The notes beneath the pieces were generated by a model, which made no database searches, was not told the DNA's origin, and saw nothing but the letters and a program-made list of their open reading frames with translations. From contig JAAYYY010000494.1 of the NCBI GenBank assembly GCA_012515125.1, positions 1 to 43,864 of the forward strand: a DNA stretch of 43,864 nt. Reading direction: 5' to 3'. Made by a program: the position numbers and the translations under genes. This DNA is from Chloroflexota bacterium (GTDB taxonomy: Bacteria; Chloroflexota; Anaerolineae; Promineifilales; Promineifilaceae). Of the stretch, positions 1 to 43,864 are shown piece by piece (the stretch's first letter is position 1; each line of letters begins with the position of its first letter).

Positions 1-279
1 GGGCGAGCGCCAGACAAGCAGCGCGATGCTCTGCAGGTAGGCCATCAGCGGCGGGTTGTCGAGGAATACCGAGGACGGCTGGCCGATCAGCAGCCACTCG
101 CCGCCGTCCAGCAGGCGCACCGCGTCGTAGATCTGGTAGGCGTTGTCGTAGCCATGGCGCACGGTTCCCAGCCAGGCAAAGCGGAGGAATGCTCCCACGA
201 CGAGAATGAGAAGGAAGGCGAGGCCGGTCCAGTTCTTGATAATCTGGCTTCCCGTGGACACAAGCGCATTATGGTCCAT
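1..279 (-). CDS. Partial membrane glycosyltransferase, GT39/PMT-like (5' end only)
   Basis: The minus-strand frame from ATG at 279 runs uninterrupted off the left edge, giving 93 N-terminal residues. A hydrophobic segment (about residues 19-36, TGLAFLLILVVGAFLRF) is followed by a loop with YDNAYQIYDAVRLLDGGEW and then DNPPLMAYLQ. This order, one membrane helix then an acidic loop with an NPPL-type motif, is usual for the first periplasmic loop of GT39/ArnT-like dolichol- or undecaprenyl-phosphate-sugar mannosyltransferases. A TAG codon lies in frame three codons upstream of the ATG, so this start is forced. The GT39 call is inference from the short N-terminus; any GT-C fold membrane glycosyltransferase would fit. 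The next gene is divergent. Confidence 0.6.
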   Translation of the reverse strand, partial: MDHNALVSTGSQIIKNWTGLAFLLILVVGAFLRFAWLGTVRHGYDNAYQIYDAVRLLDGGEWLLIGQPSSVFLDNPPLMAYLQSIALLVWRSP

Positions 280-433
280 GCCGCCCTATGGGTGCAAGCA
301 GAACGCCTGGACCGGCATACCAGGGAGGCCGCACGGCCGTTCCGGCGCAACTCTGGCGGGCGATACACGTATGGGAGTATAGAGAGAGGCAGCAGCCGGT
401 CATTGTCGGCTGCTTGGAGAAAAGGAGATTGCC

Positions 434-703
434 GTGAGCAAAGAAGTCATCCTGTTCGCCAGTGAAGAGCCCCAAAGCCTGAAAAGCGTCGCCGCCTTTC
501 TTCGGGACCTGGCCGACCGGCTGGATTCCAACCAGGTGATCCTGCGTAAAGGGGCCGAGGAACTGACCGTGTCGATCCCGAACAACGTCGTTCTGGAGGT
601 CAAGGTAGAAGAAGAGGCCAAGAAACGGCGGACCCAGCGCAGTCTCGAAATCGAGATTGAGTGGTACGAAGGCGAAGCAGAAGGCAGTTTGAGCCTGGGC
701 TGA
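434..703 (+). CDS. Amphi-Trp domain protein
   Basis: 89-residue protein starting at GTG, chosen because AAAGGAG sits 7 bases upstream. It begins with a helical, leucine- and arginine-rich part (residues 15-30, SLKSVAAFLRDLADRL), continues with beta-prone stretches, and ends with LEIEIEWYEGE, the alternating charged strand with a Trp that defines the amphi-Trp domain family. The protein is acidic and has no signal peptide or membrane segment, so it should be cytoplasmic. The molecular function of amphi-Trp proteins is not established. It is a single-gene unit closed by a strong terminator 25 bases downstream. Confidence 0.75.
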   Translation: MSKEVILFASEEPQSLKSVAAFLRDLADRLDSNQVILRKGAEELTVSIPNNVVLEVKVEEEAKKRRTQRSLEIEIEWYEGEAEGSLSLG

Positions 704-727
704 GGCTCAGATTCCATGAAAGCAGCC

Positions 728-764
728 GCCCCCGGAGGAGGTACTCCGGGGGCAGTCTTTTTTT
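728..764 (+). terminator. Intrinsic terminator after the amphi-Trp gene
   Basis: Perfect 10-bp stem (728-737 with 744-753), 6-base loop and a run of seven T (758-764). It ends the plus-strand unit just before the convergent xdhD-like gene. Confidence 0.87.
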
Positions 765-790
765 CTACAGATCAGGGGCGGTTGTCGCCA

Positions 791-3700
791 TCAGGGACAG
801 CTATCTCGCCCCTGTTTCATCGCCAGGAGCAGCGCATCCTGGTCAACCGGCAGGCGGAAGACGCGCACACCGGTGGCGTTGTAGATGGCATTGCAGATAG
901 CCGGCGTCGTCGGAATGGACGACAGCTCGCCCACTCCCTTCGCTCCGTAAGGGCCATCGGCAGCCGGCTCCTCGACGATGATCGAGTCGATACGCGGCGT
1001 GTGCTTGATGCTGGGCATCTTGTAGCGGGCCAGCACGTCGGTGAAGGGGATTCCCTTCTCCACGATGAACTCCTCGGTCAGGGCGTTGCCCAGCCCCATC
1101 ATGATGCCGCCTTCTACCTGCCCTTGCAGGCCAATGGGGTTGAAGGCCTTGCCGACGTCGTTGGCGACAATGATGCGCAGAACGTGTACCTCGCCGGTAG
1201 AGAGGTCCACCTCGACGAGCGCCGCCTGTGTGGCGAAGCTGAAGGCAAAATGCATGTCGCCACCGGTGCCCAGCGGCTGGGTGCGCGGCGCCATGTATTC
1301 GTAGTAGACGCGTGGCTCGCGTCCCTCGTCTACCAGGCGCTGCACCGCCTCGCCAAAGGTGATCTCGTGGCCGTTGGCCCGCACCAGACCTTCCTCAAAG
1401 CGGACCTGTTCGGGCGGCATGTCGAAATCCTCGGCGACGACGGTAACCAGCGCCTCGCGCATCGCGCCGGCAGCCATACGCGCCGCATTGCCGGTGACGT
1501 ATGTTTGCCGGCTAGCGGTCGTGGGCCCGCCGTCCGGCGTCAGGTCGGTGTCGGAGAGGAGCACGCGCACCCGCTGGTAGGGCAGCCCCAGCTCTTCAGC
1601 CGTCGTCTGGGCGAGGATGGTCACGAGCCCCTGCCCGATCTCTGCGGCGCTGGTGCGCACTTCGGCCGTGCCGTCGGGGTAAACCTCGACGATGGCCGCC
1701 GACTTGTCCGGAGCGCCGCCGCCGAGGCCGGTATTCTTATAGGCGCTGGCGACGCCCCAGGCATAGACCTTGTTGCCGTCGCGCCAGAGTATTTCGTTGA
1801 CCGGCGGGCGCTCGCTCAGCCGGGCAAACGGGTTATCTGCTACCGGCGGCTCCTCCCGGCTCACACGCCAGATCTGCTCCTCGACGATGTCTATCGTCTG
1901 CAGCAGACCGACGCTCTCCGTCAGTAGCTGTCCGGTCGCCGTCGCCGAGCCGGTGCGCATGGCGTTGCGCCGGCGGAAAGCCAGCGGGTCCATACCCAGC
2001 TTCTCGGCAAGCATGTCAATCGTCTGCTCCACGGCGAAGGCCGACTGGGTGACGCCAAAGCCCCGGAAGGCGCCGCTGGGCGGGTTGTTGGTGTAGTTGG
2101 CATAGCAGTCGATCTTCGCGTGCGGGAAGACGTAGGGGCCGGTAGCATGGGTTGTGGCCCGCGTCATCACCTTATCGCTGAGGCTGGCGTAGGCACCCCC
2201 ATCCCCGTACAGCTCGGCCCGCACGGCGACCAGATCGCCCTCTTTCGTCGCGCCCATCTTCATGCGGATGACCGTGGCGTGGCGCTTGGGGTGGACGCGC
2301 AGCGATTCCTGGCGGCTGTAGAGCATCTTCACCGGCCGGCCGGTGGCCTGCGCCAGCATGGCGACGTGAATCTGCGCGGCGATATCTTCTTTGCCGCCAA
2401 AGCCCCCGCCGACGAGCGGGCTGACTATGCGCACGGCCCGCTCGGGAATGCCGAGGGCAGCCGCCACCTGGTTGCGGTCGGCATAGGGAATCTGCGAGCC
2501 GACGTAAATGGTCAGCTTCTCGTGCTCGGCGTCGTAGCCCGCGGGCACGCCAATGGCGCATTCTGGCTCCATAAAAGCGTGTTCGGTCGTCGCCGTATAG
2601 TAGGTGCGCTCGACGACCACGTCGGCGCGGGCAAAGCCTTCCGCCACGTCGCCATGACGGACCTTGATGTGTTTGATCGTGTTGCCCTTTTCCCATTCCT
2701 CGTGGACGAGCGGCGCGTTGGAAGCCATGGCGAACTCCGGGCCATCGACCACGTCGATTGGCTCGTAGCTGACGCCGATGAGGTCCAGCGCCTGCTGGGC
2801 GATCTCCGGGCGTTCGGCGGCGACGATGGCCACCGCGTCGCCGATATAGCGCACCTTGTCGCGGGCCAGCGCCGGCCAGTCCTGGTAGACGAGGCCATGG
2901 TTGAGGCGACCGGGCACGCCCTCGGCGGTGAGCACGGCGACCACACCCTCCAGCGCGCGGGCCCGGCTAGTGTCAATTGAGCGGATGCGCGCGTGGGGGT
3001 AGGTGGCGCGCAGTGTGCGCCCGTAGAGCTGGTCAGGGAAGGCGATATCGTCGGTGTAAATGGCTTCGCCGGTTACTTTGGCCACGGCTTCCGGGCGGAT
3101 GACGTTCGTGCCAACCACATTCAGCGGTTGGTTGCTCTCGGGAATCGTCACCGGGAGCGGGGGTTCGCCGCGCAGAATGGCTGCGGCGGACTGGATAGCA
3201 CGGGTAATCGTCGGATAGCCGGCGCAACGGCAGAACGTGTCCTTAAGCGCCACACGGATGTCGGCTTCGCTGGGATCAGGGTTGGCGTCGAGCAGGGCGC
3301 GCGCGGTCATGATCATGCCCGGGATGCAGAAGCCGCATTGTACGGCGCCGTGGCGCACAAACTCGAGCTGCAGTGGATGCAGGCGGTCGAGTTCTTCCTC
3401 CCGGTAGGCCGACGTGCGGCGGGCGACGCTGGGCCGGGGCGGCAGTGCCGCTCGGGATGCAGCCGCCATCCCTTCGATGGTCTCCACGCGCCGGCCCTGA
3501 GCTTTCCACACCGGATAAACGCAAGAATCGACGGGCACGCCGTCCACGAGTACGGTGCACGCCCCACATTCGGCCTCGTTGCAGCCGATCTTCGTCCCGG
3601 TCAGGCCCAGGTCGTAACGCAAAAACTCGGCCAGATAGCGGCTGTCGCGGACCTCGCGCTCGATCTCCTGACCGTTCACGGTGATGCGTAACAAGGACAT
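791..3700 (-). CDS. xdhD: Fused [2Fe-2S]/molybdopterin hydroxylase, XdhD (YgfN)-like
   Basis: 969-residue molybdenum hydroxylase joining the iron-sulfur and molybdopterin subunits in one chain. Residues 1-165 carry a plant-type [2Fe-2S] site (Cys40, 45, 48, 60) and a second one (Cys122, 125, 157, 159). The remainder is the XdhA/CoxL-type molybdopterin domain, with GGGFGGKED, GAFRGFG, EIGQGL and the C-terminal GAKGVGEL that holds the catalytic Glu of xanthine dehydrogenases. The active-site loop AYRCSFR of CO dehydrogenase is absent. Length and fusion match E. coli XdhD/YgfN (956 aa), the family annotated as selenium-dependent xanthine dehydrogenase or selenate reductase Mo subunit. GGAGGAATTTC precedes the ATG. 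With the next two upstream genes it forms the ssnA-ygfM-xdhD set. The true substrate (hypoxanthine, xanthine or another N-heterocycle) cannot be read from sequence. Confidence 0.9.
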   Translation of the reverse strand: MSLLRITVNGQEIEREVRDSRYLAEFLRYDLGLTGTKIGCNEAECGACTVLVDGVPVDSCVYPVWKAQGRRVETIEGMAAASRAALPPRPSVARRTSAYREEELDRLHPLQLEFVRHGAVQCGFCIPGMIMTARALLDANPDPSEADIRVALKDTFCRCAGYPTITRAIQSAAAILRGEPPLPVTIPESNQPLNVVGTNVIRPEAVAKVTGEAIYTDDIAFPDQLYGRTLRATYPHARIRSIDTSRARALEGVVAVLTAEGVPGRLNHGLVYQDWPALARDKVRYIGDAVAIVAAERPEIAQQALDLIGVSYEPIDVVDGPEFAMASNAPLVHEEWEKGNTIKHIKVRHGDVAEGFARADVVVERTYYTATTEHAFMEPECAIGVPAGYDAEHEKLTIYVGSQIPYADRNQVAAALGIPERAVRIVSPLVGGGFGGKEDIAAQIHVAMLAQATGRPVKMLYSRQESLRVHPKRHATVIRMKMGATKEGDLVAVRAELYGDGGAYASLSDKVMTRATTHATGPYVFPHAKIDCYANYTNNPPSGAFRGFGVTQSAFAVEQTIDMLAEKLGMDPLAFRRRNAMRTGSATATGQLLTESVGLLQTIDIVEEQIWRVSREEPPVADNPFARLSERPPVNEILWRDGNKVYAWGVASAYKNTGLGGGAPDKSAAIVEVYPDGTAEVRTSAAEIGQGLVTILAQTTAEELGLPYQRVRVLLSDTDLTPDGGPTTASRQTYVTGNAARMAAGAMREALVTVVAEDFDMPPEQVRFEEGLVRANGHEITFGEAVQRLVDEGREPRVYYEYMAPRTQPLGTGGDMHFAFSFATQAALVEVDLSTGEVHVLRIIVANDVGKAFNPIGLQGQVEGGIMMGLGNALTEEFIVEKGIPFTDVLARYKMPSIKHTPRIDSIIVEEPAADGPYGAKGVGELSSIPTTPAICNAIYNATGVRVFRLPVDQDALLLAMKQGRDSCP

Positions 3701-3713
3701 GAAATTCCTCCAG

Positions 3714-3743
3714 ACAAAAACCGGGCCGATACACGGCCCGGCC
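3714..3743 (-). terminator. Intrinsic terminator inside the ssnA-ygfM-xdhD unit
   Basis: On the minus strand a 7-bp all-GC stem (3741-3735 with 3727-3721, 7-base loop) is followed at once by TTTTTGTC, then by the xdhD ribosome binding site. It lies 20 bases past the ygfM stop and ends about 14 bases before the xdhD start codon. It probably reduces xdhD relative to the upstream genes, or works as a switch. Confidence 0.65.
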
Positions 3744-3761
3744 CATGGATTCTTCGGTTGA

Positions 3762-4691
3762 CTACAGGCCGATGCCTTCCGGCTCGGCGATTCCGGTCAG
3801 CGCCCGGCGCACCGCCAGGGGAAGCGCGCGCTGCAGCAGGACGGCGATCATTTCGACACGATACTCCGCCGTCGCCCGGTGTTTGCTGGTGCGGGGCGAA
3901 AACTCAGACTGGGCTCCGGCGATGGCTCGCTCCAGCCCGCCGGCGAGCGAGTGGCCTGCCAGCGCCCTCTCTGCCTGCCGGGCGCGAGTCGGCACCGGGC
4001 GCACCGGCCCGATACAGATCCGTGCTTCCTCGATCACGGCCGCGTCGGGCGAGCCGTGATCCTGGCCCGGGGCAACCCTGACCCAGACCGCACAGGCGAG
4101 GATGGGCAGGGACACGCCCTGGGGACGCATGATGCGCTTGAAAGCCGAACCCGTGTTAGGGGCTGCCGCGCCAAAGCGGAAGCGGGTGATCATCTCCCGG
4201 CTGTGGTCGATGGCCGAGATGCCCGGCCCTTTGAACAGGCTGAGGATTGGCTGCCATTGACGGCCGAAGCGGCCCGCCACCTCTACTTCGGCGTCGAGCA
4301 CGACCAGGGCCGTCGTGCCGTCGGCGGCCGGGAGGGCGTGGGCCACGTTGCCGCCCAGCGTAGCGACGTTGCGCACCTGCGGCCCGCCGATGACGCCGCA
4401 GCTCTCCACCAGACAGGTGGCATGCTGGGCCATGAAGGGCGCCTTCACGATCTCCGTGTGCGTGACTGCTGCGCCGATCTCCACGATGTCGTTTTCGAGC
4501 TGCAACGTGTGCAGCGACGGAATAGCCGTCACGTCGATCAGGGCTTCGACCGCCGGTTTGCGCCCCTGCTGCATCTCCAGCAGCAGGTCGGTGCCTCCGC
4601 CGATAATGCGCGCATTGCCATCGTGAGCGCGCAGCCGCTCCAGCGCTTCCTCGACGGTTTCAGGATAGTAGTAATGTTGCCACAATGTCAT
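3762..4691 (-). CDS. ygfM: FAD-binding subunit of molybdenum hydroxylase (YgfM/CoxM family)
   Basis: 309-residue FAD-binding protein that would pass electrons from the iron-sulfur centres of the neighbouring XdhD-like chain to its acceptor. The vanillyl-alcohol-oxidase-type FAD signatures are clear: IIGGGTDLL (residues 29-37) and ATLGGNVAHALPAADG (110-125). The CO dehydrogenase flavoprotein C-terminal domain follows. The start at 4691 is preferred to an in-frame GTG at 4706 because GCAGGAG lies 6-7 bases upstream of the ATG and the GTG abuts the ssnA stop. It is 15 bases downstream of ssnA, so cotranscribed. No iron-sulfur cysteine cluster is visible; FAD alone is expected. Confidence 0.88.
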   Translation of the reverse strand: MTLWQHYYYPETVEEALERLRAHDGNARIIGGGTDLLLEMQQGRKPAVEALIDVTAIPSLHTLQLENDIVEIGAAVTHTEIVKAPFMAQHATCLVESCGVIGGPQVRNVATLGGNVAHALPAADGTTALVVLDAEVEVAGRFGRQWQPILSLFKGPGISAIDHSREMITRFRFGAAAPNTGSAFKRIMRPQGVSLPILACAVWVRVAPGQDHGSPDAAVIEEARICIGPVRPVPTRARQAERALAGHSLAGGLERAIAGAQSEFSPRTSKHRATAEYRVEMIAVLLQRALPLAVRRALTGIAEPEGIGL

Positions 4692-4706
4692 CGTCAACTC
4701 CTGCAC

Positions 4707-6086
4707 TCAGTCGCTTAGCTCGCGGAAGCGATCCCAGACGCCACGGGCGACCTTTTGCGACGCCTCCGACAGCTCTCGCTCGTCCAGTCCGGCGGCTTCC
4801 AGCCCCGGCAGCTGTCCCTCCTGCATCACCACCTTGCCGTTGATCACCGTCATGTAAACTGGCGCATCGGCAATGCCGTAGAGGAAATGGCCCCAAAGGT
4901 TGCCGCCGTCCAGCGGCGTGGGGGGATAATAGTCTACGAGGATGAAATCAGCCAGATAATCCGGCGCAATCCGGCCAATCATCTGTCCGGTCAGACGGCG
5001 GTAGATCGCCGGGTTGTTCTGTAGCGTCATCTGCTGGAACTCGTTCCACCCCGGGCGCGGGTCGGTCAAGTGGTGTTTGTGCAGCAGATAGCCGGTGCGC
5101 ACGTCCACCTTCAGATCGGGCGTCATGCCGTCGGTGCCGAGGCCCACGGTGACGCCGCGCTGCAGCAGGGCAAAAACGTCCGCCCGCCCCACAGCGTTGT
5201 TCATGTTCGACTGGGGGTTGTGGACGACGATCGTATCCCGCTCGGCGACGAGGTCCATGCCCTGCTCGTCCAGATAGATACCGTGGGCGGCGATGCTGCG
5301 CGGGCTGAAGATACCAAATTCGTAGAGGCGCCGGGCGACGCTGGCACCGTACCGGGCCTGTGTCTCCTGCTCGTCCAGCGGCCCTTCGAGGACGTGGATG
5401 TGGTGCCCGCGCCCCAGCTGCTCGCCCAGATCGGCAGCCTGGCGTAGCGAGTCGTCGTCCAGAGTGAAGCTGGCGTGCAGGCCGACCATACCGTCGTAAA
5501 GGTGGTGAGGGTCGTCGGCACGCGCTTTCTGCGACTTGCGAATGTAGCGCTCGTTCTCTGCCAGCCCGGCGTCGCGGATGGCCTTGCCGTCACGGTCCGA
5601 GACCTCGTAGCAGAGCAGGCCGCGCATTCCGACCACGGACAGCGCTTCCTCAATACGGTCCAGGCTGCCGGCGACGGCGTAGGGGCTGGCGTGGTGGTCG
5701 ATGACCGCGGTCACCCCTTTGCGCACGGCGGTGATGGCAGGAAGCAGCGTGCTGTAGTATACGGCGTCCAGATCGAGCGCCTTATCCAGCGTCCACCACA
5801 GCCAGGAAAGGATCTGCGCGAAGTCGCGCGCTTGCCGGGACATCGCCAGCCCGCGGGCGTAGGTGCCGTAAAAATGCATGTGGGCGTTGACAAAGCCGGG
5901 CATGAGCAGCCGTCCCCCGCCGTCGACGATCTCGGCGCCGGGAAAGCGCGCCGCGATCTCCTGTTGCGACCCGACGGCGACAATTCGCGGGCCATCGACG
6001 GCGACGGCTGCCCCGGCAAGCAGCCCGCCATCCGCTGCACGTTCGTCATTCGTGAACACAGTGACATTGTTGAAGAGAACCGTCAC
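4707..6086 (-). CDS. ssnA: SsnA-family amidohydrolase (putative aminohydrolase)
   Basis: 459-residue metal-dependent hydrolase of the amidohydrolase superfamily, closest to SsnA and the chlorohydrolase/guanine deaminase group. Visible signatures are the beta-barrel entry GFVNAHMHF with the first metal pair His69/His71, then MVGLHASFTLD, HIHVLEGP, SIAAHGIYL, VHNPQSNMNN and GLGTDGM with the catalytic Asp. SsnA proteins are encoded with XdhD/YgfM-type hydroxylases and are presumed to deaminate or ring-open a purine-like base. The GTG start at 6086 has AGGAGGT 5 bases upstream; an open frame continues another 89 codons upstream, but it is low-complexity and lacks family similarity. First gene of the three-gene molybdenum hydroxylase set. 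Confidence 0.88.
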   Translation of the reverse strand: MTVLFNNVTVFTNDERAADGGLLAGAAVAVDGPRIVAVGSQQEIAARFPGAEIVDGGGRLLMPGFVNAHMHFYGTYARGLAMSRQARDFAQILSWLWWTLDKALDLDAVYYSTLLPAITAVRKGVTAVIDHHASPYAVAGSLDRIEEALSVVGMRGLLCYEVSDRDGKAIRDAGLAENERYIRKSQKARADDPHHLYDGMVGLHASFTLDDDSLRQAADLGEQLGRGHHIHVLEGPLDEQETQARYGASVARRLYEFGIFSPRSIAAHGIYLDEQGMDLVAERDTIVVHNPQSNMNNAVGRADVFALLQRGVTVGLGTDGMTPDLKVDVRTGYLLHKHHLTDPRPGWNEFQQMTLQNNPAIYRRLTGQMIGRIAPDYLADFILVDYYPPTPLDGGNLWGHFLYGIADAPVYMTVINGKVVMQEGQLPGLEAAGLDERELSEASQKVARGVWDRFRELSD

Positions 6087-6171
6087 AGAGACCTCCTGAT
6101 GCGGCGCGGACCGGCGCGGGCACGCCGGGCCTGGGTTACGAAGCGCCTGGTTGGCTGAGTTCTGGGGCCGA

Positions 6172-7080
6172 TTATATGGCAGGGGTAGCGCCTGCGTCCA
6201 CCGGTTCTTCGATCTGCTCCATCCCCAGGGGCAGGCGCGTGTGGAGAAGTGATTGGGTCCGGTTGAGCTGTTCGGCCGTGACCTGAGCGCCAAGGAGGTC
6301 GGCGCCGTCCAGCCGCGCTTTGCGGAGGTTCGTATGGGTGAGGTCGGCGCCACGCAGATCGGCGCCGCTTAGGTTGGCCCCGCCGAGGTGGGCGCCGCGC
6401 AGATTTGCCTCGCGCAGGTCGGCGCTGGAGAGATTGCTCAGCCAGAGGTCCGCTCCCCGGAGGTCGGCCTGCCGCAGGTGGGCGCCGTGCAGGTCCGCCA
6501 GCCAGAGATGGGCGCCGCGTAGCTGAGCGCCGTCCAACAGGGCATAGCTGAAGTCCGCATCGCGCAGGTTGATGATGCGATTGTGTCCGATCAGGCCCGC
6601 GTCTGCAAGATACTGGAGCACCTGACCACGCCCCTCGCCGTCCAGGATACGCAGGACGGCGAGCGTGCGCGCCAGCGCCACACTGCGGACCGTTGCATCG
6701 GCGGGCGCCGTGCGCAGGCCGTTCTTGAGCAGAAACTCGGACATGCTATCCTGATATGAGTCCAGGATCATCTGGCGGCGGCGCGCCTCCGACGTCTCCT
6801 GGATGGTCGCGATGCCCCGCCCCAACGCCTCGCGAATGGCCGACCGCGCGGCGTTTGCCAGCCAGAGCAAACCCAGCAGGACCATCAGGGGCGGCAGCAG
6901 GAGCTGAACCCAGTCCCAGAGATTGCGCGTGCGCTGGAGGTCGCTGTTCTCGGCCTGATAAACGCCAAAGCCGGTCCACGAGGGGGCCAGCTCCGGGCGC
7001 AAGATAAAGACGAGGATGAGGCCCATGCTGAACAGCACAAAGGCCCAGAAGAAGATGAGGCGTGCGCGCGTTTGTTCCAT
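6172..7080 (-). CDS. Pentapeptide-repeat membrane protein
   Basis: 302-residue protein with two membrane helices (about residues 7-27 and 58-77), a linker helix, and from about residue 170 to 270 a run of A(D/N/H)LRxA-type pentapeptides that should form a right-handed quadrilateral beta-helix. The N-terminal half (SEFLLKNGL..., VRSVALARTLAVLRIL) resembles the pre-repeat region of cyanobacterial and chloroflexal pentapeptide proteins. The start ATG is preceded by a weak GACGAGACGAC context only. Its stop lies 85 bases before the ssnA start, so it could be the first gene of that unit, but no functional link is known. Role unknown; membrane-anchored scaffold is inference. Confidence 0.8.
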   Translation of the reverse strand: MEQTRARLIFFWAFVLFSMGLILVFILRPELAPSWTGFGVYQAENSDLQRTRNLWDWVQLLLPPLMVLLGLLWLANAARSAIREALGRGIATIQETSEARRRQMILDSYQDSMSEFLLKNGLRTAPADATVRSVALARTLAVLRILDGEGRGQVLQYLADAGLIGHNRIINLRDADFSYALLDGAQLRGAHLWLADLHGAHLRQADLRGADLWLSNLSSADLREANLRGAHLGGANLSGADLRGADLTHTNLRKARLDGADLLGAQVTAEQLNRTQSLLHTRLPLGMEQIEEPVDAGATPAI

Positions 7081-7414
7081 TGTCGTCTCGTCTAGCGTCT
7101 CGCCTGCCCCACAGGACGAGAGGCGGGGTCGCCTGGCTCTGGCTGGGTCAGAGTGCCCTCCTTACCGCCATTACGCGCACACGAATACTGCTGGTGCACC
7201 GAAGCGGGCAGCGTTACTTCCCTTTGGCGCAGATCCACGTTACAATGAGCACCGTCGGTCGTGGAGTCTCGTTTCACCTGCTCTTGGCAGGAGCAAAACG
7301 ACTCTCCACACTTATGTTATGTAAAAATAGTTCTTTTGGCAAGTGCGATTTCGCACCGCGTGCCGCCCGGCATGATGCCTGTTAGTCACCCAACCAACCC
7401 GAGGAGGTTTTTCC
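7081..7414. other. Divergent intergenic region
   Basis: 334 bases between the divergent pentapeptide-repeat and LLM oxidoreductase genes. It includes an AT-richer patch (about 7305-7340) suitable for promoter opening, but I found no pair of hexamers with good spacing. Small open frames here lack ribosome binding sites and protein-like composition. AGGAGG at 7401-7406 serves the downstream gene. Confidence 0.5.
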
Positions 7415-8422
7415 ATGAGCAATGATTGTGTCGCCCTCTATCTGCAGGATGCCCACCCACTGCGCGAGGGTATCGAGCTGGCCAAATACGCCGAAGAGAA
7501 AGGCTTTGACGCCGTGTGGCAGGCCGAGAGCCGGTTGGTGCGCGATGCCATCGTGCCCATGGCCGCCTATGCCGCCCATACTGAGCGAGTGAAAATCGGC
7601 AGCGGGGTGATCAACAACTGGACCCGCAATATCGGCCTGCTGGCCTCGACCTTCCTGACTCTCGACGACCTGGCGCCCAATCGCATCATCTGCGGCATCG
7701 GCGCCTGGTGGGACCCGCTGGCGCGCAACGTGGGTATCGACCGGCGCAAGCCACTGCAGGCCATGCGGGAGACGGTCGAGGTGTTGCGCCGCCTGCTCAA
7801 CATGGAGAACGTCACCTTCCACGGCGAGTTCCACACCGTCAACGGCATCGAGCTGGACGTCATTCACGGGCGGCGTGAGCCGCGGCACGTCCCCATCTAC
7901 ATCGGCGCGACGGGCGACAAGATGATGGAGCTGACGGGTGAGATCGCCGATGGCGCGGTGCTGAACTACTGCGTCCCGCCGGAGTACAACGACGTGGCGA
8001 TGGCGCATCTGAAGCGCGGCGCCGAGAAGGCGGGCCGCAGCATCGACGACATCGACCGCCCGCAGCTCATTGTCTGCTCCGTACATGAGGACCGCGATGA
8101 GGCGATTCGCGGCGCGAAGATGCTGCTGACCCAGTACCTGGCCCAACAGCCGCACATTGCCAAAGCCAGCGGCGTCGATCCCGAGATCGTGCGCAGGATC
8201 CAGTCGATCCTTGGCTGGCCAGCCACGAAAGAACAGATCCAGGAAGCGATGCAGTTTGTGGACGACGAGCTGGTGCTGCGCATTACCGCGACAGGCACAC
8301 CCGACGAAGCCAAGGCGAAGGTCCGGGAATACGTGGCCAGGGGCGCCACCTGCCCCATCCTCTACCCCCTCGGCGACGCCCGGCTGATGATCGATACGTT
8401 CAGCGATGGCTACAGCGCCTGA
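7415..8422 (+). CDS. LLM-class (luciferase-like) flavin or F420-dependent oxidoreductase
   Basis: 335-residue TIM-barrel protein of the bacterial luciferase superfamily. Typical landmarks are [18 protein letters not shown] near the N-terminus, [39 protein letters not shown] and the [25 protein letters not shown] block shared with Mer-type F420-dependent methylene-tetrahydromethanopterin reductases. These support a coenzyme F420 or FMN cofactor and a hydride-transfer reaction, but the substrate cannot be named. Strong ribosome site GAGGAGG 8 bases before ATG. It is monocistronic: divergent upstream gene and a terminator downstream. Confidence 0.88.
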
Positions 8423-8452
8423 GAGACCATTGGGGCCTCCGTTATAGAGAAG

Positions 8453-8484
8453 AGGGCGACCACAACGGTCGCCCTTTATGTTTC
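8453..8484 (+). terminator. Intrinsic terminator after LLM oxidoreductase
   Basis: 9-bp perfect stem (8453-8461 with 8467-8475) with ACAAC loop, followed by a mixed T-rich tail (TTTATGTTTCTT). The minus side has CTTCTCT after the stem, so it may also stop transcripts of the convergent YflT-like gene. Confidence 0.72.
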
Positions 8485-8535
8485 TTGCCGCCGGCCAACG
8501 CACCGCAATCGCTGGCGGACCCTGAGTCGCGCGAC

Positions 8536-8889
8536 TCAGTCGTTCTTCGCCGTACGTCCGCCGTGCTCCACGAAGAAGCGTTCCAGCTCGGGGGCGCGGT
8601 CGTCGTCTACCACGGCGACTACCACGGTGCCGCCGCGGCGCAGCCCCTGCGCATACCACTCGCGCGCTTCCTCGTCAATTTCCGGATATTCGTTGGCGGC
8701 GAAGGGCGCAAGGACCCGATCAAAAAATCCCCCACCGACCACCGAGTCAAGGTCGTCAAGACCGTCTATGTCGTCCAGTTCAGGCTCGATAACGCGCGTT
8801 TTCACTTCGGCAAAAGGGGTGTGGGCCATTGCGTCAAGAGCGCGGGTTGCTTCTGCCTGGTCGGCAAACAGGCTGGCTACGGTTGCCAT
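8536..8889 (-). CDS. YflT-like general stress protein (tentative)
   Basis: 117-residue acidic protein. The N-terminal ATVASLFADQAEATRALDAM and the C-terminal GGTVVVAVVDDDRAPELERFF give a ferredoxin-like alternation seen in the heat-induced YflT / general stress protein 17M family; the central part is Asp-rich with a GGGFFDRVLAPF segment. No signal peptide. The ATG at 8889 is chosen because GAAGGAG stands 8 bases upstream; an open frame extends 15 codons further without its own site. An 18-bp perfect palindrome (8522-8539) covers the stop codon. Family assignment is tentative and function unknown. Confidence 0.65.
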   Translation of the reverse strand: MATVASLFADQAEATRALDAMAHTPFAEVKTRVIEPELDDIDGLDDLDSVVGGGFFDRVLAPFAANEYPEIDEEAREWYAQGLRRGGTVVVAVVDDDRAPELERFFVEHGGRTAKND

Positions 8890-8932
8890 ATCAGGTACTC
8901 CTTCATCGATCGATCTCGTCTGCTCGCCTGCC

Positions 8933-8938
8933 ATTATA
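8933..8938 (-). promoter_or_regulatory. Candidate -10 box for the YflT-like gene
   Basis: A consensus TATAAT on the minus strand lies 44 bases before the start codon. No good -35 hexamer is present at 16-18 bases, so this is only a -10 call. Confidence 0.35.
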
Positions 8939-9108
8939 ATGGCCTCAGGGGAGAAATCGGCGCCGGGCAGACGAGATGTATCGCAATTTGTGCCCGGTTC
9001 TATATCTCGGGACGAGGGGCTGCGGCGGCCCGGTCGTTGCCGGGTGGCGGCGTCGAGATAGACGGGCCACGGCCGGGCCTGAGTTGAAGCAACGGCGCTT
9101 CGCCGATC

Positions 9109-9696
9109 TTACCGGGCAGCCGTCACGCTCTGGGACTGACCCTCGTGTATACCCTCGGCAAACTCCTCGACCAGCTTCGCGCAGAACGCGTCCAGGTCGT
9201 CCGGCTTGCGACTGGTTACCAGCCCATTGTCCACGATAACTTCCTGGTCCAGCCAGATTCCGCCGGCGTTGCGAATGTCTGTCTGCAGCGTCGGGTAAGA
9301 GGTCAGGCGACGGCCCTCGACCACGGCCGCTTCCACCAGCACCCATGGGCCGTGGCAGATCGCGGCAACCGGCTTGCCCTGCTCGAAGAAGCTGCGCACA
9401 AAGCGCACGGCGGCATCATTTCCGCGCAGCCTATCCGCGCCAACCGTGCCGCCGGGCACAATCACCGCGTCATAGTCATCGGCTGATACCTCGTCGAAGC
9501 TCTTATCGACGGTGAATGTATCGCCCGGCTCCAGGTCGTGGTTGTACGCCCGGACCTGGCCCGTTTTCTCGCCGATCACGTTAACTGTGCCGCCGGCATT
9601 GATGACTGCCTCCCGCGGCCGCTCAAACTCGACCTGTTCCGTACCCTTCGGGGCGATCAGAATAGCAACCTTCTTTCCACGCAATTCGTCAGCCAT
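9109..9696 (-). CDS. PfpI/DJ-1 family protein (YhbO/YraA-type deglycase)
   Basis: 195-residue class I glutamine-amidotransferase-fold protein. The nucleophile elbow AAICHGPW places Cys114-His115, and the conserved acidic residues of GTEQVEFERP (residues 18-27) complete the PfpI/DJ-1 site; LTSYPTLQTDIRNAGG and DNGLVTSRKPDDL are signatures of the PfpI subfamily. Such proteins have been described as protease, glyoxalase and protein or nucleotide deglycase, all directed at dicarbonyl or stress damage in the cytoplasm. GGAGGAG precedes ATG by 4 bases. It is divergent from the acetoacetyl-CoA ligase gene and downstream of no operon partner. Confidence 0.9.
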   Translation of the reverse strand: MADELRGKKVAILIAPKGTEQVEFERPREAVINAGGTVNVIGEKTGQVRAYNHDLEPGDTFTVDKSFDEVSADDYDAVIVPGGTVGADRLRGNDAAVRFVRSFFEQGKPVAAICHGPWVLVEAAVVEGRRLTSYPTLQTDIRNAGGIWLDQEVIVDNGLVTSRKPDDLDAFCAKLVEEFAEGIHEGQSQSVTAAR

Positions 9697-9830
9697 GTGG
9701 CTCCTCCATAAGCAGTAGGTGTTGTTTAGAAGACGGGTGGCCGGGAACGGTCCGGCCGGGCTGTCCCGTTGCCTGTGCAGGCTACCAGAGATAGCCGTAA
9801 CCGGCGTGGGTCAGGGGCATAAGAACGGGA

Positions 9831-9836
9831 TATAAT
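9831..9836 (+). promoter_or_regulatory. Candidate -10 box for acetoacetyl-CoA ligase
   Basis: Consensus TATAAT about 100 bases upstream of the start codon in the divergent gap 9697-9936. The -35 position is poor (GGGTCA), so confidence is low. Confidence 0.3.
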
Positions 9837-9936
9837 CGAGATACAGATCCAGCAGACAATCCGGCATAGCCCGGCAGACGCATGTCTATCGCCGCACCGG
9901 TCCAGTTGCGGTAGGAAGGAAGAGGAAGAGCGCACC

Positions 9937-11928
9937 ATGTCTACCGTCGAGGAAGGCACACTGCTTTGGCAACCATCAGACGACGTCATCGCCGAGGCGA
10001 ACCTGACGCGCTTCATGGACTGGCTGGCGCGGGAGCGCGGGTTGCAGTTCGGCAGCTACGACGAGCTGTGGGCCTGGTCAGTAAGCCAGATAGAGGCGTT
10101 CTGGCAGAGCATCTGGGACTACTTCGGCGTCACAGCTTCGGCCCGACCAGAGGCTATTCTGCCAAAGCGTACGATGCCCGGCGCAGAGTGGTTCCCCGGC
10201 GCGCGGCTGAACTACGCCGAGAACATCTTCTCCCGCATGAAGCGGGATGGTCCGGCCGTTATCTACCAACCGGAGGAAGGGCCGGCCGTCGAGCTTGACT
10301 ATGAGTCGCTACGTCGCCAGACGGCAGCGCTGGCTGCGCTCCTTCGCGACCTCGGCGTGCAGCGGGGCGATCGTGTGGCGGCCTATCTGCCCAATATCCC
10401 CGAGGCGATCGTCGGCCTGCTGGCGACTGCCAGCCTGGGCGCGATCTGGTCGAGCTGCTCGCCCGACTTCGGCAGCCGCAGCGTCCTCGACCGCTTCAGC
10501 CAGATCGAGCCGAAAGTGCTGCTGGCGGTGGATGGCTATCGCTACAATGGCAAGCCGTTCGACCGCCGGGCTATCGTGCGCGAGCTACAGGCCGCTCTGC
10601 CCAGCCTGCAGCAGACGATCCTGGTGCCGCAGCTCTACGAGGGGGAAGAGGCGCGCCGGGGAATGGGGGCGACGAGGCTCTGGGATGGCGAAGCACACGC
10701 AGCCAACGGGGATACTCCGCTGGCCTTTGAACAGCTTCCGTTCGACCATCCGCTGTGGGTGCTCTACTCCTCTGGAACGACGGGGCTGCCCAAGCCGCTG
10801 GTACATGGGCATGGCGGCATCGTGCTCGAACACCTCAAAGAGACGGTACTGCACATGGACTTGCAGCCCGGAGATCGCTTCTACTGGTACACAAGCACCG
10901 GATGGATGATGTGGAACTATCTGGTCGGCGGGCTGCTCAGCGGGGCAAGCATCGTCGTCTATAATGGCGCGCCGGCGTATCCCGACTTCTACCGGCAGTG
11001 GAAAATGGCTGAGGAGCTGGGGATTACCTATTTCGGCACCTCTGCGGCCTTCATTCACGCCTGTATGAAGGAAGGTGTCGATCCGGCTGAGCGGCACGAT
11101 CTACAAAGCATCCGCGCGCTCGGCTCCACCGGCTCGCCTCTCTCCCCGGCCGGCTTTGCCTGGGTCTACGATCACGTCAGCCGCCATCTGGCGCTGGAGT
11201 CGTTCAGCGGCGGCACCGACCTGTGTACGGGTTTCCTCGGTGGCGTGCGCACCCAGCCTGTCTATGCGGCGGAGATTCAGGCGCGCTCTCTGGGCGCCAG
11301 CGTGCAGGCCTGGAATGACGCCGGGCAGCCGGTAACCGGCGAAGTGGGCGAGCTGGTTATTACCCAGCCGATGCCCACGATGCCACTCTATTTCTGGAAC
11401 GACGAAGGCCATGCCCGCTACCTTTCAAGCTACTTTGAGATGTATCCCGGCGTGTGGCGCCACGGCGACTGGATCAAGATCAACGAGCGCGGCGGCTGCG
11501 TCATTTACGGTCGTTCCGACGCGACGATCAACCGCTACGGCGTGCGCATGGGCACCAGCGAAATCTACGACGTGGTGCAGTCGCTGGACGAGGTGACTGA
11601 TTGCCTGGTGGTAGACCTGGAAGGGCTGGAAGGCGAATCGTATATGCCGCTTTTCGTCGTACTTGCTACGGGGGCAGTTCTGGACGATGCGCTGCAGCAG
11701 AAGATACGCGACGCACTACGCGAACAGCTCTCACCGCGCCACGTACCTGACGAAATTGTCGCCGTGCCAGAGATCCCCTATACGTTGAGTGGGAAAAAGA
11801 TGGAGCTTCCCGTGCGGCGCGTGCTCAAGGGACGTCCGCTGGAAAGAGCCGCCAACCCCGATGCGATGCGCAATCCCAGGGCCATCGAGTACTTCGTCGA
11901 GGTTGCCCGCCGGCGACAGAAAGGCTGA
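9937..11928 (+). CDS. Acetoacetate-CoA ligase
   Basis: 663-residue AMP-forming ligase that activates acetoacetate (or a related short 3-oxo acid) to its CoA thioester. The N-terminal ACAS domain has WFPGARLNYAENIF, typical of acetoacetyl-CoA synthetases; the P-loop YSSGTTGLPK is at residues 277-286, SSGTGWMMWN-like region STGWMMWN follows, and the C-terminal catalytic lysine motif SGKKME is near residue 620. Length equals the family norm (about 650). Ribosome site GGAAGAGG lies about 10 bases upstream. A class II HMG-CoA reductase is encoded 10 kb away, so the two may share the acetoacetyl-CoA/mevalonate branch, but they are not cotranscribed. It converges on the PAC2 gene with only 8 bases between stops. 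Confidence 0.92.
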   Translation: MSTVEEGTLLWQPSDDVIAEANLTRFMDWLARERGLQFGSYDELWAWSVSQIEAFWQSIWDYFGVTASARPEAILPKRTMPGAEWFPGARLNYAENIFSRMKRDGPAVIYQPEEGPAVELDYESLRRQTAALAALLRDLGVQRGDRVAAYLPNIPEAIVGLLATASLGAIWSSCSPDFGSRSVLDRFSQIEPKVLLAVDGYRYNGKPFDRRAIVRELQAALPSLQQTILVPQLYEGEEARRGMGATRLWDGEAHAANGDTPLAFEQLPFDHPLWVLYSSGTTGLPKPLVHGHGGIVLEHLKETVLHMDLQPGDRFYWYTSTGWMMWNYLVGGLLSGASIVVYNGAPAYPDFYRQWKMAEELGITYFGTSAAFIHACMKEGVDPAERHDLQSIRALGSTGSPLSPAGFAWVYDHVSRHLALESFSGGTDLCTGFLGGVRTQPVYAAEIQARSLGASVQAWNDAGQPVTGEVGELVITQPMPTMPLYFWNDEGHARYLSSYFEMYPGVWRHGDWIKINERGGCVIYGRSDATINRYGVRMGTSEIYDVVQSLDEVTDCLVVDLEGLEGESYMPLFVVLATGAVLDDALQQKIRDALREQLSPRHVPDEIVAVPEIPYTLSGKKMELPVRRVLKGRPLERAANPDAMRNPRAIEYFVEVARRRQKG

Positions 11929-11936
11929 TGCCCCCG

Positions 11937-12866
11937 TTATGACCCAGACGACTCCTCGTCGTCGAAGAGCCGCCTGAGCTCATCTTCCCAGACACTGCCC
12001 AGCGGCTCGAAGGGCTGTTCGTCAAAGCTGTCGGAAAGCCGCTGCATGTAGTCCCGCACGCCGAGCCCTGGGGCCATCTCGTCCAGCTCGGCGACCTTGG
12101 CATCCACAGTCTGTACCAGCTTTTCGCTCTTCTCCTCCAGATCGGCCAGGTCGAACTCCAGACCGAGCAGACGGTTTACCCGGCGCATCACGCCCAGCCA
12201 GGCCATGAAGTCATTCTCGATGCGGATGGCGTTGCCAATTTCCGGCACGTTGGTGAAGTCGTAGGTGGGCACAAAGGCGTAGAAACCGACGTGGGCCACT
12301 TCGCGCTCCATCGCCCGGCGGCAGAAGACCGAGCTGATGCTTGCCCCACCCTGATAATCGGAAAAGGTGACCGCCAGCTCGTCCAGCCGCTCCTTCAGCT
12401 CGGGCAAACTGTAGATTGCCGAGACGGTGCGCTCGCGGTCATAGGGCAGCTCGCCATAGACGCCGGCCAGGCTGATGATACAGCGGACGTTGAGCTGCTG
12501 GGCAGCGTCGAGCAGCGCGGCGATGTAGCGCTCCACGTGTAGCTGCGGCTCGTCGCCGAGGAAGAAGATCACGCCGCGGTCCTCTTCACCCGCGTAAAAG
12601 AACTTGTTCTCCGGCATCTCCAACCTGTCGGGGAAGCCGTCCAGAAAGGTCACCTCCGGCCGGACCAGTTCGTGCGTTCCCGGGATCTGGAAGAGGTAGA
12701 ACTCCTCCGAGTCGATGGAGCCGATCTGACGTGCTTGTGTCATATTGATGAGGTATTGGGGGAGATTTGAGCTGATGGAACCACCATCGGCCCACTGCCG
12801 CCAGCCCACAATCATGTACAGCTCTCTGGCACTCGGCTGTTCCCAGATTTCCAACACGTCGGCCAT
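11937..12866 (-). CDS. PAC2 (proteasome assembly chaperone) family protein
   Basis: 309-residue soluble protein of the PAC2/archaeal PbaB type. Visible family features are the opening MIVGWRQWADGGSISSNLPQYLI, the RPEVTFLDG segment, FFLGDEPQLHVERY and the hinge LAGVYGELPYDRERTVSAI, then SISSVFCRRAMEREV and VGFYAFVPTYDF. The C-terminal third is a charged coiled-coil-like helix ending LFDDEES. Bacterial members occur in Actinobacteria and Chloroflexota; their role outside proteasome assembly is unsettled. The start at 12866 has GGAGGG 7-8 bases upstream and is preferred to two further upstream in-frame ATGs. Confidence 0.85.
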   Translation of the reverse strand: MADVLEIWEQPSARELYMIVGWRQWADGGSISSNLPQYLINMTQARQIGSIDSEEFYLFQIPGTHELVRPEVTFLDGFPDRLEMPENKFFYAGEEDRGVIFFLGDEPQLHVERYIAALLDAAQQLNVRCIISLAGVYGELPYDRERTVSAIYSLPELKERLDELAVTFSDYQGGASISSVFCRRAMEREVAHVGFYAFVPTYDFTNVPEIGNAIRIENDFMAWLGVMRRVNRLLGLEFDLADLEEKSEKLVQTVDAKVAELDEMAPGLGVRDYMQRLSDSFDEQPFEPLGSVWEDELRRLFDDEESSGS

Positions 12867-12938
12867 CGCGTCACCCTCCATGCCGGCAGCAGAGCGCACC
12901 GCCGGCTCCAAGGTTAAGGTCTGTAGCCGTATGCTACT

Positions 12939-12969
12939 CGAAAAGAGAGCCCGGACACAAGGCGGGCTC
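12939..12969 (-). terminator. Intrinsic terminator between PIG-L and PAC2 genes
   Basis: Minus-strand 7-bp stem (12969-12963 with 12953-12947), 9-base loop, then TCTTTTCG. It separates the upstream GNAT/PIG-L pair from the PAC2 gene. Confidence 0.65.
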
Positions 12970-12989
12970 GCGCCGCTCTATCTCAATTC

Positions 12990-13703
12990 TTACCAGACCT
13001 CCACCCGGCGGAAGGCTTCGGCATAGGGCAGGCCGGCGGCCTCGCCCCGGTCCCTGTCCAGCTCTCGCATCCACTCCAGGCTCTTCTCGCCTTCCGGGAA
13101 CTGGCTAACGTGCGCCAGACAGGCCTCCATCTTCACGCCGTACACGGGCGTCACGTCCACGATCACATCCGGGTCTCCGCCGGTGGCAAAGAGGAAGATG
13201 CGCTCCAGCCGGCTGAGAGCCGCTCCCGGCGCTGCGAGCTGTTCCGGCCGGTAGAGGGGCATCTTGGCCGGAATAAAGGCGTCGAGCGCCGCCTGTCCTG
13301 CGGCCCGGTGATCAGGGTGGATCTGGCCTGTCCAGTAGGGATCGAAGGTGAACATCGTGTCGGCGCCCGTTATCCGGTAGAGCCGGGTAAGCTCGGCGCG
13401 CAGCTCAAGCGACGGCAACAGCTCTCCGTCGTGATAACCCAGGGTAAACGTGCTCTGGATGCCCAGAATACGCGCAGCGGCTTCCGTCTCCTGCATGCGG
13501 GTGGCAGCCAGCGCCGGACGGAGGGTGCTGCCATCCTGCGCGCCGAGATCGCCGAGCGTGCAGTTGACAAGGAAGATCTGTACCCCGCGGCGGGCCAGCA
13601 AGGCCAGCGTGCCGCCGCACATTGTCTCGGCGTCGTCGGCATGGGCGCCGACCACAATCAGTCGCTGTACGTCGTGAAAGGCTTCAATACCCTGGCTGTC
13701 CAT
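12990..13703 (-). CDS. PIG-L/LmbE family deacetylase
   Basis: 237-residue zinc hydrolase of the PIG-L family, which removes acetyl groups from N-acetylglucosaminyl conjugates (for example in mycothiol, bacillithiol or glycolipid pathways). Metal ligands are visible as His21/Asp24 in GAHADDAE and His132 in QIHPDHRA (129-132), plus the catalytic Asp23. The usual proline of the HPDD motif is Ala22 here. LGYHDGELLPS and the C-terminal KMEACLAHVSQFP are also typical. Its start overlaps the end of the GNAT gene by 20 bases, so the two are translationally coupled. An acetyltransferase-deacetylase pair is suggestive, but a common substrate is inference. Confidence 0.88.
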   Translation of the reverse strand: MDSQGIEAFHDVQRLIVVGAHADDAETMCGGTLALLARRGVQIFLVNCTLGDLGAQDGSTLRPALAATRMQETEAAARILGIQSTFTLGYHDGELLPSLELRAELTRLYRITGADTMFTFDPYWTGQIHPDHRAAGQAALDAFIPAKMPLYRPEQLAAPGAALSRLERIFLFATGGDPDVIVDVTPVYGVKMEACLAHVSQFPEGEKSLEWMRELDRDRGEAAGLPYAEAFRRVEVW

Positions 13704-14523
13704 CTGCGGGTCTCTCGGTACTCATAGCCGGCGCGGCGTCATAGTCGGCGTCAAGGGTAGGGCGCCACTGGCAGCCGTGGGCAATAGTCAGGAGGCGAAA
13801 GCCATGGCGGGCGACAATCGGCCGGCTCATGTGGCTGGCGTCGATAATCAGGTAGCGCTTGTCCCGCGCGATCGCTTCCTGGACGCGGGTTGCCAGAAGG
13901 GCGCTGTACAGCCCCCGGCGGCGGTAATCAGGCAGCGTCGAGCCGCCCCACAGACCGGCGAAGGGGCTGTCCGGGTAGAAGTAAGTCCAGGCGGCGGAGA
14001 CCGGCCTCTCGTCGGCGTAGGCCACGTAGATACTGAGGTAATCGGGCCGGGCCATGTCGCCGCCTAGCTGCGGGTAGACCCAGTCAAAGGGCACGTCGTA
14101 CACGCCTCGCAGGACCGAAACGACGTCGTCAAGCTGCTCGGGGCCTGCCAGCCGGCGCACGTCGGCCTCCACGGGCGCCAGCAGGGACTCCGGCGCCGCC
14201 TGCAGGTCCAGCACCATGATTGTGTCCGGCTCGTCGGCCACGAGCCCGTGAGCCAGCAATCGATCGCGCAGGTCGCCCGGCCTATCGTGGTCGTAGACTT
14301 TCCATTCAAAGGGCTGGCCCAGCTCACGGAAAAAGGCGATCTGCTCTTCAATAGCCGCGTCGGCGCTCTCTTCATCCAGCTCGCTGTAGAGCACGAAGTT
14401 CAGCCGTGGTGGCTCGGCGACGTGGCGGACGACGCCGTTCACGACATCGCGGCGGGTGTGCCTGTAGCCGATCTCCCTGCGCAGGGCGCGGTCGTACAGG
14501 GCAAGCAGGCTCTCGTCGGTCAT
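13684..14523 (-). CDS. GNAT family N-acetyltransferase
   Basis: 279-residue protein whose C-terminal half has the GNAT acetyl-CoA site: YVAYADERPVSAAWTYFY (beta4), GLWGGSTLPDYRRRGLYSALLATRVQEA (beta4-alpha3 with the R/Q-x-x-G-x pyrophosphate loop) and the final ASHMSRPIVARHGFRLL. The N-terminal half (LNFVLYSELDEES, FEWKVYDHDRPGDLRDRLLAHGL) is a degenerate GNAT-like domain. Acceptor unknown. The ATG at 14523 is preferred over the ATG 18 bases upstream because GAGAGG sits 6 bases before it and a -10 box at 14555-14560 leaves a short leader. Confidence 0.82.
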   Translation of the reverse strand: MTDESLLALYDRALRREIGYRHTRRDVVNGVVRHVAEPPRLNFVLYSELDEESADAAIEEQIAFFRELGQPFEWKVYDHDRPGDLRDRLLAHGLVADEPDTIMVLDLQAAPESLLAPVEADVRRLAGPEQLDDVVSVLRGVYDVPFDWVYPQLGGDMARPDYLSIYVAYADERPVSAAWTYFYPDSPFAGLWGGSTLPDYRRRGLYSALLATRVQEAIARDKRYLIIDASHMSRPIVARHGFRLLTIAHGCQWRPTLDADYDAAPAMSTERPADGQPGY

Positions 14524-14554
14524 CAGGATCCTCTCACTCATCCGGTTGGGGATT

Positions 14555-14583
14555 ATTCTAGCGCCGGCCCACGCTTTTGTCTG
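14555..14583 (-). promoter_or_regulatory. Candidate promoter of the GNAT/PIG-L unit
   Basis: Minus-strand CAGACA, 17-base spacer, TAGAAT. The start point would be about 25 bases before the chosen GNAT start codon. It faces away from the DUF488 promoter, so both promoters share the 14524-14637 gap. Confidence 0.42.
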
Positions 14584-14602
14584 CAGCCGGTACGTCCGGC
14601 GA

Positions 14603-14631
14603 TTTTGCCTGCCGGGTAATTCGCGTACAAT
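14603..14631 (+). promoter_or_regulatory. Candidate promoter for a leaderless DUF488 mRNA
   Basis: TTTTGC, 17-base spacer, TACAAT ending only 6 bases before the ATG at 14638. Transcription should begin at or next to the A of the start codon. No Shine-Dalgarno sequence precedes the ATG, consistent with leaderless translation. Confidence 0.5.
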
Positions 14632-14637
14632 GGGCCT

Positions 14638-15195
14638 ATGGGCAAAGCACCACTTTACACCATCGGTTATGGGGCGCGGGACATTTCCTCCTTTATCGCC
14701 GTCCTGCAGAAATACGAGATCGCCTATCTGATCGACATCCGTTCCCGCCCCTACTCCCGCTACAAGCCCGAGTTCTCCAAACAGCCGTTGGCGGAACAGC
14801 TACAACAGGCCGGTATCCGTTACGTCTACATGGGCGACACGCTCGGCGGCCAGCCGGACGATCCCACCTGTTACGTAGAAGGCAAGGTGGATTACGAGAA
14901 GGTACAGGAGCAGCCCTTTTACCAGCGCGGCCTGGAGCGTCTGCGCGAGGCCCAGCGCCAGGGTCTGCGCGTCGCCCTGATGTGTAGCGAGGGCAAGCCA
15001 GAGCAGTGCCACCGCAGCAAGCTAATCGGCAGGAGCCTGGATGCAGAGGAATTGCCGGTCGCACACATTGACGAATACGACGAGGTAGTGACCCAGCAGG
15101 AGGTAATGGCGCGGCTGCATGGCGGACAGCTCACGCTATTTGACCTGCAATATACCTCGCGCAAGCGGTACCAGCAGGAAGAAGATGAACCGTAA
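14638..15195 (+). CDS. DUF488 family protein, first copy
   Basis: 185-residue DUF488 protein. The N-terminal PLYTIGYGARDISSFIAVLQ, the loop IDIRSRPYSRYKPEFSK (residues 33-49) and the C-terminal ALMCSEGKPEQCHRSKLIG are the three diagnostic blocks; the Cys and the CHR triad are the presumed functional residues. It ends with an insert reading LHGGQLTLFDLQYTSRKRY, common to the longer members. The biochemical function of DUF488 is not established. No ribosome site; leaderless start inferred. Its stop overlaps the next gene by 11 bases, and the cassette continues with a second DUF488 and a RecQ helicase on the same strand. Confidence 0.9.
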   Translation: MGKAPLYTIGYGARDISSFIAVLQKYEIAYLIDIRSRPYSRYKPEFSKQPLAEQLQQAGIRYVYMGDTLGGQPDDPTCYVEGKVDYEKVQEQPFYQRGLERLREAQRQGLRVALMCSEGKPEQCHRSKLIGRSLDAEELPVAHIDEYDEVVTQQEVMARLHGGQLTLFDLQYTSRKRYQQEEDEP

Positions 15196-15679
15196 GATCG
15201 TGACCGTCGGCGTCTACGGCGCATCCGAAGAGGCGTTCTTCCGGGCGCTGCAGGAGGCGGGGGTCGATACCTTCGTGGACATCCGCCGGCGGCGCGGCGT
15301 GCGCGGTTCGGAGTACGCCTATGCGAATAGCCAGCGGCTACAGGCCCGCCTGGCCGAAATGGGCATACGTTACGTGCACCTGCTGGAGCTGGCGCCGACC
15401 GAGGCGGTCAGGCAGGTGCAGTATGCCGCCGACGCCCAGACAAAAACGGCGAAGCGGGCCCGCAATGCGCTCAGTGCGCAATTCGTCTCCGCTTTTCGGG
15501 ACGAGATTCTGGCCCGCCAGACGCCGGCCGTCTTCTGGGACGCACTGCCGGCAGACGCCAGAGTGGTGGCTCTGTTCTGTGTCGAGCGGGAAGCGGCGGC
15601 GTGCCACCGTTCGCTCGTCGCGGATTGGCTCGCGGAGCAAGAAGAGATAGTCGTCGAACACATCGTGCCTGGAGAGTAG
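15185..15679 (+). CDS. DUF488 family protein, second divergent copy
   Basis: 164-residue protein from ATG at 15185, inside the 3' end of the first DUF488 gene (11-base overlap). It keeps the same blocks in altered form: KIVTVGVYGASEEAFFRALQEAG, VDIRRRRGVRGSEYAYANSQRL, IRYVHLLELAPTEAVRQVQ and VALFCVEREAAACHRSLVADWL. It is shorter and only remotely similar to its neighbour, so the pair is an old divergence and not a recent duplication; a heteromeric pairing is possible. An alternative start at 15119 would lie wholly inside the upstream gene and adds a segment without family similarity. Upstream CAGGAAGAAG may serve as the ribosome site. Confidence 0.86.
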   Translation: MNRKIVTVGVYGASEEAFFRALQEAGVDTFVDIRRRRGVRGSEYAYANSQRLQARLAEMGIRYVHLLELAPTEAVRQVQYAADAQTKTAKRARNALSAQFVSAFRDEILARQTPAVFWDALPADARVVALFCVEREAAACHRSLVADWLAEQEEIVVEHIVPGE

Positions 15680-15722
15680 CGCCCGGCTGCTCTCATCGGG
15701 AAGTAGGGAAATCGGGGAACGG

Positions 15723-18599
15723 ATGAAGGTCGTGATTGTGGCCAAGACGCGCATGGGCAGTGGCGCGTGCGTTGGGGGCATCACCTTTGAAGGGCAATCC
15801 GTGCGGCTGATTGCGCCTGACGCAGCGTCCAACGACAGGTTCAACCAGGAATATTGCGTGGGCGATGTCTGGGACGTGGAATATACGATCCCTCCGGTCA
15901 CGCCGCCCCATGTGGAGAACATCGTCGTGCACGACAAGGTGCGCCTGCCGCCCATCAACGATCTTGCCGGATTCGTCGAGCAGTATATGCCCGCGCATGA
16001 GGGCGGCCCATCCGTCCTGTTCGAGGGACTGGCCCGGCCCAACAGCAGCGGCGCCCTGTATATCGCCGAGCGTTGGGGCATCCCCTCTTTCAGCACCATG
16101 TTCTGGCGTCCCGATCAACCGCTGCAGCAGGACTTGAGCGCCAAGCGCATCCGCTACTGCTACCCGACGCCCGCCGGCGGGCGCACGCTGACCTTCGTCG
16201 GTTACCAGGAGCCGCTGGAAGAGATCCCGGCCGGGGCGCTGCTGCGCGTCTCGCTCGCACACTGGTGGCGGCCCGAGGATCAGCCGGATGCCGAGCTGCG
16301 CTGCTACGTGCAGCTTTCCGGCTGGATTCTGCCAGTTCCGGCAAGGCGCAGCCCGAGCGTCTCCCAGGCGACAGGCGTGCGGGAACGGCAACCAGAAAAC
16401 GGCGCCAGGCGACGCCATTCTCGCCCAGACAGCACGGCAGGTATGGAAGAAGCGCGTCGCACACTCAGGCGTGTCTTCGGCTATGACGACTTCCGGCCAT
16501 TGCAGGAGGAGATCATTCAGCACCTCCTGGAAGGCAGGGACGGGCTGGCGGTTATGCCGACGGGCAGCGGCAAATCCCTCGGTTACCAGCTGCCGGCTCT
16601 GCTCTTCAACGGGCTCACCGTCGTCGTCTCGCCACTCATCGCCCTGATGCAGGATCAGGTCGAGCAGCTGCGAGAGTTAGGTGTAGCCGCCGCATTCCTC
16701 AACAGCACGCTCAGCTACGAGGCGTACCTGCAGACGAAACAGGCTGTGCTCGACGGGCAGATCAGGCTGCTGTACGCCGCGCCGGAAACGCTGCTACGGC
16801 CGGAGGTGCTGGCGATGCTGGAAGCAAGCAACGTCGCCTGCCTGGCGATTGACGAGGCGCACTGTATCTCCGAATGGGGCCACGATTTCAGGCCGGAGTA
16901 CCGTCAGTTGGCCGAGGTGCGCCGCCGGCTACCTGCGGTGGCCTGCCTGGCGGTGACGGCGACGGCGACCGAGCGGGTGCGTGAGGACATTCTGGCGACG
17001 CTGGATATCCCCCAGGCCGGGCAGTTCATCGCCAGCTTCAACCGCAAGAATCTACTTCTGCGCGTCGAGCCGAAAAGCGAGCCGCTCAACCAGACGTTGG
17101 CCTTTCTGGAAGCGCATCGCGGCGAAGCGGGCATTATCTACTGCAATACACGCCGGCAGGTTGACGAGCTGGCCGGCGAGCTACAGGCGCAGGGCTGGCC
17201 CGTCCTGCCCTACCACGCCGGCCTGGACGACGAAACGCGCCGCCGGCACCAGCGCCAGTTTACCCACGCCGAAGAGACAATCATCGTCGCCACCGTTGCC
17301 TTCGGCATGGGTATCAACAAACCCAACGTCCGGTTCATCCTGCACTACAACCTGCCCAGGAATCTGGATAGCTACTACCAGCAGATCGGCCGGGCCGGGC
17401 GCGACGGGCTACCGGCCGAATGCCTGCTCCTCTTTTCAACCCGGGATGTACAGAGGATCCTTTATTTCATCCGGCAGCAATCGCTGGAGGAGCAGCGCGG
17501 CGCGCGCTGGCGGCTCGACGCGATGCTGGCCTTTGCCGAGACCAATGGCTGCCGTCGTGTCCCGCTGCTCGCCTACTTCGGCGAGCCGTACGAGCAGGAG
17601 CGTTGTGACCATTGCGACAACTGCCTCGTGGAAGAGCAGGAGCTGGACGACCTGACCATCCCGGCGCAGAAGTTCCTCTCGTGCGTGAAGCGGACGGGCG
17701 AGCTGTTCGGCATGAGCCACATCATCGCCGTGCTGCGCGGCTCCAGAGCCCAGAGGGTTCTGTCCCGCAGGCATGATCGCCTTTCTACCTATGGAATCGG
17801 GAAGGAGTTTAGCAGGCAGGAATGGCAGTATCTGGCCCGGCAGTTCATCCAACAGGGATTGCTGGAACAGGATATGGAGGTCGGCAGCTTGCGGCTTACC
17901 CCAAGGGCCTACGCCGTCTTTCGTGGCGAGCCGGTACGCGGCGCCCTGCCGTCCAGAAAGCAGACAACGGCGCCTCGCGTGCCGGCCGGCGAGCCAACCT
18001 ATGACCGAGAGCTGTTTGCCCTGCTGCGTAAGCGCCGGCTGGAGCTGGCGGAAGCGGATGGTGTGCCGCCCTACGCGATCTTTCCCGACCGGACGCTCAT
18101 CGAAATGGCTACCTATTTTCCCCAGTCACTGCAGTCGTTGGAACGCATTCACGGCGTCGGCAGCGTCAAGCTGGCGAACTTCGGCGAAGAATTCCTGGCG
18201 ATTATCAGGCCCTATTGCCAGGCGCGGGGACTGGTCGAAAAACGAAAGGAGCGATCCAGAACCGGTCGAAAGGCAAAGTCCGGTCGTACAAAGCAGATCT
18301 TCGATTGGTACAAAGCCGGCCGGTCAGTCCCGGAGATTGCTGCTCTGGAGTCTACTCGGCAGGATACGGTGTTGCGGCATTTGCTGCAGGCAGCAAGAGA
18401 TGGCGCGATCCTGCGCCTTGACGGCATTCGAGAGCTATCCGATCTGCAGGAAGCCGATCAGGCCCGCATACTGGCTGCCTTTGCCGAAAAGGGGCCGGAT
18501 TTTCTGAGCCCGGTCCACGATGCGCTGAATGGCAACTATTCGTGGGATGAGCTGCGGATCTGGCAGCTCTATTTCGTCGCGCGCCAGCAACACAGATGA
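15723..18599 (+). CDS. recQ: RecQ-family DNA helicase with N-terminal dual-OB-like module
   Basis: 958-residue multidomain helicase. Residues 1-205 begin KVVIVAKTRMGSGACVGGIT and contain strand-rich segments resembling the dual OB-fold domain found in stand-alone bacterial proteins; a disordered basic linker (206-240) follows. The RecQ core starts at Met241: motif 0 FGYDDFRPLQ (252-261), Walker A TGSGKS (280-285), DEAH (377-380), motif VI QQIGRAGRDG (553-562). The RecQ zinc site uses Cys610, 628, 631 and 634, then a winged helix, an HRDC domain (about 760-840) and a C-terminal helix-turn-helix like HTH_40 (about 860-950). It should unwind DNA 3' to 5' with ATP. Located 43 bases after the second DUF488 gene, same strand. 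The N-terminal extension is not part of ordinary RecQ (about 600-720 aa). Confidence 0.92.
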   Translation: MKVVIVAKTRMGSGACVGGITFEGQSVRLIAPDAASNDRFNQEYCVGDVWDVEYTIPPVTPPHVENIVVHDKVRLPPINDLAGFVEQYMPAHEGGPSVLFEGLARPNSSGALYIAERWGIPSFSTMFWRPDQPLQQDLSAKRIRYCYPTPAGGRTLTFVGYQEPLEEIPAGALLRVSLAHWWRPEDQPDAELRCYVQLSGWILPVPARRSPSVSQATGVRERQPENGARRRHSRPDSTAGMEEARRTLRRVFGYDDFRPLQEEIIQHLLEGRDGLAVMPTGSGKSLGYQLPALLFNGLTVVVSPLIALMQDQVEQLRELGVAAAFLNSTLSYEAYLQTKQAVLDGQIRLLYAAPETLLRPEVLAMLEASNVACLAIDEAHCISEWGHDFRPEYRQLAEVRRRLPAVACLAVTATATERVREDILATLDIPQAGQFIASFNRKNLLLRVEPKSEPLNQTLAFLEAHRGEAGIIYCNTRRQVDELAGELQAQGWPVLPYHAGLDDETRRRHQRQFTHAEETIIVATVAFGMGINKPNVRFILHYNLPRNLDSYYQQIGRAGRDGLPAECLLLFSTRDVQRILYFIRQQSLEEQRGARWRLDAMLAFAETNGCRRVPLLAYFGEPYEQERCDHCDNCLVEEQELDDLTIPAQKFLSCVKRTGELFGMSHIIAVLRGSRAQRVLSRRHDRLSTYGIGKEFSRQEWQYLARQFIQQGLLEQDMEVGSLRLTPRAYAVFRGEPVRGALPSRKQTTAPRVPAGEPTYDRELFALLRKRRLELAEADGVPPYAIFPDRTLIEMATYFPQSLQSLERIHGVGSVKLANFGEEFLAIIRPYCQARGLVEKRKERSRTGRKAKSGRTKQIFDWYKAGRSVPEIAALESTRQDTVLRHLLQAARDGAILRLDGIRELSDLQEADQARILAAFAEKGPDFLSPVHDALNGNYSWDELRIWQLYFVARQQHR

Positions 18600-18650
18600 G
18601 CGCGCTGGCGCACATAACATAAGGCCAAGCAACGAACAGGGCGAGCGGCT

Positions 18651-19124
18651 CTAGGCCATCATCTCCACTGTCGCCGGCTCCGCCCGGCGCCCGGTCAACA
18701 ACTGGTAGACAAGGCCTGCCACGAGGCCGCCAAGTAAGTACCAGGCAACGGTCATCACCTGCGTCTCGGGGCGGCGATCGGTCGCTGCTTCACCGAGGCC
18801 AAGCGGCCCGGGAAGCGTGATACCGCCGATTCCCGCCAGCAGCCCCAAGACCAGCCCGCGCAACAGGCCGCCACGCGGCCGTCCGGCGCCAACCAGACTG
18901 TAGTAAGCGGTGTTGCTGACCACATCGGCAGCCAGCGCGATCTGGTGCAGTTGATCGCCTGTAGGGGGTTGCTGATTAGCCGCCATGAGCACGTTCTCGA
19001 CGGCGCGCACGCCGAGAATGTCGGCTCGAGGGGCGCTGTTGACATTGCGGCGCGCGGTCTCGTGCACCAAGGTTACTGCCGTCGCACCGGCAAGCCCGCT
19101 CATCAATGCTTTCATCAAGGCCAT
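18651..19124 (-). CDS. Small membrane protein of unknown family
   Basis: 157-residue protein with a short hydrophobic N-terminus (MKALMSGLAGATAVTLVHE) and two or three glycine-rich membrane segments (about residues 87-107 and 125-146). Between them is a polar stretch, RRNVNSAPRADILGVRAVENVL. A strong ribosome site, AAGGAGG, precedes the ATG by 5 bases, which supports real expression. I do not recognise the family. The pattern recalls small integral membrane proteins that are often placed beside stress genes, but this is only context. It converges on the RecQ gene and is followed by no visible terminator. Confidence 0.6.
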   Translation of the reverse strand: MALMKALMSGLAGATAVTLVHETARRNVNSAPRADILGVRAVENVLMAANQQPPTGDQLHQIALAADVVSNTAYYSLVGAGRPRGGLLRGLVLGLLAGIGGITLPGPLGLGEAATDRRPETQVMTVAWYLLGGLVAGLVYQLLTGRRAEPATVEMMA

Positions 19125-19477
19125 ATTGCCTCCTTGGTTCGGGATAATCGTTCCCTAAGCATGACGGAAGACCGGCCGGCAGCGTATGGGGAGATCCCCT
19201 ACTTCTGGTGCGATAACGCGACCAGTTTTTTGCAGATCAATGAAATAAGGGGACGTGCTCGCCCAGGGGCAGGAGTCGGCCCGGCGACGCCGCTGTCCGG
19301 CAAAACGGCGGAAGTAAAGAAAAGAGCCCCAGGAGACCCGGGGCTCTACTTTGTGTCAGAATTGGCGTAAGCCAGCTATCAGGAGCGCCAGGGCTCCCGG
19401 TCGTCTGGCCTGCAGGGCACTCTGATTAATGCGACCGGATTGTGGCGGCAAGCGTCCCAACCGGCCGGCGTCCAACC
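19125..19477. other. Intergenic region between membrane protein and RRM gene
   Basis: 353 bases. Apart from the RRM-gene terminator (19312-19347) I see no gene. The small open frames on the plus strand have no ribosome site. It must hold the promoter of the membrane protein gene, but no clear hexamer pair was found. Confidence 0.45.
19312..19347 (-). terminator. Intrinsic terminator of the RRM gene
   Basis: Minus-strand 8-bp stem (19347-19340 with 19330-19323), 9-base loop, then TTTTCTTTACTT. It lies 130 bases past the RRM stop codon, leaving a long 3' untranslated stretch. The plus side lacks a comparable T run. Confidence 0.7.
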
Positions 19478-19813
19478 TTAGCGACGGCGGTCGCCGGGAC
19501 GGCCCGACGAAGGGCCCCGACGACCGAAGTCACCGCGACCACCGCCGCGCTGACCACCACCGCCGCGCTCTTCACGCGGGCGAGCCTCGTTGACCGTCAG
19601 ATTACGCCCACCCATGTCCGTGCCATTCAGGGCGGCGATTGCGGCGCGAGCTTCGCTATCCGAGGGCATCTCGACAAAACCGAAACCGCGCGACTTTCCA
19701 GTCTCGCGATCGGTGATGATCGCGACGGAGCTGACCTCGCCGAAAGCTTCAAAAGCTTCCTGCAGGTCTTCTTCTCGCGTATTCCACGACAGATTACCGA
19801 CATATATGTTCAT
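19478..19813 (-). CDS. RRM-type RNA-binding protein (Rbp family), Gly/Arg tail
   Basis: 111-residue single-RRM protein. RNP2 is IYVGNL (residues 3-8) and RNP1 is [10 protein letters not shown] (about 41-50), each with the aromatic residues that stack on RNA bases. After residue 78 follows a Gly/Arg-rich tail ([16 protein letters not shown]) as in cyanobacterial and chloroflexal cold-inducible Rbp proteins. It probably binds single-stranded RNA as an RNA chaperone. AGGAGAAGG precedes the ATG. A cold-shock domain gene lies directly upstream on the same strand. Confidence 0.92.
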
Positions 19814-20191
19814 CCAACCTTCTCCTGTGCAAAAACAGCTGGCCGCCTTCGGGCCAGTGTACCTAACTCGAGCAGGGTAGCCCGCTCGATTATCCTAAGT
19901 CGCCCTCTTCGGGAGAGGCGACCACTCCCCGCGCCACCGCACCCTGACGCTGACTTGTCCGCAGTACAGCAGCCCGGCACAGAACCCAGATCACCCAATG
20001 CAGCATTCATAGGCAGCGGTGCAGACACCGTTGCCCGGCTCATTCCGTTTCGAGCGGATCGCTCGGAGAGGGAGTGAAGATGAAGCAGTTCCAGGGATTC
20101 CAAGGGGTCGTTGGGGCGCCGTTCTGCAGGACCGGATGGAATGAGAGGCACGTCGTCACGCCACCCGGTCTCGTGTCCGGTCAATCGGTCT
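19814..20191. other. Intergenic region with a UUCG-type hairpin upstream of the RRM gene
   Basis: 378 bases between the cold-shock gene and the RRM gene, both minus strand. A hairpin at 19899-19922 (stem GTCGCC/GGCGAC plus CTC/GAG with one bulged A) lies about 90 bases before the RRM start and could fold in its 5' leader. I see no gene and no convincing promoter pair. Confidence 0.45.
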
Positions 20192-20410
20192 CTACGAAGC
20201 GATGCGTCGCACGTTCTGTGCTGCCGGCCCCTTACGGCCCGGCCCGATCTCAAAGCTCACCCGCTCACCATCACGCAGCGGTTCGGCAAAGTTGTCTTCC
20301 ATAGCGGTCGCGTGGACGAAGATGTCCCCCCGACCCTCATCGCGCTCGATGAAGCCGAAGCCCTTCTGCGCGTCAAACCACTTCACCGTTCCCGTTTCCT
20401 GCCCATCCAT
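20192..20410 (-). CDS. csp: Cold-shock domain protein (CspA family)
   Basis: 72-residue protein that is almost entirely one cold-shock domain. RNP1 KGFGFIE and RNP2 DIFVHATA are intact, as is GTVKWFDAQ at the start. It binds single-stranded RNA and DNA and melts secondary structure. The ATG at 20410 is taken instead of the TTG codon directly before it; the ribosome site (GGAG, 13 bases away) is poor. The 130-base leader holds a promoter at 20547-20575 and an intrinsic terminator at 20474-20512, so expression is likely set by attenuation. Confidence 0.92.
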   Translation of the reverse strand: MDGQETGTVKWFDAQKGFGFIERDEGRGDIFVHATAMEDNFAEPLRDGERVSFEIGPGRKGPAAQNVRRIAS

Positions 20411-20473
20411 CAATCGCTACGTACTCCGTTCTCTACGGCCATTCCGGCCTCTACAGGGCGATCACCGCTTCCT

Positions 20474-20512
20474 AAGGAAAAGGCCGTCCAAACTCTCGAA
20501 GTCTGGACGGCC
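20474..20512 (-). terminator. Intrinsic terminator in the csp leader (candidate attenuator)
   Basis: Minus-strand 9-bp stem (20512-20504 with 20490-20482), 13-base loop that may add a 3-bp inner stem, then TTTTCCTT. It stands between the csp promoter and the csp start codon, about 30 bases into the transcript. Confidence 0.66.
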
Positions 20513-20546
20513 CACAGTGATCACATTCAGAACTTACGACAATACC

Positions 20547-20575
20547 AGCATACACTATTTTCTCTAGAGCCGCAA
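20547..20575 (-). promoter_or_regulatory. Candidate sigma70 promoter of csp
   Basis: Minus-strand TTGCGG, 17-base spacer, TATGCT. Predicted start near 20540, about 130 bases before the csp ATG. The spacer is AT-rich. Confidence 0.55.
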
Positions 20576-20849
20576 GATATCCGCTCTGGTCTGCCGAAAA
20601 GCCGTGTTCTGACCCCAGAATACGGGCGCGTATGAGCCGATTTCCTGACCGTCCCTGGTCGAGGACGTGGCCGGTTCTCCCTGTCCCTCAGAAACCTGAC
20701 CCTGTCGCAGATAAAGCAGTGCTCATCAAAGGGAATCCCTCTTCTACCATCCCGGCGCCTGCTTCTTCTTATGCCCGTCTGACATTCGTCGCCCACGATA
20801 AGGTCAGGCGGGTCACTAGAGCACGTATGAAAGGAAAAGGAGTGTGACT
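20576..20849. other. Divergent intergenic region csp / SH3b gene
   Basis: 274 bases. The minus-strand open frame here has neither a ribosome site nor protein-like composition. AAAGGAG (20836-20842) is the ribosome site of the SH3b gene. No clear plus-strand promoter was found. Confidence 0.4.
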
Positions 20850-21791
20850 ATGAATACTCTGCGCAAACAGAAATGGCAGCGCTTGCTTGCGGTGGCGACT
20901 ATTCTTCTCGTCGCCGGCATCCTGTTACTGGGGAGTGCAGGCAGTGTAGCGGCGCAGGACGACGATCCCTTTAGCGACGCCGTTGTGACGGCGACGACGA
21001 CCGTCAATCTGAACCTGCGTGATGCGCCCAACGGCGCCATTCTCGCGACCCTTCCGGCCGGCACCGTCGTGGGCTTCACCGGCTTCATGGACGGCAGCGG
21101 CGCCTGGGTCCAGGTGGATTCGGAAGGCAATCCGGTGGGCTGGGTCGCTGCCACGTTCCTCAGCAATGTGCCCGAGGGCCTGCAGGTTCGCCCGGCCGAT
21201 CTCCCTGAGGAGAGTGACGACGCCGGCGAGACGGCCGAAGACGTGCCCGACGACGTCTTCGGTGAAGATGTCGTGACGGCGACGACCATTGCCAACCTGA
21301 ACCTGCGCGACGCGCCCAACGGCGCCATTCTCGATACGCTGCCCGCCGGCTCCGTCGTCGGCTTCACCGGCTTCATGGACGGCAGCGGTGCCTGGGTCCA
21401 GGTTGATGCCGAAGGCTATCAGGTCGGCTGGGTGTCCGCCAGTTTCCTGAGCAACGTGCCGGCGAGCCTGCAGGTTCGCCCGGCCGATCTTCCCGACGCT
21501 GGTGAAAGTGAAAGTGGGGAGACTGCCGAGGACGTGCCCGACGACGTCTTCGGCGACGCTGTCGTGACGGCGACGACCATTGCCAACCTGAACCTGCGTG
21601 ACGCACCGGGTCTGGACGGGGCTATTCTGGACACGTTGCCGGCTGGTTCCGTCGTCGGCTTCACTGGCTTCATGGACGCGACTGGCGCCTGGGTCCAGGT
21701 TGATGCCGAAGGCTATCAGGTCGGCTGGGTGTCCGCGAGTTTCCTTAGTAACGTACCCAACGACCTGACCGCCTGGGAGGGCAGCGACTAA
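20850..21791 (+). CDS. Secreted protein with three SH3b repeats
   Basis: 313-residue exported protein. The N-terminus has Lys/Arg residues, a hydrophobic core (LLAVATILLVAGILLLGSAG) and an AxA site (VAAQ) for signal peptidase I near residue 35. Three SH3b domains of 96-97 residues follow, each with NLNLRDAP, LPAGxVVGFTGFMD, GAWVQVD and VGWVxAxFLSNVP, separated by acidic linkers (GETAEDVPDD). SH3b domains usually bind cell-wall or envelope polymers. No catalytic domain is attached, so a structural or adhesive envelope role is inferred. ATG at 20850 is 7 bases after AAAGGAG; the GTG at 20844 is too close to it. A strong terminator follows. Confidence 0.88.
   Translation: MNTLRKQKWQRLLAVATILLVAGILLLGSAGSVAAQDDDPFSDAVVTATTTVNLNLRDAPNGAILATLPAGTVVGFTGFMDGSGAWVQVDSEGNPVGWVAATFLSNVPEGLQVRPADLPEESDDAGETAEDVPDDVFGEDVVTATTIANLNLRDAPNGAILDTLPAGSVVGFTGFMDGSGAWVQVDAEGYQVGWVSASFLSNVPASLQVRPADLPDAGESESGETAEDVPDDVFGDAVVTATTIANLNLRDAPGLDGAILDTLPAGSVVGFTGFMDATGAWVQVDAEGYQVGWVSASFLSNVPNDLTAWEGSD
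20982..21770 (+). repeat. Three in-frame tandem repeats coding SH3b domains
   Basis: Units begin at about 20982, 21270 and 21561 (periods of 288 and 291 bases). Long stretches are identical between units 2 and 3, for example the GFTGFMD and VGWVSASFLSNVP codons. The third unit has a one-codon insertion (APGLDG for APNG). Confidence 0.85.
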
Positions 21792-21837
21792 TCGCGGTTG
21801 TGATGCCGGCCCAGCGGCTGCCTGGATGCAGCACCGC

Positions 21838-21872
21838 AGGGGCGAAGGTCGTGGTGGCCTTCGCCCCTTTTT
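21838..21872 (+). terminator. Intrinsic terminator after the SH3b gene
   Basis: 11-bp perfect stem (21838-21848 with 21858-21868), 9-base loop and TTTTT. Confidence 0.88.
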
Positions 21873-21916
21873 GCTGCCTCCGCCAAGCGGTGAGAATGGA
21901 ACGGGCGCACGCTTGG

Positions 21917-21925
21917 TGATATAGT
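21917..21925 (+). promoter_or_regulatory. Extended -10 promoter of the HMG-CoA reductase gene
   Basis: TGATATAGT, an extended -10 element (TGn + TATAGT), 49 bases before the start codon. No good -35 is seen, as expected for extended -10 promoters. Confidence 0.45.
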
Positions 21926-21974
21926 CAGGCCGCCGGCGGCAGAGCCGGGGTATCTCGGGATGAGGAGGGATAGA

Positions 21975-23255
21975 ATGGCAGAGAAATCGTCGCGTCTGGC
22001 CGGATTCTACAAGCTGAGCATCGAGGAGCGGGCGCAGACTGTCGCCGAGTGGGCGGGCCTCGACGAGGCGGAGAAGGCCGCGCTGATGGGCGAGGGGTTG
22101 ACGCCGGAACAGGCCAACCACATGATCGAGAACGTGGTCGGCACCTACGCCCTGCCGCTGGGCATCGCCGCCAATTTCCAGATCAACGGGCGGGACTATC
22201 TGATCCCGATGGTCGTGGAAGAGCCCAGCGTCGTCGCGGCCATCAGCCATGCCGCGAAGCTGATCCGGGAGGGCGGCGGCTTCCAGGCCGAGGTGACTGC
22301 TCCGGTGATGATCGGACAGATTCAGGTGCTGGACCTACCGGACCTGGAAGCGGCGAGCGCCACCCTGGAAGCTCACCGGGAGGAGCTGCTGGAACAGGCC
22401 AATTGCTGCGATCCGCTGATGCTCCGGCTGGGCGGCGGCGCGCGCGGCATCTCTTTCCGTCCGCTGCCGGAGACGCCAGCCGGCCCAATGCTCGTCGTCC
22501 ACCTGCACTACGACGTGCGTGACGCGATGGGCGCCAACACCATCAACACGGCCGTCGAAGCCATCGCGCCGATGGTTGCGGAGCTGACCGGTGGGCGCAC
22601 CAATCTGCGGATTCTCTCCAACCTGGCCGACCAGCGACTGGCGACGGCGCGTGGGGTCGTTCCGGCTGAGCTGCTTGCCCGCGGCGAGTTTACCGGGCCG
22701 GAAGCGGCGCAGCGCATCGCCGAAGCCAACGCCTTTGCCGTCGCCGATCCCTACCGGGCCGCCACACACAACAAGGGCATCATGAACGGCATCGATGCGG
22801 TTGTCATTGCCACAGGCAACGACTGGCGGGCTATCGAGGCCGGCGCCCACGCCTATGCTGCGCGCACGGGGCGCTACAGCGCCCTCACCGACTGGCACGT
22901 CAACGAAAACGGCGACCTGGCCGGCGAATTGACCCTGCCGATGGCCGTAGGTACGGTCGGCGGCGCAACCCGCGTCCATCCGACGGCCCAGGTGGCGCTG
23001 AAGATCCTCGGGGTCGGCTCCGCCCAGGAGCTGGCGATGGTCCTCGCCTGTGTCGGGCTGGCTCAGAACCTCGCCGCCATCTATGCTCTGTCAACTGTGG
23101 GCATCCAGAAGGGCCATATGCGTCTGCATGCGCGGCAGGTAGCGCTGGCCGCCGGGGCCCGGCCGGAGCAGGTGGAGGCGATTGCCAGTCAGCTCATCGC
23201 CGAGGGGAAAATCCTCCTGACGCGCGCAGAAGAGCTCGTGCGCGAAGCGCCATAG
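21975..23255 (+). CDS. mvaA: Hydroxymethylglutaryl-CoA reductase, class II
   Basis: 426-residue soluble HMG-CoA reductase. ENVVG (residues 52-56), VVEEPSVVAA with catalytic Glu83, DAMGAN (184-189), HNKGIMNG with the catalytic Lys268, and ATGND with Asp284 are all present and line up with the Pseudomonas mevalonii enzyme. There are no membrane helices, as in class II. It reduces HMG-CoA to mevalonate or runs in reverse; class II enzymes serve the mevalonate pathway in several bacteria. The ATG at 21975 follows GGAGGG by 5-6 bases. The gene is monocistronic with its own promoter; no other mevalonate gene lies in the window. Confidence 0.94.
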   Translation: MAEKSSRLAGFYKLSIEERAQTVAEWAGLDEAEKAALMGEGLTPEQANHMIENVVGTYALPLGIAANFQINGRDYLIPMVVEEPSVVAAISHAAKLIREGGGFQAEVTAPVMIGQIQVLDLPDLEAASATLEAHREELLEQANCCDPLMLRLGGGARGISFRPLPETPAGPMLVVHLHYDVRDAMGANTINTAVEAIAPMVAELTGGRTNLRILSNLADQRLATARGVVPAELLARGEFTGPEAAQRIAEANAFAVADPYRAATHNKGIMNGIDAVVIATGNDWRAIEAGAHAYAARTGRYSALTDWHVNENGDLAGELTLPMAVGTVGGATRVHPTAQVALKILGVGSAQELAMVLACVGLAQNLAAIYALSTVGIQKGHMRLHARQVALAAGARPEQVEAIASQLIAEGKILLTRAEELVREAP

Positions 23256-23288
23256 TCGCTCATCTGTCCCGAGGCGTGCGGGCTTGCG

Positions 23289-24056
23289 CTAGCGGACGAA
23301 ATAGATCACGGCGATGATGACGCCGATGACGACGACGATCATGCGCAGCGTCGTCGGCTTGATCTTCCCGGCAAAACGGCCGCCCAACGCCCCGCCGACC
23401 AGGGCGCCGACTGCCATGACGGCGGCAGCCCTCCAGACCACCTCGCCGGAGAAGAGGAAAAAGACGGCGGCCGTGATGTTGGTGCTGAAAGAAATAGCCT
23501 GCTTAAGGCCGTTGAGGCGCGTCAGGTTATCCTCAAAGACCAGCGCGAGAACGGCCAGCACAATGACGCTCAGCCCGGCGCCGAAGTAACCGCCATAGAC
23601 GGCGGCTAAGAAGACCGGGATCACCGTCATCAGGGGCGAGAGCGTCGTCTTCCCGCTGCGCTTAAGCTGGTTCTTCAGCAGGCGGCGGCGGAGTGGCTCC
23701 TGCACGGCCAGCAGGCCGGAGGCAAAGAGGATGAGGAACGGGATCAGCGCCCTGAACAGCTCCTCTTCGGTGAGCAGGAGGATGACGCCGCCGACGAGGC
23801 CGCCGAGAGCGCCGACCGGCGCCAGCAGCCTGAGCCGCGATTCCTGGCCCTTGAGATCCTTGAGCTGGGCAATGGTCGCGCCCAGGTAGCCGGGAATCAG
23901 CGAGACCGTGTTTGTAATGTTCGCCGCGACAGCCGGAACTCCGACTGCCGTCAGCATGGGAAAGCTGATCAATGTACCGCCCCCCGCCAGGGCGTTGATA
24001 GCGCCGGCTAACACAGCAGCCAGGCCAATCAACACGTATTCGAACCCCTCGATCAT
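23289..24056 (-). CDS. TauE/SafE family membrane permease
   Basis: 255-residue integral membrane protein with about eight helices. The family signature sits in both halves: [34 protein letters not shown]-type stretch near residues 17-50 and [23 protein letters not shown] near 150-172. TauE/SafE proteins export sulfite, sulfoacetate or related organic anions. ATG at 24056 is chosen because GGAGGGGG stands 5 bases upstream; the frame runs 42 codons further but without membrane character. It is divergent from the methyltransferase gene. Confidence 0.88.
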
Positions 24057-24142
24057 CAAACCCCCTCCTTCATTGCACGCTGCGATGACAGGCGCATGAA
24101 TGTACCCTATACGCCCGTTTCGGCAAAACAGCCGGCGCAGCA

Positions 24143-24151
24143 TGGTATAAT
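24143..24151 (+). promoter_or_regulatory. Extended -10 promoter of the secreted methyltransferase gene
   Basis: TGGTATAAT, a full extended -10 element, 42 bases before the start codon in the divergent gap 24057-24193. No good -35 hexamer. Confidence 0.52.
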
Positions 24152-24193
24152 GGCTGCAGAGTCGTCCCCAGCGGACCGCCAAGGAGCCTGCCG

Positions 24194-25030
24194 ATGAAGC
24201 GCCTGTGTACCCTAACGCTTATCGTCACCCTGATCGCGGCAGTTGCCTGCGCTCAGGAGAGAGCGGAGACGGAGCCTACGCCGTCCACGGCTGCCACTGC
24301 CCTACCCTCGACGGTAGATACGCCCATACCCCCGGCAGGCGTCACGGCGACGATCGCCGCACAGACAACGCCATTCGGCGATGAGGACGCGTTCACTGCC
24401 GCACGCGAAGCGATGGTGGAAGAGGGTATCGTCGGCATGGGCATTACCGACGAAACGGTCATTGCGGCGATGAGCGCCGTGCCGCGCCACCGCTTCGTGC
24501 CCGAGGAATGGCTGGCCCAGGCTTACGAAAACCACCCGCTGCCCATCGGCCACGGGCAGACCATCTCCCAGCCGTACATCGTCGCGCTGATGACCGAGGC
24601 AGCGGAGGTGGGAGAGAGCGATCGTGTGCTGGAAATAGGCACCGGCTCGGGTTACCAGGCGGCCATTCTGGCCGAGATTGTCGATCGCGTCTACACGGTC
24701 GAGATCATTGGCGCGCTGGCCGAACGAGCTGAGGCGACGCTGGAGACGCTGGGCTACGACAACGTTACCGTGCGCCACGCCGACGGCTACTATGGCTGGG
24801 AAGAAGAAGGGCCGTTCGATGCAATCCTCGTCACCGCAGCGCCCGACCATATCCCTCAGCCGCTGGTCGCCCAGCTTAAGGTGGGCGGCCGGATGATCAT
24901 TCCGGTCGGTCCGGTCGGCGGCTACCAGACGTTATGGCGCGTCACCAGAGTGAGCGAGGAGGAAGTGCGGACCGAGGATCTGGGCGGCGTGGTCTTCGTG
25001 CCCTTCACACGGGAAGAGCCGGAGTCGTAG
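24194..25030 (+). CDS. pcm: Lipoprotein-type protein-L-isoaspartate O-methyltransferase
   Basis: 278-residue protein made of a lipoprotein signal (hydrophobic core [11 protein letters not shown], lipobox-like AVAC with Cys19), a Thr/Pro/Ala-rich spacer to about residue 65, and a complete PCMT domain. The catalytic region has [27 protein letters not shown] (the PIGxGQTISQP signature), the SAM loop [15 protein letters not shown] and [13 protein letters not shown]. It methylates isoaspartyl residues so that they can be repaired. The signal sequence predicts a membrane-anchored, outward-facing enzyme, which is unusual since SAM is cytoplasmic. AAGGAG precedes the ATG by 7 bases. The last 26 bases overlap the convergent membrane protein gene. 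Confidence 0.88.
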
Positions 25031-27416
25031 CCGGGCGGGCGGCGAAGACCAGCCAGGCGAGGGCGTAGGCGGCTGCGCCGAGGTAGAGGACGGCGGGCAG
25101 GCTCCACGTCAGGGCAACGACGACGGCCAGCACCGAGCTGATCACCGAGAAGCTGCCGTTGATCGCCCACGCCCAGGGCACGAGCGCGGGGCTATGCTGC
25201 TCGAGGAGCCGCAGGCCAGCGGCAAAAGGTAGGCCCATGAGATAACCCAGCGGAGCGAGCACCGCGACTGCCGCCAGCACGCGCGCCGTTTCGCCGAGCC
25301 GCAGGGCGAAGTCGGAAAAGGAGGGCAGGAGCAGCGGGTAGAGTAGCGCAAGCAGGACGAGGGGCGGCAGCACCCGGCGGAGAGACCAGCGCTGCACAGT
25401 CAGGCTGCCCAGGCCGGAGAAAAGCAGGATGGAGAAGATGACGACCGAGAGGGCAATGACCGGCTCGTCCAGCACGAGGATGAAGCGCTGGGCCAGCGGC
25501 ACCTCGACAAAAAGGAAGGCGAGGCCCAGCGCGGCAAAGTAGATAAAGACGCGCAGCCGCCACCGCGGACGCACCGACGCCATTTCCTGCCGCTCGCCCC
25601 GGCGGAGGAGCACCAGCGGCGCGAGGATGAGCACGAACGCCGCCAGCGTCACCAGGATGAGCAGGGCGACGAGGACGAAATAGCCGCTGCCGCCAAAAGG
25701 CTGCCACGTTCGCCCCAGCGAGGCCAGAATCTCGGGCGTCTGGCGCCACTTGAAGTAGTGGAAGAAAAAGGGATGGTCGTCGGTGGGCGGGCGGATGTCA
25801 AAGCGGTAGTCGCGGTAGAGCGCCTGGGGGTCGTCGAGGATGCGCACGAACAGGTCGTGATAGGCCTCTTCCTGCAGGACGTTGAAGCGGTTCAGCTCGC
25901 CCGGGGTGATGCCGGGATAGTAGACGCCGTCGTAGCCGCGCGTGGTGAGGAAGTCGCGCACCATAGCGACTTCTCCGGCGGTAAAAGGGCGGGGCGAGGC
26001 CAGGATCGTCGCCGTGCGTAGGGTGCGAAAGGCGGCGAGGTGTTCCGCCGGATCCAGCCCCTCGGCGCGCAGCGCCGCAGCCAGCATGCCGAAGGTACGC
26101 GGCGCTTCGCTGGGCGGCCACTGCAGCCAGCGCGTGACGACGAGCAGCCCATCCTCCTCCAGAACGGCCAGATAATCGCGCATGGCCTCAACCGTATAAA
26201 CATAATCCTCTGTGAGGCTGTAAGCGCCGGAGGTGACCGGCCGGTGGGCGTCTGTCAGAGAGACGACGACGACGTCATACCGTCCGCTTTCGGAGCTGCG
26301 CACAAAGACCCGGCCTGACTGGCGTACGACCGTCACCCCGGGTCGCTCGAAAAGGTTGCCCGTCTGGGCAGCAAATTGCCGGCGCACCGCATCGATGACG
26401 AGGGCGTTGTCTTCCACAGCCGTCACCGATTTTGCACCGGCTGCCAGGGCAAGGAGCACATCCAGTCCCGTGCCTGCCTCCAGCACCAGCGTGGCGGCGC
26501 CAGGGCGCAGCCGGTATGGCAGGCCGAGAGGCAAATAATCGGCAAGCTGCTGTGCTTCCGGCGCCTCGGGGGCCAGGAGCGTGATTGGCATCAGGTCGTC
26601 GCCGTCGAGCAGCAGGCCGGCCTGCGGCGGCACCGGCACCGGCGCGAGCAGGCTGAGGCCGGGCATCACGTGGATGGTATCGCTGGCGATAACGTCCACC
26701 CGCGACGTGGCATTCCAGTCGGTCAGCAGGTGCTCCGCGCCGGCAGCCTGGGAGAGGATTGGCAGCGTCTTGTAGGGCGAGAGGCGCAGCGCCAGGAAGC
26801 CGGGGCGCAGGACGAGGAGCAAGAGACCGGCTGCCAGCAGGATGAGGGCGCCAGCACGACCGGTAACACGCCATCGTGCTGGCTGCGGCGGCGCAGCCAG
26901 CAACGCTGCCAGCACTCCGCAGAGGGTCGCCAGCAGCACCGTACCCACCTCTCCGAGCATCGCCAGCGCCGGCAGGCTACCCAGGCTGCCAGCCGCCGAG
27001 CCCAGGAGGTTGACCCCATAGACGGCGTGGGATCGACCGGCCAACCCCGCGCGCATCAGCTCCCCACCGATGGCCAGCCCTGAAAAGACGAAGGGCGCTG
27101 CAGCCGCCAGGAAATAGAGCGCCAGGTAGAGGATCTGGCGCCGGTCCCAGGCGATGCTATACGAATCGAAGGGCACGTAGTTGATGATCAGGTAAGCGCC
27201 AAGCGTGGTCAGGGCAAAGGCCATAGCGAGCGGCGCCATGCGGAACGGCCGGCCGCGCACACTGAGCAGCGAGCCGCTGGCGCCGGCGCCCAGGAGCGCG
27301 AGGCTGATGGCCATGAAGGCGAAGTGGTAGAACTGCTGGATGGCAAAGACCCGGAGTAGAGCCAGCTCCAGAAGAAGGGTCGCGGTGGATATCAGGGCGA
27401 TGGCCAGGTAGCTCAT
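25005..27416 (-). CDS. Spermidine-synthase-like multi-pass membrane methyltransferase
   Basis: 803-residue protein with about seven N-terminal membrane helices (residues 1-205), a soluble Rossmann methyltransferase domain (about 215-560; ATLVLEAGTGLDVLLALAAGAKSVTAVEDN is the nucleotide loop, YDVVVVSLTD the next strand, YSLTEDYVYTVEAM a spermidine-synthase-like segment), then eight or so further helices. This layout is that of the fused MFS/spermidine-synthase-like family. True polyamine synthesis is doubtful because the aminopropyl-acceptor motifs are weak. It starts at ATG 27416 with little ribosome site; an extended -10 lies 34 bases upstream. Its 3' end overlaps pcm tail to tail. Confidence 0.85.
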   Translation of the reverse strand: MSYLAIALISTATLLLELALLRVFAIQQFYHFAFMAISLALLGAGASGSLLSVRGRPFRMAPLAMAFALTTLGAYLIINYVPFDSYSIAWDRRQILYLALYFLAAAAPFVFSGLAIGGELMRAGLAGRSHAVYGVNLLGSAAGSLGSLPALAMLGEVGTVLLATLCGVLAALLAAPPQPARWRVTGRAGALILLAAGLLLLVLRPGFLALRLSPYKTLPILSQAAGAEHLLTDWNATSRVDVIASDTIHVMPGLSLLAPVPVPPQAGLLLDGDDLMPITLLAPEAPEAQQLADYLPLGLPYRLRPGAATLVLEAGTGLDVLLALAAGAKSVTAVEDNALVIDAVRRQFAAQTGNLFERPGVTVVRQSGRVFVRSSESGRYDVVVVSLTDAHRPVTSGAYSLTEDYVYTVEAMRDYLAVLEEDGLLVVTRWLQWPPSEAPRTFGMLAAALRAEGLDPAEHLAAFRTLRTATILASPRPFTAGEVAMVRDFLTTRGYDGVYYPGITPGELNRFNVLQEEAYHDLFVRILDDPQALYRDYRFDIRPPTDDHPFFFHYFKWRQTPEILASLGRTWQPFGGSGYFVLVALLILVTLAAFVLILAPLVLLRRGERQEMASVRPRWRLRVFIYFAALGLAFLFVEVPLAQRFILVLDEPVIALSVVIFSILLFSGLGSLTVQRWSLRRVLPPLVLLALLYPLLLPSFSDFALRLGETARVLAAVAVLAPLGYLMGLPFAAGLRLLEQHSPALVPWAWAINGSFSVISSVLAVVVALTWSLPAVLYLGAAAYALAWLVFAARPATTPALPV

Positions 27417-27449
27417 GATCGGCAGGCTCCGCAGGCAGCGTCAGCGCTC

Positions 27450-27458
27450 ATTATAGCA
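27450..27458 (-). promoter_or_regulatory. Extended -10 promoter of the spermidine-synthase-like gene
   Basis: Minus-strand TGCTATAAT, 33 bases before the start codon; no -35 hexamer of quality. Confidence 0.48.
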
Positions 27459-27537
27459 TGGCCCGGCCGGGGGCGGCTTAACAGCATGCCACGCCTCAGC
27501 GATGTGTAAGAGAGTAATACAAACCAGTGCCGGCCGA

Positions 27538-27566
27538 TTGACCTCAGGAGCGGCGCTGGCTATAGT
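27538..27566 (+). promoter_or_regulatory. Sigma70-type promoter upstream of slyD
   Basis: TTGACC, 17-base spacer, TATAGT: one of the best-formed promoters in the window. Transcription should start near 27573, about 140 bases before the slyD start codon. Confidence 0.62.
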
Positions 27567-27572
27567 GTCTGG

Positions 27573-27646
27573 AGATGGGCAGCATCATTGCTGTCTGGAA
27601 TGTCGTCGTGCCGCCCAGAGGACTGCGACCATCTGGGCGGCTTTTT
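27573..27646 (+). ncRNA. Short leader RNA or small RNA upstream of slyD
   Basis: The stretch from the predicted start to the intrinsic terminator would give an RNA of about 74 bases. It has no plausible small reading frame. It may be an independent small RNA or the attenuated form of the slyD leader; sequence alone cannot tell. Confidence 0.38.
27610..27646 (+). terminator. Intrinsic terminator in the slyD leader
   Basis: 10-bp stem (27610-27619 with 27632-27641), 12-base loop and TTTTT. A second small hairpin (27682-27686 with 27693-27697) sits directly before the slyD ribosome site. Confidence 0.77.
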
Positions 27647-27710
27647 ATTGGAATGGCTGGAGCGTGCCTGTCACGCAACGGCGGGCCTGTAAGCCCGAAA
27701 GGAGATAAAT

Positions 27711-28205
27711 ATGAACGAGACGACGCGCGTAGCCGACGAAATGGTTGTCAGTCTGGACTATACGCTTCGGCTGGACGATGAGCAGATTATTGATACATCG
27801 CAAGGACGAGAGCCACTGGAGTTCATCCAGGGACAGGGGCACATTATCCCTGGGCTGGAACGAGAGCTATATGGAATGGGCGTTGGCGACCGCAAGCAGG
27901 TGACTGTCTCGGCGGCTGAGGGCTACGGCGAGCGTGACGAAGAGCGGATGCAGCTCGTGTCGCGCGACGCGTTCGGGCCAGGTACGGAGATACAGACCGG
28001 CATGGGCGTGCAGATGCAGGATCCGCAAAGCGGCCACGTCTACCAGGGCACAATCACCGAGATCAGCGACAATAACGTCCTGATTGACTTTAACCATCCG
28101 CTGGCTGGCGAGACGCTGCATTTCGACGTGACGATTGCGGGACTGCGGCCGGCGACGGAAGATGAGCTGGAGCACGGGCACGTACACGGCCCGCACGGAC
28201 ACTGA
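27711..28205 (+). CDS. slyD: FKBP-type peptidyl-prolyl isomerase, SlyD-like
   Basis: 164-residue SlyD-type isomerase and chaperone. The FKBP halves (VVSLDYTLRLDDEQIIDTS and FNHPLAGETLHFDVTI) flank the inserted-in-flap region (about residues 75-125). LEFIQGQGHIIPGLERELYGM and AAEGYGERDEE are diagnostic. The C-terminus is histidine-rich (EHGHVHGPHGH), which in SlyD binds nickel or zinc. It is cytoplasmic and acts on proline-limited folding and metal supply. AAAGGAG is 6 bases before ATG. A promoter and terminator upstream suggest leader-based control. Confidence 0.93.
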   Translation: MNETTRVADEMVVSLDYTLRLDDEQIIDTSQGREPLEFIQGQGHIIPGLERELYGMGVGDRKQVTVSAAEGYGERDEERMQLVSRDAFGPGTEIQTGMGVQMQDPQSGHVYQGTITEISDNNVLIDFNHPLAGETLHFDVTIAGLRPATEDELEHGHVHGPHGH

Positions 28206-28260
28206 GTCAGGGCGGGGAGCCACCTTTTCGTTTTATTTTGGACAGGACGACTGTTTTGAT

Positions 28261-28848
28261 TTAGCGGCGACGTCGATTGCTGTTCCCGTTGTTTTTGCGC
28301 TGCTTGCCGCTCCCCTTTGTTTTCCCGGTCTTGGCAGGCTTTTCGTTCTTCAACGACGTATCTTCATGGCGCAACATCTCGTCACGCACGCGATAGATCT
28401 CGCCCGTTGCGCGCCCCTCATGCTGCAGCTCGTCGCGGACACGCCACTCCTCGCGGCTGCTGCTGCCATTCTGTAGCAGATCAGCCCGCGCGCTGTAGTT
28501 CTCCCCGCGGTTGTTGCCCCCCTGCTGCATCGCATTGCGCACGCTGTAGTCGGCGCTGGATGCGTCGCGGCGGGGCGCACGTCTGCGCTTATTCTCGCGT
28601 TTGGGGCGTGGCTGGGCCGCGTTGACGCGCAGCTTGCGGCCTCCAATCGAATGGCCGTTGAGCGCCGTAATCGCCGTGTCGGCCCCGGCACCCTGCATCT
28701 CTACAAAACAGAAGCCGCGAAACTGCCCGGTCTGGCCGTCCCTGACCATCGTCACGGAACTCACCGGGCCATGGCGGGCAAAGAGATCGCGAACCTGTTG
28801 CTCCGTAGTATGAAACGGCAGGTTGCCCACATATATTCTTTTCGTCAC
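28261..28848 (-). CDS. RRM RNA-binding protein with four 17-residue C-terminal repeats
   Basis: 195-residue protein. Residues 4-77 form one RRM: RNP2 IYVGNL (5-10), RNP1 FRGFCFVEM (43-51). A basic patch RPKRENKRRRAPRR follows (81-94). Residues 98-165 hold four exact-period 17-residue repeats of the form (G/R)-E-x-(Y/W)-x-(V/A)-R-(D/N)-x-(L/M), with aromatic anchors at 101, 118, 135 and 152. The tail is Lys/Arg/Asn-rich (168-195). The repeat module is not one I recognise. Start is GTG with AAGGAGAGAGAGG upstream. A good promoter lies 200 bases upstream, giving a long leader like those of cold-shock mRNAs. Confidence 0.88.
   Translation of the reverse strand: MTKRIYVGNLPFHTTEQQVRDLFARHGPVSSVTMVRDGQTGQFRGFCFVEMQGAGADTAITALNGHSIGGRKLRVNAAQPRPKRENKRRRAPRRDASSADYSVRNAMQQGGNNRGENYSARADLLQNGSSSREEWRVRDELQHEGRATGEIYRVRDEMLRHEDTSLKNEKPAKTGKTKGSGKQRKNNGNSNRRRR
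28354..28557 (-). repeat. Four 51-base repeats coding YxVRDEL-type units
   Basis: The reading frame gives a strict 17-codon period: ADYSVRNAM, ENYSARADL, EEWRVRDEL, EIYRVRDEM. The last two units are closest to each other. Nucleotide similarity is partial, so the units are old or under selection at protein level. Confidence 0.75.
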
Positions 28849-29055
28849 CTATCCTCTCTCTCCTTAACTGACGTCCAGGGGATGGACTTGGACTCCACGG
28901 GAACGTTCTGTAATGAGACTCTGATCGCACCAAGAGTGCGCAGTCGCGCAGAAACGAGGCTCCCTGACCAGCGGTCGCCCCGCGACGACCACCATCAACT
29001 ATTGTTGTGCGAAAGGGTTCTAAACGAGATGCTTTCCCAAAGATGGATTAGTGCC

Positions 29056-29084
29056 AGTATAGAGGGAAAGGCCTCGTTCGTCAA
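29056..29084 (-). promoter_or_regulatory. Sigma70-type promoter of the repeat-bearing RRM gene
   Basis: Minus-strand TTGACG, 17-base spacer, TATACT. Predicted start near 29049; leader of about 200 bases before the GTG start. It begins 14 bases beyond the GH38 stop codon, so the RRM gene is uncoupled from the glycosidase operon. Confidence 0.62.
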
Positions 29085-29097
29085 TGTTACTCTGAGT

Positions 29098-32000
29098 CTA
29101 TTGGCCAGGCGCTAACGTGACTCTGAAGGTCCGGATCTCGTAGGCCAGAATGGCAAACGACAGTTGCCGGCCTTCCACGTGCAGCGAGGGATCGGCCTCC
29201 TCCTCTTCGAGGAGATTACAGGCGACCGCCCGCAGGACCGGCCGGTCGAAGGTTACCGTCACCTTCTGGGTGCGAGTCTGCTGCGCTTCGTAGAGGCGGA
29301 TAATCCAGCCGTCGCCGTCTTCGGCCCGCTTGACCGTCTCCAGAATGACGTGCGGGGTGTCAACCTGGGCCAGGGAAGCGCGGGACGGCAGCCCGCTATC
29401 GCCCTCCCCGCCGGCCAGCCCGGCCAGAAGGGGCGCGTTCAATTCATAGCCCTGGCGCTTCACGTCACCCTGCCGCCAGCCGCCGGCATGGGGCCACAGG
29501 CTGTAGGTAAAGCGATGCTGCCCCTGGTCCGCCTGTTCGTCGGGGTAGCGCGCGGACTTGATCAGGGTCAGGCGCAGGACATGGTCCCTGACATCGTAGC
29601 CGTACTTGCAGTCGTTGAGCAGGGCCACGCCGTAATCGCCTTCAGAAAGGTCGGCCCACTTGTGCGCCGGCACCTCGAAGCGTGCCGCATCCCAGGTCGT
29701 GTTCCAGTGTGTGGGCCGCTCGACAGCGCCGAACTGCACGTCAAAGGTGGCTTGGGTAGCGCGGATGGCCACAGGGAAGGCGACTTTGAGCAGGACATCC
29801 TGCTGGCGCCAGTCCACCTCTGTGCGGAAGTCGATGCGCCGGCTGTCCCGATAGAGCGTCAGGCGCTGGGTAATGCGCGAGGCGTCGTATTGCCAGACGA
29901 GGCGCAGGGCGCCGCGCAGGGGCCCGTTCTCTTCCACGACGGCTTCGACCAGCTCGCCGACCTCGTCCATTCTCTCTTGATAGAAGGCGTCTATGTCCCA
30001 GGCGTCGAAGTGCAGCGGCTTGTCGAGGAAGGCCTGGAACACGTTGCCACGCTCGCCGGCAGCCATCACGTCGCGCCCATGCTCTTTGTCCCACAGCGAG
30101 CTGATCTGCCCTCGCTCGTTCAGCTCGATCCGGTAGAAGCGGTTCTCCAGCCGCCGCGACGTGATGACCAGTTCGCTCTCTCCAGGCGGCGCATCGACAG
30201 AGGCGCTGACAAGCGAGAACGTCGCAAATCCGAGCGGCGGGACGCCGTTGACCGGCACGAGCAGCGCCTGACCGCCCGGCGCCTGCCCCTCGCCTATCAC
30301 GTCCAGCGGGTGCGCCTCTTCCTCCACAACCTGCGTGGGCACCGGTTGCCCGGTGGCATCGCAGATCGTCTTTCCCGCCAGCGCCGGGACATAAGGCAGG
30401 GCCACCAGCCCGTCGCGCTCCCAGGAGAGAGGGTTCAGGACGACCAGACTCTGTTCGGGCGGCGCCAGGGCCGCAAACAACCGCTCGCGTGCGCTGGCTA
30501 CAGCCTGGCGGCCGATGGCGGCAATCTCCAGATAGTCCTTATGGCTGTCCTCGTACACGGAGCGGATAGAGGAACCGGGAAGGATATCGTGGAATTGGTT
30601 TAGAAGAATCAGCTCCCAGCCCGCATGCAGCGCCTCGGCCGGATATTCGGCGGCCCCCGTCTGGATGTCGGCCAGCGCGTTCAGCCACTCGGCGACGTGG
30701 AAGAGCGTTTCCGCCTTCCGGTTGGCGCGCTTGTTTTGCGCCTGCGACGTAAACGTGCCGCGGTGGAACTCCGGATAAAGCTCTCCATCCCAGACGGGCA
30801 GCGTGTTTCCCGCCAGACGTTGCTCCAGACGGTCGAAAAAGCTCTCCGCTTTCCCCAGCTCGACCGAAGGCCAGCCGGGCAGGTTGCGCATCGCACGGGC
30901 CATCTCCAGCATCTCTTTTGTCGGCCCGCCGCCGCCATCCCCTCGCCCGTAAACCATCAGCAGCTCGTCGTTAAGCTCCTTCTGCTGGTAATTCTCCCAG
31001 AGGGTGCGCACCTCGGCCGGGTACATACCGGCGTTATAGGTGTGCCCGCGCGTCAGCTTCTTTTCGTCTTCGAGGTATTCCTGCGCGGTGACAAAATGGG
31101 TGAGCAGCTCGCTGCCGTCGATCCCTCTCCAGAGGAACGTATCATAGGGGACGCGGTTGGTCTGGTTCCAGCTCATCTTCGTGGTGAGCATGTAGCGCAT
31201 GCCGCTCTTCACGGCAATCTGGGGCAGCGCCGCCGAGAAACCAAAGGTATCCGGCAGCCAGAGCAGCCGGCTTTCCTGACCAAACGCACGGCGGAGGAAC
31301 TGCTGGCCCAGGAGGAACTGGCGCACCAGCGATTCGCCGTCCGGCAGGTTCACGTCGGGCTCGATCCAGGTGCCGCCGGCAACCTCCCACTGGCAGCCGG
31401 CAATCCGCTCCTTGATGCGCTCGTACAGAACCGGCTCATCCTGCTGTAGATACTTATAGAGCTGCGGCGAGGAATGCAGGAAGCAGTATTCCGGGTACTG
31501 GCGCATGAGGTGCAGCGCAGTCGTGAAGGTGCGGACTGCCTTCTCGCGCGTGTGACGCAGCCGCCAGAGCCAGGCCATGTCGAGATGTGCGTGGCCGATG
31601 CCGACGACGCGGGGCTTGATCTCCCCCGGCGCCTCCAGCCCGCGCAGCTTCTCCTGGAGGAAGGCGTAAGCCTCAGCAACCGACTGGTAGAAGCGCTCTG
31701 ACCGCGGGTGGAGGAAGTCAAGGTGGCTGTAGGCTTCGTCCAGCGCCTGCAGGAGACGAATGCGCGGCAGGCTATGTTCGTCCATTTCGGCGATGACGAG
31801 CAGCAGTGTGTTCGAGAGATGGAAAAACCTCTCGGTCGTCTCGTCGATCCAGACGAGCTGGGCAAGCCGGAACACGCGGCGATCGGGTACGCGCAGCACG
31901 CCGCTCCAGGCGCGCAGCGCGACCGTGATGGCGTTTTCCTGTAGATGCTCTGGCGGCAGCCAGGCCTCGCTATGCCAGTAGTCCAACGCCTGCAGCGGCT

Positions 32001-32322
32001 CGCCATTGACATAAAGAAGTGTCTCGGCCGTCGAGCCGCCGTTATCCCGGGGCCCGACCAGGAAGCGCAGGTATAGACGCTGACCGGCCCACTCCGCTGG
32101 GATAGGCACCTGAGCGCGGAACCAGGCCACGCAGTCATAGCCGCCCCAACTGCTCCCGATCTGGAAGTCGGCCCACTGCCGGTCGTCAAAATCGGCGGCG
32201 GCAGCGTCGGGACAGTCGCCGTCATGGAATTTGAACGCCGGTATGTCGCGTTTATCGCGATAAATCGCCTGTCCCACTTCTCTTTGCAGGCGCAGCAGTT
32301 TTTCGGCGGTCTGTGATTTCAT
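29098..32322 (-). CDS. Alpha-mannosidase, GH38
   Basis: 1074-residue glycoside hydrolase family 38 enzyme of the bacterial/vacuolar type. An N-terminal beta domain (1-235) precedes the catalytic (beta/alpha)7 barrel with GIGHAHLDMAWLWR (zinc ligands His246 and Asp248) and WLPDTFGFS with the nucleophile Asp358. The helical domain and large C-terminal beta-sandwich domains follow, including RDVMAAGERGNVFQAFLDKP. It releases alpha-linked mannose from oligosaccharides with retention. There is no signal peptide, so it acts inside the cell. Ribosome site GAGGGG; 10 bases after the GH2 stop. It is the last and longest gene of the four-gene glycosidase operon. Confidence 0.93.
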   Translation of the reverse strand: MKSQTAEKLLRLQREVGQAIYRDKRDIPAFKFHDGDCPDAAAADFDDRQWADFQIGSSWGGYDCVAWFRAQVPIPAEWAGQRLYLRFLVGPRDNGGSTAETLLYVNGEPLQALDYWHSEAWLPPEHLQENAITVALRAWSGVLRVPDRRVFRLAQLVWIDETTERFFHLSNTLLLVIAEMDEHSLPRIRLLQALDEAYSHLDFLHPRSERFYQSVAEAYAFLQEKLRGLEAPGEIKPRVVGIGHAHLDMAWLWRLRHTREKAVRTFTTALHLMRQYPEYCFLHSSPQLYKYLQQDEPVLYERIKERIAGCQWEVAGGTWIEPDVNLPDGESLVRQFLLGQQFLRRAFGQESRLLWLPDTFGFSAALPQIAVKSGMRYMLTTKMSWNQTNRVPYDTFLWRGIDGSELLTHFVTAQEYLEDEKKLTRGHTYNAGMYPAEVRTLWENYQQKELNDELLMVYGRGDGGGGPTKEMLEMARAMRNLPGWPSVELGKAESFFDRLEQRLAGNTLPVWDGELYPEFHRGTFTSQAQNKRANRKAETLFHVAEWLNALADIQTGAAEYPAEALHAGWELILLNQFHDILPGSSIRSVYEDSHKDYLEIAAIGRQAVASARERLFAALAPPEQSLVVLNPLSWERDGLVALPYVPALAGKTICDATGQPVPTQVVEEEAHPLDVIGEGQAPGGQALLVPVNGVPPLGFATFSLVSASVDAPPGESELVITSRRLENRFYRIELNERGQISSLWDKEHGRDVMAAGERGNVFQAFLDKPLHFDAWDIDAFYQERMDEVGELVEAVVEENGPLRGALRLVWQYDASRITQRLTLYRDSRRIDFRTEVDWRQQDVLLKVAFPVAIRATQATFDVQFGAVERPTHWNTTWDAARFEVPAHKWADLSEGDYGVALLNDCKYGYDVRDHVLRLTLIKSARYPDEQADQGQHRFTYSLWPHAGGWRQGDVKRQGYELNAPLLAGLAGGEGDSGLPSRASLAQVDTPHVILETVKRAEDGDGWIIRLYEAQQTRTQKVTVTFDRPVLRAVACNLLEEEEADPSLHVEGRQLSFAILAYEIRTFRVTLAPGQ

Positions 32323-32332
32323 CTCGATCCCC

Positions 32333-34120
32333 TCACGCGGGGGCCAGAGCGGGCAAGCGCTCCGCTTGCGCTTCTGGCTCCGGTGACCTTCCCTGGTTTA
32401 TCGCGCGGATGATCTCCAGCGGCAGCTTAGGCCGCCGGTCGTAGGTGAGCAGCCCGTTGATCTCCTGTTCGACGTCGGTCAGCTGAGTATAGCAGTAACC
32501 CTGCAGCAGAGGAGCCCGCTGCAGCGCCCCGACGAGACGCCCATAACTGGCGGCGAATGCCTCCTCGTCCGTCACCGTACTGTATCCCCAACCCTGCTCA
32601 TCGCCAAGCCGGAAGGCGATGCCCCCGCACTCCGACACCAGGATCGGCTGGCCCTCATAGCGGAAATCGCCAACGTAGAGAGGCCGGTTTGACGGGCGGT
32701 AGGCCAGCACTTCCTCCATCGCGGCATAGCGCGCGTAGAGCGTTTCGGCGTCGCTGCTGTAATCGTGTATCGTACACAGATCGCTGTAGGCGTGCTCCCA
32801 GCCGTCGTTGCTGATCACCAGGCGCGTCGGGTCCAGGGCACGGGTCAGGTGGTAGAGCGCCTGCAAAAGCTCCCGCTGGCGCGGCTCCTGCTGCAGGGCC
32901 GGAACGCCCCAGCTCTCGTTCATCGGCACCCAGGCGACGATGCAGGGATGGTTGTAGTCGCGGGCAATGACCTCCTGCCACTCGGCGACGAGGCGGCGCA
33001 CGCCGGTCTCGGAGAAGCGGTAGTTGTTGGCCATCTCCCCCCAGACCAGCAGGCCCAGCCGGTCGGCCCAGTAGAGGTAGCGCGGGTCTTCCACTTTCTG
33101 GTGCTTACGCACGCCGTTGAAGCCCATCTCGCGGGCCAGCTCAACGTCGCGGCGCAAGTCCGCATCGCTCGGCGCGGTGAGCAGACCGGTGGGGAAATAG
33201 CCCTGGTCGAGCACCAGCTTCATGGTGTACGGGGCGCCGTTGAGGCGGATCTTCCCGTCCACCACCTCGATGGAACGCATGCCAAAATAGCTGCGAACTT
33301 CGTCAGGGCGCCCTTCCCCCGTAGATAGGCGCAGCGTCACGTCGTAGCAGGCCGGGTCCTCCGGCGACCAGAGCCGGGCATTGGGGATGGCAACGACAGC
33401 TTCGCCGCTGCCCCCTTCCAGCGCTATCTCCGCCGACGCCACAAATTTGCCCCCGAACGTGATCTCACAGGCAGCGGTAGCGGGCAGCGGCGAGCTGGCT
33501 GTGCAGGCGATGGTCACCGTGCCGGCGCTCACGTTCGGCGTAAGCTGGACACGCGTCAGGTGAACCGCCGGTACGACCTCCAGCCAGACCGTCTGCCAGA
33601 TGCCGCTGCTGGGCGTGTAAAAGATGCCTGCTGACTGCTCCTGCCAGAACTGTTTGCCCCGCGGCTGCGTCAGGTCAGTGATGACGTCTTCCACGCGCAC
33701 GACGAGGTGGTTTGTTTCCGCCAGCAGCGGGGTGATGTCGGCCTGGAAAGGCGTGTGCCCGCCCTCGTGGTAGGCGGCAAGCTCGCCGTTCACCCAGACC
33801 CAGGCCCGGTAATCGACGGCGCCGAAGTGCAGGAGAACGCGTTGCCCGCCCTCGCGCCAGCCCGCCGGGACCATGAAGGTACGGTGATACCAGAGCAGGT
33901 CGTGCCTCTCGCGCCGGCCGATGCCGCTGAGCGCGCTCTGGAAGACATACGGCACTTCGATTCTCTGCGGAAAGCGACCCTCGACGTTCGCCGGATCGTA
34001 CCAGCGCTCTTCCAGGCCCTGGTCTCCGTCATCGAAGGCAAAGTCCCAGGCGCCGTTGAGGTTCAGCCAGTTGGCCCGCACGAACTGCGGGCGTGGATAT
34101 TCAGGACGATGGCTCATCAT
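32333..34120 (-). CDS. GH2 family beta-glycosidase
   Basis: About 595-residue GH2 enzyme with the usual order: sugar-binding jelly roll (residues 1-180), immunoglobulin-like domain (180-280), TIM barrel. The acid/base Glu is in VPMNESWG (about 402) and the nucleophile in ILVSECGG (about 497). GH2 covers beta-galactosidase, beta-glucuronidase and beta-mannosidase; with a GH38 mannosidase and a GH84 GlcNAcase in the same operon, beta-mannosidase or beta-galactosidase is likeliest but not proven. It is short for LacZ (no domain 5). Three ATG codons stand in tandem at 34115-34123; the middle or last fits GGAG best. It overlaps the GH57 stop by about 20 bases. No signal peptide. Confidence 0.9.
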   Translation of the reverse strand: MMSHRPEYPRPQFVRANWLNLNGAWDFAFDDGDQGLEERWYDPANVEGRFPQRIEVPYVFQSALSGIGRRERHDLLWYHRTFMVPAGWREGGQRVLLHFGAVDYRAWVWVNGELAAYHEGGHTPFQADITPLLAETNHLVVRVEDVITDLTQPRGKQFWQEQSAGIFYTPSSGIWQTVWLEVVPAVHLTRVQLTPNVSAGTVTIACTASSPLPATAACEITFGGKFVASAEIALEGGSGEAVVAIPNARLWSPEDPACYDVTLRLSTGEGRPDEVRSYFGMRSIEVVDGKIRLNGAPYTMKLVLDQGYFPTGLLTAPSDADLRRDVELAREMGFNGVRKHQKVEDPRYLYWADRLGLLVWGEMANNYRFSETGVRRLVAEWQEVIARDYNHPCIVAWVPMNESWGVPALQQEPRQRELLQALYHLTRALDPTRLVISNDGWEHAYSDLCTIHDYSSDAETLYARYAAMEEVLAYRPSNRPLYVGDFRYEGQPILVSECGGIAFRLGDEQGWGYSTVTDEEAFAASYGRLVGALQRAPLLQGYCYTQLTDVEQEINGLLTYDRRPKLPLEIIRAINQGRSPEPEAQAERLPALAPA

Positions 34121-35348
34121 CATGTCTCCGAATCAATAATGAATCTTTCGCAGACAGGCCCGCCTCCGGCCGTTTGATCCCGGCGAGCATCTTTTCAGCC
34201 AGGGCAATCGCCTCCAGCGCGTAGTTGTAGCAGTCGAGCCGGCGCTCCGGGCGGGGCGTCCAGCCGCGCCCATCCGAGTTTTCGGCCAGGAGCATGGCCC
34301 GCCACGCCTCCTGGAGCATCAGCTGATTCTCTGGATGCAGCACAGTCGCCAGCCGCAGCTTCTGTTCGGCCTCCTGGCAGAGGGCGTTGAGCCGGGCATT
34401 GTCGGGATCGGCCGTCCATACGTCGAGGTTGCGTTCGGAGCTGCCTGCCGGCACGTAGACAGTTCTTGCCGGGGGGTAGGCCGCCAGGTAATCGCGGGGC
34501 AGCATAGAGCCGGTGAACGGCAGCTCCCACACCTGTTGCATGAAGCGCGCGAAGGCGTCCAGCGAGAGCGAATCCTTGCCCAGCGCCGCATAGGCGCCGA
34601 TGAACTCGGCGTCCGAAGGGCCGCAGAAGAGCAGCGCCGGGACATCCCCGGCGTGGGCGTCAACCTGGCGGAGCAAATCGGCGATGCTGTCAAAAGCTTT
34701 GCGCCCATAGGCCGTGTCAAAGAGCAGGCCGATCAGTTCGCGGTACATCGGAAAGGCGGTAAGCGTGGCCCCCCGGGCGCCGCTCATGCGCAGCGGGTGA
34801 AGCAACTCCGGGCCGTCGGCCGCCAGGGATGGGCCCACTGCGGGTAGCGGCTGGGTGGACAGGTTGAGCTGCTGCCGGAGCCCGGACAGGAGCAGGCGAG
34901 GCGTCAATAGGGTGTAGCTGTAACCGGCGGCCTCCAGTAGCGGAGCCAGCGACGGGTCGTACGCAAACTCCTGCAGAAAGATGCCCTGCGGGCGCGGCAC
35001 AGCCAGGTCGCCAAAGAGCCGGTCATAGATGGCGATGAAGCGGGCGACGTGCTGCCGGGCGTGGTCGGAGGGAATGAGCGGCAGGATAGGATTCGCGTAG
35101 GTGCCGCCCATCAGCTCGATCTGCCCTCGCTCCAGAAGCAGGCGCAGGAGGTCAATGCCCTCGGGCCACCGTTCGGCCAGCAGCTCCAGCGTGACGCCCG
35201 AATACTCAAAGACGGCGGGCAGCTCAGGGCGCGCGGCGAAGAATTCGAGCGTAGGCAGATAACTGCGCTCGACCAGATCGGCAGCCGCGCCGGGATGGAA
35301 CTCGGCGTATTGAATGTTGGCGTGGAAGAAGGGGATCAGGTGCAGCAT
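34101..35348 (-). CDS. GH57-like glycoside hydrolase
   Basis: 415-residue protein with the compact GH57 (beta/alpha)7 plan. The N-terminus MLHLIPFFHANIQYAEFHPG has the GH57 entry motif in a variant form, IELMGGTYANPILPLIP corresponds to the E(L/F)xxxxYxHPI(L)P motif, and GIFLQEFAYDPSL (122-134) occupies the nucleophile region with Glu127. The C-terminal helices include LNALCQEAEQKLRLA. GH57 enzymes act on alpha-glucans, alpha-galactosides and related sugars; the substrate is undecided. It begins 8 bases after the GH84 stop, with no ribosome site of its own, so translation is probably coupled. Confidence 0.82.
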   Translation of the reverse strand: MLHLIPFFHANIQYAEFHPGAAADLVERSYLPTLEFFAARPELPAVFEYSGVTLELLAERWPEGIDLLRLLLERGQIELMGGTYANPILPLIPSDHARQHVARFIAIYDRLFGDLAVPRPQGIFLQEFAYDPSLAPLLEAAGYSYTLLTPRLLLSGLRQQLNLSTQPLPAVGPSLAADGPELLHPLRMSGARGATLTAFPMYRELIGLLFDTAYGRKAFDSIADLLRQVDAHAGDVPALLFCGPSDAEFIGAYAALGKDSLSLDAFARFMQQVWELPFTGSMLPRDYLAAYPPARTVYVPAGSSERNLDVWTADPDNARLNALCQEAEQKLRLATVLHPENQLMLQEAWRAMLLAENSDGRGWTPRPERRLDCYNYALEAIALAEKMLAGIKRPEAGLSAKDSLLIRRHDDEPSS

Positions 35349-35356
35349 ATGACCAT

Positions 35357-36796
35357 TCAGCTCGTGGTGGGTGGTTCGGTGGAAATAGCTTCTTCTTCAG
35401 GCAGCGCCTCTGCCCGGCGTTCTGTTCCGAAGTCCCGGCCGGATACAGCCGCCGCCAGCGCATAATCGGCCAGTGGCAGCAGCACGCTGCCGCCGGTCCG
35501 GCAGGGTTGGGCCAGCGCAGCCCGCCGCAGCTCGCCAAGCGCGCCGGCCCCAGAAGCGGCGGGCCAACCCGCCAGGCCTGCAGAGAGAACGGCAAGCGTC
35601 TGGCGGCCAAGTGCGAGCCACGCCTCCAGAGCGTCCAGCCAGGGACGTATCTCAATTCGCAGCAGCTCATCTTCGAGGTCAGAGCGCAGAGATTGGCAGT
35701 CCTGGGTCAGGGTGGCGAGATAGCCGTTCAGAGCATGCACGGCGCTGCTCTCCGCGGCCTGCTCGCCCCGCCGCAGCGACGCGAGCGTGGCTGTGACCAG
35801 CGTTGCCAGAGGTTCGGGCGGATCAGGATAGAGCGCCGAGAAGAGGCTGGTCTCGGCAAAGCGGCGCAGCGCGGCATGGCTGGAGGGACCGGCTGTGGTA
35901 TAGAGCGCGCGATCCCATGCTGCTGAGGGCTCGTACATCTGCGGCGCGCGCAGATATTCGCCGGTGGTCTGCAGGGGGATCTGCGAAGCGACCGGCTGCA
36001 GCATCAGGTTGGCGACGTAGCCGCGCGTGTGTGCGTAGAGCGTCGTTTCGCGCCCCCGCAGCGGGCCAAGATGCAGCTCTGGCGCCATCGCCAGATCGTT
36101 AACCGGGTAATTGTCCCAAATGACCGGGGGGCGCCCGGTGGCGGCGGCAAAGGCGTCTACGTCGGCAACCGTAATCTCGGACGAGCAAACGTCCGGGCCG
36201 GTGTAGAAAAGCTCGATTGCCGGATGCAGCAGCGCGCCGAAGGTGTGCAGCGTCTCTGGGAACGGCGCCCGGCCGGCATAGTCTGTCGGGCAAACGAACA
36301 GCGGACAGGCCGGATCCAGCTCCTGGAGCCAGGCATAAACACGGTTGCAGAGATCGGCCTGAGCGGCAGCCGGAGAGGCGTAACGGCGGGCATCCTCCGC
36401 GCTGATGAGGCGAGGCGTGACGTCGTCCATGAGCAGGCCAAAGGCGCGGGCGCCGATCTGGTAGAAGGCGTGCAGCTTCGTAGTAATCGCCGCGAATTCT
36501 CCGGCGTCGGCAAGGTGCAGCCCGGCCGATGGGCTGAGGGCGTAGCAGAAGGTCAGGCGGGCTTCGCCGGCTACGGCAATCGTCTCCGCGAAAGCGGCCA
36601 TATCCTCGCCGCTGTACGGTTTCCGCCAGTCGTCACGATGGCAGCGGTCGTTCTTCGGCGCGTAGATGTACAGGTTGAAGCCGTGCTCGCCGAGAAAGCG
36701 GATCAGGCCCTGCCGCTGGCTAGCGCTATAGAAGGGGCCATAGAAGCCCTCGATGACCCCGCGCAGCGTGAAGAAAGGGGCGTCGCTACCGGACAT
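35357..36796 (-). CDS. Beta-N-acetylglucosaminidase, GH84 (O-GlcNAcase-like)
   Basis: 479-residue enzyme. The catalytic barrel begins with LRGVIEGFYGPFYS (11-24) and LYIYAPKNDRCHRDDWR (42-58), both diagnostic for GH84. The paired catalytic aspartates are Asp124-Asp125 in GLLMDDV. YAHTRGYVANLM and WDNYPVNDLAM are further substrate-site blocks. It removes terminal beta-GlcNAc by substrate-assisted catalysis. The C-terminal 180 residues are helical. No signal peptide, so cytoplasmic. ATG at 36796 is chosen because GAGGGAG lies 8 bases upstream; the frame extends 28 codons further without similarity. First gene of the glycosidase operon. Confidence 0.92.
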   Translation of the reverse strand: MSGSDAPFFTLRGVIEGFYGPFYSASQRQGLIRFLGEHGFNLYIYAPKNDRCHRDDWRKPYSGEDMAAFAETIAVAGEARLTFCYALSPSAGLHLADAGEFAAITTKLHAFYQIGARAFGLLMDDVTPRLISAEDARRYASPAAAQADLCNRVYAWLQELDPACPLFVCPTDYAGRAPFPETLHTFGALLHPAIELFYTGPDVCSSEITVADVDAFAAATGRPPVIWDNYPVNDLAMAPELHLGPLRGRETTLYAHTRGYVANLMLQPVASQIPLQTTGEYLRAPQMYEPSAAWDRALYTTAGPSSHAALRRFAETSLFSALYPDPPEPLATLVTATLASLRRGEQAAESSAVHALNGYLATLTQDCQSLRSDLEDELLRIEIRPWLDALEAWLALGRQTLAVLSAGLAGWPAASGAGALGELRRAALAQPCRTGGSVLLPLADYALAAAVSGRDFGTERRAEALPEEEAISTEPPTTS

Positions 36797-37158
36797 CACC
36801 GCTGCTCCCTCGTACGGTGCGCGTCCACATGGCAAACACCTGCCACTGGCTGGAGGTGTCTTTATAGTCGGCAGCCGCAATCAGCAGACTGCCTGCGACA
36901 AACAAATGAATTGGACCCACCGAACAATCAAAGACTCGATATAAACAGGGCGAGAGGTGGTGATGCGATTGGCTTTGCCCTGAACAAACTCATATCGGGC
37001 TGGCGCCCGTGTGAAGGTGACCTCTTCCTTACGTGCGCCGGGTGGTGCCGGGAACAGGTAGTGTCCTGCGGGCAATACGAGGCGCAAACGGCGCCCTCAC
37101 CCGCGACCGTCCACCGCATGCGGATTTTATCCCGTTCTGTGCGTGGAAACAACATGAC
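36797..37158. other. Intergenic region upstream of the glycosidase operon
   Basis: About 360 bases. A minus-strand TATAAA (36861-36866) lies 65 bases before the GH84 start, without a good -35. Short open frames on both strands have no ribosome site. This is where a regulator of the operon would be expected to bind. Confidence 0.4.
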
Positions 37159-37377
37159 ATAATTAAGCGAGCCATGGCCAGAGCTGCGCGCGAAGTGATC
37201 TTGTTGCTTGACAGCAGCAAACTGGGCGCCCGGTCGTTGCTGCAGGTACTGGAGATTGAGGAGATCACCCTGATGATCGCCGGCAGCGGCGCCTCACCCG
37301 AGGAAGTAGCCGCGCTCAAGGCGAGGGGGCTGCCTGTCGAGATCGTCCCCCTTTCCGGCCCTACCCCGGTCGATTAG
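37159..37377 (+). pseudogene. Truncated DeoR-family regulator (C-terminal remnant)
   Basis: The last 73 codons of an open frame read IIKRAMARAAREVILLLDSS...KLGARSLLQVLEIEEIT...PEEVAALKARGLPVEIVPL, which aligns with the C-terminal end of the DeoR sugar-phosphate sensor domain (VxRAMIxAAREVIxLADSSKFG...). The remaining about 180 residues, including the DNA-binding helix-turn-helix, are missing, and the upstream bases give no recognisable DeoR in any frame. An ATG at 37174 lacks a ribosome site. DeoR proteins commonly control sugar catabolic operons, so it may be the relic of the regulator of the divergent glycosidase operon. Confidence 0.68.
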
Positions 37378-37406
37378 CCGTCCGCTTGCGCCGCCTGACT
37401 TACAAG

Positions 37407-40400
37407 CTACGACGAAGCAGGCGGATAACCCAGCTCGTCCAGCAGCCTACTCGCCGCCTGCGTGTCTGCAGCTGCCAGCACGTCGCGGATGGCTATCGCC
37501 AGGCTGCCGGGCGGCAGTCCCGGCCGCAGAGCAAGCGCCAGCTCGCGAGCAATCGCCAGCCAGGGCAGCTCCGCCTCGCTCTCCGCCACGTAGAGACGGC
37601 CCGCCGGCTGGTCCAGCCAGACCCGCACCGGCTCCGGCGGGCTCGCCAGCTCGGCGTCGCCCAGAGATAGCCTGAACTCGAGTTGCAGGGACGAGGCCCG
37701 CCAGACCTGCAGGCGGGCAAGGGTAGAGCCGGCCGCCCCGCGGCCATCCCCCAGCTCAGCCTGCACAATCCGATGGATCAGGTAAGCCCTATCGACCAGA
37801 CGCTGCTCAACCACCGGCAAACGCACGGCATCCGGCCACACGGTAAGGCGGGCCTGTACCAGCGCAGATAGAGGTCGCACGCCTGCCGCCTTAAGCACGC
37901 CTGCCGCAGCTAGATCGGGCGAGAGGAAGCGCCCGGCCGCGCCGGCAAAGCGCTGGGCCAGCTCTTCCTCCCCGGCAAAGGCTAGCTGGTCGGGCCGCCG
38001 CAGTACCCTGTCGCGATCGGGGATGACCTCATGTGGACGCAGGGCCGCCAGCCATTCTTGCTCGATCTCACCTGCGACAAACAGGGCGTCCAGCCGCCGC
38101 CAGATCGCCCAGACCCGATCCAGTAAGGCCGGATGAAGCTGATGATTTCCTTGCGCGGCGTCACCAATCTCCAGAAGGGCGGCAGCCACCTCGTCAGCGT
38201 CCGGCAGCGCGCGAACGCCAAGCCATTCCACGAGGGCGGCGATGGCCTTGCTCTCCACCGGCTCGGCAATGTGCGCCCTGTCGCCGAGCAGATCGCGGGC
38301 CTCGCGCTCCGTGTACGCGCTCCGGGCCGGCCGGAAGGAGCCATCCATGCAGGGAACCAGAGGCAGCGCGCTCAGCTTCTCGCGCAGCTCCTCGTCGTCG
38401 CGGAACTCGCCGAGCCGTCCCGCCAGAAGCTGCAGGAGACGGTGGCGGGCGTCAGACGGCAGATCGGGACGGTTCTGCAGGACCCGGGGGAGTTGCTCGT
38501 AAAGGTAGGCGTCGAAGGTGAGTTCCTCCATACCCAGATCCCGGAGGAATTCGGCGCGTCCGCCCAGCTCGTCAAGCTCCACAAGACCGGCTGCCTCCAG
38601 CGGATCGGCGAAGCCGCCGGGAATATAGAGATCGGCCAGCGGTCTCAGCTCGCCGCCGATTGGCCCAAGGGGTAACCGGCGAATCAGGCGCCCCAGCGCG
38701 GGATCGTCGGCAAAGATCTCAATTTGCCGCGACTCGAACCAGCGGAAAAGGCGCGGCAGGTCGAGCCGTCCCAGCCGCCACTCCTCCTCCAGCCGGTCAG
38801 GAGGTGCTTCCGCCAGGAGGGTAACCGCCTGCCGCACGCCGAACTCTGGGACAAAGCGGCCGGGAAAGCTATCTACGGGCGCGAGGGGATGCAACCAGGC
38901 AACGTCAGGGAAGAGTGCTCGCGCCTCGGCGCTGCCCCGGTAGACGCGGTCGAGGCGCTCCAGCATCATCGCTTCCGTCAACACGACGGCGCATGTCACA
39001 AGCGCCGCCAGTCCCCGCTCTCGGGCTGCCGGCGAGCGGTCCAGCAACGGATCGATAAGCTGCCAGAGAGCCAGCAGGTCGTCGAGCGTCTGCAAATAGG
39101 GCGGCGCCAGAGCAAGCGGCGTGGGCCGGTCCAGGCCGGCAGCGCGCAGGGCCTTCGCCACGTCGGAGGCGGCAATGAGCGGCACGCCACTCTCTTCCTG
39201 ACGTAACAGGGCGTAGTATGGCGCCAGGTCAGGATGGACGAGGGGAAGCTGCAATGCCTGAAGGATGCGCAGCATCTCCTCGGAAGGGCGCCGGTCCAGG
39301 AGGTATGTTTCTGCGGGCAGCCGCCACTCTCCCTGCAGCGTGTGGACGACGGGCTGCTGCGACAGCAGGGGCGCGACGCGATTCCAGAAGGCGGCAAATA
39401 TGGCGGGGAGATCGCCGTTCTGCGCCATCTGCCTGGTCTCGGACAGCTGTTGGAGGAACTGCCAGAAGCCCGTGGGTCTTAGCGCCTCGCGGACTCTCTC
39501 CAGGTTCCCGGCGACGAGTTCGGCGGCGGCGGTCAACGCCGCTTCATTCCACGCCGCCTGATAGCCGTTTTCCAGGTGGATCCGCTTCCTGTCCGACGTC
39601 GGGTAAAAATCGGCGTTGGCGTGGAAGGGCAGTGGCGTGCTGCTTTCGGTGGGCAGGCCGGCGAAGAGGCACCCCTGGCGGAGTGGCGCTTCCAGGGGCA
39701 GCGCCAGCCGGACCTCGCTTTCGCGCGTTGTCTCGATCTCCCAGGGATAGCGGGCGCGCAGTTGCGCCGCCTCGTCAAAGCGGCCGTCGAGCAGGAGCCA
39801 GCGGCTGGCTCTGCCCGTCTCATCTTCCAGGTGAAGCACGTTTTCGTCCGCCACCAGGCGCGTGATCCGGCGCAGGAGCGCGCCCTCGCGCCGCACCTCC
39901 AGTTGCTGCAGCCGGCGAAGGAAGAGGGCCGCATGCTCGATCGCCCGGGCCAGTCTGGTCGCCAGATCATCCAGCTCTCCGGGTTGGATGGCCGGCAGCC
40001 GCAGGCGGCGCCGTACCGGCGAGCCGGCGTCGAAAGCCCAGGGCAGACGGAAGAGGGTGTCCGTGGTCTTCACGCGCCGCTCCTCGATGCGTTCTTCCGG
40101 CAGTGCTTCCGGGCGGATGATCCAGTGTCGATTGCCAGAGAGGATTTCCGGCCTGTCGGTGATCTGGTAAACGGCGAGGAACCCCAGACCGAAGGCCCCC
40201 ATCGTCCCGGCTTCCTCGCGCTTGCCGCCGCTCGCCAGCCTCTGCATGCGGGCAAAGTCAAGCGGGCGGAAGACGCCGCCATTGCTCACCAGCAGGGCTT
40301 CAGCTGTCACGTCGAAGGCGATCCACGGTGGGCCGGCCTCGGACTCGCCGGCCTGCACGTCGTCTGCATTCTGGATCAGCTCGTAAGCCAGTGTCTCGAT

Positions 40401-40484
40401 ACCCTGCATATCTCGCAGTTGGGCTTCGAGAAAACCGAGGTAATCGACACCCTGGGGAAGAAAGGTAGAGTCACCGGAGGCCAT
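37407..40484 (-). CDS. Sacsin N-terminal-like GHKL ATPase, large protein
   Basis: 1025-residue protein whose N-terminus is an HSP90-type GHKL ATPase of the sacsin subgroup: ELIQNADD (35-42) is the N box, SNGG (about 67-70) and GAFGLGFLAVYQITDRPEILSG (96-117) are the following ATP-lid motifs, and PFHANADFYPTSDRKRI marks the sacsin-specific extension. The remaining 650 residues are helical, Leu/Arg-rich and without a recognised enzymatic domain; repeats of LxxPxDGS-like segments recall sacsin. Bacterial sacsin-like proteins may be chaperones or parts of defence systems. ATG at 40484 has GGAGAG 5 bases upstream; 51 codons upstream in frame are low-complexity. A 186-base gap separates it from the histidine kinase gene. 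Confidence 0.88.
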   Translation of the reverse strand: MASGDSTFLPQGVDYLGFLEAQLRDMQGIETLAYELIQNADDVQAGESEAGPPWIAFDVTAEALLVSNGGVFRPLDFARMQRLASGGKREEAGTMGAFGLGFLAVYQITDRPEILSGNRHWIIRPEALPEERIEERRVKTTDTLFRLPWAFDAGSPVRRRLRLPAIQPGELDDLATRLARAIEHAALFLRRLQQLEVRREGALLRRITRLVADENVLHLEDETGRASRWLLLDGRFDEAAQLRARYPWEIETTRESEVRLALPLEAPLRQGCLFAGLPTESSTPLPFHANADFYPTSDRKRIHLENGYQAAWNEAALTAAAELVAGNLERVREALRPTGFWQFLQQLSETRQMAQNGDLPAIFAAFWNRVAPLLSQQPVVHTLQGEWRLPAETYLLDRRPSEEMLRILQALQLPLVHPDLAPYYALLRQEESGVPLIAASDVAKALRAAGLDRPTPLALAPPYLQTLDDLLALWQLIDPLLDRSPAARERGLAALVTCAVVLTEAMMLERLDRVYRGSAEARALFPDVAWLHPLAPVDSFPGRFVPEFGVRQAVTLLAEAPPDRLEEEWRLGRLDLPRLFRWFESRQIEIFADDPALGRLIRRLPLGPIGGELRPLADLYIPGGFADPLEAAGLVELDELGGRAEFLRDLGMEELTFDAYLYEQLPRVLQNRPDLPSDARHRLLQLLAGRLGEFRDDEELREKLSALPLVPCMDGSFRPARSAYTEREARDLLGDRAHIAEPVESKAIAALVEWLGVRALPDADEVAAALLEIGDAAQGNHQLHPALLDRVWAIWRRLDALFVAGEIEQEWLAALRPHEVIPDRDRVLRRPDQLAFAGEEELAQRFAGAAGRFLSPDLAAAGVLKAAGVRPLSALVQARLTVWPDAVRLPVVEQRLVDRAYLIHRIVQAELGDGRGAAGSTLARLQVWRASSLQLEFRLSLGDAELASPPEPVRVWLDQPAGRLYVAESEAELPWLAIARELALALRPGLPPGSLAIAIRDVLAAADTQAASRLLDELGYPPASS

Positions 40485-40514
40485 CAGCTCTCTCCATCGC
40501 CAATCAGGCGTGGT

Positions 40515-40533
40515 GCGGCCGGGACCCGGCCGC
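40515..40533. repeat. Perfect GC inverted repeat before the sacsin-like gene
   Basis: 9-bp arms around a single base (40515-40523 with 40525-40533), 31 bases before the start codon, in its leader. It has no T run, so not an intrinsic terminator. An operator or RNA structure is possible. Confidence 0.5.
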
Positions 40534-40670
40534 GACGAGGCGATCTTAAGCCCATCGCCCCATTGGAACAAACCGCCGGGGCGACTATGGGCAATCAGCG
40601 TCCGGGAGAGAGCATGAAGGTGGCTTCCCGCCGGCACAAGCTAACCGATTCGCTTGAGAAAGGGCTGAGA

Positions 40671-42206
40671 CTAGGCTCCAAGAACAAGCTGGAGGCTCTC
40701 CACCAGCGCGTCGATGGTGAACGGCTTCTGGATCCAGTAGACCGTATCTTCTTCCAACCGGCGTTGTTGTTCGCGTTCGAGCGCCTGGCCACTCATCAGG
40801 ATGCAGGGCATCTCCGGCCATTTCTGACGAACCCGCTGGTACAGCTCGACACCCCCGATTTCAGGCATGACGATGTCGGCCAGGAGCAGGTTGATGCTTG
40901 CGCCGTGCTGTTCAAACAGCGCAAGCGCTTCCCGGCCCGTCCGGGCGACGACAACCTGATAGCCAAGCCCCGTCAGCACCTCTGTGACGGCCTCGCGCGT
41001 GGCGTCGTTGTCTTCCGCCAGCAACACAGTCTCCGAGCGCCTGGCGGGAATCTCGGCCGCCGACATGTCGCCGCCGGAGCGGTCCAGTGGCGTAAAGGCC
41101 GGTAGGTAGATGCTGAACGTTGTCCCCGTACCCAGCTGGCTTTCGACGCTGACGGCTCCGTTCAATTCCGTCACAATGCCCTGTACCTGGGCCAGACCCA
41201 GGCCGGTGCCCCGGCCGGGCTCTTTGGTGGTATAGAACGGCTCAAAAATACGCGACAGAACGTGCGGTGGAATGCCGAAACCCGTATCAGCGATACGCAC
41301 ACAAAGCCAGCGGCCGGGCTTCAGCTCCACGTCAGCCAGTTGCTCGCCGGGAGCCAGCTCTAGCAGCGACAGTGAAATGCTGAGCTTGCCGCCGTTGGGC
41401 ATGGCGTCGCGCGCGTTGAAGGCCAGGTTGATCATGACCTGCTGCAGACGAGTGGGGTCTGCGCGCACCAGCGCCTCTTCGACGGAGCTTTCCAGTTCGA
41501 CGGTGACATTATCGGGCACGGTGCGCTGCAGGAGGCCGACGATCTCGCGGAGGAACGTGCTCAGGTCAAGCGCCGGCTGTTCTACTACCGAGTTGCGACT
41601 GTAGTCGAGGAGCTGGCGGATCAAACGTGAGGCATGATAGGCCTGCTGGCTGATGATGGAGAGATACTGGTTGCGCCGGGGATGGTCCGGCTGCCTTTCC
41701 AGCAGGCCGCTATAGAGGGTAATGATCGACATGATGTTGTTGAAGTCGTGGGCGATACCCGTCGCCATACGACCAACATTAGCCAGCCGATCCTGCGTTT
41801 CGATCTGCTTGGTGACGGCCCGGCGTGGAGTAATATCGACGATGACACCTTCCACAGCCGCAGCTTCCGCGCCCGGGGCGAAGATACCATCGCCCTGTTC
41901 CCAGACCCATTTCTCCTCGCCGACGCGCGTCTGAATGCGGTAGCTTATCTGATAGTGGCGGCGCTCCCGCAAGGCACGTTGAATCTCCTCCCGGACCATG
42001 TCGCGATCTTTCGAGTAGATCAGCTCGCGGTAGGAGAGTGTCTGGTTCTGGACCAGGTCGGCCGGGTCGTAACCCGTGATGTCCCGGCATCCCTCGCTGA
42101 CAAATTCCATTGTGCGGTCATGGTCCAGGCGACAGCGAAAGACCATGCCCGGCAGATGGCTCAGGGGAGGCGTCAGCGTAGGACGCCTTTCCTGCGCTTC
42201 TTTCAC
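40671..42206 (-). CDS. PAS hybrid histidine kinase with receiver domain
   Basis: 511-residue soluble sensor kinase. A PAS domain (about 15-130; LPGMVFRCRLDHDRTMEFVSEGC, ITGYDPADL) precedes HisKA with phosphorylated His153 in GIAHDFNN, the HATPase domain (N box INLAFNARDAMPNGG, G1 IADTGFGIP, G2 GRGTGLGLA), and a C-terminal receiver with Asp444 and Lys494. There are no membrane helices, so the input is cytoplasmic; no haem or flavin motif is seen in the PAS domain. The start is GTG at 42206 without a clear ribosome site, 16 bases after the Os1348-like stop, so translation is probably coupled. No partner response regulator is adjacent. Confidence 0.92.
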   Translation of the reverse strand: MKEAQERRPTLTPPLSHLPGMVFRCRLDHDRTMEFVSEGCRDITGYDPADLVQNQTLSYRELIYSKDRDMVREEIQRALRERRHYQISYRIQTRVGEEKWVWEQGDGIFAPGAEAAAVEGVIVDITPRRAVTKQIETQDRLANVGRMATGIAHDFNNIMSIITLYSGLLERQPDHPRRNQYLSIISQQAYHASRLIRQLLDYSRNSVVEQPALDLSTFLREIVGLLQRTVPDNVTVELESSVEEALVRADPTRLQQVMINLAFNARDAMPNGGKLSISLSLLELAPGEQLADVELKPGRWLCVRIADTGFGIPPHVLSRIFEPFYTTKEPGRGTGLGLAQVQGIVTELNGAVSVESQLGTGTTFSIYLPAFTPLDRSGGDMSAAEIPARRSETVLLAEDNDATREAVTEVLTGLGYQVVVARTGREALALFEQHGASINLLLADIVMPEIGGVELYQRVRQKWPEMPCILMSGQALEREQQRRLEEDTVYWIQKPFTIDALVESLQLVLGA

Positions 42207-42222
42207 AGCTAATTAAGGCTGG

Positions 42223-42555
42223 TTATGGAGCACGGAAGGCGGCGATAGCCGGAATACCCCTGCCGCTGTAGGCAGTGCCAAAGGTCTCCAGGGAGCGGTA
42301 AGGACGGGTGCGCTCGGGCTGCACCGGCTGCCCGCTGATGACCTGTTGGGCAAAGTCTGCCAACGTGCTTGCTTTAGCCGCCAGGACCAGCGCCTCCTCA
42401 CCCGGGAAGAGCGAGAAAGTCGTGCCATTGTAACCTGATTTCAACGCCTCGGCGGCGTTGTCCAGCAGGCGCTGGCAAAAATCCGGACTCACCACGGCCG
42501 CCGCAAACAGGCGGGATAAATCGGGGCTGAACTGATGATGCTCGGTTGTATTCAT
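42223..42555 (-). CDS. Os1348/NHLP-clan-like small protein
   Basis: 110-residue protein with the pattern LSRLFAAAVVSPDFCQRLL...ALKSGYNGTTFSLFPGEE...LVLAAKASTLADFAQQVI (residues 13-72). It matches the small helical family annotated as Os1348 family NHLP clan protein, common in Chloroflexota and related to the leader parts of nitrile-hydratase-like ribosomal peptide precursors. The remaining 38 residues (PERTRPYRSLETFGTAYSGRG...) contain no Cys and few Ser/Thr, so a conventional modified core peptide is not evident. No modification enzyme is nearby. It may instead be a regulatory or signalling partner of the histidine kinase that follows 16 bases later. Confidence 0.7.
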   Translation of the reverse strand: MNTTEHHQFSPDLSRLFAAAVVSPDFCQRLLDNAAEALKSGYNGTTFSLFPGEEALVLAAKASTLADFAQQVISGQPVQPERTRPYRSLETFGTAYSGRGIPAIAAFRAP

Positions 42556-42699
42556 GTTATTCCATCCTACTCCAGTTAACTCAAGAACCGTCGGCTAGAG
42601 TGGATCGTGATGAGCGGATAATGCGGGAGCCCCTGGCGGCCTGTCCGGGATCTTCCCCCGGCGCATAACAGGAATGAGAGCCAGATATCTAAGTAGGGT

Positions 42700-43305
42700 T
42701 CAGGGTGTCGCTCGCGCTCGCTCACCGACGGTGTTGTAAAACGTCTGTCGTTTGCTGCTCATCGACCAGAGTAATGCAAAGGCGCCTCCTGCCATAAAAA
42801 CGTCCCCCAGACTGAAGGCGACCCGCCAGGGCAGCCAGTCTGGCAAAAGAAAGCGGTCGGCCAACCAGGGCAACGCGGCCTCGGAAGCGGGTAGAACGAC
42901 ATCTTTGCTCAGCCAAAGGCGTTCTCCGACGTTCCAGGTGCCCGTCGCCCCTGGGGCCAACTGCGCGACGACCTCCGGAAAGGTCGGCATCAGGCCGCCG
43001 TTCGCTACGATGACGGCCAGGTTCATTGCCACGCCAATCCCCATCAGGCGGACACCCAGATGGCCCCGGTTCCTCCAGACAAAAATGAGCAACAAAACCT
43101 GGGTGAGAACCAGCAGGGCCGCGGCGGCCACGTCTGGAATAAGACGGGCCGTGGCCGCCAGGTGAAATGCCAGCCATTGGGGCAAGAAAGCAATGACCAC
43201 GAGCCAGACAGTGGTCAGGGCCGGGGGTTGTAAAGGTTCGCGGTAATAGCCGGCTCGCAGCAGCGCTGCGAGGAACCCGGCCACAACGGCAAGAGTCAAT
43301 ATCAT
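42700..43305 (-). CDS. DUF5317 family membrane protein
   Basis: 201-residue integral membrane protein with about six helices. The family signature VIVANGGLMPTFPEVV (about residues 98-113) and the C-terminal WRVAFSLGDVFMAGGAFALLW match DUF5317 proteins of Chloroflexota and Firmicutes, whose function is unknown. No ribosome site precedes the ATG, and the stop of the 48-residue peptide gene lies 13 bases upstream, so coupled translation is likely. Confidence 0.8.
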   Translation of the reverse strand: MILTLAVVAGFLAALLRAGYYREPLQPPALTTVWLVVIAFLPQWLAFHLAATARLIPDVAAAALLVLTQVLLLIFVWRNRGHLGVRLMGIGVAMNLAVIVANGGLMPTFPEVVAQLAPGATGTWNVGERLWLSKDVVLPASEAALPWLADRFLLPDWLPWRVAFSLGDVFMAGGAFALLWSMSSKRQTFYNTVGERARATP

Positions 43306-43318
43306 TTAAGAACGGGAA

Positions 43319-43465
43319 TTAGCAGCCGCCACAGTAGTGGCCGGCCACGGGGGCTCCGCCGACCAGGACAAAGAGAAGCAGCACGATCAGCAGGATCGCG
43401 ACCTGGATATAACGGCGGTCCATCTGCACCAGATTTGCCAGTAACTGCGTGAAATTCGTCTTCAT
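43319..43465 (-). CDS. 48-residue membrane peptide ending in GHYCGGC
   Basis: Small gene of 48 codons. The N-terminal 19 residues are amphipathic and polar (MKTNFTQLLANLVQMDRRY), followed by one hydrophobic helix of 17-18 residues (IQVAILLIVLLLFVLVGG) and a tail APVAGHYCGGC, with two cysteines at the very C-terminus. An excellent ribosome site, GAGGAGG, sits 6 bases before the ATG, and a promoter with direct repeats lies directly upstream, so it is very likely expressed. I do not recognise the family. The terminal Cys-Gly-Gly-Cys resembles a redox or metal site, or the core of a processed peptide. It is followed at once by the DUF5317 gene. Confidence 0.68.
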   Translation of the reverse strand: MKTNFTQLLANLVQMDRRYIQVAILLIVLLLFVLVGGAPVAGHYCGGC

Positions 43466-43504
43466 GTTGATCCTCCTCAAGTTCACCCTCAAGTAACTGT
43501 TAAG

Positions 43505-43534
43505 AATATAGACCGGGTGAAAGGACGAGGGTAA
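43505..43534 (-). promoter_or_regulatory. Candidate promoter of the 48-residue peptide gene
   Basis: Minus-strand TTACCC (-35, 43534-43529), 18-base spacer, TATATT (-10, 43510-43505), 40 bases before the ATG. The -35 lies inside the 12-bp direct repeats, a position used by SARP/BTAD activators. Confidence 0.5.
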
Positions 43535-43553
43535 GGACGAGGGTAAGGACGGA
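43521..43553. repeat. 12-bp direct repeats in the peptide-gene promoter
   Basis: AAGGACGAGGGT occurs twice in perfect tandem (43521-43532, 43533-43544) and a partial third copy follows (43545-43553). A separate pair, CCTCAAGT, is also spaced by 12 bases (43475-43482, 43487-43494), overlapping the ribosome site. Confidence 0.8.
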
Positions 43554-43594
43554 TACGGGCAGTTTCCGGATCCGAAGGACCAATTTCCCGAATT

Positions 43595-43864
43595 TCAGGC
43601 AGTAGCCGTTAGCAGATGGTAAAGTTCGACGGTTCGTTGGGAGGGAACGACACGGATTTCTTCCTGAAGGGCCTGCTGGCAGCGGTTGAACTGGCGCACA
43701 ACGCCCGCCATATTGCCGCGGCCCGCGTGAGCGCGCATCGCCAGCCGGTGAGCCTCTTCCAGGCACGGATCTTCGGTCAACAGACGCCGGCAAATCGTCA
43801 ACACCTGTGTGTAAGCTCCTTCCTGGAGATCCAGCTCGGCCAGCTCCAGAGCGGCCTCGCGGTA
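43595..43864 (-). CDS. Partial BTAD (SARP-type) transcriptional regulator, 3' end
   Basis: The minus-strand frame is open from the right edge to a TAA at 43595, giving the final 89 residues. The sequence YREAALELAELDLQEGAY...ICRRLLTEDPCLEEAHRLAMRAHAGRGNMAGVVRQFNRCQQAL... is a tetratricopeptide-like bacterial transcriptional activation domain as at the end of SARP/AfsR-type or BTAD-LuxR regulators; the closing EEIRVVPSQRTVELYHLL is typical of the last BTAD helices. The DNA-binding part is outside the window. Located upstream of the small peptide and DUF5317 genes, same strand, with 129 bases between. Confidence 0.83.
   Translation of the reverse strand, partial: YREAALELAELDLQEGAYTQVLTICRRLLTEDPCLEEAHRLAMRAHAGRGNMAGVVRQFNRCQQALQEEIRVVPSQRTVELYHLLTATA

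Follow-up and report, generated by a model that had tools for sequence, protein, structure and literature searches.

What kind of appendage is a tail of four evenly spaced units on a bacterial RNA-binding protein, and what might it do there? The question is raised by a gene for a single-RRM protein in the window (the whole 43,864-nucleotide stretch of Chloroflexota DNA analyzed here), whose parts are listed in Table 1. An initial annotation had placed repeats at residues 98-165 of this minus-strand frame, which correspond exactly to 28354-28557, and had correctly described them as lying after the RRM and ahead of a Lys/Arg-rich tail; the natural phase of the four tandem units is residues 95-162.

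Table 1. Coordinates in the window of the RRM gene, its parts and the adjoining FKBP gene.
Feature	Position	Strand	Evidence
Single-RRM RNA-binding protein gene, 195 aa, GTG start	28261..28848	minus	ORF
RRM domain, residues 5-74, RNP2 (IYVGNL) and RNP1 (RGFCFVEM)	28627..28836	minus	Pfam, alignment, pLDDT
Arg/Lys-rich linker, residues 83-94	28567..28602	minus	sequence
Repeat unit 1, DASSADYSVRNAMQQGG	28516..28566	minus	self-comparison, codon-position comparison, unit profile
Repeat unit 2, NNRGENYSARADLLQNG	28465..28515	minus	self-comparison, codon-position comparison, unit profile
Repeat unit 3, SSSREEWRVRDELQHEG	28414..28464	minus	self-comparison, codon-position comparison, unit profile
Repeat unit 4, RATGEIYRVRDEMLRHE	28363..28413	minus	self-comparison, codon-position comparison, unit profile
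Lys/Arg/Asn-rich C-terminal end, residues 163-195, net charge +10	28264..28362	minus	
Ribosome-binding-like AAGGAG, 11 nt upstream of GTG start	28860..28865	minus	sequence
FKBP-type peptidyl-prolyl isomerase, His-rich end (EHGHVHGPHGH)	27711..28205	plus	Pfam FKBP_C E=2.3e-15

The N-terminal domain belongs to RRM_1 (PF00076; E = 5.8e-20, 71.4 bits against a Pfam cutoff of 20.7). Its RNP residues Y6, G45, F46 and F48 are invariant in an alignment of 49 sequences, so that the domain can fairly be expected to bind RNA. RRM secondary structure is present in the AlphaFold2 model, with pLDDT above 90 both with and without an alignment. A promoter-like match, TTGACG-17-TATACT (10/12; 29056-29084, minus strand), is found ~210 bases ahead of the start of the RRM gene and would imply a long 5' leader on the transcript. 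Long 5' leaders are common in cold-shock genes. No known RNA family was matched near the RRM gene in Rfam.

The 17-residue period in the tail is not a product of chance. When residues 86-170 are compared with themselves, offset 17 scores 49 and all other offsets from 8 to 29 are negative. The score was matched by none of 3000 shuffles, the best of which reached 35 over all offsets, and the initially annotated period is real. The evenly spaced aromatic anchors Y101, Y118, W135 and Y152 are also confirmed. They are the sole aromatic residues beyond residue 80, and random placement of four residues in a tail of 113 gives equal spacing in 0.03% of draws. The description as four strict repeats is right as to the four units and wrong as to strictness, since pairs of units share 4-6 of 17 amino acids (26-28 of 51 nucleotides) and Arg at unit position 10 is the one invariant column. 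Of the unit motif originally proposed the Arg stands, while Ala takes the place of the Glu in unit 1 and of the Asp/Asn in unit 2. A profile built from the four units and run against the organism's own genome matches just these four (E about 1e-6 each; next match E 3.6).

The nucleotide sequences of the units bear on how the repeat has been kept. With all six pairings of units taken together, codon positions 1, 2 and 3 are identical in 60, 58 and 46 of 102 comparisons, against 30.8, 30.8 and 35.1 (sd about 4.5) expected from shuffling codons within units. The excess lies mainly at positions 1 and 2, which argues that the motif is kept at the protein level, and the units look like old tandem duplicates in which the amino-acid motif was retained as silent sites diverged. 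Selection on the tail across species is not demonstrable because no orthologue shares it. A rival explanation, given perhaps one chance in four, is that the tail is a near-neutral, fast-drifting disordered segment, the repeat a relic of slippage or duplication, and that the RRM does all the work. Pure drift would blur the motif, yet the aromatic residue and the Arg are retained in 4/4 units, and matches between units at codon positions 1 and 2 clearly exceed chance where silent sites have diverged.

Could the repeat be an artefact of a wrong frame, an assembly error or a contaminant contig? The genome is fragmented (721 contigs) and its contamination estimate is 8.8%, but this explanation is very improbable. 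GC at the three codon positions of the repeat (0.69, 0.46, 0.81) is similar to that of the RRM and of neighbor genes, GC2 and GC3 included, and together with the ribosome-binding-like site ahead of the single open frame this makes the frame very probably genuine. The best RRM matches come from the same family, whose members have FKBP, RecQ, PCMT and HMG-CoA reductase genes, all present in the window, close to their RRM genes. PCMT is the adjoining gene in several other genomes of the family, and RecQ in one. Such shared FKBP, PCMT and RecQ neighborhoods support placing the contig in the family and make an assembly artefact unlikely.

RRM relatives (E up to 1e-12) are found in 40 of 52 genomes of the same family; with others added, about 60 were compared. 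Their tails are nearly all short and Gly/Arg-rich, in keeping with the initial view that Gly-rich tails are usual. The mean composition of 59 of them is 38% Gly, 22% Arg, 7% aromatic residues and about 0% Leu/Ile/Val/Met; the window tail (113 aa) has 9% Gly and 10% Leu/Ile/Val/Met. The 17-residue period is absent from the tails of all ~60 relatives, the same genus included, which tells in part against the initial annotation. Some Gly-rich tails are regular in their own way, with Tyr every 14-15 residues (L058, L075) or every 10-11 (L069, L077), and a tail of spaced aromatic residues and Arg is thus a shared theme.

Closer relatives differ in their tails as well. One genome of the same genus has two RRM proteins without the repeat. 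The tail of L015 is of the SRGG type, and that of L068 (SAEKAESGNHPGSMLHMRTSRGQYGGHGDFAHSDRNSGDGSRHKRRR; L068:865-1242) is neither Gly-rich nor, unlike the window tail, repetitive. Cold-shock-like and universal-stress-like genes occur near the L068 RRM gene. Repeats are also lacking from the two further RRM genes of the window's own genome, the first of which lies within the window (19478-19813) and the second on a different contig. Turnover of RRM tails seems to be rapid in this genus. A tree of the RRMs (61 rows, 80 columns) places the window protein among those of the family. In one run it grouped weakly with L068 (support 78), but pairing it with L015 does just as well; 80 columns do not fix its sister, and either protein is at most a candidate strict orthologue.

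Wider searches were made in samples of class and phylum genomes and in contig scans that detect exact short peptides; alignments of two units were left out because MAFFT shifted them. The tail gave chance matches alone in 396 class genomes, where the aligned matches lacked the repeat, and nothing above chance in 400 phylum genomes. Plasmids and viral contigs also gave chance matches alone, as did a scan of GTDB contigs for exact peptides, and neither Pfam nor PDB returned a match to the tail at E up to 10. The profile search that the initial annotation had looked to for relatives of the units found, beyond the four themselves, only chance matches: in 298 class genomes the 17-column profile hit single sites in unrelated frames, never in tandem, and tail and profile searches of the own genome found no second copy. 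Judged by these searches, the repeat is private to this genome among the genomes and databases sampled. Its privacy is what a drifting tail would lead one to expect, as is the wide variation of tails among relatives, the dissimilar and non-Gly-rich tail of L068 included. Deletion of the Gly-rich tail of Synechocystis Rbp1 leaves growth in the cold normal (PMC9333190), so the window tail, too, may do little.

The solenoid first suggested for the repeat is not borne out by structure prediction. AlphaFold2 models the RRM confidently, but the tail has pLDDT of about 40-55 with and without an alignment and shows no repeat fold; since there is no alignment depth for the tail, these values do not prove disorder. 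The tail likewise falls outside known solenoid and repeat families, given this model and the Pfam and PDB results. An amphipathic helix was considered and rejected, as the average unit at 100 degrees per residue does not rise above shuffles (p 0.37-0.64). A beta-like alternation at 160 degrees is borderline (p 0.02-0.05, uncorrected for several looks). Short helices at 135-143 and 154-157 appear in the single-sequence model, in the cores of units 3 and 4. These turns, the fixed spacing and the one conserved aromatic-Arg core per unit would suit a docking array or small repeat fold that holds one particular partner (a ribonuclease, a helicase, the ribosome or the membrane) and builds an RNP scaffold, along the lines of the initial annotation. 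Such an arrangement is nevertheless unlikely: the helices have a confidence of about 50 and vanish when an alignment is supplied, the helical moment is unremarkable against shuffles, and no homologous array is found in Pfam, PDB or the sampled genomes. Less probable still is a de novo tandem docking array in which every unit would bind a single partner molecule or a further tail, giving a lineage-specific multivalent RNP scaffold. Condensate formation and ribonuclease recruitment by the tail, both raised at the outset, are speculation.

The neighboring genes indicate no partner for the repeat tail, a further point against docking. The FKBP gene is convergent to the RRM gene, 55 bases away. An FKBP gene lies immediately before the RRM gene, in the same direction, in six genomes of one other genus of the family and in a single genome from a different family of the class; in the same-genus genome it is 2 kb away. 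FKBP genes adjoin or lie near single-RRM genes at L007, L009, L056, L060, L062, L064, L028 and L068. A folding helper and an RNA-binding protein may thus form a conserved pairing in the class. Beside the RRM gene is also a minus-strand run of glycosidase genes (29098-36880; GH38, GH2, GH57 and a beta-N-acetylglucosaminidase, NAGidase) with no evident link to it. Farther off, an 803-aa membrane protein (25005-27416) has a spermidine-synthase-like look mid-protein, with no Pfam match at 1e-5, and a 1076-aa protein (37407-40637) carries a Sacsin-type domain (PF25794).

The preferred reading, at a probability of roughly 0.55, is that of a single-RRM protein of the cyanobacterial Rbp-like kind that has, in this lineage, exchanged the usual Gly/Arg-rich tail for four 17-residue units and a basic end, together forming a flexible arm for weak interactions or targeting. 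RRMs of such proteins bind single-stranded RNA with little specificity, and this one would do the same. At intervals of 17 residues the arm would offer one Tyr or Trp and an Arg close by. Weak contacts of this kind with RNA, other copies of the protein or a partner protein could add together and so direct the RRM to particular places or RNAs. In this way it may tune RNA affinity, self-association or targeting, with the basic C-terminal end probably contributing RNA affinity. The repeat tail is an observation from a single genome and its function a prediction from sequence. It looks like a flexible, quickly evolving appendage more than a new type of machine, and it shows in clear form how a conserved bacterial RRM can have its tail replaced: Gly-rich in most relatives, the tail is an unrelated repeat here.

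Several known proteins share parts of this layout. Bacteroides RbpB (RRM-1) is, like the window protein, a bacterial single-RRM protein and is a global RNA binder; it comes from another phylum, and the portion of its description consulted gives it no repeat tail (PMC11697453). Synechocystis Rbp1, of type I, has the same single N-terminal RRM with RNP1 and RNP2 followed by a C-terminal tail, and the ~60 relatives share its plan of an RRM and a short tail. Where type I proteins have a tail at all, it is Gly-rich and short, as a rule less than 45 aa, whereas the window protein, with its 113 residues at 9% Gly, its four units and its Lys/Arg-rich end, falls outside the type. Synechocystis Rbp3, of type II, is closer in one respect, having a long (over 60 aa) tail after a single RRM that is not Gly-rich. 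Its tail contains the PDPRWA motif, which is absent from the window protein; the tail of the latter is the 17-residue repeat, no sequence relation between the two was found, and the window protein does not belong to type II either. Experiments in Synechocystis give a precedent for tail-directed function: when it carries the long non-Gly Rbp3 tail, the Rbp1 RRM shifts from a function in the cold to one in salt tolerance (PMC9333190). If the window tail sets targets as that of Rbp3 does, tail swaps would be a simple means of rewiring RNA regulation.
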